A DNA stretch of 43,941 nt from a virus, in IMG/VR virus record IMGVR_UViG_3300031746_003924, positions 1 through 43,941 of that record; one strand, 5' to 3'. The notes under the pieces were generated by a model that saw only the letters and a program-made list of their open reading frames with translations, did no database searches and was not told the DNA's origin. Position numbers and translations under genes: made by a program. Numbering within the stretch: position 1 is the first letter of the stretch; each line of letters begins with the position of its first letter. Below, in pieces: positions 1 to 43,941 of the stretch.

Positions 1-2
1 AC

Positions 3-1103
3 ATCGTCATCAGCGCCATTGAGGACTTCTACTTCATCTCTCGGGTGATCGATGAGTACACGATCCCAACGGACAACACTATTCCAAGACCCGATTATAC
101 TTTGATCCCATTCACTAAGCAGATGGCGATGGAAGTCCCGTATGCAATGACTCTTAATATCGACCCTGAAATTATTTTGGTCGCAAGCCGGGAAGGCCAG
201 CATGAACTTGGCTTTGACGCCTATATAAGCATTGACAATGGAGTCTCATATTCTCTCTTATCAAATAATGTGGGCAACCTTGTCTCGTTTGGGCAGGTAA
301 CAGATTTCGCTTATCCCAAGACTTATACGATCGACGATGCTGAAACGGGGTTCATCGTAGAATTTAGAAACGCTGCGGATGCCGCTCTTGTGGAGACGAC
401 GACGTGGGTAAACACAATCGCAGGGATCGAGCATATTGCTTTACTCGGGAATGAGATTATTTTCTTTAAGACGATTACACCCGTGTCTGGGTTGAAGTAT
501 AGGATCACGAACATCGTTCGAGGAAGAATGGATACGGTGAAAGCAGACCATGCAATAGGAACGAACTTTTATATGTTGAGCAGAGATTTAATGTTTCTAT
601 CCCATGAGGAGATCGTGGCAGGTGTGAACAGGGACTTCGAGCTCGTTCCCTATAATGCGCGGAAGCGAGGAGATATATCGCTCGCCGATCCAATTGATCT
701 TGACATCGTCGGCAGGTGGCAAACGCCATATATCCCGGGCAATTTTAACGCGAATGGAGGAAACTTTGCCGCAAGATATGACGAGGACATAGTCCTCACC
801 TGGTCTCCTCGTTACAGAGGAAAAGGAGCGGGGATCGGGATTCCAGGCGTCGTCACCTCCGAATCGGATAGAGAAGGTTTATTTAAAATTGAAATTTGGG
901 TGAGTGGGATCAAGGTCGATACGGTCAACGCCATCGACGCGGCTTCATGGACTTATACCGAGGCGATGAACCTCTTTGATAACGGCTCGCTTGCCGAAGA
1001 GGTCTTGTTTAAGATTTCAAACTATCGAACGGAGAATGGCGTCCTATATGAATCCGCTCAGGCGGAGGTCGTTTGCAAAAGGAACTATGTCCCATCATCG
1101 TAA
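3..1103 (+). CDS. Phage tail-tip protein, C-terminal part (partial)
   Basis: The frame is open to the left edge of the window, so this is the 3' end of a larger gene. A GTG at 45 lies in frame but is probably not the real start, because codons upstream of it also read as protein. The segment with residues NIVRGRMDT followed by a short gap and HAIGTNFYML is typical of the C-terminal part of large tail-tip or host-specificity proteins of siphoviruses and gene transfer agents (Rcc01698-like). The last ~120 residues look like a beta-sandwich. Tail-fibre and lysis genes follow immediately. The family call is by motif appearance only. Confidence 0.7.
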   Translation: MVISAIEDFYFISRVIDEYTIPTDNTIPRPDYTLIPFTKQMAMEVPYAMTLNIDPEIILVASREGQHELGFDAYISIDNGVSYSLLSNNVGNLVSFGQVTDFAYPKTYTIDDAETGFIVEFRNAADAALVETTTWVNTIAGIEHIALLGNEIIFFKTITPVSGLKYRITNIVRGRMDTVKADHAIGTNFYMLSRDLMFLSHEEIVAGVNRDFELVPYNARKRGDISLADPIDLDIVGRWQTPYIPGNFNANGGNFAARYDEDIVLTWSPRYRGKGAGIGIPGVVTSESDREGLFKIEIWVSGIKVDTVNAIDAASWTYTEAMNLFDNGSLAEEVLFKISNYRTENGVLYESAQAEVVCKRNYVPSS

Positions 1104-1118
1104 AATCGGAGGAGCAAG

Positions 1119-2240
1119 ATGACCACAGAAAAATATGATCTTCACACAATCGACTACAGCGTTCAAGGTTGGGACGCGATTATGGCCGCAGACATGGAGA
1201 AGATTGACGACATGATCCCGACCCGAATCGGGGGGACGCTTGGAGAAACGGTGACGGCGCATCAGCCTCTCTACCTTAAAGCAGCAGATAGCAAATGGTA
1301 TAAGGCGCAGGCCAATGGAGCAAAACAGCCGTGCCAAGGTTTGGCAGTTGAGGGTGGAGATGCTTCTGATGAGATCCGAATTCATCGAATGGGAGAAATC
1401 ATCAATGCTGGATGGGCGTGGGCCACGGTTGGTGGTGCAATATATCTCGATCCATCAACTGTAGGAGCATTGACCCAGACCCCGCCCAGTGCAAATATTC
1501 AGGTCATCGGGTATGCTTTATCAGCGACCAAGATGCTGGTGATGATTGAAGCGGTGGGAGTTTTTGCAGGTCTTGCCGTTGACAATAAATTTACGGGGCA
1601 TCAGACTTTTCAAGGTCGTGTAAATGTTGCCGTTTCAGTCGGCGGCACGGTAGATGCGATCACCGCCGTGTTCTCTCCGACCTTTACAGCCCTTGTCGAT
1701 AAGATGGAAGTGATAATTAGGGCAGCTGGAGCTAATACAATTACAACGCCGACTTTTGCACCGGATGGACTTACCGCAAAAATAATCGTCAAGGAAAATC
1801 TTGCTGCACTTGCTGCGGGTGATATTGTGGGAGCAGGTCATGAGTTACATCTAATTTATAATGCTACGGCTGACAAATGGATATTATTTAATCCAAAAGG
1901 AGTAGCAGATGGTGGGTCAAATATTATCAGCCGAGGTGGAACGGTTCTCTCTCCATCCGGTGCGATTAACGTGATTGTTTGGCGAGCACCATTCGCTTGC
2001 ACTGTAACAAATGTTAGGGGCTATCGGGTGGGCGGAACTGGTGCGACAATAAATGCGAGATTGAATGGCGCCAGTAATCATTTGGCGGCTGCGCTGTCTC
2101 TCACCAGCGCTGATACATGGATGGATGGCGGGGCGGTGCAAAATACTGCCTACGTGGCAGGTGATAAGCTGGAGATTATGATTGTCACGGTCGCTGGTTC
2201 TCCAACTCAAGTTGCCGTGCAAGTTGATTTTACAGTATAA
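1119..2240 (+). CDS. Tail-fibre or virion surface protein
   Basis: A 373-residue protein whose ATG sits 15 bases after the tail-tip stop and behind a GGAGGAG ribosome site. Residues ~40-150 (GETVTAHQPLYLK through QVIGYALSATKMLVMIE) have the repeating beta-strand pattern seen in phage head- or tail-fibre adaptor proteins. The C-terminal half is Thr-, Ala- and Gly-rich, also beta-like, and may bind a receptor. Its place between tail tip and adhesin supports a distal tail role. I cannot assign a precise family. Confidence 0.6.
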   Translation: MTTEKYDLHTIDYSVQGWDAIMAADMEKIDDMIPTRIGGTLGETVTAHQPLYLKAADSKWYKAQANGAKQPCQGLAVEGGDASDEIRIHRMGEIINAGWAWATVGGAIYLDPSTVGALTQTPPSANIQVIGYALSATKMLVMIEAVGVFAGLAVDNKFTGHQTFQGRVNVAVSVGGTVDAITAVFSPTFTALVDKMEVIIRAAGANTITTPTFAPDGLTAKIIVKENLAALAAGDIVGAGHELHLIYNATADKWILFNPKGVADGGSNIISRGGTVLSPSGAINVIVWRAPFACTVTNVRGYRVGGTGATINARLNGASNHLAAALSLTSADTWMDGGAVQNTAYVAGDKLEIMIVTVAGSPTQVAVQVDFTV

Positions 2241-2249
2241 GGAGAACTT

Positions 2250-3809
2250 ATGGCTTGGTTAACTGGTTGGACATATCGTAAATCTATTACATTAAGTAGG
2301 GCGTCAGGTATTCTTACTAACAATAGGATGAAACTCTTAGTTGGTGAAAGTGCAGGAGCAACGGGTGAAGATGTTGATTGTAATAGCCACGTTCAGACTG
2401 ACTTTGATGACCTTCGTTTCACCACTTCTGATGGACAAACCCTCCTTGATTATTGGATTGAGTCTCTAACTGGAACCACACCAAACCAACTTGCTACTGT
2501 TTGGGTAGAATTTGATTCGATTGGAACGGGAGCGACAACCTTCTATATGTATTATGGAAGGGCTGACGCTCCTGCGGTTAGTAATAGACCAAATACATTT
2601 GGGAAGCTTTTTAACGATTTTGCCAGCGACACAATAGGAAATGACCCAGTTGGGTTTACAGACCTTGATAGTTGTTGGTCTGTTCAAGACGATGGTGGGA
2701 ATGTCTTAAAAAATACTGCACATGCGGATGGCAATATTCGATGGGATGTTCCCCCACTGAAAGATAATTTCATTTTAAGATTTAAGTTCAAATTTGTATC
2801 TGGCACTTACAACCGTTGGCACGTTCGATTGAGAAGTGACGGAACCAACAATCTGATTGCGATTGGTTGTATTTACTCCAACGACTTTATTGACATATAT
2901 GAAAAGGTTGGTGGGACATGGTATAGAAGGGCTTATAGTGCATATACTTATGGAACGAGTTTTCATAATGTTGATATAGCTCTCCAGGATGGAAGCATTG
3001 CAGTTAGGATAGGAACCACCGAAATAAAATATAACACTTTAAGTATTCTTTCAGGAACCGTTAGGCCGATATTTGACGCCAATTCTAATGCTATTGTTGA
3101 GTACGATGACATCTGTTTCGTCTCTGCTGACAATGCCCTTGATACGATTGCGGATGATAATTTTAATGATAATAGCCTTGGTGCACAATGGACTATTAGT
3201 TACGGCTCGGTCACTGGCACGCTATTTGAGGAGGTTGGTGCTGAATTAAAATACAGTGGAACGCCAAGCGCTACAGGTTATGTTTATATTACCACTCCAT
3301 ATACCAGTAAGAGGTATGGTTGGCTACAAACCATTAAATTCAAGACGCCAACGGGTGCTTTAGGGGTAAACAAGGAAGTTCTTTTTAGGATGGAAGCTGA
3401 TTCAATTAATTTTATTGAAATATCATGCCAGGCAGATGGGTATAGAGTAGAAAAAGTAGAGAATAATGGGCAACCCTCTGGAAGTGTGGTTGGCCCTGTT
3501 GCATTATTTGGAAATGAAGCCACTGTATTTCATACATTAAAATTATTATGGGATGAGTTCGATAAAAAGGTATATGGTTGGGTGGATAACGTTTATATAG
3601 GAAGATTGGTTGCAACGACGACAACGTTTCCTGACCAGCAGAGATTTATTCTGCACTTAAACAATACAATAAGTTCTGCGATTGATAGGAGATTTGATGA
3701 TTTTGTTATCCGTAGTTGGAGAGATGGTGAACCAGCCTGGGGAAGTTGGGGGGGTGAGGAAGATGAGACACCACCATCGGGAGTAAGTTTTGTAGCGTGG
3801 ATAGATTGA
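2250..3809 (+). CDS. DUF2341-type adhesin / lectin-like tail protein
   Basis: A 519-residue protein. The N-terminal ~110 residues (WLTGWTYRKSITL, then a DDLRFTTSDG segment and FYMYYGRADAP) match the DUF2341 pattern found in secreted and virion carbohydrate-binding proteins. Two concanavalin-like beta-sandwich regions (about 120-290 and 295-500) seem to follow, each beginning with a phrase like DNFNDNSLG or FNDFASDTIG. It probably contacts the host surface. The gene is AT-richer than its neighbours, and the stretch 2221-3820 has no GATC site, unlike most of the window, which suggests recent acquisition. Confidence 0.65.
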   Translation: MAWLTGWTYRKSITLSRASGILTNNRMKLLVGESAGATGEDVDCNSHVQTDFDDLRFTTSDGQTLLDYWIESLTGTTPNQLATVWVEFDSIGTGATTFYMYYGRADAPAVSNRPNTFGKLFNDFASDTIGNDPVGFTDLDSCWSVQDDGGNVLKNTAHADGNIRWDVPPLKDNFILRFKFKFVSGTYNRWHVRLRSDGTNNLIAIGCIYSNDFIDIYEKVGGTWYRRAYSAYTYGTSFHNVDIALQDGSIAVRIGTTEIKYNTLSILSGTVRPIFDANSNAIVEYDDICFVSADNALDTIADDNFNDNSLGAQWTISYGSVTGTLFEEVGAELKYSGTPSATGYVYITTPYTSKRYGWLQTIKFKTPTGALGVNKEVLFRMEADSINFIEISCQADGYRVEKVENNGQPSGSVVGPVALFGNEATVFHTLKLLWDEFDKKVYGWVDNVYIGRLVATTTTFPDQQRFILHLNNTISSAIDRRFDDFVIRSWRDGEPAWGSWGGEEDETPPSGVSFVAWID

Positions 3810-3822
3810 AAGAAGGTTTATC

Positions 3823-4179
3823 ATGGGAAACATGAGCATGGAACATCCAGGAGTTTACGTTAATATTGTAATTGCCGTTGGTGGGGCGGTTTGGGTATTG
3901 GTTACAGCATTAATTGTTTATATCTGGAGAAGTTCGTCAAGATCCAATGATGAATCCCACGCAGCATTGGAGAAACGCGTTACAGAGTTGGAATTGGCTA
4001 AAAGTTTGGCCTTGGATAAGTTACTTCTCAATCCGGTCTTGACCATACCTGTCCATGCTGTTTTTTGTGGTGAGGTATGGGATCGCTTTACTGAACGAGT
4101 AGCGTTGATGGAAGAGAACATTGGGCTGAAAATCGAGAAGGCTGTCTTAGAATCTGCAAGGAACGGGAGAGGTCTGTGA
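3823..4179 (+). CDS. Membrane-anchored coiled-coil protein of the lysis cassette
   Basis: 118 residues. One hydrophobic helix (about 12-34, VNIVIAVGGAVWVLVTALIV) is followed by a charged helical region with heptad character (about 45-110). It sits at the head of the lysis cassette. An in-frame ATG four codons in (MSMEHP) is a possible alternative start. It could be a holin accessory or antiholin-like protein, but no family is recognisable. Confidence 0.6.
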   Translation: MGNMSMEHPGVYVNIVIAVGGAVWVLVTALIVYIWRSSSRSNDESHAALEKRVTELELAKSLALDKLLLNPVLTIPVHAVFCGEVWDRFTERVALMEENIGLKIEKAVLESARNGRGL

Positions 4180-4328
4180 TCATAGGATTAGCTATAGGGA
4201 TAGGGGCGAGGCTGTTAGTAAGGTATTTACAAGTTTAGGAGGTAGGATAAAGAGGCTTGAGTGGAAGTTGGATGGTCACTTAGAAAAACTCCCACACAAG
4301 AACAACCCTGAACCTAAAAAATAAGACC
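4176..4328 (+). other. Short region with two possible small ORFs
   Basis: Between two real genes lie 150 bases with weak coding signals. A GTG at 4176 overlaps the previous stop and opens a 20-residue hydrophobic peptide ending at 4238. In another frame, codons ending with the stop at 4321-4323 read as a charged peptide containing the segment IKRLEWKLDGHLEKLP. It lies behind an AGGAGG at 4237-4242, but its only nearby start would be an ATA at 4247. One or both may be translated; I cannot decide. Confidence 0.3.
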
Positions 4329-4505
4329 ATGGAAAATGATAAAGCTGACTTCATCAATAAGTTTTTACAGATCGAGCAATGGGCATATAGGGGAAGGCAC
4401 CTCGTCGAAATAATGGATAGGGATAAGATGAAGTTCGTTTGCAAAAGAATTCGGTATGATCTTGAAGAATTGGAAGAAGTACTGGGGAAGGAGGTAAAGA
4501 AATGA
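4329..4505 (+). CDS. Small hypothetical protein (58 aa)
   Basis: ATG at 4329, stop TGA at 4503, giving a 58-residue, highly charged, probably helical protein beginning MENDKADFINKF. The stop overlaps the start of the putative holin in an ATGA arrangement, so the two are probably translationally coupled. Its end supplies the GGAGGTAAAG ribosome site of the holin. No family recognised. Confidence 0.6.
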   Translation: MENDKADFINKFLQIEQWAYRGRHLVEIMDRDKMKFVCKRIRYDLEELEEVLGKEVKK

Positions 4506-4831
4506 AGTTAAAAAGCATCGCACCAATCAGGGCAGTTCTTACCGCGAAATGGTTGTTCGTATTTCTTGTCTTGCTTTTTCTCTTCTTTAAGTTTGTGGCC
4601 GTTCCGAACAGCATCGGACAGCTTGGCCTATGGAAACTTATGCTTGGGGTTGCCGCTGCTATCACTGGATACATAACGAGCAAGGCACTTCATCCTGAGA
4701 TGAGCTTATCTAAACTGCTTGCGGAGGACAGAGCAAATGAGTTTCCGGACTCGATCAAGCTTTTGGGCATCCTTATCTATCGCGGCGCTATTATGTCTGC
4801 TTTTATTATTGGCGTCTTGCTCGGTGTCTAA
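4502..4831 (+). CDS. Putative holin (2-3 transmembrane segments)
   Basis: 109 residues with three hydrophobic segments (about 18-35, 44-61 and 88-108) and basic residues near the start. The size, topology and place directly before a cell-wall hydrolase fit a holin of the 2/3-transmembrane type. The start is ATG 4502, behind GGAGGTAAAGA. The last 95 bases overlap the start of the lytic transglycosylase in another frame. The holin call rests on topology and context. Confidence 0.6.
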   Translation: MKLKSIAPIRAVLTAKWLFVFLVLLFLFFKFVAVPNSIGQLGLWKLMLGVAAAITGYITSKALHPEMSLSKLLAEDRANEFPDSIKLLGILIYRGAIMSAFIIGVLLGV

Positions 4832-5423
4832 AGCAAAAGCGACTGATAGCACATCAGTAAAAGAAACCGACGTTCGTGATCCCAGAATCCCGTCGCTGGC
4901 CTATGGGTTGAAGCGAGCGGTTCGGGCAGAGGTAAATTACTACTGGGGGCTTGAGCAAAAAGGTACGGTCTTTTATTCTCAAATCCATCAAGAATCTTCT
5001 TGGAATCCTGATGCTCAAAGTAAATACGCCTCTGGCCTTGCTCAGTTTACACCTGATACAGCTAAGTGGATTTCAAAGTTGTATCCAGCAGACTTGGGTG
5101 AGAACAATCCTCTTGACGCTCGATGGGCGATCAGAGCCTGTGTAAAGTATGATCGTTGGATATATGATAAGTTATCAGAGGTTTATCAGGAACGCCAACG
5201 GTGGGCTATGACTTTGAGTTCATATAATGGTGGTAAGGGATGGCTTGATCGAGATCGCAAGTTATGTTTTGATGCTCCTTGTTGTTGTGATCAGATGAAG
5301 TGGTTTGAAAATGTTGAGATGTTTTCTGATAGGGCAACGTGGGCTATCAAAGAAAATAGAGATTACGTTGTAAAGATTTTAGACCGATGGTCTCCCATGT
5401 ATGAAAAAGCAGGTTTCATTTAA
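4737..5423 (+). CDS. Lipoprotein-type lytic transglycosylase (endolysin)
   Basis: From ATG 4737 (ribosome site GCGGAGGA at 4721-4728) this encodes 228 residues; a TTG at 4719 would add six. Residues 1-28 form a lipoprotein signal with a hydrophobic core and the lipobox LASC, so Cys28 would be lipidated. Residues ~75-115 form a soluble lytic transglycosylase (SLT) domain: catalytic Glu86 in QESSWNP, then SGLAQFTPDTAKW. Later come SSYNGG (shared with the family) and several Cys. It should cleave peptidoglycan glycan strands at the end of infection. A lipid-anchored SLT in a phage lysis cassette is unusual. Confidence 0.82.
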   Translation: MSFRTRSSFWASLSIAALLCLLLLLASCSVSKAKATDSTSVKETDVRDPRIPSLAYGLKRAVRAEVNYYWGLEQKGTVFYSQIHQESSWNPDAQSKYASGLAQFTPDTAKWISKLYPADLGENNPLDARWAIRACVKYDRWIYDKLSEVYQERQRWAMTLSSYNGGKGWLDRDRKLCFDAPCCCDQMKWFENVEMFSDRATWAIKENRDYVVKILDRWSPMYEKAGFI

Positions 5424-5504
5424 ATGAAGGCAAAGATATTGATGTTGGTTGTTTCTTTCGGGATTTTGTTAGCTGTTTTAATAATCCTTTTTAAGGGGAG
5501 GTGA
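5424..5504 (+). CDS. Tiny membrane peptide (26 aa)
   Basis: ATG 5424 immediately follows the transglycosylase stop (TAA then ATG). The peptide is nearly all one hydrophobic helix (MLVVSFGILLAVLIILF) ending in basic residues. Its place in the lysis cassette suggests an accessory holin or antiholin peptide. Too short for family recognition. Confidence 0.45.
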   Translation: MKAKILMLVVSFGILLAVLIILFKGR

Positions 5505-5509
5505 TTGAA

Positions 5510-5608
5510 ATGGGGTGGTATTTATTGGTACTTGGAATTGGTTTCGTGGCTGGTATTATTTTAGAGGGGAGGATCGCAACTGGAAAGTGGTTCGTGTTTA
5601 AAAATTAA
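5510..5608 (+). CDS. Tiny membrane peptide (32 aa)
   Basis: ATG 5510 lies 7-8 bases behind a GGGGAGG ribosome site contained in the end of the previous small ORF. It has one hydrophobic segment (YLLVLGIGFVAGIIL) followed by a short basic tail ending KWFVFKN. An in-frame GTG at 5501 is less well placed. Probably a lysis-associated membrane peptide. Confidence 0.45.
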   Translation: MGWYLLVLGIGFVAGIILEGRIATGKWFVFKN

Positions 5609-5624
5609 GGTTGGAGGAAGCACC

Positions 5625-6023
5625 GTGATTAAAAAGATACCTTGGTGGGGGTGGGTTGGAGCAATCGTCGCCATTCTTCTGTTGTGGCAGTCTCTCTCTG
5701 GGTGGGCTTACTCCCGGAAACTTTATGGCATGGCGCTCGACAATCTTCGAAAAGATGAGTCGCGGGTCATCAGAGATAAGGACGAGTGGATCAAGGTGTG
5801 CGAATCAGCGATCCTCGACCTAAAAAAAGAGGTCGATAAGATTGGGAGAGAGAAGGCCCGCGTTCAACTGGAGGCCAATCAATCGGCCGTTGAGGTGGCG
5901 CGGTTGAAGGGGAGGATAAATGAGTTGCAAGAAATGCTTAAGCGCATTGTTATTAGCAATGATCCTGACGTCGTTATTAATGATCTCAAGCGGTATGGCC
6001 TCCGCTCAATTCGTCGTCGATGA
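5625..6023 (+). CDS. Inner-membrane spanin-like protein (Rz-like)
   Basis: 132 residues starting at GTG 5625 behind GGAGGAAGCACC. An N-terminal transmembrane segment (about 8-27) is followed by a long charged coiled coil (about 45-115), the topology of i-spanins that bridge inner and outer membranes in Gram-negative lysis. The following gene starts inside it in another frame with a 104-base overlap, as is common for spanin pairs. No sequence-level family match is claimed. Confidence 0.65.
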   Translation: MIKKIPWWGWVGAIVAILLLWQSLSGWAYSRKLYGMALDNLRKDESRVIRDKDEWIKVCESAILDLKKEVDKIGREKARVQLEANQSAVEVARLKGRINELQEMLKRIVISNDPDVVINDLKRYGLRSIRRR

Positions 6024-6366
6024 CTTCGCAGATCTTCAGGAAATAGACCGATGTTTTCAGGAGCGGGAGATTCTCCAGAAACTTACCGCCGAGCAAGTGA
6101 GGACGATCTCCGAACTCGAGAGATCTTTGGCTCTTGAAAAGCGGTCTAATGAATTGAGCCAGCGAGAGCTTGAGCTAAAAGATAAGATGCTCGCGATCAA
6201 GGACCAGGAGATTGCGGCTGTCAATCGAAGCTTTGGTCAGATGAAGGAGGTTGCGGATCGAGCAATTAAATTGGCGGAGACCGTTAAACCTAAATCGAAC
6301 TGGGAGTTATTAGGCGCATTTGGGTTAGTCGCCATCATCATAACCGTGATTGCATCAGCTTTTTAA
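5920..6366 (+). CDS. Spanin-partner-like exported coiled-coil protein
   Basis: 148 residues from ATG 5920, behind GGGGAGG at 5909-5915 and embedded in the end of the i-spanin-like gene. Residues 1-29 look like a signal peptide with a possible cleavage site after SGMASA. A long coiled coil (about 45-120) and a C-terminal hydrophobic helix (about 128-147) follow. Unlike classical o-spanins it has no lipobox Cys after the hydrophobic core. It may be a second inner-membrane partner or a new spanin topology. It is the last rightward gene before the leftward block. Confidence 0.6.
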   Translation: MSCKKCLSALLLAMILTSLLMISSGMASAQFVVDDFADLQEIDRCFQEREILQKLTAEQVRTISELERSLALEKRSNELSQRELELKDKMLAIKDQEIAAVNRSFGQMKEVADRAIKLAETVKPKSNWELLGAFGLVAIIITVIASAF

Positions 6367-6378
6367 GTAGGGAGTGGA

Positions 6379-6678
6379 TCAAGGCCCATTCTTTTTTTCT
6401 AATTTCTCAGTAATTTTACCCATTTTCTTTTGCTTGATCCCAAGTCTTGCTTCAAGATCGGCTACCCGATCTCTTGCGCTTATATACTTTGCCATAATTT
6501 TAGCAACTTGTTCTTCGTGCAGGTCATTAACTTGAATATATCTTCCCCCATACCCAAGTCCGGTGAAAATAAATGCTGTGACGATAAACACGATAAAACA
6601 AGCCTTGATTTTTTTATTGCGAATATGCTCTCTTTGCCCAGGGATAGAATATCTTTCAAACCAAGAATCATTTTCCAT
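6379..6678 (-). CDS. Small membrane protein with coiled coil
   Basis: 99 residues, ATG 6678 behind AAAAGGAG. A cytoplasmic basic N-terminus precedes one transmembrane segment (about 27-46) and a charged coiled coil (about 52-96). It is the most promoter-distal gene of the leftward block and converges on the lysis cassette with only 12 bases between the stops; I see no hairpin terminator there. Function unknown. Confidence 0.6.
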   Translation of the reverse strand: MENDSWFERYSIPGQREHIRNKKIKACFIVFIVTAFIFTGLGYGGRYIQVNDLHEEQVAKIMAKYISARDRVADLEARLGIKQKKMGKITEKLEKKNGP

Positions 6679-6696
6679 GACATTCTCCTTTTATCT

Positions 6697-7104
6697 CTAG
6701 GAAATAATTTTTTTAAACTCCGACCAATCAATTGAATTGTCCCATACTTTATTTGCTTCAGAAAACATTCCCAATTTAATTATTTTTCCGATGAGATGGA
6801 CTCGCCGCCATGAGAAAAGCAGGTAGGTCCGTTCAACCCTAATCAATAGCCAACAGTGTTCACCTTTGTGGCCACGGTTCTGGAGCCACATCCGCTGCTG
6901 GTCGGTAAATCCCGGAACCTTAACAATTGTCACTGGGTTCTTCGGCCAGGAATAAAGTGCTTTTAATTCAATCCAACCGTTCACGTTATTTATCCCGTAG
7001 GAAATATCGGGCACTCCAGCCGAAAGTCGATCTTCATGCCTTGTAACATCCCATGATCCCTTCATCCCATTTCTTAGGTAAAACCACAACGATCGCTCCG
7101 CCAT
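6697..7104 (-). CDS. PD-(D/E)XK nuclease-like protein (VRR-NUC-like)
   Basis: 135 residues from ATG 7104, which overlaps the polymerase stop (TAATG) behind a GGGGGGAG ribosome site; an upstream in-frame start would add six residues. The signature is AGVPDISYG, a short hairpin, then WIELK, and a downstream Gln in GFTDQQRMWL. This matches the order D ... E-x-K ... Q of VRR-NUC and Holliday-resolvase-like nucleases. Tight coupling to the DNA polymerase suggests a role in processing branched replication DNA or in host DNA degradation. Confidence 0.65.
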   Translation of the reverse strand: MAERSLWFYLRNGMKGSWDVTRHEDRLSAGVPDISYGINNVNGWIELKALYSWPKNPVTIVKVPGFTDQQRMWLQNRGHKGEHCWLLIRVERTYLLFSWRRVHLIGKIIKLGMFSEANKVWDNSIDWSEFKKIIS

Positions 7105-9017
7105 TATTTTGCTCCCCCCCAATTTTCACCGAGGCTTGCATCGACGACGACGGGGACCTTGAACTTGATGGCTTCTTCCATGAGGTGAACCATCTCATCA
7201 AACGCCTCCTTTCCCTCAATCGTCCTTGGGACCGATTCGTCGAGCTCGTCGTGCACCGTCAGGTGAGGATAAAGGACCCCGAACACGCCCGCTTCGTAGC
7301 AGTCGACCATCGCCTTTTTGATAAGGTCGGCCGCGCTTCCCTGAATCACGGCGCTAAGAGCTCTGTGAACTCCTGCTCTCCTCGTTCCTGGCCGCGGGAT
7401 CTCTTCTTTATTCTTCCTTGCTTCAAGGATGATTCGATCAACTTCCTTGATCATCGCTTCCTGGCTTCTCATCGCATTAACTTTTTTTGAAAGTTTCCAG
7501 TCCGCGGGTTCCCAGAGGTTGAACCTTCTCCTCCTGTTAAGTATCGTTAAAACGTATCCCCTGTTCTGAGCCCGCTCCGACGCGGTTTGAAGGGTGGCCT
7601 TAACGAACGGGATCTTTTCATCATACTTTTTTCTAAACGCCTCGGCCTCGCCTCGTGATATCCCAAGATTTTTCGCGAGAGAATCTATCCCCATCCCATA
7701 TATGATTCCAAAGTTTACCGTCTTCGCTTCTCTGCGGGATATGGAGGCTTCTTCGGCGCACCACCCGTGGTAGTCGGTGCGGGGATCTCTTATATATTGG
7801 CTCCTAAATTCATGCGACCCAACCCCCACCGCATAGTGGGCGAAGATGCGAAATTCTATTTGCGAGTAGTCCGCCTTACCCCAGTCGCACCCATCCTCAG
7901 GAATGAACATAGATCTACACAGCGGGCCAAACTCGTCGTCTCGAACGGGGATGAACTGAAGGTTTGGGTGGGAAGAGGAAAATCTTCCCGTCACCGTCCC
8001 ATATTCATCGGAAAGCAGTTGGTTGAATAGGCAGTGGATCCTCCCTCCGATGAGTTGATCTCGTATGGATCCCTCGAGAAATGTGCCGATGAATTTGTCG
8101 AGCGTCCTGCATCGTACTATTAGTTTTGAAATTGGATGATCGTTTTTGTTCAACCAGTCCTGAGTAAACGACGGCTTCCTCGTCTTAGGAGTGAACGAGT
8201 ACTTTACTCCAAATTTATCGAACGCTTTAGCTATGGACTCAGCCGCCCAATGCTGGATCTCGAACCCCACAATTCTTTTTAATTCTCGCCTGTTTTTTAA
8301 AAGCTCCTTCTTTGAAGATTTGATGACCTTATCCAATTTATCAACGTCAATCCGCACTCCAGTTTTTCTCATCTGTAGCAAGAGAGGCATCAACCTCGTC
8401 TCCATTAAAAAAAGATCCCACAAATTTTCCGACCGGAGGATCGGCTCCTGCTTCTTGAATATCTCTTTTGATAGAATCGCGTCTTCTTCGGAGTACGGGC
8501 CAACGGCGCTCGCGGGAAGCCTCCACAAAAATTTCTTAGGATCTCCCTTCCAACCTCTTTCCTCACAAATCCGATCGATCTCAGTTTCGGCTTTTCCTCT
8601 CTTAAGATACTTTCTTCCAAGCGCGTCGAGGTTGTAGCTTCCGCCCTGATTCTCGTTGATGAGCGGCTCGGCATTTTGGACGTCGTACCACAATCCCTTC
8701 ACCTCAATCTTCTCCTCAGTTAAAAAGTCAAAGTCGTATAGGAGGTTGGCACCAAGCTTTATCTGATTCGGCCGACTCAGCTCAGTTCTAAGCCACTTGA
8801 AGACTGCTCCCTTGTTCAAGTTTGGCCCTTCCTCGTGACAGATGGGAAAGTATTGGCAGAAGTCGTCGTCGGCCGCGACCGTCACCCCGATGATATAGGC
8901 GCCGCGGCGAACTCCGGGTCCCTTCTTCTGAAGATCCTCGTCCCGAGTTTCAATGTCGACGACGATCTTTTTAGCGGAAGATAGATCGGGGAATTCTTCA
9001 GGCATCTCCCACGTCAT
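7104..9017 (-). CDS. Family A DNA polymerase with 3'-5' exonuclease
   Basis: 637 residues. The N-terminal DnaQ-type proofreading exonuclease shows Exo I (DIETRD, Asp21 and Glu23), Exo II (YDFDF, ~94-98) and Exo III (YSEEDA, ~175-180). The polymerase domain has motif A (DYSQIEFR, Asp383), motif B (RREAK...NFGIIYG, ~428-441, with Phe436 at the residue that governs sugar discrimination) and motif C (HDE, 589-591). The 5' nuclease domain of bacterial Pol I is absent, as usual in phages. This is the replicative polymerase, working with the primase, SSB-like protein and helicases encoded upstream. Confidence 0.96.
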   Translation of the reverse strand: MTWEMPEEFPDLSSAKKIVVDIETRDEDLQKKGPGVRRGAYIIGVTVAADDDFCQYFPICHEEGPNLNKGAVFKWLRTELSRPNQIKLGANLLYDFDFLTEEKIEVKGLWYDVQNAEPLINENQGGSYNLDALGRKYLKRGKAETEIDRICEERGWKGDPKKFLWRLPASAVGPYSEEDAILSKEIFKKQEPILRSENLWDLFLMETRLMPLLLQMRKTGVRIDVDKLDKVIKSSKKELLKNRRELKRIVGFEIQHWAAESIAKAFDKFGVKYSFTPKTRKPSFTQDWLNKNDHPISKLIVRCRTLDKFIGTFLEGSIRDQLIGGRIHCLFNQLLSDEYGTVTGRFSSSHPNLQFIPVRDDEFGPLCRSMFIPEDGCDWGKADYSQIEFRIFAHYAVGVGSHEFRSQYIRDPRTDYHGWCAEEASISRREAKTVNFGIIYGMGIDSLAKNLGISRGEAEAFRKKYDEKIPFVKATLQTASERAQNRGYVLTILNRRRRFNLWEPADWKLSKKVNAMRSQEAMIKEVDRIILEARKNKEEIPRPGTRRAGVHRALSAVIQGSAADLIKKAMVDCYEAGVFGVLYPHLTVHDELDESVPRTIEGKEAFDEMVHLMEEAIKFKVPVVVDASLGENWGGAK

Positions 9018-9433
9018 ATAAGCGTCTCCTTTTTCCAGAGATTTAATGCAGAAAATAAATCTTGTTCATAAACAATCTTTAATCCTCGAGATTCAATTGC
9101 TTCCGTTGCTAATATTCCCTGTCTCGATAATAATGGTTTATTAAGAACTAACCAAAAATCTACATTAAAAGATCTTAATATATTCGCATCTAACAGGACA
9201 CTTGGAAATTTATCATAAATTGCCGTTCCTGGTTTTTTCATTTGCGTCTTTAATTCTAAAGTAAGATAATGTCTTTTCCATTCTATAAAAAAATCTAGTC
9301 TTTGTTTTGTACCTTTCCACGAAAGCCATTCAGAAGAGAATTCTATTTTATAGGAAAGTTTTACAACTTCAATTATTTTTTTCACACGTTCTACTTGTTC
9401 TAAATTATTTGATACAGTATGATACATACTCAT
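9014..9433 (-). CDS. Putative PD-(D/E)XK endonuclease
   Basis: 139 residues. The ATG at 9433 overlaps the previous stop (ATGA) and lies behind AAAGGAGATAAAG; an upstream GTG/ATG extension is less likely. A core of KQRLDFFIEW then LTLELKTQ resembles the D ... (D/E)-x-K active site of restriction-like nucleases, with alternating strands around it. The C-terminal half (~100-139) looks like an alpha/beta extension. The gene is AT-richer than the polymerase next to it. The nuclease call is tentative. Confidence 0.45.
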   Translation of the reverse strand: MSMYHTVSNNLEQVERVKKIIEVVKLSYKIEFSSEWLSWKGTKQRLDFFIEWKRHYLTLELKTQMKKPGTAIYDKFPSVLLDANILRSFNVDFWLVLNKPLLSRQGILATEAIESRGLKIVYEQDLFSALNLWKKETLI

Positions 9434-9933
9434 ATCTTTATCTCCTTTAAATAAAGGCCTTCCCATTTCGTTGATAGTAAAATTTGTGCATTGTATTTTC
9501 CCCGAGCAATAAATATATTGCCTAAAATTCCACCGGAGGAAAACGATCCCTCATTTTTGCAGAATATGATTCGTCCTTTACGCAGAAATATTAAGGAAGA
9601 TCCCTTGACCAGTTTTTGAAACCATTTTGTCTCTATTCGAGGAAACACGAGAGCGATTCCATTATCATGTTCTACGAACTTATCTATAAACAATTCGATC
9701 AACCCTGTGGAATAAGGCGGATTCATCCATACTCGTCCAAACCATTCTCGATCTAATCCATTCATACGTTCCGTCCAATTTATTTTGGCGTGTGACCAAG
9801 GTCGAGGATCACCGGCGCAGGGATCAAGATCGAAAGGTCCTAAAACTCGGGTTATTTCTCTCGGCGTATTCCACTCATTAGTTTTACTTGGCGTAGAATA
9901 AAGAGTTGAAGTTATTTTGGATTTATTCTTCAT
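9430..9933 (-). CDS. Phage DNA N6-adenine methyltransferase (Dam-like)
   Basis: 167 residues, ATG 9933 behind AAGGAGGAGG. The segments EWNTPREI, FDLDPCAG (SAM-binding region), WMNPPYSTGLIELFIDKF (catalytic NPPY) and ALVFPRIETKWFQ match the small phage N6-adenine methyltransferase family, whose phage T1 member modifies GATC. Such enzymes shield phage DNA from restriction or from mismatch-type nucleases. Target specificity cannot be read here, but GATC is strikingly common in parts of this genome. Confidence 0.88.
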   Translation of the reverse strand: MKNKSKITSTLYSTPSKTNEWNTPREITRVLGPFDLDPCAGDPRPWSHAKINWTERMNGLDREWFGRVWMNPPYSTGLIELFIDKFVEHDNGIALVFPRIETKWFQKLVKGSSLIFLRKGRIIFCKNEGSFSSGGILGNIFIARGKYNAQILLSTKWEGLYLKEIKI

Positions 9934-9953
9934 CGTTTAAACGCCTCCTCCTT

Positions 9954-10328
9954 TCAAATTTTATCGCGGAGATACTGCTTCAATTTTTCATCTTCTGGTT
10001 TGATCCTTATATTTCCTTCTACAAATATCTGGTATGAATCTCGCCCATATCTTCCTATCCCAGGAAGTTGGTCGAAGGGGATCCCCTGCAGAAGGCGCTT
10101 CGTCATCTCCCTCAAATTCTTCTCTCGAGCGTGGTAGAATCCAAGCGGCCTTAAAAAGGATATGATCTTCAACCGAGATCCACTTAAGAAGTGTCTGGGA
10201 GTCGGATACCTTCTAAAAAATTCGTCGATGATCGGCTCGGCCGTTTTGCCGACCACTCGATTTAGGAGGATGCACGAGGCAAGAACCTTCCACGGATCCT
10301 TTCGATATTTTTCCTGAATTAATCCCAT
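9954..10328 (-). CDS. HhH-GPD DNA glycosylase, MBD4-like
   Basis: 124 residues, close to a minimal glycosylase domain, ATG 10328 behind AAGGAG and overlapping the upstream gene by 10 bases. The order DPWKVL, LLNRVVGKTA, RRYPTP, LRPLGFY, then LPGIGRYGRDSYQIF and KPEDEKL follows the C-terminal domain of the vertebrate mismatch glycosylase MBD4 closely. The helix-hairpin-helix is at ~88-95 and the catalytic Asp is Asp97. The endonuclease III iron-sulfur Cys are absent, as in MBD4. MBD4 removes T, U or hydroxymethyl-U opposite G. An alternative is a glycosylase-fold base-modifying enzyme. Confidence 0.82.
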   Translation of the reverse strand: MGLIQEKYRKDPWKVLASCILLNRVVGKTAEPIIDEFFRRYPTPRHFLSGSRLKIISFLRPLGFYHAREKNLREMTKRLLQGIPFDQLPGIGRYGRDSYQIFVEGNIRIKPEDEKLKQYLRDKI

Positions 10329-11158
10329 ATATGCTCCTTGTATAAATCATATTTGCAAGTTCTTATCCCATGATAGTGGAGAAAGACGATTGGTTTTTTA
10401 TCCCGATAATCGCTTCGATAGAACACGTCCGAAAATCCTGATTGAATCAATTTTTTGGCGCAATTCATGCAAGGTCCTGAGGTGCAGAATAAGATCTTTT
10501 TAGAATCTTCTACCCCAAGTTTTAGAAGAGCGTTTTCTTCAGAATGTATGCAGCCGCATTGCCCCTCAATTCCATTGCAGGAATTTACCCAACCTTTCAC
10601 GGTGCCATTAAATCCTAAAGAATAAACCTTCTTCAAGTCCCCTGAAACAATGACCGAACCCGTCTTCATCCTAATACACGTGGATCGCATTGCAATCTGT
10701 TCGGCCATTCGCATATAAATTTCGTACATCGGAATTCGATTCAGAATTTTATTTTTATGAAGTTTGTGAGGATGATCGAAGGTTAATGTCAACTCCAAAT
10801 TTATCGGATGATTATTCTTTCCTATAAAATCTTTGTGATGGACTCGTTCCTTCTTCCATAAAGATCTTTTCAATTGATTTTCCATTATTTGAATATGTTC
10901 GTACTTTTGTTTTCCCTCTGCATAAGAAACCCAATACGGATTTTTATGATTTGATAACCATCTACCACCAGAATGAGATAATTTAACAGATGCTTCAATA
11001 CTTCGAATAGGAATGTTCAATCTTCTCATCGCGCGGGAAATCGTTTTTAAAGATGTGTTTAATTTCACGGCTATTTCGGATTGATTCATTAACTCGTTCC
11101 AATATAACGAGAAAAGTATCCCTGGATCTTCGATGAGAAATTTGGTGTTATTTCCCAT
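10319..11158 (-). CDS. HTH-HNH endonuclease fused to dCMP deaminase-like domain
   Basis: 279 residues from ATG 11158 (AAAGGAGG eight bases upstream); codons further upstream are in frame but lack a good ribosome site. Residues ~14-52 form a helix-turn-helix (NQSEIAVKLNTSLKTISRAM). Residues ~75-135 form an HNH nuclease (VHHKDFIGKNN ... NLELTL ... DHPHKLH). From ~143 on is a cytidine/deoxycytidylate deaminase: CIRMKTGSVIV, FNGTVKG, zinc site CIHSEEN (His205, catalytic Glu207) and PCMNC (Cys230, Cys233). The usual HAE is HSE here. Deamination would turn dCMP (or a 5-substituted dCMP) into the dUMP or dTMP series. Confidence 0.8.
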   Translation of the reverse strand: MGNNTKFLIEDPGILFSLYWNELMNQSEIAVKLNTSLKTISRAMRRLNIPIRSIEASVKLSHSGGRWLSNHKNPYWVSYAEGKQKYEHIQIMENQLKRSLWKKERVHHKDFIGKNNHPINLELTLTFDHPHKLHKNKILNRIPMYEIYMRMAEQIAMRSTCIRMKTGSVIVSGDLKKVYSLGFNGTVKGWVNSCNGIEGQCGCIHSEENALLKLGVEDSKKILFCTSGPCMNCAKKLIQSGFSDVFYRSDYRDKKPIVFLHYHGIRTCKYDLYKEHIWD

Positions 11159-11174
11159 AATATTTTCCTCCTTT

Positions 11175-11876
11175 TTAAAATATCCCCCTTCCTTCCAAGT
11201 CTTTAGCAAAAGCATGAAGAGAACCCACAAAATGAATCAGCCTCGCCGGCTTCGCGTCGACCTGTTCTGCTATATGAAACAGAAGCCGAACGGCGAGGTA
11301 CACGTCCGTGGAAAAAAACGCGAGAAAGTCGCAAGATCTTTGTGTATAGATTAGATTTAACGCACCATCCCGATTAATAAATTGATAGGCTAATGAACAC
11401 GGGACACGATCTCTTCCACCCCAATTCATTATATCCTGATTTACGTTGTATATCGTTATTATTGCCTGCCTCGTATTTGATCTGGATTTTAATTCATGAA
11501 TGACGTACGGGATTTGATACTGCATTCTTTCAGCATAAGAGTATGAAAACACCCCGTCGCGAAGAAACTTTTCCCACTTTGCTTTATCGTGGATCCACGC
11601 CTTTCCTGGATTTGGGTCGTAGGCGTTTGGGTAAAGCCTCTCTTTCGCCTCCTCCTTCGCCCAAAATAAATTGTTTCCCAGGTACTTCACCATCTCGTCA
11701 AGGCCAGAAAATCCGGTCAAAGCATAAGCGTACCCAGATATTTCTATGGTCCTGAACCCTGGGTCTTTGGAGACGTCCCTGTCTTGCACGGTGTCGGACT
11801 GATACCGGATCCCCATCTCAAACAGGTCGCGCTCCACCTCCTTGATCATCTCAACAGCATTTTGGTAAATTCTCAT
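11175..11876 (-). CDS. Thymidylate synthase / dCMP hydroxymethylase homologue
   Basis: 233 residues, ATG 11876 behind AAAGGAGGAG. The thymidylate synthase core is clear: nucleophile Cys160 in RVPCSLAYQF, YTQRSCDFLA (phosphate-binding Arg180), and LIHFVGSLHAF. Two deviations matter. The Asn that reads the pyrimidine in dTMP synthases (PFN-I-x-x-Y) is Asp191 in STDVYLAVRL, the change known from T4 dCMP hydroxymethylase. The His after the Cys is Ser161. The likely substrate is therefore dCMP, giving 5-hydroxymethyl- or 5-methyl-dCMP from methylene-tetrahydrofolate. The gene lies next to the methyltransferase fusion and the deaminase. Confidence 0.82.
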   Translation of the reverse strand: MRIYQNAVEMIKEVERDLFEMGIRYQSDTVQDRDVSKDPGFRTIEISGYAYALTGFSGLDEMVKYLGNNLFWAKEEAKERLYPNAYDPNPGKAWIHDKAKWEKFLRDGVFSYSYAERMQYQIPYVIHELKSRSNTRQAIITIYNVNQDIMNWGGRDRVPCSLAYQFINRDGALNLIYTQRSCDFLAFFSTDVYLAVRLLFHIAEQVDAKPARLIHFVGSLHAFAKDLEGRGIF

Positions 11877-14128
11877 AACTCCTCCTTTCTAAAGACCAGG
11901 ATCGTTTGATACAGCGGCGGGGTTGCTCCGAACTTCTTCTCATAGGTGTTGAGGTGAAGAGTTGGAGGATAGTGCTTCAACACCACCATGAATTCATATG
12001 CTAAATATTTGCTCAAAATATCTCCGATCATCTCGTGCAGCTTAAACGGCTCTCTATTCCGCATCATATCCTTTACTCCGATGACGAACCTCCCGCCAGG
12101 AGCGAGGTGGCCTATGCACTGAGAATAGATTGATTCAAGCGTGCTCCAATACTCCTTGTTCTCCTTTAAGAAAGCAAGGTTGTTGTACTTCGGGTCATAC
12201 CCTATCGTTTTGTTATCCCACTTCTCCTCGCACCTGGAAGCCATGTCATATTGCCTAACATCTCCGGAGTACGGAGGGTTATTTACAATCAGAGAAAATT
12301 TCATGCGCGACAGATTTTTTCCTATATTTCGCGCGTCTCCGTGCAGGATGATGCAGCGTTTTCCGAACGGGTTGTTCATCTTCACGTTATCTAATATTAG
12401 ATCCACAAATTCTATCTCCATCCCAACCGCATTTCTCTTTAGCCGAAGAGCCTCGACCAAGGTCGTCCCCGTTCCGACGGTTGGATCTAAGACCCAGTCT
12501 CCTTCTCTCGTGAACTCCTGAACCGCCCACCGAGCGACGTGGATCGGAGTCTTTGCTGGGTGCCTCGTCTTCTCCATCGGCGAATAGTACGAGTTCTTTT
12601 CGGTTCGATTGTAGTGAGTCCCGTCTGGTCGGATCAACTCGCCGCGATATTTCTTCGCGTATTTGCTCGCCCCAACATAGTCTGAAGGAAGAATCCTCCC
12701 TTTTCTTAAGCAAATTTTCTCGGGGTTACACTCAGGATGTTTGCCTCTTAATTTATCGGGCCCTATCGAATAGGTTCTTACGGGGGCAACCTTTAAGTCC
12801 TTGCCCGCGTGATCTGGCGTGTTCGTGGACGATTTTTTGGGGGTTACCAGGTTGATCGGCTCCTTTTCCGCGCCCTTTATCGCCTTGATTTTGGCCCTTG
12901 GTGTTCTTATGAGGGCAACCTTTAAGTCCTTGCCCGCGTGATCTGGCGCGCCATAGTTGCCTTGAATTGAACAGGGATACAGCCAGCAGGCCTCGCACGG
13001 GCGGCGCGATCCTTTCCTGCGGCACAGGCTCAATTTAGCTTCGTTGATGAACGGGTTTTCTGCGATGAGCCTCTTCCCCGTTACCTTGCGAAACTCCGCT
13101 CCTCTCTCGTGCGCCATGATCTGCTCCGAAATATAGGTGCAAAACTCCACGGGCATAAATTTTCCAATCTGCTTATACACGCAGGCATAAGCCTTTGGGT
13201 TGCGGAGAAAGTCGAGCGGATAAAATATGAAGTTGTCCGGGCACCCTTGAATCCTTGCCCGCTCTCTTTGTGTAAACGGCATCCCAGTATCTTCGCGGTA
13301 GTGGTTGTCTAAGGCCGATCCTCCTCCAGTCAAAACTGGTGAGCGATAATCTAACCTCGCTCGGTAGTATCCTGGGCGCTGCTTTCGCTCCCCCTTCTTA
13401 TTTAAGTACTCGAAGAGTTTCCCCGTAGGATAGTCTTTGAAGAATTCCCTCATCTCTCCGTAGGTGATCTTGTTTCCTTCTCTCACGATCCCGAACTGGT
13501 GCGCCGCCCACCCCTGCGGGATCACGTCTCCTCTTCTCCAGTGGACGTGGTTTATTTTTACGTCGTCCTTCTTCGGAAGATCCTTTATCACGTCGATCAA
13601 TTTTTTCTGGTGCTCAAATTCGCCGGGAAAGAATGTGAACTTCTTTTCCTTCTTGGCTCCGATCAAGAAGAATCTTCTGCGGAGAAACTGCGTATTTCCG
13701 TAGTGATAGTTGGAGATCCACTCAGGATATAGGTCGTAACCCGGAAGTTCTTCCGCGTATTTTTCTACCGGGACGGCGATGAGAGATTTTGGGAGGTTGT
13801 CCATGACGAAATAATTTGGGCTCACCTCCTTCACCATTTTGATGAACAGCGGGATGTCTCCAGGGTCGTCGAACTTCGGCTTGTTGCATCGGAGGTTGGA
13901 AAAGTTCCCGCACTCCGGATGAGAAAAAACTATGTCAATATTTTTAATGTCGGGAGCCTCTTCAAAAGCTTTTACCATATAGGTTCCAGGAAAATTCTTC
14001 TCAAAAGTTCCCGTATGATAGTATTTTCGCCACTCGATGTTTCCAATCACCTTAAATCCGGCCGATCTTGCCCCGATCAGCATGGATCCGATCCCGCAGG
14101 TAAGGCCCAGAGCAGTAAGTTGCTTCAT
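11873..14128 (-). CDS. Fused C5-cytosine-like and N6/N4-amino DNA methyltransferase
   Basis: 751 residues, ATG 14128 behind AAAGGAGGAAAG. Residues 1-~340 are a C5-cytosine methyltransferase: motif I ALGLTCGIGS, catalytic Cys73 in SHPECGNFS, motif VI as MDN instead of ENV, motif VIII QFLRRRFFLIGA and motif X YKQIGKFMP. A linker (~360-500) has four Cys (369, 378, 381, 386) and an 11-residue direct repeat (395-405 and 438-448). Residues ~505-751 are a second SAM enzyme with DPTVGTGTT (548-556) and NPPY (617-620), an amino-methyltransferase type. Both active sites look intact. It probably modifies phage DNA; the divergent motif VI could mean an altered base target. Confidence 0.85.
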   Translation of the reverse strand: MKQLTALGLTCGIGSMLIGARSAGFKVIGNIEWRKYYHTGTFEKNFPGTYMVKAFEEAPDIKNIDIVFSHPECGNFSNLRCNKPKFDDPGDIPLFIKMVKEVSPNYFVMDNLPKSLIAVPVEKYAEELPGYDLYPEWISNYHYGNTQFLRRRFFLIGAKKEKKFTFFPGEFEHQKKLIDVIKDLPKKDDVKINHVHWRRGDVIPQGWAAHQFGIVREGNKITYGEMREFFKDYPTGKLFEYLNKKGERKQRPGYYRARLDYRSPVLTGGGSALDNHYREDTGMPFTQRERARIQGCPDNFIFYPLDFLRNPKAYACVYKQIGKFMPVEFCTYISEQIMAHERGAEFRKVTGKRLIAENPFINEAKLSLCRRKGSRRPCEACWLYPCSIQGNYGAPDHAGKDLKVALIRTPRAKIKAIKGAEKEPINLVTPKKSSTNTPDHAGKDLKVAPVRTYSIGPDKLRGKHPECNPEKICLRKGRILPSDYVGASKYAKKYRGELIRPDGTHYNRTEKNSYYSPMEKTRHPAKTPIHVARWAVQEFTREGDWVLDPTVGTGTTLVEALRLKRNAVGMEIEFVDLILDNVKMNNPFGKRCIILHGDARNIGKNLSRMKFSLIVNNPPYSGDVRQYDMASRCEEKWDNKTIGYDPKYNNLAFLKENKEYWSTLESIYSQCIGHLAPGGRFVIGVKDMMRNREPFKLHEMIGDILSKYLAYEFMVVLKHYPPTLHLNTYEKKFGATPPLYQTILVFRKEEL
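12784..12819. repeat. 36-bp direct repeat, copy 1
   Basis: A perfect 36-base match to 12913-12948, 129 bases away, inside the linker of the methyltransferase fusion. The period is a multiple of three, so both copies encode the same peptide (PDHAGKDLKVA). Confidence 0.95.
12913..12948. repeat. 36-bp direct repeat, copy 2
   Basis: Second copy of the repeat at 12784-12819. The unit of 43 codons between copy starts includes a Lys-rich spacer, so the linker may have grown by in-frame duplication. Confidence 0.95.
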
Positions 14129-14153
14129 CTTTCCTCCTTTCTAACCGCGTATT

Positions 14154-14792
14154 TTAGTACTGGCTCCTCTGACGAAATTTATTAACCTCCGATTTTTTAA
14201 AATAGTAGTCGTAAGCCTTTTCATAGGTCATGCCGATGGCCTCAGCAAACGAGGCCCAGAGAATAAGAACTCTCTGCAATTGACTGTGAAATTTTAGGAC
14301 GTCCGTCTCCATCTGAGCCTGCTTCCACGGCTTATTCTTAAGGCAGTTCATCGCCATCCCGAGCTCGATGATGAGGATCGTGAACCCGTACTGTATCGTT
14401 GGAAGCGCGGGAGAAGATTTGTACAAAGATTTTAGCCGATCGTCCCCAGTCTTATAGATGGGAAAATCTTCGGCCCCGATCCCGTTCATGATTAAAAGCT
14501 CAAGTATAAAGTGGAGGGCATCCGCGGCTTCTTCAAATCGGTGCGCCTCGTGATCTCTGGGAGCGTCCATGCACTCCGCCAACTCTTCCGTGATCCTCCA
14601 CGCGAAGTCTTTGCAGACGTACTGGCACCGAGGGTCGTCGATGTCGAACTTATCCGGAAGAATCGCGCCGCTTCCCACCCCGTTCTTCTTCTCAATATCG
14701 TGGTACTTGATCATGAGCTCCTTCTGTCGATCAAACATCTCTTCCAAAGGATCCTTCTCCGCTTTTCTTGACTCAACATCTTCAACGTTCAT
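14154..14792 (-). CDS. All-alpha dNTP pyrophosphatase (dUTPase/dCTPase-like)
   Basis: 212 residues, ATG 14792 behind AGAGGAGGT, overlapping the asparagine-synthase-like gene by 11 bases. The Mg-binding pattern of the all-alpha pyrophosphatase superfamily is visible: EELAECMDAP and then HRFEEAADALHFILELLI. This superfamily holds dimeric dUTPases, MazG proteins and the T4 dCTPase. With a dCMP-type modifying enzyme in the same operon, hydrolysis of dCTP (to exclude plain cytosine) is as likely as hydrolysis of dUTP. The substrate cannot be told from sequence. Confidence 0.72.
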   Translation of the reverse strand: MNVEDVESRKAEKDPLEEMFDRQKELMIKYHDIEKKNGVGSGAILPDKFDIDDPRCQYVCKDFAWRITEELAECMDAPRDHEAHRFEEAADALHFILELLIMNGIGAEDFPIYKTGDDRLKSLYKSSPALPTIQYGFTILIIELGMAMNCLKNKPWKQAQMETDVLKFHSQLQRVLILWASFAEAIGMTYEKAYDYYFKKSEVNKFRQRSQY

Positions 14793-16161
14793 AATCTGCT
14801 ACCTCCTCTCTGAAGAATTTTATGCAATCTAACCTCCACTTGACTCGGTCGATCCTTACCTCAGGGATCTTTAGAGCCACCTTCTCTCGATCAAGGATCT
14901 GGTTTGGGACGAGGTCCTTAAACGCAAACTTCAGCATCTCTTTTTTTCTCCTCATGCTCCACGGGATCCTCAGCGCATAATCGACGACGGATGTAGAAAG
15001 GAACGGGCACCTTAGTTCAACCGTGGAAGCCGCCATCAAAGAATCGAGCCGAGGCAAGTGATAATATATCAGCTCTTGAAACACGTCGGACATTTGCGGG
15101 TCGTACTCCTGCGCTCTCTGGTATCCCCCGAAAAGCTCATCCGCTCCGTCCCCAGATAAAGCGACCTTAAACCCAGCGGCTTTGACCGCTCTCCCCATGG
15201 CGAATTGCGGGAGGACGGACCCAAGATCCACCGGCGACTGATTTGCTCGAAATGCGTCCTTCATATTTGTGACTTCCGCGGAAACGACGCGGATCAATTT
15301 AACGTTGCTCGGGATCTTAAGCTCCTCCAAAAATTCTGACTCGTCGTTCTCGACGTGAAAGACGGTGAAGTTATGAGTTTCTCGCTCCACCAATTTATAT
15401 ACGATCGTGCTGTCGAGCCCGCCAGAAAGAAGCAGCGACACCGGCACGTCTGAAACGAGCCTCCTCTTCACCGCGCGCTCGATCAAGGATCGGAGATGCT
15501 TGACGTTTGGGGCATCATATTTTTCTTCGCACCTCCAACTCCAATACTGCTCATTAGATATCATCTTTCCATACTGAGATAAGATCAAGCACCTTCCCGC
15601 GGGGATCTTTTTTATCTCATCAAACGGCGTGGATCCATCGAACGCGTATCCCCACTTGGCAACGGACGAGTAGTATGTTAGATCTCTCGTCACTTTCCCA
15701 AGGTTAACCAATGGCCAAATTTCAGAGCTAATCGCTAACGGCTTAAACCGAATGTACAAAGGCTTCTTCGCAAGCGGATCTGTGATGACGTAGACCTGCT
15801 TCTTTAAGTTGTCGATGAACGCGGCCGCCCAGAATCCGTCAAACGATCGAAACGCTCGCAACCCTCTCTTCTCCCACGCCTTTAGCATGACGGGGAGATC
15901 CGATTCGGCTTCCGGATCAAGTTCTCTAAAGTTAAATACTTCCCCAACAAAGGCCGCGTCCCACCGCCCGCATGATTGCGGATGATCCCACCTGCTGCTT
16001 AAACCCTGGATCGGAAGGCGAACGTGCCCGAGCCAAACTTTTCCGTTGAAGTAGGACTTGATCTTTTTTCGAATTCCGCGGTGGGACAGGTCCTCGTTCA
16101 TCCGAAGGATCTGGGAAGCGGCTTCGAGGTCCGAGTTAAACAGGAGATTGATTCCGCACAT
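14782..16161 (-). CDS. Asparagine synthase-like glutamine amidotransferase
   Basis: 459 residues counted from ATG 16161, chosen because it places Cys at position 2 (MCGIN), the Ntn nucleophile of class II amidotransferases. The N-terminal domain has LSHRG and VGEVFNF. The synthetase domain has the PP-loop SGGLDST (~246-252) and SGDGADELFGGYQR. It is shorter than bacterial AsnB (about 550). It should use glutamine ammonia and ATP to form an amide on a carboxylate. The substrate may be aspartate or, given the neighbours, a modified nucleotide or base. It overlaps the kinase gene by 26 bases. Confidence 0.85.
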   Translation of the reverse strand: MCGINLLFNSDLEAASQILRMNEDLSHRGIRKKIKSYFNGKVWLGHVRLPIQGLSSRWDHPQSCGRWDAAFVGEVFNFRELDPEAESDLPVMLKAWEKRGLRAFRSFDGFWAAAFIDNLKKQVYVITDPLAKKPLYIRFKPLAISSEIWPLVNLGKVTRDLTYYSSVAKWGYAFDGSTPFDEIKKIPAGRCLILSQYGKMISNEQYWSWRCEEKYDAPNVKHLRSLIERAVKRRLVSDVPVSLLLSGGLDSTIVYKLVERETHNFTVFHVENDESEFLEELKIPSNVKLIRVVSAEVTNMKDAFRANQSPVDLGSVLPQFAMGRAVKAAGFKVALSGDGADELFGGYQRAQEYDPQMSDVFQELIYYHLPRLDSLMAASTVELRCPFLSTSVVDYALRIPWSMRRKKEMLKFAFKDLVPNQILDREKVALKIPEVRIDRVKWRLDCIKFFREEVADYER

Positions 16162-16642
16162 AGTCGAACACCCCCATCCCAAGATTTCTTGCCTCACTTA
16201 TTCTCCTGTCATACATCGAGACGATGCTCGGCATATTTGCCCGCACGCGAATGAAGTGGACCTCTCTCTTGTATGACTTCCCTTCATCTTGAATTACTCT
16301 GTCCATCTCCTCCTTCACGTATCTTAAGAGAACTTCTATCGAAGGCCGGCAATATATTAAGACCCAACCTCGATCCACGTATCTTTGAATCAACCGCTTA
16401 TACTCATTCGGCTCAAGAACCGATCGACCGCGGAGCACGGGCCCATACACATGCTCCGTGATCAAGCTCGCTCGATCCAAGATGCTTCCAAACTGCTTGA
16501 ACTGAAACTCTATTCGCTCAAGAATATCTTCTCTGGATTCTGGCGGACCGCCCGCGTGAAATATCTCCGCATTAAAGCCTCTTGCGATTTTATTCGCGAG
16601 AGTAGTTTTTCCAGATCCATCCGGACCTTCTACTATAAACAT
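16136..16642 (-). CDS. P-loop dNMP (thymidylate-type) kinase
   Basis: 168 residues, ATG 16642 behind AAGGAGGG. Walker A is GPDGSGKTT at 6-14, with the overall form of thymidylate kinases: ITEHVYGPVLRGRSVL in the middle and CRPSIEVLLRYVKEEMD towards the lid region. A phage dNMP kinase of this sort would phosphorylate dTMP or a modified dNMP such as 5-hydroxymethyl-dCMP, as T4 gene 1 kinase does. The gene is the first downstream of the hairpin terminator at 16681-16713. Confidence 0.75.
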   Translation of the reverse strand: MFIVEGPDGSGKTTLANKIARGFNAEIFHAGGPPESREDILERIEFQFKQFGSILDRASLITEHVYGPVLRGRSVLEPNEYKRLIQRYVDRGWVLIYCRPSIEVLLRYVKEEMDRVIQDEGKSYKREVHFIRVRANMPSIVSMYDRRISEARNLGMGVFDYVRNQSPV

Positions 16643-16680
16643 GTTTTACCCTCCTTTTACTAACCTATTTAGAAACACGA

Positions 16681-16713
16681 AAAGCGGCGCGAGATTTCTC
16701 CCGGCCGCTTTTG
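16681..16713. terminator. Bidirectional intrinsic terminator-like hairpin
   Basis: A perfect 9-bp outer stem (AAAAGCGGC with GCCGCTTTT) encloses a second short stem GAGA-TT-TCTC. The A and T ends give a U-tract on either strand. It lies between the zinc/winged-helix gene (stop 16716) and the kinase gene start (16642), so it would end or attenuate leftward transcription before the modification genes. Confidence 0.75.
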
Positions 16714-16715
16714 GT

Positions 16716-17432
16716 TTATTTAACCAGCGTGTATGCTTCAGTCTTCCGGTCATAGTCCGTCCTAAGAAGCTCCTTCGTTCTCTTGGAATTCTTCAGGATC
16801 GACATAGCGGTCCGAAGGTTGGTCTTATCGAACCCGGACTCCTCCATCAACTCTTTAGCCGTGTGGACCTTCTTCTCCGAGAAAAGGTCGCGGATCTTCT
16901 GAAGCTTGGAGATCTTCTTCGGCTTGGAAGCCTTCTTCGATTTCTTCTGACCTTTGAAGTGCTCGCAGTCGGCCTTGCACTTATTCTTCGGCTTGGCCTG
17001 CCTGGTCTCGCACCCGCCTCGCGGAATCTTTCCGCCAGTCATTGCGCAATAAATCATCTCCGCTTTCTTTGGATCTGGAACTCTGGTCTCAACTCCTTTC
17101 TTTGGATCCGAAGCTTTCGCCTCAACTTTTTTCTTCTCTGTAACCATGGTCTTTTCTCCTTTCGTTTTAAGGAGGCCTAAGCGGGAAGCCTCTTCCGTTG
17201 CTTCCTCGCTAACTCTCCTGTTTGTTAAAGGGTTAATTTCCGACCACACCGTAGTCTCCAATTTTTCCACCTCCAATCTTTCTTTGCAGGAGATGTGGAT
17301 GGCCTGAAACGGGCCGATGGAAAGGATGTAGTATAAGTGCCCAATCCTAAATTTTCCTCCACACTCCTTGCAGATTGTTTTTGGATGATCTCTCTTGGTC
17401 GCCTCAGCCCACGTCAAATAATTCGTTGCCAC
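16716..17432 (-). CDS. Zinc-finger and winged-helix protein
   Basis: 238 residues from GTG 17432. An N-terminal Cys pair (CKEC, ~21-24) with a later HISC (~46-49) suggests one zinc site. A Lys-rich middle includes a second Cys group (YCAMTGGKIPRGGC ... CKADCEHF). The C-terminal ~65 residues (KLQKIRDLF ... TAKELMEESGFDKTNLRTAMSIL) form a winged helix. An internal ATG at 17147, behind AAAGGAG with ideal spacing, would make a 143-residue product with only the second Cys group and the winged helix. A regulatory or DNA-binding role is likely. Confidence 0.65.
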   Translation of the reverse strand: MATNYLTWAEATKRDHPKTICKECGGKFRIGHLYYILSIGPFQAIHISCKERLEVEKLETTVWSEINPLTNRRVSEEATEEASRLGLLKTKGEKTMVTEKKKVEAKASDPKKGVETRVPDPKKAEMIYCAMTGGKIPRGGCETRQAKPKNKCKADCEHFKGQKKSKKASKPKKISKLQKIRDLFSEKKVHTAKELMEESGFDKTNLRTAMSILKNSKRTKELLRTDYDRKTEAYTLVK

Positions 17433-17448
17433 AGGATTTTCCTTTCTT

Positions 17449-18333
17449 TTAATTCGCTCTAATTTCCGCCATCTTCTCCATCAGATGCCAGAGGCCGCGA
17501 TTGATTCTAAGGTTTTCGTCGATGCCCTTGATCCCCTGAACTTTTCTCCTGTGAGTAAAGCTGCCGTTCGCCTGCTGACGAGTCGTCCTCTCGAAGTCGT
17601 TTCCTTTGACCATCTTCTCCTGGACCACGTTATAGGTATTCCACAAATTTGGAGTTCGGTCCTCGTCTCTCCTTGGGCTCAAGAGAGCGGGGATATTGAA
17701 GGATCTAGGCCCAATCTCCGCGTTGCTCCCGTCTCGGATCAATCGGCTATCGTCGCTTCCGTATTTTAAAACGAGGGCCGATTCGGCAAACGCCTCTTGT
17801 TCTATGGGCTTTAACTCGATCGCCTTATACTCGTCCACTCGGTCGATCAGGTTAGGGATGGCTTTGACCATCTCGTAGCTGGCTTCGATCGCCGCATCGC
17901 CCACATTCTCAAGGTGCATCACCTTGATCGATGCAAATTGGGCTTCGCTTACGATCAGGCCGTTTAGGCAGGCCAATCGAAATAGCCCAAGCATGAAGTT
18001 GTATTTGGTGAACCCGTCGTGGGAGTTTACGAGGATGATCTCAGGAGCAACGTCTCCAACCCTGGTCACCATATCAAACTGCCTTCGAAATCGGATCATG
18101 TGCTTCTGAAAACCTTCGCGGGATGCGGCCTTAACTCTCTGCTCCTGAGCGGAGACGGGGAGCCACTTCTCCTTAGCAAGAACGTCCACGATCCCGATCG
18201 TGGAAAGGAACCTGTACCGATCGGTGAGAGTTGAGGCCTCGTGCTCGGCCACGATGCTTCCTAATTGATAAAGCTCTTCTCTTGGGACGAAATTTCTTCC
18301 GTCCCCAATTCTTCTAATAGATTCTGTCCTCAT
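17449..18333 (-). CDS. DUF932 family phage protein
   Basis: 294 residues, ATG 18333 behind AAAAGGAGGAG. The central block with VNSHDG, Y-N-F-x-L-G-L-F-R-L-A-C-L-N-G-L-I and later ALLSPRRDEDRTPNLWNTYNVVQEKM is characteristic of DUF932 proteins of phages and plasmids. Their biochemical function is unknown; they are usually found among replication or early genes, as here. Confidence 0.8.
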   Translation of the reverse strand: MRTESIRRIGDGRNFVPREELYQLGSIVAEHEASTLTDRYRFLSTIGIVDVLAKEKWLPVSAQEQRVKAASREGFQKHMIRFRRQFDMVTRVGDVAPEIILVNSHDGFTKYNFMLGLFRLACLNGLIVSEAQFASIKVMHLENVGDAAIEASYEMVKAIPNLIDRVDEYKAIELKPIEQEAFAESALVLKYGSDDSRLIRDGSNAEIGPRSFNIPALLSPRRDEDRTPNLWNTYNVVQEKMVKGNDFERTTRQQANGSFTHRRKVQGIKGIDENLRINRGLWHLMEKMAEIRAN

Positions 18334-18383
18334 GATCTCCTCCTTTTCTCTCTTTGATTTTTGGTGGGAATGATTTTTACTTC

Positions 18384-18593
18384 TTAATTTCTAAGCGGCC
18401 GTTCTCTTAGGTCAAACTCAAAATTTTTGATCGCTTCTTCAAGGTAGTTTTTCTTGACCTCCTTTCCTACTGAAACGAGGATCGCGTAGTCGACGTCCGC
18501 TCCCTCAACTACGCACATGAGAGCAAACTTCAGTTGGGGATCCGTCATGCTTAAAACAATGCCCCTTAAATTCTCCTTGTCCGCGTACTTCAT
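18384..18593 (-). CDS. Hypothetical protein (69 aa)
   Basis: ATG 18593 behind a strong AAGGAGGTG site gives a 69-residue alpha/beta protein beginning MKYADKENLRGI. No family recognised. The ribosome site falls just downstream of the truncated duplicate copy of the neighbouring gene. Confidence 0.6.
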   Translation of the reverse strand: MKYADKENLRGIVLSMTDPQLKFALMCVVEGADVDYAILVSVGKEVKKNYLEEAIKNFEFDLRERPLRN

Positions 18594-18621
18594 TTTTCAC
18601 CTCCTTTCAAGATTTCGCATT

Positions 18622-18688
18622 GCCGTCCTCATAAAAACTTCAAAACGATTGGGATAGCGCCCAGTTTTTTCTTTAAAGTCCACGTGCC
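18622..18688. repeat. 67-bp direct repeat, truncated copy
   Basis: Identical over 67 bases to 18827-18893, offset 205. On the minus strand it encodes the segment from VDFKEKTGRYPN to FEVFMRTA that also occurs in the 80-residue gene, but a stop lies just upstream and another soon downstream. It is a gene fragment left by partial duplication; a 28-residue peptide from a GTG is conceivable. Confidence 0.9.
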
Positions 18689-18696
18689 TGGGTTAA

Positions 18697-18939
18697 CTAT
18701 CTACACTTCGGGCACGCCAGATTTCCTTCGCCGTCTAAAAGCAGGTCTCCCGATTCCTCTCCGCAGTAGTCGCAGTCCGCGATCCCCAATTCTTCAAAAT
18801 CTTCTTTCTTTTCGAGATTGCGTCCAGCCGTCCTCATAAAAACTTCAAAACGATTGGGATAGCGCCCAGTTTTTTCTTTAAAGTCCACGTGCCACTGCGG
18901 CCTTTTTCTCTGAATCCTTTTATCTAATTCTGATTTCAT
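18697..18939 (-). CDS. Small zinc-ribbon protein (80 aa)
   Basis: ATG 18939 behind AAAAGGAGGACGGT. The N-terminal half is basic and helical; the C-terminal half has CDYCGEE and CPKC, a four-Cys zinc ribbon. An internal segment (18827-18893) is duplicated downstream at 18622-18688. A nucleic-acid-binding or regulatory role is plausible. Confidence 0.7.
   Translation of the reverse strand: MKSELDKRIQRKRPQWHVDFKEKTGRYPNRFEVFMRTAGRNLEKKEDFEELGIADCDYCGEESGDLLLDGEGNLACPKCR
18827..18893. repeat. 67-bp direct repeat, copy inside zinc-ribbon gene
   Basis: The in-gene copy of the repeat described at 18622-18688. The match is perfect across 67 bases, so the duplication is recent or maintained by recombination. 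Confidence 0.9.
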
Positions 18940-19017
18940 ACCGTCCTCCTTTTGTGCCCATCGGGCGGTTTAAGGTTCATGGTATTATGTGGGGAGCGGA
19001 TCCTAGTGTTGCCTTCG

Positions 19018-19037
19018 GGTCTTGGATTACACCGCAC
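19018..19037. repeat. 20-bp direct repeat, copy A
   Basis: Perfect 20-base match to 19088-19107 (period 70). On the minus strand each copy begins GTGCGGTG. From copy A a GTG frame of 33 codons runs to 18936 and overlaps the start of the zinc-ribbon gene. Confidence 0.9.
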
Positions 19038-19087
19038 AGTAGCTCTCGGTCTTCACCGAATCCGGATTCGATACGACTCTTCGCACT

Positions 19088-19107
19088 GGTCTTGGATTAC
19101 ACCGCAC
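19088..19107. repeat. 20-bp direct repeat, copy B
   Basis: From this copy a GTG frame of 26 codons runs leftward on the minus strand and ends inside copy A (stop at 19027-19029). Either these are two short leader-type ORFs with identical starts, or the repeats are binding or RNA elements; the sequence does not decide. Confidence 0.9.
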
Positions 19108-19133
19108 CGAAAACTAAGACCCGCTCCTTATCC

Positions 19134-19211
19134 TTATCTCAGGAATGCCCAAGTTAACATCAGCCCAAAAATCATCACGCTTCCGGTAAAACTAATCAAC
19201 AGTCCTTCCAT
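19134..19211 (-). CDS. Tiny membrane peptide (25 aa)
   Basis: ATG 19211 behind AAGGAGG gives a 25-residue peptide, nearly all hydrophobic (ISFTGSVMIFGLMLTWAFL). Two in-frame ATGs further upstream exist but lack such a site. It is similar in size to the small membrane peptides of the lysis cassette. Function unknown. Confidence 0.5.
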   Translation of the reverse strand: MEGLLISFTGSVMIFGLMLTWAFLR

Positions 19212-19263
19212 TGCTTTGACCTCCTTCATATTTTCTTCGGGAGTTGCCACCCGAGATCTTGCA

Positions 19264-19428
19264 TTAAGCGTGATCGTTGGACCACGCTGGCTCTGCATTA
19301 TCCACGGGAACTTTCTTCGGTGCCCTCGCTATCTCCGACCCCGCAAAAATTCTTTTTAGATAGGCGGGGTATTCAGTTTTAAAAGGTTGGCGGTGACTTA
19401 CGCCTCGGTCGAACTTCCCGCCGTCGGG
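19264..19428 (-). other. Open frame with coding character but no start codon
   Basis: 54 codons without ATG, GTG or TTG until the last 14, yet the translation looks protein-like (FKTEYPAYLKRIFAG, then KKVPVDNAEPAW). It overlaps the end of the 55-residue ORF upstream in the -1 frame. It may be a frameshifted continuation, a pseudogene or a base-call error. A hairpin (ACCCCGC at 19338-19344 with GCGGGGT at 19364-19370) lies inside. Confidence 0.3.
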
Positions 19429-19565
19429 TCATTCGAGTGTGCGGCACCTAAGTTAATGGAATGTTCTACTTCGCTTCCGCCTGCGCTCAGGATCCACGGC
19501 TTTAATTCTACCCGGTCGATTAATCCTTTGAGCCTCATCTGAGCGTTTTTTATCTGTTTTGTCAT
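19398..19565 (-). CDS. Small hypothetical protein (55 aa)
   Basis: ATG 19565 directly follows the stop of the upstream gene. The first ~35 residues (MTKQIKNAQMRLKGLIDRVELKPW) look like a normal helical protein; the last 15 are low-complexity. The true protein might continue in the -1 frame into the open frame that ends at 19264. No family recognised. Confidence 0.45.
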   Translation of the reverse strand: MTKQIKNAQMRLKGLIDRVELKPWILSAGGSEVEHSINLGAAHSNDPTAGSSTEA

Positions 19566-19742
19566 TTAAATCCTACCGTCATGGGGTTTGGCCCAAATGC
19601 AGAAGTTAACTAAAATCTTTTCTTCGGGATGATCTATGATATACTGTTCCCCCGCCTCTGCACACGCCTTATACGTTCCCTCGAAAATTACCTGTTCTTG
19701 GAGATCCCCATTCTCGTCTCTCCAAACCTTTAGATTTCTCAT
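19566..19742 (-). CDS. Small hypothetical protein (58 aa)
   Basis: The ATG at 19742 is preceded by AAAAGGGGAG and is preferred; an in-frame ATG at 19778 has no evident ribosome site. The 58-residue product begins MRNLKVWRDENGDLQ and looks like a small mixed alpha/beta protein. No family recognised. It is the first gene after a 280-base stretch that probably holds a promoter. Confidence 0.55.
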   Translation of the reverse strand: MRNLKVWRDENGDLQEQVIFEGTYKACAEAGEQYIIDHPEEKILVNFCIWAKPHDGRI

Positions 19743-19822
19743 GATCTCCCCTTTTTTTATCTGTTTTTTGTTTGCCATTTCACAGTATTAGTATGAAATA
19801 AGTATGCCAGATCCTACCTCCG

Positions 19823-19843
19823 CTAACCACCTGATATCATTAG
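19823..19843. promoter_or_regulatory. 21-bp operator-like repeat, copy 1
   Basis: Matches 19915-19935 at 18 of 21 positions (minus-strand form CTAATGATATCAGG then TGGTTAG). The CTAA/TTAG ends are inverted. The copies are 92 bases apart, about nine helical turns, in the gene-free stretch 19743-20021. Confidence 0.55.
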
Positions 19844-19914
19844 ACTGTTCCTTTTTGGACGGGCTCGAAAAGACAAATATTGTTAGTAAATAGCACAGAA
19901 AAAATATACACCTT

Positions 19915-19935
19915 CTAACAACTTAATATCATTAG
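19915..19935. promoter_or_regulatory. 21-bp operator-like repeat, copy 2
   Basis: Minus-strand form CTAATGATATTAAG then TTGTTAG. This AT-rich stretch is the only sizeable gap inside the leftward block between 6.4 and 25.7 kb, so these may be regulator-binding sites for the genes downstream. I could not settle on a convincing -35/-10 pair. Confidence 0.55.
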
Positions 19936-20021
19936 TCTTTTTTTAGGTCCGGGTATGCAAACTTTTCAAATTTTAATCGGTTTTGAGTCCGATAATATCA
20001 AGGAATTATTGTTAACCTTTC

Positions 20022-21494
20022 TTAAAGCAAAAAATACCTGTCCGTGGTTGGGGCGATGACGTATAAGTTCTTCTTCGCCCGAGTGGCGCCAACGTAGAAC
20101 ACCCGCGTCTCCGCATCTGGCCTCTTCTCATAACCTTCTTCGGTCGCGCGAGTCAGGTCGGTCAGCAGCACCACGTTGTCGGCTTCTCCGCCCTTTGCCC
20201 CGTGGATGGTGTCGATGTGGACGGTCGGATCTCCAGAAAGCCTTCTCCCAGATTTAAGTATGGTCAAATAATAAGCGCGCTTGTCGGAAGTTAATCCAAC
20301 CATAGCATCGTGCCATATCCCAGGATCGGAGGAGACCAAATCCTTTAGTTTATAGGATCTATCTTCATCCATTCTTCTATGGAAAGCATTTCTATACCCA
20401 AGAAGTTCGAGGATTAAATTTGCGTCTCTGTTATTTGCCGCTCCGCCCTTCCTTAAATTCTCGTAAATTTTTATCGCTCTCACGTCGGCTGGATCCACCG
20501 ACGAATAGTTTCCTCGCATTGTGTACGAGATTCCTTGGCTGATGCAGGCCTCCTCCAAAATTTTTAAGAAGCAGGCGTTTCGAGAAAGCAGGAGCCATGA
20601 CCCTTCTCCGCTCAAGTCGACTTGGTCGAGCGAAAAATATCGGGCCACTTTCCCGCCCTTTTTTTTAGGCTCAAATCTCTTGTCGTATCGATCTCGGATC
20701 CTCTTAGATATCTCGCTTGAAAAATCAAATATCTTTTTTGGGAGCCTGTATGAGGTCTGAAGAACTTCTCTGTAGTCTTCATTTAAATGGAGAAATTTTT
20801 CCACGTCGGCTCCAGACCACTCGTATATAGCTTGATCGTCGTCTCCCGCCACATACATCCTATCGCAGTCTCCGAACATCTTTTCCACGACGGACCACTG
20901 GATCGAGTTCAGGTCTTGCGCTTCATCGATCACGGCCACCTCAACTCCTGCGGACGTCCCCCGATCTAAGAAGATTTCAAGCATGTCAGTAAAGTCCAAC
21001 AAATTTCTCTTCTCCTTATAAGATTTAAGGACGTCCGAGAATCTCCTCACCTGATACCACGGGAGATCCCAGTCGAAGTTCTGCCACACTTCGCGAAGAT
21101 CTTTTCTCACGGATCTCGCAAGGTTGTCCAGAAACATCATCCTATCTCCTTCCCTCATCCGGGAGTCATCGTCAATGGACACTTTTCCCGAGATCCTGAC
21201 TCCAAGCGCTTCTCCTATCTCTTTTAAATGGGACAACTTTATAACTTGATCTCTCCTTGCCCCAATCTGGCGATAGCACAAAGAATGTAGAGTCCGGAAA
21301 AATGGGAAATCCTTTTCAGGGCGCCCAAGTTTTTTTATGATGCGGTCTTTGGCCTCGTTCACCGCTTTATTGGTGAAGGAGACGAACGCGATTAGGTGCG
21401 GCTCCAGGCCGTGCGCAATCTCCTCTTCCACGATTCTAAGAAGCCGCTCCGTCTTCCCAGATCCAGGCCCTCCGAGTATCAGTCTTTTTTGCAT
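20022..21494 (-). CDS. UvrD/Rep-like superfamily 1 DNA helicase
   Basis: 490 residues, ATG 21494 behind GGAGAAATT. Walker A is GGPGSGKT (8-15), Q-motif-like SFTNKAVNEAK follows, Walker B is VIDEAQDLN (Asp190, Glu191), then GDDDQAIYEWSGAD (motif III), a short 2B region, TIHGAKGGEADNVVL (motif V) and YVGATRAKKNLYV (motif VI). It is a compact 3'-5' helicase without the large insertions of bacterial UvrD. It probably unwinds replication or recombination intermediates. Confidence 0.92.
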   Translation of the reverse strand: MQKRLILGGPGSGKTERLLRIVEEEIAHGLEPHLIAFVSFTNKAVNEAKDRIIKKLGRPEKDFPFFRTLHSLCYRQIGARRDQVIKLSHLKEIGEALGVRISGKVSIDDDSRMREGDRMMFLDNLARSVRKDLREVWQNFDWDLPWYQVRRFSDVLKSYKEKRNLLDFTDMLEIFLDRGTSAGVEVAVIDEAQDLNSIQWSVVEKMFGDCDRMYVAGDDDQAIYEWSGADVEKFLHLNEDYREVLQTSYRLPKKIFDFSSEISKRIRDRYDKRFEPKKKGGKVARYFSLDQVDLSGEGSWLLLSRNACFLKILEEACISQGISYTMRGNYSSVDPADVRAIKIYENLRKGGAANNRDANLILELLGYRNAFHRRMDEDRSYKLKDLVSSDPGIWHDAMVGLTSDKRAYYLTILKSGRRLSGDPTVHIDTIHGAKGGEADNVVLLTDLTRATEEGYEKRPDAETRVFYVGATRAKKNLYVIAPTTDRYFLL

Positions 21495-21643
21495 AATTTC
21501 TCCGTGGGAGAAAATTCAAAGAGGCCGTTGATGAGATCTCGGATAAAGTTTCTAACTTCTTTCGAAGAAAAATATCCGGAAGAAACTTTGATCTTTATCC
21601 CATGATTTAAAACTTCTATCTCCCACCTCTTATCTTTTGTCAT
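21479..21643 (-). CDS. Small hypothetical protein (54 aa)
   Basis: ATG 21643 lies inside the end of the HTH gene (14-base overlap), and the stop lies 15 bases inside the helicase gene. The 54-residue product begins MTKDKRWEIEVLNHGIKIKV and looks beta-rich then helical. The overlaps on both sides suggest translational coupling. No family recognised. Confidence 0.55.
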   Translation of the reverse strand: MTKDKRWEIEVLNHGIKIKVSSGYFSSKEVRNFIRDLINGLFEFSPTEKLCKKD

Positions 21644-21995
21644 GCCCGCACGTCCTTTTCTTTAGCAGTTGCTTTTCGCTCAACTGAACCAATTTTCCAC
21701 AGTCGCAGCGAACGAGGTATCTCATTGGATAGAGGATTGGGTCTTTTCCCAAGACCAAGAGTTGGCCGAGCCTTAAACCCGAGCAGTCTTTCCCGCGATA
21801 TTTTTTTCGAGTTCGCCCTCCTCTCCTCATGGCGTCCGTCCCTCGGCGGTGCTCTCCCCACAAGGATAGCCGCTTGTTGATGGTGGCGTGGGAGACTCCA
21901 ATCTTCTCAGAAATCTTCCTGAGAGATTCTCCGCTTCGATAGTCTTCTATTATGGATTCTCTCAACAGGCTCCAATCCCGAGCGTATGACCTCAA
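21630..21995 (-). CDS. HTH and zinc-binding DNA-binding protein
   Basis: 121 residues from TTG 21995 behind GTGGAGGAG, overlapping the primase stop. Residues ~17-47 (EDYRSGESLRKISEKIGVSH) form a helix-turn-helix like those of recombinase or resolvase families. The C-terminal half has CDCG (97-100) and CGH (116-118), a Cys3His zinc site common in small phage DNA-binding proteins associated with HNH elements. A regulatory role, or a remnant of a homing-type element, is possible. Confidence 0.65.
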   Translation of the reverse strand: MRSYARDWSLLRESIIEDYRSGESLRKISEKIGVSHATINKRLSLWGEHRRGTDAMRRGGRTRKKYRGKDCSGLRLGQLLVLGKDPILYPMRYLVRCDCGKLVQLSEKQLLKKRTCGHDKR

Positions 21996-23500
21996 AACTC
22001 CTCCACCTCTCCGGGAATGTCCGGGACTTCGAACGGCTCAGTCTGAGTCGTGAACGGCGGCATCGACCACGCTCGAAAAAACTTTCCCTTTATTTTAAAT
22101 GATTCGGTCTTTGCTCCTTTGTCCTGAAGTATGTCCCACGCCTCTCGAGCCGTTATGTTAAACTTCTTCTTCCTCATCCACTCGAGCATATCCATCGCTC
22201 GAAAGTAAATTCGATCGTCCCTCCCATACGGCCTGCTTGTCAGCATCTCCTCCGGATTCTTTGCCGGCGGTCTCTCGGTGCAGAACTTCTCCACCATCGC
22301 CATAAATTCTCCGCGCTGCCCCGCGTCTTCGGGAGCCTCGATCTCATCCGCCTTATCTAAAAGGTCTCGTATGATCGATCGCCACACCGGCTCGCTGATT
22401 CGATTCGGCACGATGTTGTAAGAATCTACGCACACCTTCGTGAACCTGGTCTGGCTCAAAAAATCTTCTGACGACTCCATCTTGATTCTTCTGCCGTCCA
22501 CGTTCAACACCCACATCGGAGGCCACGTCGTTATCTTCGTCATCCCATCTAAGGTCACTCCCGGATCGTTCCCCGATTTCTTCAGCCCATATTCTCTCTT
22601 GGTGCAGATCGATCTGTTGCATGACCCCATTATTGGAGGTTCCTTGCACTTATAAAAATATGTTTTTTTGCCGATGGACTTTATTATCGTCTCCACTTCC
22701 TTGTGGCTAAGCGGAGGGATCAAGTACATCTTATTAAATTCCCGAGCCTTCTCTTCCCACGCATCCCCGTACTTCATCTTACAAAAAATTGACAGATTGT
22801 ATAAGGCCATATTTCTCGTCCCTTCCGGGAAGCCGGAGATGGCAAGATACTGAAGGCACGGGGGACCGTTCGCTAAATTTTCATCCTCCTTTACCTTAAG
22901 CTTTTTTATCACTTCGGCGGTCGTTGCCGCTCCGTCGGCATAGTCTAAAAATTCTGGCGGGCTCAAGTTCCTTCCTTCAACGACCGCGTATCTCGTCGTC
23001 CGCTCTCCGCCGAAGTAAGGCATATTGATCCAAGACCCCACGTCATCTTCTCCCGCGATCTCCGACTGCTTCGGATAAATCTCGACGTGGGGATATCCCA
23101 AGAAGACGGACCACTCCATCAACTTGTCTCGCACCAAAGACGCGGAGGCCGCCTCCTTTAAAAATAGGTAAAGGTGCGCTCCTCCGCTCTTCGTTCTACA
23201 GACGGTTAGCGGGATCTCCGCTTTTCTTATCCTTGATTCTAAGTTGTTTAAGTTTAGGTCGTAAACGTCGACGTCTATCGCTCCGAACCACGAACTTCCC
23301 TCATCGTTTATGGGGACTATCCCAAGCCCAGTTTTTCCGGACAAGTGGTCGCTCCAAACGGCGGCGGTGACCGGCTCCTTTAAAGTCTTAGCCTGCCCGC
23401 CGATCTTCCCCCGCTTGCTTTTTTTATCGACGACCTGATAGCACCCATGAGCACGCATCAGCCCAAGAAATCTCTGCATGAACCGTTCCGCTAAATTCAT
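21992..23500 (-). CDS. Archaeo-eukaryotic-type DNA primase with PriCT domain
   Basis: 502 residues from ATG 23500 (GGAGAGG upstream); a TTG eight codons earlier is less likely. The catalytic pair is Asp76 and Asp78 in AIDVDVYDL, followed by KSGGAHLYLFL and a conserved His segment (HVEIYPKQ), as in AEP primases of the TOTE/phage type. Residues ~220-300 (GTRNMALYNLSIFCKMKYG ... SHKEVETIIKSI) fit the primase C-terminal helical domain, followed by a possible Cys cluster (CKEP ... CNRSIC). It primes synthesis for the family A polymerase. Confidence 0.82.
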   Translation of the reverse strand: MNLAERFMQRFLGLMRAHGCYQVVDKKSKRGKIGGQAKTLKEPVTAAVWSDHLSGKTGLGIVPINDEGSSWFGAIDVDVYDLNLNNLESRIRKAEIPLTVCRTKSGGAHLYLFLKEAASASLVRDKLMEWSVFLGYPHVEIYPKQSEIAGEDDVGSWINMPYFGGERTTRYAVVEGRNLSPPEFLDYADGAATTAEVIKKLKVKEDENLANGPPCLQYLAISGFPEGTRNMALYNLSIFCKMKYGDAWEEKAREFNKMYLIPPLSHKEVETIIKSIGKKTYFYKCKEPPIMGSCNRSICTKREYGLKKSGNDPGVTLDGMTKITTWPPMWVLNVDGRRIKMESSEDFLSQTRFTKVCVDSYNIVPNRISEPVWRSIIRDLLDKADEIEAPEDAGQRGEFMAMVEKFCTERPPAKNPEEMLTSRPYGRDDRIYFRAMDMLEWMRKKKFNITAREAWDILQDKGAKTESFKIKGKFFRAWSMPPFTTQTEPFEVPDIPGEVEEF

Positions 23501-23530
23501 GTCGCACGATCCTCTCCGATTCAAATTTTG

Positions 23531-24343
23531 TTAAAACGGCGCATCTTCATCAGAGCCTGGGATGACTGGTTCTTCTGGCTTGGCCTGACCCGTGCTCACC
23601 TGTTTTGCAAATTCTTTTGCTAAGACGTAGATGTCCGCTTCTTTTCCAGAGAGGAGGTGGTTCACCTCGATCACAACTCCCATCCACTTTCCCTTATCGT
23701 TGCTCTCTTGAACGGTCGTCATCTTGTATGCGTGGGAGTAGGTTGGGGGAGTATATTTCCTGTCGGTCTTACCCTTCAACTTAATCGTCTGCATTAAGGT
23801 CATCCAATTTTTGGACTTCTTTATCTGCGTGGAACTGAGCGAAAGGACGACGGTCCTCGGCCCATCCGAAATAAGTTGAATGCAGAAGTGGTAGCGCGTG
23901 TCAGCGAGATAGTTTCCGTTGTCAAGAACGAACTTTCCGCTCTGGTTCCTGCTCAACTTCGTCACGTCAACGTCTTGCGGAGAGTAGTCGCCCCGATATC
24001 CTCCGCCCTGGTCTCTTGGCACCCACTCAACATACCTGTGCTGATAATAAGCGGGGACAAGGAGCACGCCAACTTTTCCGTCAAACAACTCCTTCGTCGC
24101 AGAATTCATCAGCATCCCAGCCTTTGCTCCCTTCACGTGAGCGGCGTCCCCCTCCGACACTTGGGGAGAATTTGTTTGGAGCACGATCAAAAACGGTATG
24201 GCATAAGCGTCCTTGTCCGCCGTCTCAAAACCTTTCCCCGCATCCCGCTCAAAGTCCATCGGGATTGCAGGGAGGCCTGTTCTCGGTTTTTCGGCTGGCA
24301 AGTTCGGCCGCCCTTCTTTTCTTTTGCTTCCTTCTGTTCTCAT
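23531..24343 (-). CDS. Single-stranded DNA-binding-like phage protein
   Basis: 270 residues, ATG 24343 behind AAAGGAGGACC. The protein is beta-rich through ~60-230 and ends in an acidic tail with a terminal Phe (GSDEDAPF), the hallmark by which bacterial and phage SSBs recruit partners. It lies immediately upstream of the primase gene. I infer ssDNA binding from the tail and the context, since the core fold cannot be verified by eye. Confidence 0.55.
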   Translation of the reverse strand: MRTEGSKRKEGRPNLPAEKPRTGLPAIPMDFERDAGKGFETADKDAYAIPFLIVLQTNSPQVSEGDAAHVKGAKAGMLMNSATKELFDGKVGVLLVPAYYQHRYVEWVPRDQGGGYRGDYSPQDVDVTKLSRNQSGKFVLDNGNYLADTRYHFCIQLISDGPRTVVLSLSSTQIKKSKNWMTLMQTIKLKGKTDRKYTPPTYSHAYKMTTVQESNDKGKWMGVVIEVNHLLSGKEADIYVLAKEFAKQVSTGQAKPEEPVIPGSDEDAPF

Positions 24344-24485
24344 GCGGTCCTCCTTTCCTGTTTAACAGGATGATCCTATCCGTTATGTCTCCACAACCTA
24401 CGCACCTTTGCCCAGAAAAACTGTCGCCGTATTCATCGATGAAGACCTCCCTTGAGAGAAGGCCGCGACACTTTTTACACCTCAT
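24249..24485 (-). CDS. Small zinc-ribbon protein (78 aa)
   Basis: ATG 24485 overlaps the end of the upstream gene. CKKC and CVGC, 24 residues apart, form a four-Cys ribbon followed by the phrase ITDRIILLNRKGG, a form seen in many phage genomes. The last ~30 residues are basic and overlap the SSB-like gene by 95 bases in another frame, so the tail may be under relaxed constraint. Confidence 0.6.
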   Translation of the reverse strand: MRCKKCRGLLSREVFIDEYGDSFSGQRCVGCGDITDRIILLNRKGGPHENRRKQKKRRAAELASRKTENRPPCNPDGL

Positions 24486-25032
24486 TCTTGCGCCTCGTCA
24501 CCTTGGTCATAGTTAACTCAAACAAAGAGAACAGCTTTTCTGGAAGGGGCTCTCCCTTCTCGATCTGCTCCCTGCCAAATGCCGACAAAGTCCCCGCATG
24601 GATATTCTCAGAAAACTCGGCGTCAAATTTCTGCTTGGTTAATTCCTGAAGAAGTTTCTTTGCTCTCTCTTCTTCGCCGCGGCCGAATCGGGCCGTCACC
24701 AGAGTCTTGATCAGGGATCCAAACCCGTGCTTTCGCAGCCACTCGTAAGCTTTTGCCCGATTCTCCACCTTGATCGAGGTCGTCACCGTTTTCTTCAGCT
24801 CAATCTTATCTCCGGAAGAAGTCTTCAGCTCCGTTAACCCAAGCTCCTTCATCAAGTTTGGAAATATCTCCTGTCGAATTTGGTTGAGCTTCTTGTTCTC
24901 CGCCTCCAGATTTTCTTCGAGCTTAAGGATCGCGTCTTCCATGCTGGTTTGAATCTTGATCATCTGAGAAACTCTCTTCAACTGCTCCTCCGTCACCTTC
25001 GCCTCCGAATCCGCCTCAAAATCTAAAGCCAC
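24475..25032 (-). CDS. Conserved coiled-coil phage protein, function unknown
   Basis: 185 residues from GTG 25032, chosen for its CGGAGGTGATTAAA ribosome site; upstream codons are in frame. Residues ~20-65 form a coiled coil. A mixed domain with KIELKKTVTTSIKV, AYEWLRKHGFGSLIKTLV and GRGEEERAKKLL follows, ending with HAGTLSAFGREQIEKGEPLP. This pattern recurs in phage replication modules, but I know no function. It lies between the HD hydrolase and the SSB-like protein. Confidence 0.6.
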   Translation of the reverse strand: MALDFEADSEAKVTEEQLKRVSQMIKIQTSMEDAILKLEENLEAENKKLNQIRQEIFPNLMKELGLTELKTSSGDKIELKKTVTTSIKVENRAKAYEWLRKHGFGSLIKTLVTARFGRGEEERAKKLLQELTKQKFDAEFSENIHAGTLSAFGREQIEKGEPLPEKLFSLFELTMTKVTRRKNEV

Positions 25033-25122
25033 TTTAATCACCTCCGTTCTATAAATTTCGATCAAGCAATAATTCTACATTCTTGGAGCATTCGGGTGAG
25101 GTCCGCTCGACAGCGCTGTTCT

Positions 25123-25716
25123 TCATCTTTCATCCAAAAAAAATGTGGCCTCAATGTCGGCGATCACCAGAGCCTTCAGCAAAGAACATTTATTAAGCGC
25201 ATCCCTCCACGAGTTGCTCCCGAAATAGAAGTGAACCCCCGGGTCCGACCAGGCCATGTGCCAGCGGATCGCGAGCTTCTCCTCCTCCGTCACTCGCATG
25301 TGGTCTTGGAGAATGGACACCGACTTCTCCCCGTGGCCCAGCGGGAATTGATCCTTGATCCCCCACTCCTCCTGCTGCACCCACCTGTCGTTTGGCTTTC
25401 TCCACTTCATCTCCTTGACGTAAAAGTTCGCTTTGCACAGGTCGTGAAACAAGGCCGCGATCGCGAAGCTTTCTATTGGCCCTTTGTAGGAAGTTTGCAG
25501 CCTCTTCATCACGGCCCACACGTTTAATGAGTGGAGCACCAGACCTCCGACCTTATCTAAGTGGTGATGCATCGACGCGGGAGCTTCAAAGAAGTCGGTC
25601 TTCTCCGACAAGAATCCAAGCGTCGACTTTGCTCCCCCTCTCTTCACATTCGCTATCACGGCGTCCTCGAACGCGGGCCTAAGCTTATCATAGTTCTCAA
25701 CTCGTTCTATGGCCAC
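25123..25716 (-). CDS. HD-domain hydrolase
   Basis: 197 residues from GTG 25716 behind AAAGGAG. The metal-binding HD set is visible: HSLNVW (His62), ALFHDLCK (His91-Asp92), LGHGEKSV (His128) and IRWHM (His153). Such phage HD proteins act on nucleotides or cyclic nucleotides; the substrate here is unknown. It could serve host nucleotide salvage or counter a nucleotide-based defence. Confidence 0.8.
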   Translation of the reverse strand: MAIERVENYDKLRPAFEDAVIANVKRGGAKSTLGFLSEKTDFFEAPASMHHHLDKVGGLVLHSLNVWAVMKRLQTSYKGPIESFAIAALFHDLCKANFYVKEMKWRKPNDRWVQQEEWGIKDQFPLGHGEKSVSILQDHMRVTEEEKLAIRWHMAWSDPGVHFYFGSNSWRDALNKCSLLKALVIADIEATFFLDER

Positions 25717-25825
25717 ATATTTCTCCTTTCACAAAAAATTTAAGAATACAGAAGACCCCAAAAAGAAGGAGGACGGTGGATGAGGCCGATTCAAACTCTT
25801 CAGGGCCTCCTGTACTCTTGTTTTC

Positions 25826-25857
25826 GTTACGCGTGGGTAGCATCCGTCAAGGATACT
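25826..25857. repeat. Hairpin repeat unit 1
   Basis: Unit of 32 bases nearly identical to 26026-26057. On the minus strand AGTATCC-TTGAC-GGATGCT forms a 7-bp stem with one G:U pair and the loop TTGAC, followed by ACCCACGCGTAAC. Confidence 0.85.
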
Positions 25858-25909
25858 AGTTTTTGAATCGTTGCTTTTAATGTCGGTGAACACAGATCGT
25901 TTCCCTTTC

Positions 25910-25941
25910 ATTACGCGAGGGCCGCGGCCGTCAAGGATCAT
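25910..25941. repeat. Hairpin repeat unit 2 (divergent)
   Basis: Shares ATCCTTGACGG and CGCGTAA with the other units, but the 3' stem arm is replaced by the palindrome GGCCGCGGCC. A flanking phrase (ATGTCG-TGAACA type) also recurs upstream of the third unit, so the repeat is longer than the hairpin. Confidence 0.75.
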
Positions 25942-26025
25942 CCTCGTAGAACCATTGGTATCATTGGCTTCTTTTGAACCTCAGAAAAAATTTGATGTCG
26001 ATGAACATAAATCTTCGCTCACCTT

Positions 26026-26057
26026 GTTACGCGTGGGTAGCATCCGTCAAGGATGCT
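26026..26057. repeat. Hairpin repeat unit 3
   Basis: Minus strand AGCATCC-TTGAC-GGATGCT, a perfect 7-bp stem, then ACCCACGCGTAAC. The stop codon of the SNF2 helicase lies within the stem, just after an AGGAGG sequence. Confidence 0.85.
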
Positions 26058-27507
26058 GCCTCCTCTCATCCAACACCTTGTGAGCGGTCGCTCCCGATTT
26101 CCGGAGAACCTCGCGGATGCGCTCGTCAACCGTGTCGTATGCCACCAAGTCGATGTAGATCACGGGGTGCTTGAGGCCGATCCTGTGCGCGCGGTCCTCG
26201 GTCTGATACCTCTCCTCATACGAGAATGAGTTTGAGTAATAGTACACGACCTCGGCTTCAAACAAATCTATCCCGATCCCAGACCTCTGTTGCCCGACCA
26301 AAAACCCGCAGGAGGGATCCGCCTGAAATCTTGCGACAGATTCTCTGCGCTCCTTTAAACTTACTCCGCCGTGAAGCTCGACGACGGACCCCGGCCCGCG
26401 CGCTTTTTTGAGTCGATCAACGATCGCGCTTATCTCGGCTCGAAACCGAGCCCACACGACCGTCTTCCCAGGATAGTCTTCGATCAAATTTGCGAGGAGA
26501 TCTAACTTTGGATTTCCTTTTGAGAGCGGCCTCGCATCACCTGGGTCATCGCTCGGATTTTCTAGCGGGAGAAATCCGCCGGCTATCTGCTGGCACCGCA
26601 GAAGCCTCGTGATTTGAAGCGGGTTCAGCATCCTAAAATCTTCAAATTCGATGACGCCATCTTTTAAGACTCTGTCGTAAAGCCTCCTCTGTTCTGAGTT
26701 CAAATAAATACCATAAACTTTATAGATCTTTTCTGGCAGGTCCATGCACTCCGACTTAAGCCTTCGGTAAGAGTGGGGGAGAATTCGATCGGCTAAGTCG
26801 TCGAGCCGAACGTACTCGATCAGCGTCTCGTACTCCCACGCCTTACCTCCTGGCTTGCTCGCCATCGACTTCTGCCACCGGCCGTAATTATTCTTAAACG
26901 CGTAGAACGAGTAGAAGCCGAGGATCGAGTAGTCAAGAAACCCCATCTGAGCATACAGGTCGAACGGCGATTGAGTGACGGGGGTCCCCGTGAGTATCCT
27001 TTTATACTTGGCGCGCTTTCCTAAGGCGATGATCCTCTTCGTCCTCGCCGCTCTCGGGGTCTTGATCCGATTCGACTCATCGACGGCGATGAGGCCGGGA
27101 AATTTCTCGAGAAACTTCTTCGATATTTCGGCAATCTCGCATGGGGCGCTATATGCTTCCACGTTTGCCGCAAGGATCCTCAGCTTCCTCTCTTTAACCG
27201 TTGGATAGAATAGGCGGCTGATTTGATCCTGAAACTTCTTCGTCTTCGTTCTGCCCGCGGAATATTCAACGGCGTAGTACGGGCAGTCTAGGTGCTTCGG
27301 GATCTCCTGGCGCACCCAATTTGAGTGGACGCCGTTTGGGGCGATGATTAGGAGGGCTTCGATCCTCTTCTTTTTGAAGAGCGCCTCCGCGGTGTCAAGA
27401 GCAATCTTCGTTTTTCCTAGACCCTGCTCCAAAAACAAGGCGAAATTATTCTTCTCCCAAGACATGTTGAAGCATTCTCTCTGGTGCTTAAACGGCTCCG
27501 TCTTCAA
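26047..27507 (-). CDS. SNF2-type superfamily 2 helicase
   Basis: 486 residues from TTG 27507 behind GGGAGG. Motif I is QGLGKT (~28-33), motif II is DESN (143-146) instead of DEAH, motif III is LTGTPVTQSP (~172-181), motif V lies at ~410-420 (FLVGQQRSGIGIDLF) and motif VI is YQTEDRAHRIG, followed by the SNF2-typical VIYIDLVAYDTVDERI. Phage SNF2 proteins are DNA translocases of replication or recombination modules. The gene end lies in the hairpin repeat at 26026-26057. Confidence 0.92.
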   Translation of the reverse strand: MKTEPFKHQRECFNMSWEKNNFALFLEQGLGKTKIALDTAEALFKKKRIEALLIIAPNGVHSNWVRQEIPKHLDCPYYAVEYSAGRTKTKKFQDQISRLFYPTVKERKLRILAANVEAYSAPCEIAEISKKFLEKFPGLIAVDESNRIKTPRAARTKRIIALGKRAKYKRILTGTPVTQSPFDLYAQMGFLDYSILGFYSFYAFKNNYGRWQKSMASKPGGKAWEYETLIEYVRLDDLADRILPHSYRRLKSECMDLPEKIYKVYGIYLNSEQRRLYDRVLKDGVIEFEDFRMLNPLQITRLLRCQQIAGGFLPLENPSDDPGDARPLSKGNPKLDLLANLIEDYPGKTVVWARFRAEISAIVDRLKKARGPGSVVELHGGVSLKERRESVARFQADPSCGFLVGQQRSGIGIDLFEAEVVYYYSNSFSYEERYQTEDRAHRIGLKHPVIYIDLVAYDTVDERIREVLRKSGATAHKVLDERRQHP

Positions 27508-27709
27508 GCAGCGCCTCCCTTATAAAATCTTTGACGGCGGCGGGATCCACGGCGCCCCAATCTCTCCGCCCCTCCATCGAGCTTAAATAACTGCGGAGAA
27601 GCCGAGCCCTCCTTGCGCGGCCGTTCTCGTTTCGAGGGTTCCACCACTGGCCTATGCTCTTTAAATAACTCACCTCGTCCGCCGTCGTGTGCAGGCTTCT
27701 CTTGATCAT
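27488..27709 (-). CDS. Hypothetical protein (73 aa)
   Basis: ATG 27709 behind ACGGAGGAG; the end overlaps the helicase start by 20 bases. A basic N-terminal part with SYLKSIGQWWNPRNE and a helical C-terminus (AAVKDFIREALLEDG). The coupling to the SNF2 gene suggests a partner, but no family is recognised. Confidence 0.65.
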   Translation of the reverse strand: MIKRSLHTTADEVSYLKSIGQWWNPRNENGRARRARLLRSYLSSMEGRRDWGAVDPAAVKDFIREALLEDGAV

Positions 27710-27739
27710 AATCTCCTCCGTAGTTTGGGCAGCGCACGA

Positions 27740-27889
27740 TCATCTCATCCCAAAAAGCACCGCGACTTGAAGCACGCTGGCCCCGACCCAATATAAAGCC
27801 TTCACCCAATCTTTTTCGAAGAGGCAGACGACCGCGATCGCGGCGTACTCGAGCAGCAGGATCGCCATAAGGACGCGGCTCACGCTCAT
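27740..27889 (-). CDS. Small membrane protein (49 aa)
   Basis: ATG 27889 overlaps the upstream stop (TGATG). Two hydrophobic segments (SRVLMAILLLEYAAIAVVCLF and ALYWVGASVLQVAVLF) with a short charged loop make a helical hairpin. An early-expressed membrane peptide could act on the host envelope or on superinfection. No family recognised. Confidence 0.6.
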   Translation of the reverse strand: MSVSRVLMAILLLEYAAIAVVCLFEKDWVKALYWVGASVLQVAVLFGMR

Positions 27890-28044
27890 CAGAACTCCAC
27901 CCCTTTCATAACGATCGGCTCCGGCTTCGATCTTCCCTGTTCAAATAAAACTCCGGCGAGGCCGGCGATCCGGATCGACCTATCCCACGCTTTCTTCTCC
28001 ACTAAGATCACGGCGCTACTCCAAAATAATTTTCTTAGGATCAT
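27889..28044 (-). CDS. Small hypothetical protein (51 aa), follows WLPK paralog 2
   Basis: ATG 28044 overlaps the end of the upstream gene, in GGGGCTGATATG, the same junction as at 28323. The product begins MILRKLFWSSAVILV, with a short hydrophobic patch, and ends with a soluble tail. Function unknown. Confidence 0.5.
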   Translation of the reverse strand: MILRKLFWSSAVILVEKKAWDRSIRIAGLAGVLFEQGRSKPEPIVMKGVEF

Positions 28045-28208
28045 ATCAGCCCCTTCTCTCTCGCGAGCCACTCCGGCACTTCCACTATGGAAGACCACCT
28101 TCGGAAATCGACCTGACCTTTTGGGAGCCAGAGCCTCCTGCCGTCAACCAGGACGCAGATGGATGCTCCGCGCTCCTCGATCAGCTCGTCAAATTTAACT
28201 TCAACCAT
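28041..28208 (-). CDS. Small WLPK-motif protein, paralog 2 (55 aa)
   Basis: Starts at ATG 28208, overlapping the previous stop. The translation has VLVDGRRLWLPKGQV and ends EWLAREKGLI. The gene at 28320-28484 has the same layout and the same last ten residues, so the two are tandem paralogs. A small beta protein is likely; function unknown. Confidence 0.65.
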   Translation of the reverse strand: MVEVKFDELIEERGASICVLVDGRRLWLPKGQVDFRRWSSIVEVPEWLAREKGLI

Positions 28209-28323
28209 CCCGCTCGAAATTATCCACCGCACAACTCTTCTCCATCTTCCGGCAGCAGCCCTCCAGGAGAATTATACCTTGCGTTAAGCTAAAGATCGCC
28301 CTCAAATACTCGTGGTAACTCAT
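28201..28323 (-). CDS. Small hypothetical protein (40 aa), follows WLPK paralog 1
   Basis: ATG 28323 behind AAAAGGGG, overlapping the upstream gene. The product begins MSYHEYLRAIFSLTQGIILL and contains three Cys. It occupies the position after paralog 1 that the 27889-28044 gene occupies after paralog 2, but the two downstream peptides are not alike. Confidence 0.5.
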   Translation of the reverse strand: MSYHEYLRAIFSLTQGIILLEGCCRKMEKSCAVDNFERDG

Positions 28324-28484
28324 ATCAGCCCCTTTTCTCTCGCGAGCCATTCCTGGACCTCGCATGACCCGTCCGCGAAAAAATTCCTGACCTGCGACTT
28401 TGGGAGCCATATTTCCTTCCCACCCACTTCTACCAAGTAGGCGCTCTCCGTCTGACTTCGATATTGGTCGAAGAAGATTTCCAC
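28320..28484 (-). CDS. Small WLPK-motif protein, paralog 1 (54 aa)
   Basis: GTG 28484 is chosen because it lies behind AGAGGA and aligns with the start of paralog 2; a GTG at 28505 would add seven residues. The translation has VEVGGKEIWLPKSQV and ends EWLAREKGLI, as in paralog 2. Function unknown. Confidence 0.65.
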   Translation of the reverse strand: MEIFFDQYRSQTESAYLVEVGGKEIWLPKSQVRNFFADGSCEVQEWLAREKGLI

Positions 28485-28508
28485 CCAAGTTCCTCTGGAT
28501 CCCACGCC

Positions 28509-28679
28509 TCAACCCCTCAACACTTTCTTCACAATCGACTCGTTCGACGAGCCGCATTTTTTGCAGATGAAGGAGATGGATCCAAGCTCCGGCTTAGTCC
28601 GATGGCTTGCGCTCGAGATCTCAACCCATTCTCCGCAGCCTGAGCACCAGACGACTCTAATCCTCCTCTTTTTCTTCAT
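28509..28679 (-). CDS. Small zinc-ribbon protein (56 aa)
   Basis: ATG 28679 overlaps the upstream stop (ATGA). CSGC (12-15) and CKKC (39-42) make a four-Cys ribbon with a basic N-terminus (MKKKRRIRVVW). Probably nucleic-acid binding; no named family. Confidence 0.65.
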   Translation of the reverse strand: MKKKRRIRVVWCSGCGEWVEISSASHRTKPELGSISFICKKCGSSNESIVKKVLRG

Positions 28680-29038
28680 GCCTTCCCTCCGTTGAGAATC
28701 GTGAAAGTTCTCATCTCTTTAGAACCGCCGGCCTCAACCCTAAACGAAGCGGCGCTCATGAAATTGAGCTTCGCCTCCGCAAGGAACCCCCTCCAATTCA
28801 CCGACGGGATCAGGTGGTCTTTTCGGATGCTAACCCGGTAACCCTCGCCGGAGAAGCTTGGGAGCATCCCAACCTGGCCCGCCTCCTCATTGTAGAAGAG
28901 GCGGAGGTTAGGCGCCGAGCCAAGCTCAACCTTCCAAAACTCCACGGAAAACCGGAGCGCAGATTTTGAGGCATAAACGCAGTCTGGAAACATGCTCCTT
29001 TTAAGCAAGCGCTTTCTACGAAATTCTATGAATGGCAT
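28676..29038 (-). CDS. Hypothetical protein (120 aa)
   Basis: ATG 29038 behind AAAAGGAGAGCG is preferred to an in-frame start seven codons upstream. The protein has a basic N-terminus and then a beta-rich body (LRFSVEFWKVEL, LRLFYNEEAGQVGML, GYRVSIRKDHLIP) ending in MRTFTILNGGKA. The pattern of paired strands suggests a small compact domain. No family recognised. Confidence 0.6.
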   Translation of the reverse strand: MPFIEFRRKRLLKRSMFPDCVYASKSALRFSVEFWKVELGSAPNLRLFYNEEAGQVGMLPSFSGEGYRVSIRKDHLIPSVNWRGFLAEAKLNFMSAASFRVEAGGSKEMRTFTILNGGKA

Positions 29039-29061
29039 ATCGCTCTCCTTTTCTAACAAGC

Positions 29062-29514
29062 TTATTTTCTCGCGTCCGCCCGCAGAATTTTAAGCACCTC
29101 ATCTACCCCGCCATAGTAGCGGACCATGCTCCTCAGAATTTTTTGGTCCTGGCCTTTTTCTCTGAGCTCCCTTTTCAGAGCTCTTTGCCGGATGCGCCCC
29201 CTTATATTATCCGGAGAAAATGCGCTCCCATCTTCTTCCGCAAGCTTTATCCTAGAATCTCGCCTCCGCTTTTTCGCCTCTTCATAGCGCCCCATCTGCC
29301 TTTGATAAGACTCAGTTCTCCCCCTCTCTTCTCCCGATATGAGAAGCACCTTTGAAAACATCCCGCAAGACCCGCCGCAAGTCCAGGCGTTCTTCTCGCC
29401 GTCGGAGGAGAAAAACTTGAGGCAGCCGCCGCACTTCCTGCACCGGCGCTGGCGGAGATTATTTGGAAGAATGTGGACTTGCCCTTTAAAAACGCCCTGG
29501 TATTCGTATGGCAT
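29062..29514 (-). CDS. Zinc-finger protein, first gene of the leftward block
   Basis: 150 residues from ATG 29514 behind AAAGGAGG; the open frame extends far upstream, but those codons lie in regulatory DNA. Cys at 25, 28 and 31 (CRKCGGC) and at 46 and 50 (WTCGGSC) form a zinc site. The rest is very basic and helical (RRRDSRI, IRGRIRQRALKREL). As the first leftward gene it may be an early DNA-binding regulator. Confidence 0.65.
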   Translation of the reverse strand: MPYEYQGVFKGQVHILPNNLRQRRCRKCGGCLKFFSSDGEKNAWTCGGSCGMFSKVLLISGEERGRTESYQRQMGRYEEAKKRRRDSRIKLAEEDGSAFSPDNIRGRIRQRALKRELREKGQDQKILRSMVRYYGGVDEVLKILRADARK

Positions 29515-29520
29515 GCCTCC

Positions 29521-29549
29521 TTTATACACCCCTTTGAACCAAATGTAAA
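29521..29549 (-). promoter_or_regulatory. Candidate leftward sigma70-type promoter
   Basis: On the minus strand TTTACA (29549-29544) and TATAAA (29526-29521) are separated by exactly 17 bases. Transcription would start within a few bases of the ATG at 29514, leaving little or no leader, although an AAAGGAGG site overlaps the -10. The TTTACA may instead be part of an operator. Confidence 0.4.
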
Positions 29550-29712
29550 TACTTTTTTTTCGGGAGATCGAAAAAGTAGCGGAGGAGAAATTCGCTTGCC
29601 TCGGCATCGGATGTGCGTTTCCAGTCGACAGCGGTATTATGTTATAACTCTTGGATATCATTGATAATTTTTGAATGGCATCAAGGAGGATCGGCCACCC
29701 CTTTGTATAAGG

Positions 29713-29907
29713 ATGCCGTTGCTGGGGTTTAAACCCCATGAATTTATTTATAAAATTTTGAGGCATCACGCAACCTATAAGAGGAGGTATTTCAATCGAG
29801 ATGAAAAAAAAAATTTCAATTCGATTAAAAATGGCACCAGTGATGCTTACCGATGCAGAATAAAAATATTTAATTATATTAATCAATTACCAGATAGGTT
29901 CGTATAA
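29713..29907 (+). CDS. Possible small DNA-binding-type protein (64 aa)
   Basis: ATG 29713 lacks a good ribosome site, but the translation (KPHEFIYKILRHHATYKRRYFNRDE, later RIKIFNYINQLP) has the basic, aromatic-rich look of a small nucleic-acid-binding protein. It may be a real early gene of the rightward unit or a decayed one. It overlaps the palindrome and the inverted repeat. Confidence 0.3.
   Translation: MPLLGFKPHEFIYKILRHHATYKRRYFNRDEKKNFNSIKNGTSDAYRCRIKIFNYINQLPDRFV
29723..29738. repeat. 16-bp perfect palindrome
   Basis: TGGGGTTTAAACCCCA, a perfect inverted repeat with no spacer. Candidate operator for a dimeric regulator in the divergent region. Confidence 0.8.
29801..29863 (+). CDS. 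Possible 20-aa leader peptide
   Basis: ATG 29801 lies 11 bases after AGAGGAGGT and opens a basic 20-residue peptide (MKKKISIRLKMAP) that ends within the left arm of the inverted repeat. It overlaps the 29713-29907 frame. It could be a leader peptide, but only weakly supported. Confidence 0.25.
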   Translation: MKKKISIRLKMAPVMLTDAE

Positions 29908-29921
29908 ATAATCTGCATCGG
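29850..29921. repeat. Inverted repeat with 10-bp arms
   Basis: CCGATGCAGA (29850-29859) and TCTGCATCGG (29912-29921) are perfectly complementary, with a 52-base AT-rich interior. As RNA it could form a long stem-loop; as DNA it could be a pair of regulator sites. Confidence 0.7.
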
Positions 29922-29977
29922 CACTTTGTCGGTTTTTTTAGGTTTACATTAGATGTAAGGCAGAGTGAATAAGATCC

Positions 29978-30006
29978 TTAGCACCTACGCGAAGGCGTTG
30001 TATAAT
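29978..30006 (+). promoter_or_regulatory. Candidate rightward sigma70-type promoter
   Basis: TTAGCA (29978-29983), a 17-base spacer and a consensus TATAAT (30001-30006). It would transcribe the terminase, portal and capsid genes with a leader of about 130 bases. The palindrome TTACATTAGATGTAA (29944-29958) lies just upstream. Confidence 0.5.
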
Positions 30007-30146
30007 TATATGCTTTCTTCTACCTGTAAATACTCCTATTATAGGCGCGGGAAAAGGGTTTACATTTGGTTATTAGCAAGGTCACGCTGATTATTTATTT
30101 TACTTTAGGTATCCATTGTGATACATGGGATGGAAAGGAATGAACG

Positions 30147-30644
30147 ATGGCGCAGCCAGTTAAAGGGAGAAGAGGAGATTTTCAAAAGAGACCTTGCAAA
30201 AGAGTTCATTTTAAATCTAAAGAGTTTAGAGATAAGCTGTATGAACACCTATTAATCACCGCCGGGAATGTTACTAAAACCTGTCTTTTAATGAACCTGA
30301 ACCGTGTCGCTCTTTATAAATCTCTTGAAAATGATAAAGAATTTAAAAAAGAATTTGATAAGGTTAGAGATGCGGCTATGGACACCGCCGAAAGCGAGGC
30401 GATTCGTCGAGGAGTAGATGGCGTCAACAAACCCATATTCTATTTGGGGGAAGTCGTCGGCTATGAGCGGGTTTATTCCGACCACCTTCTTGCGAGGCTG
30501 TTGAGCGCGTATCGAAGAAATTGGAGAACGACTACTTCTGAGTTGAGTGGCCTCGATGGAGAGCCGATCAAATTGATCGTCGAATATGAAGGAGATGGGA
30601 ATGGGGCTGGAGTTAAGAGTTCGCCTTCCAAAGCCGCACCTTAA
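30147..30644 (+). CDS. terS: Terminase small subunit
   Basis: 165 residues, ATG 30147 behind GGAAAGGAA. The N-terminal helical DNA-binding region (residues ~28-65, FRDKLYEHLLITAGNVTKTCLLMNLNRVALYKSLE) recalls the helix-turn-helix of small terminases. The oligomerisation helices (~70-120) contain the phrase DTAESEAIRRGVDG common in this family. It lies directly before and overlaps the large subunit, and would recognise the packaging site. Confidence 0.78.
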   Translation: MAQPVKGRRGDFQKRPCKRVHFKSKEFRDKLYEHLLITAGNVTKTCLLMNLNRVALYKSLENDKEFKKEFDKVRDAAMDTAESEAIRRGVDGVNKPIFYLGEVVGYERVYSDHLLARLLSAYRRNWRTTTSELSGLDGEPIKLIVEYEGDGNGAGVKSSPSKAAP

Positions 30645-31851
30645 GCAACTTCCATTTTTAAGGACGGTTGTGAAGCGGAAGATCGTTCGCGCCGGCAGAA
30701 GAGGCGGGAAGACCGTTGGAGTTGCGATCCTTGCGGTAGAAGAATTTCTTCGGGGAAGAAGAGTTCTTTATGCGGCTCCAACTTCGGAGCAGATTGGAAG
30801 ATTCTGGAAGACGGTCTCGAAAGCTCTTTGGGAGCCGATAGAGAAAAAGGCTCTGTATAAAAATGAGTCGGAGCATATCATCGAGGTTCCTAGAACTGAG
30901 AATCGGATCAGAGCAAAGACGGCGTGGAACGCGGACACTCTCCGTGGGGACTACGCCGACGTCCTTATCCTTGATGAATGGCAACTGATGGACGAGGACG
31001 CGTGGAACCACGTCGGAGCTCCGATGCTTCTCGACAACGACGGCGACGCGATCTTTATATACACTCCTCCGAGCCTCCACAGCAGAAGCGCAAGCAAAGC
31101 AAAGGATCCTCAGCATGCGGCAAAGATGTACGCGAAAGCCTTGCAGGACAAATCGGGTCGATGGGCCGCTTTCCACTTTACCTCGCACGACAACCCTCAC
31201 ATAAGCAAGGATGCGTTATCCGAAATAACTCACGACATGACTTCTCTCTCTTATCGGATGGAGATCTTAGCCGAGGACGTCAACGAATCTCCTGGCGCCT
31301 TGTGGAAGAGGGACGCCATCGACAAAGGCCGCGTCATCGCGGCGCCTCCTCTTACGAGGATCGTCGTGGGAGTGGATCCTTCGGCAACGAGCACGGGGGA
31401 TGAGGCGGGGATCGTGGTCGGAGGCCTTTGCAAAGGAGAAGGCTACATCCTCGCCGATGAGTCCGTTCAGGGAAGCCCGCTAACGTGGGCTACGGCGGCG
31501 ATCACGGCTTACCACAAGTTTAAAGCAGATCGAATCATCGCGGAAGCGAACCAGGGCGGAGAGATGGTGTCTCTCACCATCGCTCAGGTCGACGAGAAAG
31601 TTCCCGTGGAATTGGTGCACGCGAGCAGAGGGAAGCAGACGAGGGCGGAGCCGATCGCCGCACAGTATGAGCAGGGGAGAGTTCACCACGTTGGAAAGTT
31701 CGAGGCGCTTGAAGATGAGATGTGCCTCTGGATCCCCGGCGATCCGTCGCCAAATAGAATGGACGCCATGGTCTGGGCGCTGACTGAGTTGATGCTTTCA
31801 TCCGACCCAGGATTCTTCTTCGTCGGGAAAGAAAAGAGGGCAACGGCATGA
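30601..31851 (+). CDS. terL: Terminase large subunit (packaging ATPase-nuclease)
   Basis: 416 residues from ATG 30601, behind AAGGAGATGGGA; other in-frame starts upstream lie too close to the ribosome site. Walker A is AGRRGGKT (31-38), Walker B is LILDEW (Asp125-Glu126), and IYTPPS is the coupling motif. The RNase H-like nuclease has VVGVDPSA (Asp260), IIAEANQGG and DAMVWALTELM. It packages DNA into the prohead and cuts concatemers. Confidence 0.95.
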   Translation: MGLELRVRLPKPHLKQLPFLRTVVKRKIVRAGRRGGKTVGVAILAVEEFLRGRRVLYAAPTSEQIGRFWKTVSKALWEPIEKKALYKNESEHIIEVPRTENRIRAKTAWNADTLRGDYADVLILDEWQLMDEDAWNHVGAPMLLDNDGDAIFIYTPPSLHSRSASKAKDPQHAAKMYAKALQDKSGRWAAFHFTSHDNPHISKDALSEITHDMTSLSYRMEILAEDVNESPGALWKRDAIDKGRVIAAPPLTRIVVGVDPSATSTGDEAGIVVGGLCKGEGYILADESVQGSPLTWATAAITAYHKFKADRIIAEANQGGEMVSLTIAQVDEKVPVELVHASRGKQTRAEPIAAQYEQGRVHHVGKFEALEDEMCLWIPGDPSPNRMDAMVWALTELMLSSDPGFFFVGKEKRATA

Positions 31852-34040
31852 TTTTTGTAGACAAGGTTCTTTCGAAGTTTGGCCTCATGAGAGAATCGGA
31901 GGCGAAGGCTAAAACGAACGCTTTAGTTAGTTCATACGTCTCGGCTCGCGGGTCAACCGCCCTGATGCCTGAAAAACAGTACAGCCAGCTCGTCGATGCT
32001 TATCGGTCGTGGGTTTATACCTGCATCGACAAGATCGCGAAATCGGTCGCGATGGTTCCTTTGAGGCTCTTCGTCTATCGGCGCAAAGGCGTGAAGGTGG
32101 TCGACCTCTCATGGCGATCTAGTTATAAGGCCTTGCCTAAAAACGGGGAGCGAAAATATTTTCTTAAGGAGATGGGCCTCGAAAGAGAAGAGATCTTTGA
32201 CCACCCGTTCTTGACTCTGATAAATCACCCGAATTCTTTTATGACTCGATTCATGCTTTGGTATGAGACGATGATTCGGTTGGAGCTTGGAGGATTGTGC
32301 GGGTGGCTGAAAGTTATGAACGGCCTCAGAATCCCAAGCCAAATCTGGCCGCTCCCTCTCACGAAGTACGCGCGCCTCGTTCCGAAGGTCTCATCGAAGT
32401 TAGATCTTGAATATTGGGACTATCGGGACGGCGAAGTGGCGCAGCAGTTTAAGCCGGATGAAGTCTTGTTGATTAAATACCCCAACCCCGCTTCCCCGTT
32501 CATGCCGATGTCGCCGCTGATGGCTCAGGCCTATCCTTATGATATCGACCTTTTTCTTATGGAGCAGCAGAAGGCTCTCTTTGAACACGGAGCAATGCCG
32601 GGGCTTCATCTAACAACGGAGCAAAAGCTCGGGACAGAGCAGGTGAAGGAGCTGAAGGAATTGATCGACTCCCAATTTGCTGGCGCCGTTAAGTCGGGGG
32701 AAACTTTAATCACGCACTCGGGGCTTAAGGCCGAGAAGCTTGGCATGACGGGCAGGGAAGCCATGATAAAGGAAGTCGCGCGTTACGCGCGCGATAAGCT
32801 TATCACAGGTTTTGACTTGTCTCCCGGGAAGCTTGGGTTGGTCGAGGACGTCAATCGAGCAAATATGGAGGCGCTGAACGAGACGTTTATTCTCGAGTGC
32901 CTTCTCCCGCGGTGCATGATGATTGAAGAAGTTATGGAAACATTTTTTCTTCCGACCTACGACGAGGGGTTGACCTGCGACTTCGATCTCCCCGACTATG
33001 GCGACAAAGCGATTAGAATTTTGGAGAGGCAGTCCAACCTCAACACGCTTTATTCGTCGATCAATGAGGAAAGGGCTTTGGAGGGGAGGGAGCCAGTTCC
33101 TTGGGGCGATAAGCCTTGGGTCTCGTTCACGATGACCCAGGTTGGAGCAACTCCACCAACTTCCGCGCCTCCCGCTAAATTATTTAAGGCGATGGACAAT
33201 GATTTTTGGACGGATGAGAAGAAGAATATTGCCTGGAAACTTTTCGTGCAGCGGTCGGAAGTTCTTGAGAGAATTCTCATCGAGCCACTTAGGACTTACT
33301 TCAACTTACAAAGGGAAGAAGTCATCGGTCGGCTCAGCGAGCGAGGCAAGGCCGTCGTTGGCCAATATAGCGGGTGGTCGCGGGCGAGGGTGGAAGCGCA
33401 TCTTAAGGAGAATAAAACGGTTCAAGATATCAACATCAACAAAAAGATTGAGCAGGAGCGGATCAAGCAACTCGCCTTACCATTGATTCGGGAGATCATG
33501 AAAAAGACGGGGGACGCCCGAATTCATGACCTGTTAGAATCAATCAAGGTTGCCGTTGACTTCAACGTCAACGATCCCGCCGTTTTGAAGTGGCTTGGAG
33601 GTCGGATGCGTCAGTTTTCTAGCGAGGTCACGGGGACCACCTTCGACGACATTGAGGCAATCCTGCGCCAAGGCTTCACGGAAGGACAACCGGTAGTCGC
33701 CATTGCTCAGACTCTTGCTGAGAAGTTTGAATCCTATGATAAGTATCGGGCTCCGCTAATCGCGAGGACCGAGACGATTGCCGCGATGAACCAAGCCGAT
33801 CTTGAATCAGTTAGCCAAACGGGGCTTGAGGACCAACTCCTTAAACACTGGCTAACGGCGGGAGATGAAAGAGTTAGAGAATCTCACCAGCTCGCCGGCC
33901 AAGTTTATTTGGACGGGATCGAGATGGACGAGGATTTTAAGGTTGGGGCAGATCAGATGTCGGCGCCGGGAGACGGCAAGTTGGCGGAGGAGAACATCAA
34001 CTGCCGCTGCACGCTTTATTATACGGAGAAGAGCGAGTGA
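31848..34040 (+). CDS. Portal protein fused to MuF-like head morphogenesis domain
   Basis: 730 residues, ATG overlapping the terminase stop. Residues ~1-430 are an HK97-type portal (SWVYTCIDKIAKSVAMVPL near the start, then FDHPFLTLINHPN and SPLMAQAYPYDIDLFL). A helical spacer follows. Residues ~610-730 match the Mu gpF/SPP1 gp7 minor head domain: ARTETIAAMNQA, then HWLTAGDERVRESHQ and ENINCRCTLYY. Portal and MuF are usually separate adjacent genes; here they are one chain. Confidence 0.9.
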   Translation: MIFVDKVLSKFGLMRESEAKAKTNALVSSYVSARGSTALMPEKQYSQLVDAYRSWVYTCIDKIAKSVAMVPLRLFVYRRKGVKVVDLSWRSSYKALPKNGERKYFLKEMGLEREEIFDHPFLTLINHPNSFMTRFMLWYETMIRLELGGLCGWLKVMNGLRIPSQIWPLPLTKYARLVPKVSSKLDLEYWDYRDGEVAQQFKPDEVLLIKYPNPASPFMPMSPLMAQAYPYDIDLFLMEQQKALFEHGAMPGLHLTTEQKLGTEQVKELKELIDSQFAGAVKSGETLITHSGLKAEKLGMTGREAMIKEVARYARDKLITGFDLSPGKLGLVEDVNRANMEALNETFILECLLPRCMMIEEVMETFFLPTYDEGLTCDFDLPDYGDKAIRILERQSNLNTLYSSINEERALEGREPVPWGDKPWVSFTMTQVGATPPTSAPPAKLFKAMDNDFWTDEKKNIAWKLFVQRSEVLERILIEPLRTYFNLQREEVIGRLSERGKAVVGQYSGWSRARVEAHLKENKTVQDININKKIEQERIKQLALPLIREIMKKTGDARIHDLLESIKVAVDFNVNDPAVLKWLGGRMRQFSSEVTGTTFDDIEAILRQGFTEGQPVVAIAQTLAEKFESYDKYRAPLIARTETIAAMNQADLESVSQTGLEDQLLKHWLTAGDERVRESHQLAGQVYLDGIEMDEDFKVGADQMSAPGDGKLAEENINCRCTLYYTEKSE

Positions 34041-34669
34041 GAATAGTTGGGATAGGCGGAGCGGTCATCAAGACCGCGTGGGAAGAGATTAAGGAGGTTG
34101 CTCGAAGAGGGTGGATCGACGTGCTGATTCATAACGGCGGCTCCTTGTTTCACGACTTTCAGCGAGCAATGGATTCGAGTTTGAGAGATGAACACTCCTA
34201 TCCGCTTTCCCAACTGATGGAAGATTATTCCGTGAACGAATCAGCATCAAAAATGGTTTGGTCATGGCTTAGAGGAGAAGCCAAGGCGCCGGAAGAATCC
34301 CTCACTCAAATATGTGAAGATCGAGAAACAGATGTTTTAATGTTCACCGTTCCTGGAGCGGACTTCTGGCACTTGTTTGATAGAGGCTGGGAGCTTTTAG
34401 GCGGTCGAATGTCGGAAGACTTCTTCGTACTTTGCAATCGAATGCAAGATCCGTTTCACTTCATTTGCATGGGGTCGGCGGTCATCATGCCAGAAATTTT
34501 CATGAAGGCGCTGGCCGTGGTTAGGCCAAAAGATTTTAGAGCGGACGTTGTAGATTTCTTTGATGCATATCGGCCCAGGACCAGGGTTGCTAAATATGGA
34601 AAATATTATCAGATGGAGCACAGGGAATTTTTAACGGAGATTTTGAAGAGAAATTTTTGGTCTTTCTAA
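34037..34669 (+). CDS. Hypothetical protein, weakly deoxyhypusine-synthase-like
   Basis: 210 residues from GTG 34037, overlapping the portal stop. The opening (MRIVGIGGAVIK), GWIDVLIHNGGSLFHDFQRAM at ~26-46 and later FMFTVPGADFW-like segments suggest a Rossmann-type fold. The NGGSLFHD phrase recalls deoxyhypusine synthase. Such a gene has no known place between portal and protease. Identification is weak. Confidence 0.4.
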   Translation: MRIVGIGGAVIKTAWEEIKEVARRGWIDVLIHNGGSLFHDFQRAMDSSLRDEHSYPLSQLMEDYSVNESASKMVWSWLRGEAKAPEESLTQICEDRETDVLMFTVPGADFWHLFDRGWELLGGRMSEDFFVLCNRMQDPFHFICMGSAVIMPEIFMKALAVVRPKDFRADVVDFFDAYRPRTRVAKYGKYYQMEHREFLTEILKRNFWSF

Positions 34670-34690
34670 CTTTGATAAGGAGGCAGAGAA

Positions 34691-35947
34691 ATGGAGAAGG
34701 AATATAAGGTCTTTGAGGCCGAGGTCAAGGAATCAAGCGAGAAGGATCTAACCGTCGTTCACTTCATATCGACCGAAAGGCGAGATCGTGGGCGTGATAT
34801 CCTTTACGCCAATGGGATGAAGATGGAGGGACGACCCGTAGTTTTATTTCAGCACGGGTTCAACGACGCGATAGGTTCGGAGCCGATCGCCAAGCCGCTG
34901 TGGATCAAGCCCGGAGAATTTAAGAATCGGAAGGGCATTCAGGCTAAGACGCAGTTTTACCCCGACGATCTTGGCAAGCGCTTGTGGCAGAAGACCGTTG
35001 AAGGCTACATGCCGAATTGGTCGGTTGGCTGGCGCCCGCTTCGGCATGAGTTTAAAACTGAGAAAGATGGCGTTGAGATCCGTCATGTTTATGAGTGGGA
35101 GCTGCTTGAATATTCTTTGGTTGCCGTGCCGATGCAGCCGGACGCGCAGACCTTGCCTGGGAAGGAGGTCGAGCAAATTTATATTAAGATGCTTCCGGAG
35201 TTGGAAGAGAAGCGCGGAGAACTAATCGCATGGAAGAGGGACGATGACGCGTGGGAAGAGAAGCCTTACCCTAACGAGCACGCCTGCCGCCTCGAGGATC
35301 CTGGAAAGTATATCCGGATACGGAGGGAGAACGACAAGTTCGGCGCCGGCATACACGCCATCTGGGGAGTACAGGCGGGGAGCAAGCCGGTTGAGCTTCA
35401 GGCGATTCGGTTCTCATCGGATAAGTTCACGGCAGCTGAGGCGCGAGCGTGGCTGAAGAGCCACGACTACAAGTGCAAGATGTTTGAGCCAGCGACTGGG
35501 AAGTGTGAGGTTTGCGGCGAAGACGCTGTTTGGAAGTGGACGGACTTTGAGAAGGATGAGGGCGAATACACTTGCGAAACCTGTCGCAGGGCAAAGGACG
35601 AGTTAGATTTGGACAAAAAATTTAAGGAGGACTTCTTCGCTCAGGGGACGATGCTGAAATCCGCATTAGATGGGGTGGAGGAGCTTCGAACTTTATTTAA
35701 GTCGATGGGAGAACAGATCGGCGACCTCTCCGCTCGACTCTCCGCATTATCGGAGGCGGAGGAGAAGAGAGCGAAAGAAGCCGAGCGCCAACCACCCGAG
35801 CCAAGGACCGTGACGATCGTGAATGCCGAAGAGCAGCGGAGAGAAGTTTCAAAGCAGATCACGGACGCTCTCTCCAGCACGATCGGCAAGGTCATCAAGG
35901 AAACGGTCAAAGAAGAATTTGACCGCGTCCGCGGAAAGGTAAAATAA
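34691..35947 (+). CDS. Prohead protease with zinc finger and scaffold-like tail
   Basis: 418 residues, ATG 34691 behind AAGGAGGCAGAG. Residues ~1-155 are an HK97-type (S78) prohead protease with His55 in FQHGF, Ser111 in NWSVGW and a conserved YSLVAVPMQP. Residues ~183-262 (EEKPYPNEHACRL, IWGVQAG, QAIRFSSDKFTAAEARAWL) are a domain found in other phage head proteins. CEVCGED and CETCRR form a zinc finger. The last ~100 residues are a coiled coil like a scaffold. One chain thus seems to combine protease and scaffold. Confidence 0.85.
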   Translation: MEKEYKVFEAEVKESSEKDLTVVHFISTERRDRGRDILYANGMKMEGRPVVLFQHGFNDAIGSEPIAKPLWIKPGEFKNRKGIQAKTQFYPDDLGKRLWQKTVEGYMPNWSVGWRPLRHEFKTEKDGVEIRHVYEWELLEYSLVAVPMQPDAQTLPGKEVEQIYIKMLPELEEKRGELIAWKRDDDAWEEKPYPNEHACRLEDPGKYIRIRRENDKFGAGIHAIWGVQAGSKPVELQAIRFSSDKFTAAEARAWLKSHDYKCKMFEPATGKCEVCGEDAVWKWTDFEKDEGEYTCETCRRAKDELDLDKKFKEDFFAQGTMLKSALDGVEELRTLFKSMGEQIGDLSARLSALSEAEEKRAKEAERQPPEPRTVTIVNAEEQRREVSKQITDALSSTIGKVIKETVKEEFDRVRGKVK

Positions 35948-35983
35948 CTGCTTTAAAAAATCTGAGAAGGAGGTAGCAAAAAT

Positions 35984-37297
35984 ATGGATCTTCAACTAAC
36001 AGAAAAAGAAGGCAAGTTCACCTTAGATACGGCGGCCTTAGAAAAGGCCATCAAGGAAGGAACGATCGAGGCCGTTCGGGGTGAGATCAAGGTTGCTCTG
36101 GAAGCGGAAAAGAAAGCAATCTTTGACGTTGTAGATGGTCCCTTGTGGGAGAAAGAAGGCAAGTCCATCGTTGACACCAGATTCTTTAGCAAGAGTTTTG
36201 GTGGGTCAAGAACGGGAGACCCCATCTTAGACGGTAAGGAGTTGGCCATGAGGCTGGCGAGCTCGGGCGGACCTTTTCTCAGGCTTTCTCCCGCGATGGA
36301 GAAGTTTGCCGAATGCGTGAAGTTGGGATTTGACCCCAACAAACTTATTCTGAAAAGCATCAACATTCAAGACTATAACAAGGAGGTTGCTGATTGGAAT
36401 AAAAAGGATACCGCGGCTGGTCTGACGACCACCGACGTTGGCGCTCTCGTGCCGATCGAATTCCTGGCCACGGTCATCGAGTTCGCGACTGCTCAGAGCA
36501 TGATCCTTCCAAAACTTTGGAGAATCCCGATGGGCAGCCTTTCGATGAGAATCCCAACCTTGGCTCAGGCGGCTGGATCGTACTTCGGCGGGATTGTCCT
36601 CTATCACCCGGAAGAAGCATCGACGAAGGACAAAACGAAGCCTGAATTTAGCTACAAAACCTTTACGGCTAAGAAGTTGATTGGCCTCATCCCAATGTCG
36701 GATGAGGTGGTTATGGACAGCGCCATCAACCTCATCAACTATATCACCGGCCTCTTCGTCAGAGCATTTCAGTACACGACCGAGGGGGAAGTGGTTGCTG
36801 GAACCGGGTTGAATGGCCAGATGCTCGGAATTTTGAGCGATCCAGGAATTAATCTGGTGCCAAGGCAGGTCGTAGGAACTGTTAGGAGAGATGACGTGAT
36901 CAACCTCGAGTCCGCTCTCGACGAAAATTTTCAGGACCTAACCTACCTCATCAGGAGGCTCACTTTGAACACGCTCAGAAAAGAGAAGACCACGACTGGG
37001 GCGCCGGTTTATTTTGAGTCCACGGTTGATGGCTTAGGCCGCCCCGCTCCGGGTCAGCTCAACGGATATCCCTTCATCAAGTCTCGGAACATTCCCGCTC
37101 TCGGGGTGCAGGGAGACATTACTCTCGGCGATCTCAGTTACTACATCTGGGCGCTTCGCCAAGACATGACCATCGATATGTCTAAGGAAAGATATTTCGA
37201 GTACGATCAAACCGCGCTGCGATTCGTCATGAGGCAGGACGGCGCTCCTGGCGTTCCGATCGCCTTTGCAGTGCTCGACAACGTTCCTGAGTCATGA
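35984..37297 (+). CDS. HK97-type major capsid protein
   Basis: 437 residues, ATG 35984 behind AAGGAGGTAGC. An N-terminal helical region (~1-110) may be removed by the protease, like the HK97 delta domain. The body has GALVPIEFLATVIEFATAQSMI, the conserved MGSLSMRIP and LIPMSDEVVMDSAINL (E-loop and spine-helix region), GTGLNGQMLGIL and a C-terminal FEYDQTALRFVMR. These are the landmarks of the HK97 capsid fold. Confidence 0.92.
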   Translation: MDLQLTEKEGKFTLDTAALEKAIKEGTIEAVRGEIKVALEAEKKAIFDVVDGPLWEKEGKSIVDTRFFSKSFGGSRTGDPILDGKELAMRLASSGGPFLRLSPAMEKFAECVKLGFDPNKLILKSINIQDYNKEVADWNKKDTAAGLTTTDVGALVPIEFLATVIEFATAQSMILPKLWRIPMGSLSMRIPTLAQAAGSYFGGIVLYHPEEASTKDKTKPEFSYKTFTAKKLIGLIPMSDEVVMDSAINLINYITGLFVRAFQYTTEGEVVAGTGLNGQMLGILSDPGINLVPRQVVGTVRRDDVINLESALDENFQDLTYLIRRLTLNTLRKEKTTTGAPVYFESTVDGLGRPAPGQLNGYPFIKSRNIPALGVQGDITLGDLSYYIWALRQDMTIDMSKERYFEYDQTALRFVMRQDGAPGVPIAFAVLDNVPES

Positions 37298-37319
37298 TCA
37301 CAATCCTCCTAGCCCGCTG

Positions 37320-37344
37320 GCCCCGACGGTCTGAATATCGGGGC
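37320..37344 (+). terminator. Hairpin after the capsid gene
   Basis: GCCCCGA (37320-37326) and TCGGGGC (37338-37344) form a perfect 7-bp stem with an 11-base loop, 23 bases after the capsid stop. There is no U-tract (AAAATT follows), so it may be an RNA-processing or attenuating hairpin that sets the expression of capsid against downstream genes. Confidence 0.5.
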
Positions 37345-37363
37345 AAAATTAAAATGGGAGATT

Positions 37364-37543
37364 ATGGTTTGTCCAAGGTGTGGGGCCTCTACTAATGATT
37401 ATGGAATTTGGTTGGGTAACGATACCATTCGATGTATGGCATGTAAGATATGCTTTAATTTTAGAACAAATACTGGGTCAGATTCAATTAGTTTTTTCTC
37501 AATGCTTGGATTAGAGGATGACCATGAACAGCGAAGAAGTTAA
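37364..37543 (+). CDS. Small zinc-ribbon protein (59 aa)
   Basis: ATG 37364, ending at 37543, overlapping the next gene by 20 bases. CPRC (3-6) and CMACKIC (24-30) form a zinc ribbon; the rest is Ser- and Phe-rich, ending in an acidic then basic tail. The AT-rich composition differs from the capsid gene. Function unknown. Confidence 0.6.
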   Translation: MVCPRCGASTNDYGIWLGNDTIRCMACKICFNFRTNTGSDSISFFSMLGLEDDHEQRRS

Positions 37544-38696
37544 GCGAACCTACGTGACCACCGACGATGGGTCAATGGTGAAGGTCGAATATCTCGAGGA
37601 GGCACTTCGAAAAGGTTATGGCTCAGGTGGATTTTATGATTTAGAAAAAGCCTTGATCGGGGAAGCCAAGGGCAAGTGGAAAATCTTGAGAAGAAAACCA
37701 GGTCAAGAATATGGCGACAAGATGATGAGGCCAAGCGGCCCGGCTCTGTGGGATTTGGGAGAAGGAACCTATGCGACAAAAGGCGTAAAAAAAAAGATGG
37801 TCGCCTGGGTTCAGGACTCCTCAATCCATGGCGGCGCGGAGATAAGCAATGAACTCGTTATTAAGGTGGGAGTTGATTGTGGGTTCAGCATCTCGGTGAT
37901 TACGCCTAAAGTCGTGGACTTAGAATCTGAGTTCGAGAAGGCAGACCTCGTCATCTTTAATAACATTTGGGCCTTCAACCCTCTTCAGATGAAAGCCATC
38001 GACAAATTCGTTTCGCGTGGGATGAGGCCGTATGTAAAATATGAGCACGATCATCGAGAACTTGGTAGACTGGAGTTCTCGAGAAGGCTTTTTGCAAACT
38101 CAATCCTCAACGTTTTTCTATCGCCAATCCACTTAGATAATCACCGGCAAGTTCTCGGATGCAATGGGATCTGCCTTCCTCTTGCGATCGACGTCGACCT
38201 CTTTCACCTAATCCCGTCGGTCGAGAGAAAAGCCAACACGGCCCTGATATGCAATGTTCGAAATTTTAAATCATGGAAGAATCTTCAGGCCTACATCTCC
38301 GATCATCCTGAGATTGCGTTTACGGTCCTATCTAACGGAGGCGCTCCCGTGAGCGGGGGCAACGTTAAGGTATATCCGATGGTTCCCTATGAGAAGATGT
38401 CAGAAATTTACTCCACCCACCAATACCTGGTCCACATCCTTGACGGGTGGGGAGCAAATGAGCGGGTGGTTTGGGAGGCGTCTCTTTGCGGGTGCCAGAT
38501 CGTGGCAAACAAGATGGTTGGAGCTCTGAGTTGGGGCAAAGAAGGATTCAACGTGAACCTAACTAACGAAACCGTCGTTCGGGAGTGGCTGGAGAAAGCG
38601 CCATATCTCTTTTGGCGCGAGATTGATGACCGAATGAAAAGAATTAATTCAATGAAGACGGTTCCCGAATTTCAAGAAGTAGTGTGTAGTGGGTGA
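37524..38696 (+). CDS. GT-B glycosyltransferase-like protein
   Basis: 390 residues from ATG 37524, behind AGAGGA; an ATG two codons earlier lies too close to it. The N-terminal ~85 residues are not typical of glycosyltransferases. The rest has the two-Rossmann layout of GT4-like enzymes: VAWVQDSSIHGGAEISNEL, a middle NVRNFKSWKNLQAYI and a late donor-site region (GWGANERVVWEASLCGCQIVANK). It begins the glycan cassette. Confidence 0.7.
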   Translation: MNSEEVKRTYVTTDDGSMVKVEYLEEALRKGYGSGGFYDLEKALIGEAKGKWKILRRKPGQEYGDKMMRPSGPALWDLGEGTYATKGVKKKMVAWVQDSSIHGGAEISNELVIKVGVDCGFSISVITPKVVDLESEFEKADLVIFNNIWAFNPLQMKAIDKFVSRGMRPYVKYEHDHRELGRLEFSRRLFANSILNVFLSPIHLDNHRQVLGCNGICLPLAIDVDLFHLIPSVERKANTALICNVRNFKSWKNLQAYISDHPEIAFTVLSNGGAPVSGGNVKVYPMVPYEKMSEIYSTHQYLVHILDGWGANERVVWEASLCGCQIVANKMVGALSWGKEGFNVNLTNETVVREWLEKAPYLFWREIDDRMKRINSMKTVPEFQEVVCSG

Positions 38697-38700
38697 GTTA

Positions 38701-39510
38701 ATGATTCTTATCTTTTCAGGTCTTGGAGCAAGACGAATGTACCCCGACCAAGAGATGATGGAGAAGACCTTTGGAGGCTTCATCAATTCTTTGAGGCGAC
38801 AGACGGACGTGAACTTTAGGCTTTTTCTTTCTTACCACGATCGACCTAAGATAAAAGTTGAGGACCAATTTATTGGATGGTGTTCAATGGCTCAAGAGTC
38901 TGATGCTGAAATGGCTTTTACGAGAGTCCCGCTAAAGAGGCCAAGCGCTGTGGATGAAGATATTCTTTATAAACTTGTCCCTTATGAGGATGGGGAAGAT
39001 GACCTGAGCCGAAAGCTTGAGAACTCGGTGATTGAGGCCGTTCGATGGGCCTACGGGAAAGGGTTGATGGACTTTTGGCTTCTTCGGATGGACTCCGACG
39101 ACCTGCTTGCAAGGGACACGATTGAGAGGATACACGGTCTTGAAAAAAGTGGAGCAAAGGCGGTCTACAATATGACTTGCCACATGTTTGATCTAAAGGA
39201 AAAAGAGATTGCGATTCATCGTTATCCGGAATCGACCACCTGCCACGCGCTGAAGTTTAAGATTGGTGAGGATAAAAAACTATTTCCCGATTGGTTTTAT
39301 ATGAACTACGATCACTCTTATTTTAAAAGTCGCGTGGCAAAGGATTTTATTCCATCGAAGAATCTTGATTTTGCTTACTGCATCCTCACCAACACGGGAA
39401 ATAATCTTTCTGGGAGGCTGCCGGTAAATAGGGAAAGATTTACTCAAAAGATCAGGGTTACCGATGAGTTGGTCGATAGGTATGGCCTTAGTTCGTTGAT
39501 GGAGATTTAA
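38701..39510 (+). CDS. GT-A glycosyltransferase-like protein
   Basis: 269 residues from ATG 38701; an in-frame GTG at 38689 would add four residues. It opens MILIFSGLGARRMYPDQE and has a metal-binding DxD-type motif in LLRMDSDDLLARDTIERI (~114-131). This layout resembles putative rhamnosyltransferases in phage and cyanobacterial glycan loci. Sugar donor and acceptor are unknown. It lies two bases upstream of the deacetylase-like gene. Confidence 0.65.
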   Translation: MILIFSGLGARRMYPDQEMMEKTFGGFINSLRRQTDVNFRLFLSYHDRPKIKVEDQFIGWCSMAQESDAEMAFTRVPLKRPSAVDEDILYKLVPYEDGEDDLSRKLENSVIEAVRWAYGKGLMDFWLLRMDSDDLLARDTIERIHGLEKSGAKAVYNMTCHMFDLKEKEIAIHRYPESTTCHALKFKIGEDKKLFPDWFYMNYDHSYFKSRVAKDFIPSKNLDFAYCILTNTGNNLSGRLPVNRERFTQKIRVTDELVDRYGLSSLMEI

Positions 39511-39512
39511 GA

Positions 39513-40073
39513 ATGAATATGAAAAGAGCAGTTTTTCACATCGATGATTTTAGCGATAGGCACTATCGCTGCGTCGAAGAGATGTTTGCCCTTAAAAAAA
39601 GATACCCAAAATTTAAGGTCACGCTTTTTGCGATCCCGTTTAAGACGAGTGAAGATCATCTCACTGAGATGAAGAAGCTTGATTGGGTGGAGTTGGCCGT
39701 GCACGGGTTTAAGCATAACTCGAATGATGAGATGCTGCTGCTTTCAAGGGACGAGATCTTTGACTTCTTTTCTCGGGTTGATTTTACGACCTTCGTCAAA
39801 GGGTTTAAGGCTCCAGGGTGGAGGATCAATAAGACGGGCGTGGAGATATGCAATGAATTGGGACTATGGATCGCGCTTCACAGGAAACACCTCCTCTCTC
39901 TTGCTCCGTTATGTTCTAACGGCTTCTATATCTATGGTAGAAGGTATGATGCGTGGCACAGCCACGCGGGGGACGCCGAAGATAATTGGGTGAAGAAAGA
40001 TTTGCCGATGCTTTTGAAAAGGTGGCCCGTGGATCAAGAGTTCATGTTCGTGTCGGAGGCGATAGAGAGATGA
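39513..40073 (+). CDS. NodB-like polysaccharide deacetylase
   Basis: 186 residues, ATG 39513 behind GGAG. The carbohydrate esterase 4 motifs are present: HIDDF (Asp11, Asp12), AVHGFKH (His64, His68) and KAPGWR (99-104). It should remove acyl groups from N-acetylated sugars of a glycan made by the neighbouring transferases. It is shorter than most family members and lacks a signal peptide, so it acts in the cytoplasm. Confidence 0.78.
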   Translation: MNMKRAVFHIDDFSDRHYRCVEEMFALKKRYPKFKVTLFAIPFKTSEDHLTEMKKLDWVELAVHGFKHNSNDEMLLLSRDEIFDFFSRVDFTTFVKGFKAPGWRINKTGVEICNELGLWIALHRKHLLSLAPLCSNGFYIYGRRYDAWHSHAGDAEDNWVKKDLPMLLKRWPVDQEFMFVSEAIER

Positions 40074-40828
40074 TCGATATTTTAATGACGACCTACAATC
40101 GCGTTGAGTTTTTAAAGAAGACTCTGGACAGTTTGTTTCAAAAGACGAGGGACATTTCTTACAGGCTCTTCATCGTTGACGATTGCTCGACGGACGAGAC
40201 TCCGGAATACCTGTCTAAATTGGGCCACGAGAACCTTTGCCACGTTTCGCTTAGCAAGAGGCGCCACGGAGTTCGGTATGGGTTCAATCTTCTGTGGTCG
40301 GAGTCCAAGTGGTATGACGCCTTCTACGAAGATTTTCCTTACCTCTGCTACTTTCAGGATGACGTGGAGATTTTAGAGGACGGGTGGCTTGGGACTCTTC
40401 TCGAAGCATACGAGGAGTTGAAGGAAAAATATGACGTCGGGTTTTTTTCGGGATACGACTGCATCGAACACCCAACCATTGAGTCGGTCGACTGGAATGG
40501 TAGAAAGGTGCTCATAAAAACTTCTCAGGGTTTTCCCAACGTTGTGGCTGAGAAGAAGTTTTGGGAGTCGATAGGGCAGGTGCCGAGGTTCAACCCCGAT
40601 GGTCATCCGATCGGATTTCCAAACGACGGGAAAGGATCGAACCTCGACGTCTGGTTTACAGGGTGTTACAGCAGATCGAGATTTGACAGGGGAGCGGCTT
40701 CCCTAAACTGCGGCTTTAATCAAAAGAAGAAGGTCATGGTTATTCCGATGATGAGGCATCTCGGGCAACTTGAAAATTCTACTTGGGATCCGAAGAGGAT
40801 GATGGGGGAAGTGAGGTTGGTTAAATGA
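40070..40828 (+). CDS. GT2-type glycosyltransferase
   Basis: 252 residues from ATG 40070, which overlaps the previous stop (ATGA) with GGAGG upstream. MIDILMTTYNRVEFLKKTL and FIVDDCSTDETPEYL (Asp37-Asp38) are the nucleotide-sugar site of family 2. QDDV (96-99) supplies the metal site. The C-terminal half is variable and ends in a region rich in Trp and Lys. It makes one step of the glycan. Confidence 0.82.
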   Translation: MIDILMTTYNRVEFLKKTLDSLFQKTRDISYRLFIVDDCSTDETPEYLSKLGHENLCHVSLSKRRHGVRYGFNLLWSESKWYDAFYEDFPYLCYFQDDVEILEDGWLGTLLEAYEELKEKYDVGFFSGYDCIEHPTIESVDWNGRKVLIKTSQGFPNVVAEKKFWESIGQVPRFNPDGHPIGFPNDGKGSNLDVWFTGCYSRSRFDRGAASLNCGFNQKKKVMVIPMMRHLGQLENSTWDPKRMMGEVRLVK

Positions 40829-41412
40829 CTGAAGTTTTTAAAAAAGTAATTTTAACATCCAACGTTAATGGCACCGTCTTTAAGATTGAGGGAGACGTCA
40901 CCGACGTTAAGGCTACTCCCCGTGGCTCGATCCTCTTTGCAAAGGATCATTTTAAAAATAGAGACGATCTTGCGATTGCAGAGATAGGGGTTCAGTGCGG
41001 CCTTAACGCCGAGTATATATGGAATGAGCTTCACCCGAAGTTATTGGTCCTCATCGATTCATGGGACGCCTCGGGCGGGCAGATGAACAATCTTAATTTT
41101 GCTGAGACGTGGCACAGGCTGCACGGCAAGAGAGAGATCATCCTTATCAAGGGATGGTCTTCTGATGTCTCAAGAATCCTTGGCCTTCAATTCGACTTCA
41201 TCTACATCGATGGAGATCACGCGGAAGTTATGGTTAGAGGTGATATACTGTCGTGGCTTCCAAAAGTCAAATCTGGCGGGTTGATTGGAGGCCATGATTT
41301 CGATCACCCAGCCGGAGTGGCAAAGGCAGTTAATGAGGTGTTCGGGGAAAGAGTTATAACTCGTGTGAATGGATCAAAGTTAATTGGGGATGATTGGATG
41401 GTGCTGGTATGA
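40825..41412 (+). CDS. SAM-dependent methyltransferase (class I)
   Basis: 195 residues, ATG overlapping the previous stop. Motif I is AIAEIGVQCGLNAEYI, and the post-motif region FDFIYIDGDHAEVMVRGDILSWLPKVKSGGLIGGHDF matches the small-molecule or sugar O-methyltransferase type found in polysaccharide loci. Methylation of a glycan residue is the likely role. It overlaps the GT17 gene by four bases. Confidence 0.78.
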   Translation: MTEVFKKVILTSNVNGTVFKIEGDVTDVKATPRGSILFAKDHFKNRDDLAIAEIGVQCGLNAEYIWNELHPKLLVLIDSWDASGGQMNNLNFAETWHRLHGKREIILIKGWSSDVSRILGLQFDFIYIDGDHAEVMVRGDILSWLPKVKSGGLIGGHDFDHPAGVAKAVNEVFGERVITRVNGSKLIGDDWMVLV

Positions 41413-42203
41413 TTTTTGACTGCTTCCCATTTTTCAACGAGTTAGATCTGCTTGAAATTAGGATGCACGAATTAGATGCGGTTGTCGACTACTTCGTTAT
41501 TGCCGAGTCGGAAAAGACGCATCAGGGAAATGCGAAGCCGCTTTATTTTAAAGAGAATCGGGAAAGGTTCAAAGAATTTGATCATAAGATTATATTCGAA
41601 AGCGTGAAAGTTAAAGGAGATAATACATGGGAGAGAGAACATAGCCAGAGAAATCTGATCTCGTCTTTAATCAAGGATATAGCAAAGCCTGATGATATCG
41701 TGATTCTGTCGGACGCGGACGAAATACCGAGAGCCGAAAAAATTAGGGAGGCCATAAAAAATCATGATTTAAAAGATCCGGTGACCTTTGACCCATGGCT
41801 TTTCTACTACTATCTTAACGGCCTTATAGCAAAAGATTATGAGTGTGGACCTGTCATGGGTTACTTTGGGCAGATCGTTGACCAATACGAAGGATTTCAC
41901 AATTTTAAATGGCTGAACGGCCAGAGAAAATTTAAGGCGATAAGTAACGGGGCGTGGCATTTTAGTTGGATAGGTGGGGCAGAGAAGATCAAGGAAAAAA
42001 TAAAGTCGTGCGCTCATGTAGAATTGAATAACTCGAGTCTTCTGAGTGTTGGAAAAATAGAAGAAATCGTTGAAGGTGGAATTCACATCACCGAAAGATC
42101 AGTGGATAGAATCGTCAAATACGTTCGGATTGACGAAATGTTTCCAGAGTATCTTTTTAAGAACCAAGAATTATTTTCTAATTTAATTCACGGGGTAACT
42201 TAA
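41409..42203 (+). CDS. GT17 family glycosyltransferase
   Basis: 264 residues from ATG 41409 (ATGA overlap); a start five codons upstream is less likely. The opening MIFDCFPFFNELDLLEIRM, VIAESEKTHQG and ILSDADEIPR (Asp102, Asp104) are the landmarks of glycosyltransferase family 17 (beta-1,4-N-acetylglucosaminyltransferase-like). Bacterial and viral members are common in glycan loci; the acceptor here is unknown. Confidence 0.85.
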   Translation: MIFDCFPFFNELDLLEIRMHELDAVVDYFVIAESEKTHQGNAKPLYFKENRERFKEFDHKIIFESVKVKGDNTWEREHSQRNLISSLIKDIAKPDDIVILSDADEIPRAEKIREAIKNHDLKDPVTFDPWLFYYYLNGLIAKDYECGPVMGYFGQIVDQYEGFHNFKWLNGQRKFKAISNGAWHFSWIGGAEKIKEKIKSCAHVELNNSSLLSVGKIEEIVEGGIHITERSVDRIVKYVRIDEMFPEYLFKNQELFSNLIHGVT

Positions 42204-42724
42204 TGGAAGGAATTCATCCAAGTACAGTTTTTGGGGAAAGAGTAAGGATCAGCCTTCATGTGGTGATTGAAGAGGGTTGCATCATCGGTGACGGTACTTT
42301 CCTGGGTGTTGGGTGCGTATTGAGAGCAAATACAAAGATAGGAAAAAATTGCGTTATTGGTCATTACTGTATATTTGAAGGTGGCTGTATTTTAGGGGAT
42401 AGAGTCACAATGGGGCCACATGCGATCATCACTCGGAATGCAATTGTTGAAGACGATGTTTTTATTGGGCCTCACTACCTTGGACTGAACGACAAAAAAG
42501 TCTGGCATGGCCGAGGTAAAGAAAAGGTGATTTTAATCCCGCCAATAATTAGGAGAGCCGCAAGAGTGGGGGCAAGTGCTCTTGTTATGCCGGGGATTGT
42601 TATAGGAGAAAATTCTTTGGTGGGTGCAGGTTCGGTTGTGACAAGGGACGTTGAACCAAGAACTATCGTCTGTGGAAATCCAGCTAAGTTAAAGGGGCGT
42701 GTTCCAGAAGAGGAGATATTGTAG
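42203..42724 (+). CDS. Left-handed beta-helix acyltransferase
   Basis: 173 residues, ATG overlapping the previous stop (TAATG). Hexapeptide repeats ([IV]-G-x-x-[CTV]) run through most of the chain: VVIEEGCIIGDGTFLGVGCV, NCVIGHYCIFEGG and later IVIGENSLVGAGSVVTRDV, ending with the typical CGNPAKLKG. It should transfer an acetyl or other acyl group to a sugar nucleotide or glycan residue, working with the neighbouring deacetylase and transferases. Confidence 0.85.
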   Translation: MEGIHPSTVFGERVRISLHVVIEEGCIIGDGTFLGVGCVLRANTKIGKNCVIGHYCIFEGGCILGDRVTMGPHAIITRNAIVEDDVFIGPHYLGLNDKKVWHGRGKEKVILIPPIIRRAARVGASALVMPGIVIGENSLVGAGSVVTRDVEPRTIVCGNPAKLKGRVPEEEIL

Positions 42725-43663
42725 ATGAAGGCTATAGCTTTTTTTCAGAATGGATTAGGAAACTTCATCCTCATGATGCCGAGCCTCGCGGCCGTCGCGT
42801 CGATGACCGATGAAAAAAAGATCGACGTCTGCACCGATGCAAGTTGGAAGGATTGCCGTAGGCCCGCGGTGGAACTGCTTTGTAAAAATTGGGGCGTCGT
42901 TGGAAAGTTTATCAACTACCCAAGCGATCGCCTTGATCCAAGAGATTATGAGATTTGGTACTTCACTCTTCATGGGGTTAACGGTTCAAACATCGTGAAC
43001 GTCTTTAAAAATAATATGCGGAGAATCGTCCCTCGGCCAAGGTGGAGAGAATCGGGAATTCATGAGAGCGAATATTATGAGACGGTTGCTCGATCCATGG
43101 GATATGAGGGCGAGATGCCGATGGTTGATTTTCCTTTTGCCGATGCGCCGGTCCTCGATCTTCCGAGGCCAATCATAGGTCTTTGCAACGGTTATTTTCG
43201 GGTCTCGAACCACTACTGGGACGCGAAGGGATGGCCTCACTTTACCCGTTTTTCTAAGGTTGTAGAGCGTTATTTTGGTGGGTCAGTGGTTGGTGTAGGG
43301 TTAGAGGGAGAACTTCCCCCCGAGATTCATCTTGCAGCAAACTTTGCCGGAAAATTAAATATACTGGAGACGGCAAAAGTCATCTCCCAACTTGATCTTT
43401 TAGTAACGACTGACACTGGCCTCATGCACCTTGCAAACTTGATCGGGGCGCCGATGATCGCTCTCTTCGGCCCAACTCTAACGACAAAGAACGCGCCGAA
43501 AGCTAAGAGTTCTACCGTTCTTCAAATGGGGATCCCCTGCTCCCCTTGCCAGGATAGCGTGAGGTGGTTTAAGTGTAAAACGAACAACTGTATGCAAGGC
43601 ATCACCGTCGGAGACGTGGTGGCTGCGGCAAAGGAAAAACTTAATGGAGTAATTGCGAACTAA
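42725..43663 (+). CDS. GT9 heptosyltransferase-like glycosyltransferase
   Basis: 312 residues, ATG 42725 behind GAGGAG. It opens MKAIAFFQNGLGNFILMMPSL, the N-terminal Rossmann loop of lipopolysaccharide heptosyltransferases. It later has TTDTGLMHLANLIGAPMIALFGPT, the family 9 donor-site signature, and a Cys group near the end (CSPCQDSVRWFKC). Heptose transfer is typical of Gram-negative core lipopolysaccharide, which hints at the host. Confidence 0.85.
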   Translation: MKAIAFFQNGLGNFILMMPSLAAVASMTDEKKIDVCTDASWKDCRRPAVELLCKNWGVVGKFINYPSDRLDPRDYEIWYFTLHGVNGSNIVNVFKNNMRRIVPRPRWRESGIHESEYYETVARSMGYEGEMPMVDFPFADAPVLDLPRPIIGLCNGYFRVSNHYWDAKGWPHFTRFSKVVERYFGGSVVGVGLEGELPPEIHLAANFAGKLNILETAKVISQLDLLVTTDTGLMHLANLIGAPMIALFGPTLTTKNAPKAKSSTVLQMGIPCSPCQDSVRWFKCKTNNCMQGITVGDVVAAAKEKLNGVIAN

Positions 43664-43668
43664 GTGAA

Positions 43669-43743
43669 ATGAGATTTAAAAGATTAAAAACATTTTTATT
43701 TCTTATCTTTTTATTTATTCTAAGTCTACTGGATAATTATTGA
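43669..43743 (+). CDS. Possible tiny membrane peptide (24 aa)
   Basis: ATG 43669, just after the GT9 stop, opens a basic then hydrophobic peptide (FKRLKTFLFLIFLFILSL) ending LDNY. There is no strong ribosome site. The stop overlaps the TTG of the next short ORF, whose product also ends LDNY because the DNA is repeated. Confidence 0.35.
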   Translation: MRFKRLKTFLFLIFLFILSLLDNY

Positions 43744-43763
43744 AACTGCTAAAGATTAGGGAG
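43729..43763. repeat. Direct repeat, copy 1 (with 6-bp insertion)
   Basis: CTGGATAATTATTGAAA and AAGATTAGGGAG, separated by six extra bases, match the uninterrupted copy at 43842-43870. Each copy spans the end of a short ORF and an A/G-rich ribosome-site-like stretch. Confidence 0.85.
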
Positions 43764-43856
43764 ACGATATCCAGACCAGCCGCACGGACGATGATCGAAC
43801 TTTTTCGACAGGCAAAAAAAAGCGATGGGTCAACGGGAAGCCTGGATAATTATTGA
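43740..43856 (+). CDS. Possible small basic protein (38 aa)
   Basis: TTG 43740 overlaps the previous stop; an internal ATG at 43791 is an alternative. The frame reads (M)KLLKIRETISRPAARTMIELF then a Ser/Gly-rich tail ending LDNY. Weakly supported; it lies between the two copies of the repeat. Confidence 0.3.
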   Translation: MKLLKIRETISRPAARTMIELFRQAKKSDGSTGSLDNY

Positions 43857-43870
43857 AAAGATTAGGGAGG
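43842..43870. repeat. Direct repeat, copy 2
   Basis: The uninterrupted copy of the repeat at 43729-43763. Its end supplies the GGGAGG ribosome site of the partial gene at 43878. Confidence 0.85.
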
Positions 43871-43877
43871 TGAATCA

Positions 43878-43941
43878 TGGCAAAACTACTTTTAATTAAT
43901 TTAGCGACGTATCGACCTGGAGTTAATAATATTGGGGATGT
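43878..43941 (+). CDS. Start of an unidentified gene (partial)
   Basis: ATG 43878 behind GGGAGGTGAATC. Only the first 21 residues are in the window (MAKLLLINLATYRPGVNNIG). A hydrophobic strand followed by a turn would suit the N-terminus of a Rossmann-like or B12/radical-SAM-type protein, but this is a guess. It probably belongs to the glycan cassette. Confidence 0.6.

Follow-up and report, generated by a model that had tools for sequence, protein, structure and literature searches.

The window analysed here, the whole 43,941-nucleotide stretch of IMG/VR record IMGVR_UViG_3300031746_003924, comes from an uncultured virus of bacteria. It carries a block of seven genes for a P-loop kinase, an AsnB-like ligase, an all-alpha NTP pyrophosphatase, a fused C5/amino methyltransferase (its C5-fold domain is here called C5*), a thymidylate-synthase homologue, an HNH-deaminase and an MBD4-like glycosylase (Table 1). 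This is the block that a sequence-only reading had described, and all seven genes are present, each with a domain or family match. The gene set reflects more than chance, because identical gene order recurs in many independent contigs. Among 37 contigs with C5*, AsnB is found in 35, the synthase in 34 and the deaminase in 31. Together with the synthase, AsnB and C5* form the core. A family A DNA polymerase gene lies next to the cassette in most relatives (22/37 loci). We found no close relative with this gene set among isolated phages, and cassette contigs occur in only two metagenome-assembled genomes (MAGs) of GTDB.

Table 1. Features of the gene block and its neighbours in the window.
Feature	Position	Strand	Evidence or remark
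Gene block	9954-16642	-	Seven genes, all co-directional, overlapping or nearly so
Family A DNA polymerase	7104..9017	-	PF00476 1.9e-64; downstream neighbour
Dam-type adenine methyltransferase, accessory	9430..9933	-	PF05869 1.5e-12; same transcription direction as cassette
MBD4-like HhH-GPD DNA glycosylase, accessory	9954..10328	-	MBD4 4ew4 E 1.7e-19
HTH/HNH-like region fused to dCMP-deaminase domain	10319..11158	-	PF00383 E 9e-13, phrog_174, phrog_7545
Thymidylate-synthase-superfamily enzyme, Arg143/Asp177 clade	11175..11876	-	PF00303 E 7e-15, residue table, tree, model
Asp191 codon (E. coli N177 position, selects cytosine)	11304..11306	-	Residue table
Arg157 codon (E. coli L143 position)	11406..11408	-	Residue table
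Linker and amino (N4/N6) methyltransferase domain, same gene as C5*	11873..13033	-	DPTVGTGTT, NNPPY; PF01555 4.5e-19
C5* domain of fusion gene, C5-methyltransferase fold	13034..14128	-	HPEC (Cys73), DNL (Asp110), Lys323 in motif X
Lys323 codon (CmoX Arg350 / M.HhaI Asn304 position)	13160..13162	-	Alignments
All-alpha NTP pyrophosphatase, dCTPase/dUTPase type	14154..14792	-	PF08761 E 4.9e-8; phrog_173/12184
AsnB-like ligase with class II glutamine amidotransferase domain	14782..16161	-	PF00733 E 5.6e-42; GATase_6 (PF13522)
P-loop nucleotide kinase, thymidylate-kinase/deoxynucleoside-kinase-like	16136..16642	-	GPDGSGKT motif; first gene of the cassette

Asp191 of the synthase aligns without a gap to E. 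coli N177, as the earlier reading had proposed. A single-sequence scan of viral data with the synthase found no relatives, and these were retrieved by a query alignment of four relatives. Rather than grouping with ordinary dTMP synthases, a placement on which the earlier proposal could have failed, the enzyme falls in a separate clade of its own (bootstrap 100), with the 5-hydroxy-dCMP synthases as sister group (bootstrap 98; PMC13390438). Asp177 and Arg143 (E. coli positions) occur in every clade member; the window enzyme has Ser at 147, and Ser/Thr147, the MetaGPA-type residue (PMC8670742), is found in the clade. Assignment as a ThyA-type dTMP synthase was rejected: in place of Asn177, His147, Leu143 and the C-terminal tail there are Asp, Ser, Arg and a short end of 11 residues beyond the Y209 position. 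The missing tail and the absence of DHFR from 34 records (an Xp12-like control has one) point away from a methyl product.

In T4 dCMP hydroxymethylase the catalytic Asp145 sits at the E. coli L143 position, three residues before the catalytic Cys (PMC6400193). The analogy with this enzyme drawn by the sequence-only reading thus holds for Asp177 but not for the T4 signature, which is Arg157 here instead of Asp or Glu. The window synthase also stands outside the AfhB/Mosigvirus clade of 5-hydroxy-dCMP synthases, with Arg rather than Glu at 143 and Asp rather than Asn at 169, and it retains the folate residues E58 and D169, both of which are lost in those synthases. Because Arg143 is neither the T4 Asp nor the Glu of the 5-hydroxy-dCMP synthases, known signatures do not reveal the first product. 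The structural model (pLDDT 94.9) gave as top Foldseek matches the dCMP hydroxylase 9iqc/9iqu and the CMP hydroxymethylase MilA. We propose that the enzyme is a putative dCMP C5 hydroxymethylase or hydroxylase.

The fusion gene (11873-14128) joins a PF00145 domain (E 8e-24) to a PF01555 domain. In the closest relatives C5* and the amino methyltransferase are separate genes (L010, L011, L012, L015, L018), and a second fusion of the two occurs in L137. C5* is part of a divergent subfamily marked by the motifs HP[ED]C and D[ND]L. Lys323 was placed by alignment to M.HaeIII (YKMIGNAVPV) and S-B43 CmoX (VGRMVPP, in which Arg is residue 350); every alignment row has Lys at this M.HhaI N304 position, where four of six ordinary phage C5 enzymes have Asn. 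The residues around the target C5 and N4 (P80, Q82 and E119, M.HhaI numbering) are all changed, and the catalytic Cys is retained. With the canonical PC/EN residues lost and Lys323 gained throughout, an ordinary C5 methyltransferase was rejected on motifs. Foldseek matches of the AlphaFold model (pLDDT 91.1) include CmoX (8yf3).

In CmoX, the DNA carboxymethyltransferase reported in December 2025, Arg350 occupies the M.HhaI N304 position, and Cx-SAM is likewise a donor for M.MpeI N374K (PMC12783734); the invariant Lys of C5* is a natural equivalent of that engineered residue. CmoX phages have AsnB-like ligases, one large group of which includes a glutaminase domain. C5* has the cationic residue, but SHPEC and Lys stand in place of the published SPPC and Arg350; the published CmoX search required both of these and would therefore miss the C5* family. 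An asparagine-synthetase-type ligase, the CmoY-like partner, lies beside the CmoX-like gene in 35/37 contigs. The earlier reading listed the C5 methyltransferase and AsnB but missed their central role; together they resemble the carboxymethylating and amidating duo CmoX/CmoY rather than a methyltransferase of the usual sort beside an enzyme that lacks an explanation. We propose that C5* transfers a carboxymethyl group and that AsnB amidates the resulting carboxylate on the modified base. Alternatively, Lys323 might pair with a new Glu/Asp72.

The AsnB sequence has the N-terminal Cys (MCGI...) and an SGGLDS PP-loop; a GTG start at 16197 was rejected in favour of the MCGI start at 16161. The kinase is thymidylate-kinase-like only at the superfamily level (PF02223 E 7e-4, below the Pfam cut-off, and a weak phrog_761 match), and its family profile matches YorR (the nearest solved structure), dGuo kinase and TMP kinases. 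Its gene directly precedes AsnB in cassette relatives, and likewise in two jumbo phage contigs (G061/G052). T4 gp56 (dCTPase) used as a query reaches cassette members at E<1e-4. The deaminase gene has a low G+C content (0.365).

The glycosylase aligns over its full length with MBD4, including the catalytic-Asp motif (...PED.KL..Y), and its relatives are found in Xp12-type phages and in L155. In the Xp12-type phages the MBD4-like gene adjoins genes for the pyrophosphatase, an Asp177 synthase and a dCMP deaminase. The suggestion that this enzyme is fitted to the deamination of modified cytosine is supported, whereas its place as a core member was rejected (2/37 C5* contigs). None of 45 glycosylase records contains C5*; two jumbo contigs among them have kinase-AsnB pairs.

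A modified cytosine in the phage DNA, the central claim of the sequence-only reading, is well supported. For the cassette as a whole we favour, at about even confidence, a phage pathway that hypermodifies cytosine in two stages and has a repair enzyme as an accessory; gene content, conservation, active-site residues, phylogeny and co-occurrence were observed, and every chemical step is inferred. In the nucleotide pool, the pyrophosphatase would cut dCTP and/or dUTP back to monophosphates, the Asp177/Arg143 synthase would put a hydroxyl-bearing group on C5 of dCMP (5-hydroxymethyl more probably, 5-hydroxy possibly), and the kinase and host enzymes would phosphorylate the modified nucleotide to the triphosphate used by the phage polymerase. 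After replication, C5* would flip the modified cytosine out and attach a carboxymethyl group held by the Lys323 clamp, probably at the handle oxygen. The AsnB-type enzyme would then turn the new carboxylate into a carboxamide with ammonia from glutamine. Following deamination of the modified cytosine, the MBD4-like glycosylase may excise the T-, hydroxymethyl-U- or hydroxy-U-like base opposite G. The modification may hide the genome from bacterial defences. More tentatively, and as somewhat less likely than not, virion DNA may hold an undescribed cytosine, with 5-(carbamoylmethoxymethyl)cytosine and 5-(carbamoylmethoxy)cytosine as examples. Such a base would be made by a new Arg143 type of the TS family, a C5 fold alkylating the oxygen of a premodified C (a DNA counterpart of tRNA cmo5U synthesis) and subsequent amidation.

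Several observations count against this two-stage model, among them the unfamiliar Arg143 of the synthase and the rarity of the glycosylase in the cassette. O-alkylation has no need of a catalytic Cys, and C5* keeps one. The carboxymethyl donor is also unproved, since no CmoA (Cx-SAM synthase) was found in the window or 36 relatives, in a search whose control rose above the cut-off only in E. coli and which a very divergent CmoA could escape, nor in the two MAGs holding cassette contigs. A rival reading is a CmoX/CmoY-type change of plain C, in which C5* carboxymethylates C5 at a short motif, AsnB amidates the product to 5-carbamoylmethyl-C and the synthase serves other cytosines or another purpose. 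The retained Cys, the Lys at the clamp site, a ligase with glutaminase and the close precedent of S-B43 (PMC12783734) favour it, although CmoA is missing for this route too and the residues of C5* around the target C5 and N4 have all changed. Also against it, the synthase is present in 34/37 contigs, so that it and C5* act together. S-B43 has no synthase by PF00303, the profile that also missed the L155 enzyme, which phmmer detected; that nearly all cassettes here have one suggests a base already modified before C5* acts. We regard modification of plain C as improbable.

Simple replacement of cytosine, by T4-like 5-hydroxymethyl-C or Xp12-like 5-methyl-C, with an ordinary or orphan C5 methyltransferase, a metabolic AsnB and a glycosylase that repairs deaminated modified C, is unlikely in our view, if slightly less so. 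The kinase, pyrophosphatase and synthase do recall T4 gp1, gp56 and gp42, and Arg143 synthases occur in loci read without AsnB or C5* (L021, L022, L025-L038, gut phages). Here, however, almost no member of the set lacks C5* or AsnB, C5* has in every row lost the canonical PC/EN residues and gained Lys323, and a C5 methyltransferase has no task on DNA already substituted at C5; the tail, Asn143 and DHFR of the Xp12 type are all lacking. A comparably small chance attaches to a branch of the two-stage model in which the synthase hydroxylates dCMP at position 5. C5* would then yield 5-carboxymethoxy-C, which matches in DNA the cmo5U of tRNA, in whose synthesis CmoB acts on 5-hydroxy-U. The sister clade and the best solved fold (9iqc) argue for this branch, and the retained folate residues and Arg rather than Glu at 143 argue against it. 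Least probable is a reading in which nucleotide metabolism is ordinary, a methyltransferase makes 5-methyl-C after replication and the glycosylase repairs the resulting T:G mismatches. MBD4-like enzymes do act on T:G, Mig.Mth repairs such mismatches for the methyltransferase of an archaeal plasmid, and a C5 fold is present; yet Asp177 is in all synthases of the clade, C5* is without canonical motifs, and conservation of the set does not extend to the glycosylase.

The sequence-only reading knew of no described phage system with this set, but in the described Xp12/AXL1 group four such genes, for the glycosylase, pyrophosphatase, Asp177 synthase and dCMP deaminase, already stand side by side. 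Xp12 DNA contains 5-methyl-C throughout in place of C. The synthase of this phage type differs in having Asn143 and the C-terminal tail, with DHFR adjacent and neither AsnB nor C5* in the regions read. The window glycosylase shares with MBD4 the glycosylase domain and differs in being phage-borne and without a methyl-CpG-binding domain; the AXL1 paper did not recognise its counterpart as MBD4-like, and the unexplained 'ENDO3c' gene of AXL1/Xp12 can be read as such a guard against modified-cytosine deamination. T4 likewise combines a pyrophosphatase, an Asp177 TS-family enzyme without the full tail and a nucleotide kinase, but the window has Arg for the catalytic Asp145, no glucosyltransferase among its annotated genes and different second-stage enzymes. 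The Mosigvirus 5-hydroxy-dCMP synthases (PDB 9iqu, 9iqc), whose products are arabinosylated (PMC13390438), share Asp177 and the lack of a tail, and differ in Glu143, Asn169 and the loss of E58. With CmoA-CmoX-CmoY of Synechococcus phage S-B43 (PMC12783734) the window shares a C5 fold in which the residue at M.HhaI N304 is cationic, and an adjacent asparagine-synthetase-like ligase. It differs in Lys for Arg350, HP[ED]C for SPPC and D[ND]L for ENV, in the glutaminase domain of its ligase and the absence of CmoA, and in the added Asp177 synthase, pyrophosphatase, kinase and deaminase. The system appears to be a variant of the one first described in December 2025, and it offers exact targets: TS enzymes whose step-deciding position holds a new residue, the C5 fold and the ligase. 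The cassette would join two routes known only apart, the change of nucleotides before replication in T4 and Xp12 and the carboxymethylation and amide formation on DNA in S-B43.

The IMG/VR virus record is 43,941 bases long. Its tailed-phage genes fall on both strands: the plus strand encodes terminase, portal and head proteins, the minus strand a primase, helicases and a family A polymerase. The seven genes that the sequence-only reading had linked to a modified cytosine are real and all co-directional. Class II glutamine amidotransferases require a catalytic Cys at the second position, which is where the MCGI start of the gene for the asparagine-synthase-like ligase (AsnB) places it, and the glycosylase aligns to MBD4 end to end. 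Two stretches between the synthase and polymerase genes are probably recent arrivals, judging from their low G+C and that of the nearby Dam gene (0.39).

Coordinates of features in the window and in related viral loci
Record	Positions	Feature	Observation
Window	6697-7122	Small gene past the polymerase	By eye resembles a VRR-NUC-type nuclease; kept in nine cassette contigs
Window	9014-9466	Low-G+C stretch	G+C 0.29 against 0.48; no match in family search
Window	9954-10328	MBD4-like glycosylase	
Window	10319-11158	Low-G+C stretch	G+C 0.37 against 0.48
Window	11175-11876	Thymidylate-synthase homologue	
Window	16161	AsnB gene start	MCGI codon
L006 (AXL1)	9914-12576	ENDO3c gene and neighbouring 'thymidylate synthase'	ENDO3c MBD4-like; likewise in L005 and L008
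L013	4422-6829	Tandem C5* genes	Perhaps different target motifs
L024	7923-10347	Two C5 genes beside an Arg143 synthase	Canonical ENV yet Lys in motif X; possibly another CmoX-like branch
L101	9226-10387	Overlap of glycosylase gene with a second TS-like gene	TS-like gene without RSxD motif; phage also has an ordinary Asn177 synthase
L138	7945-10607	Tandem C5* genes	Perhaps different target motifs

A viral scan with C5*, the divergent C5-methyltransferase-fold subfamily found in the N-terminal part of the window's methyltransferase fusion, returned 36 loci, or 37 contigs once duplicates were merged and the window added. AsnB occurs in 35 of the 37 and a synthase with Arg143 (E. coli ThyA numbering) in 34, two of the three synthase-less contigs being only 5-10 kb long. 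The deaminase and the NTP pyrophosphatase are each present in 31, the amino methyltransferase in 18 and the kinase in 13; the commonest order is kinase-AsnB-pyrophosphatase-C5*-(amino methyltransferase)-synthase-deaminase-polymerase. The glycosylase is accessory, found in 2/37 (the window and L155). Against isolated phages, AsnB gave four matches, all weak, and C5* reached at most about 31% identity, at that level over part of its length only. Two jumbo phage contigs, G061 and G052 (L187, L188, L189), have the kinase-AsnB pair and the glycosylase, G061 additionally an Arg143 synthase; C5* was looked for in both and not found. In three human gut phages (L001, L002, L003) an Arg143/Asp177 synthase adjoins the same kind of pyrophosphatase, with AsnB and C5* absent from the regions read. 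L001 also encodes ThyX, so its Arg143/Asp177 enzyme is probably not the dTMP source.

The window synthase keeps the equivalents of the ThyA catalytic Cys, R166, S167, D169 and H207, and has Asp at N177, Ser at H147 and Arg at L143; from the Y209 position onward it has 11 residues, compared with 56 in ThyA. Asp177 confers cytosine selection (PMC8670742, PMC6400193). An alignment search of IMG/VR gave 29 related loci, all with Asp177. Within our residue table, position 143 divides the thymidylate-synthase superfamily: dTMP synthases have Leu, T4-type hydroxymethylases Asp, Xp12-type enzymes Asn, 5-hydroxy-dCMP synthases Glu and every member of the window clade Arg. This clade is monophyletic (ultrafast bootstrap 100), with the 5-hydroxy-dCMP synthases as sister (bootstrap 98). 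The AlphaFold model (pLDDT 94.9) most resembles the CMP hydroxymethylase MilA and PDB 9iqc, whose entry describes a riboflavin-dependent monooxygenase with dCMP. The window enzyme retains both folate residues, E58 and D169; a second group of relatives, also with AsnB and C5*, has His at E58 (Ala in one). DHFR was not seen in the 34 records searched. On this evidence we favour 5-hydroxymethyl-dCMP as the product over 5-hydroxy-dCMP, and both over 5-methyl-dCMP, while Arg143 leaves room for others.

In C5*, motif IV reads HP[ED]C-GN-[FY]S in place of PPCQ.FS, motif VI D[ND]L in place of ENV, and motif X has Lys for the GN Asn in every alignment row. The M.HaeIII segment YKMIGNAVPV pairs there with YKQIGKFMPV. 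Among six C5 enzymes of isolated phages, this residue is Asn in four, Gln in one and unalignable in one. The C5* model (pLDDT 91.1) has the C5-methyltransferase fold, with the DNA carboxymethyltransferase CmoX (8yf3) among its top structural matches. When CmoX of S-B43 is aligned with C5*, its Arg350 falls at the Lys position and Cys98 is in place. Arg350 binds the carboxylate of Cx-SAM, which engineered M.MpeI N374K also uses (PMC12783734). The published CmoX survey demanded both SPPC and R350 (PMC12783734), and would thus have missed the C5* family.

These observations are consistent with a two-stage modification in which the synthase would act on the nucleotide and C5* then on the synthase product. 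The second step is a lead suggested by the near-constant co-occurrence, by the changed residues around the target base in the C5* alignment, and by S-B43, where a PF00303 search gave no match (the same model also missed the L155 synthase). The weak points of the two-stage mechanism are the catalytic Cys retained in C5*, a Cx-SAM source that was searched for in the window, 36 relatives and two MAGs and not found, and the unread first product. The original inference of a modified cytosine was right in outline, the mechanism being richer than then envisaged, and there is a fair chance that the cassette makes a new base.

Evidence from outside the window also ties MBD4-like enzymes to cytosine modification, namely Xp12-type neighbourhoods and Asp177 enzymes in glycosylase records. 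PF00303 matched 14 of the 45 glycosylase records searched; reading the sequences showed one or more Asp177 enzymes in 12 of the 14. In the Xp12-type phages AXL1, DoCa6, YB23 and Donnerlittchen the glycosylase adjoins a pyrophosphatase, an Asp177 synthase and a dCMP deaminase, and also DHFR wherever that region was read. In Xp12 DNA 5-methyl-C replaces all C, and AXL1 is resistant to 26 of 31 restriction enzymes. The AXL1 authors detected ENDO3c in AXL1 and Xp12 only and left the modification mechanism unsettled (PMC9206674). The 'thymidylate synthase' beside ENDO3c in AXL1, L005 and L008 has Asp177, Asn143 and a C-terminal tail, and is a candidate for the dCMP methylase behind the 5-methyl-C of Xp12.
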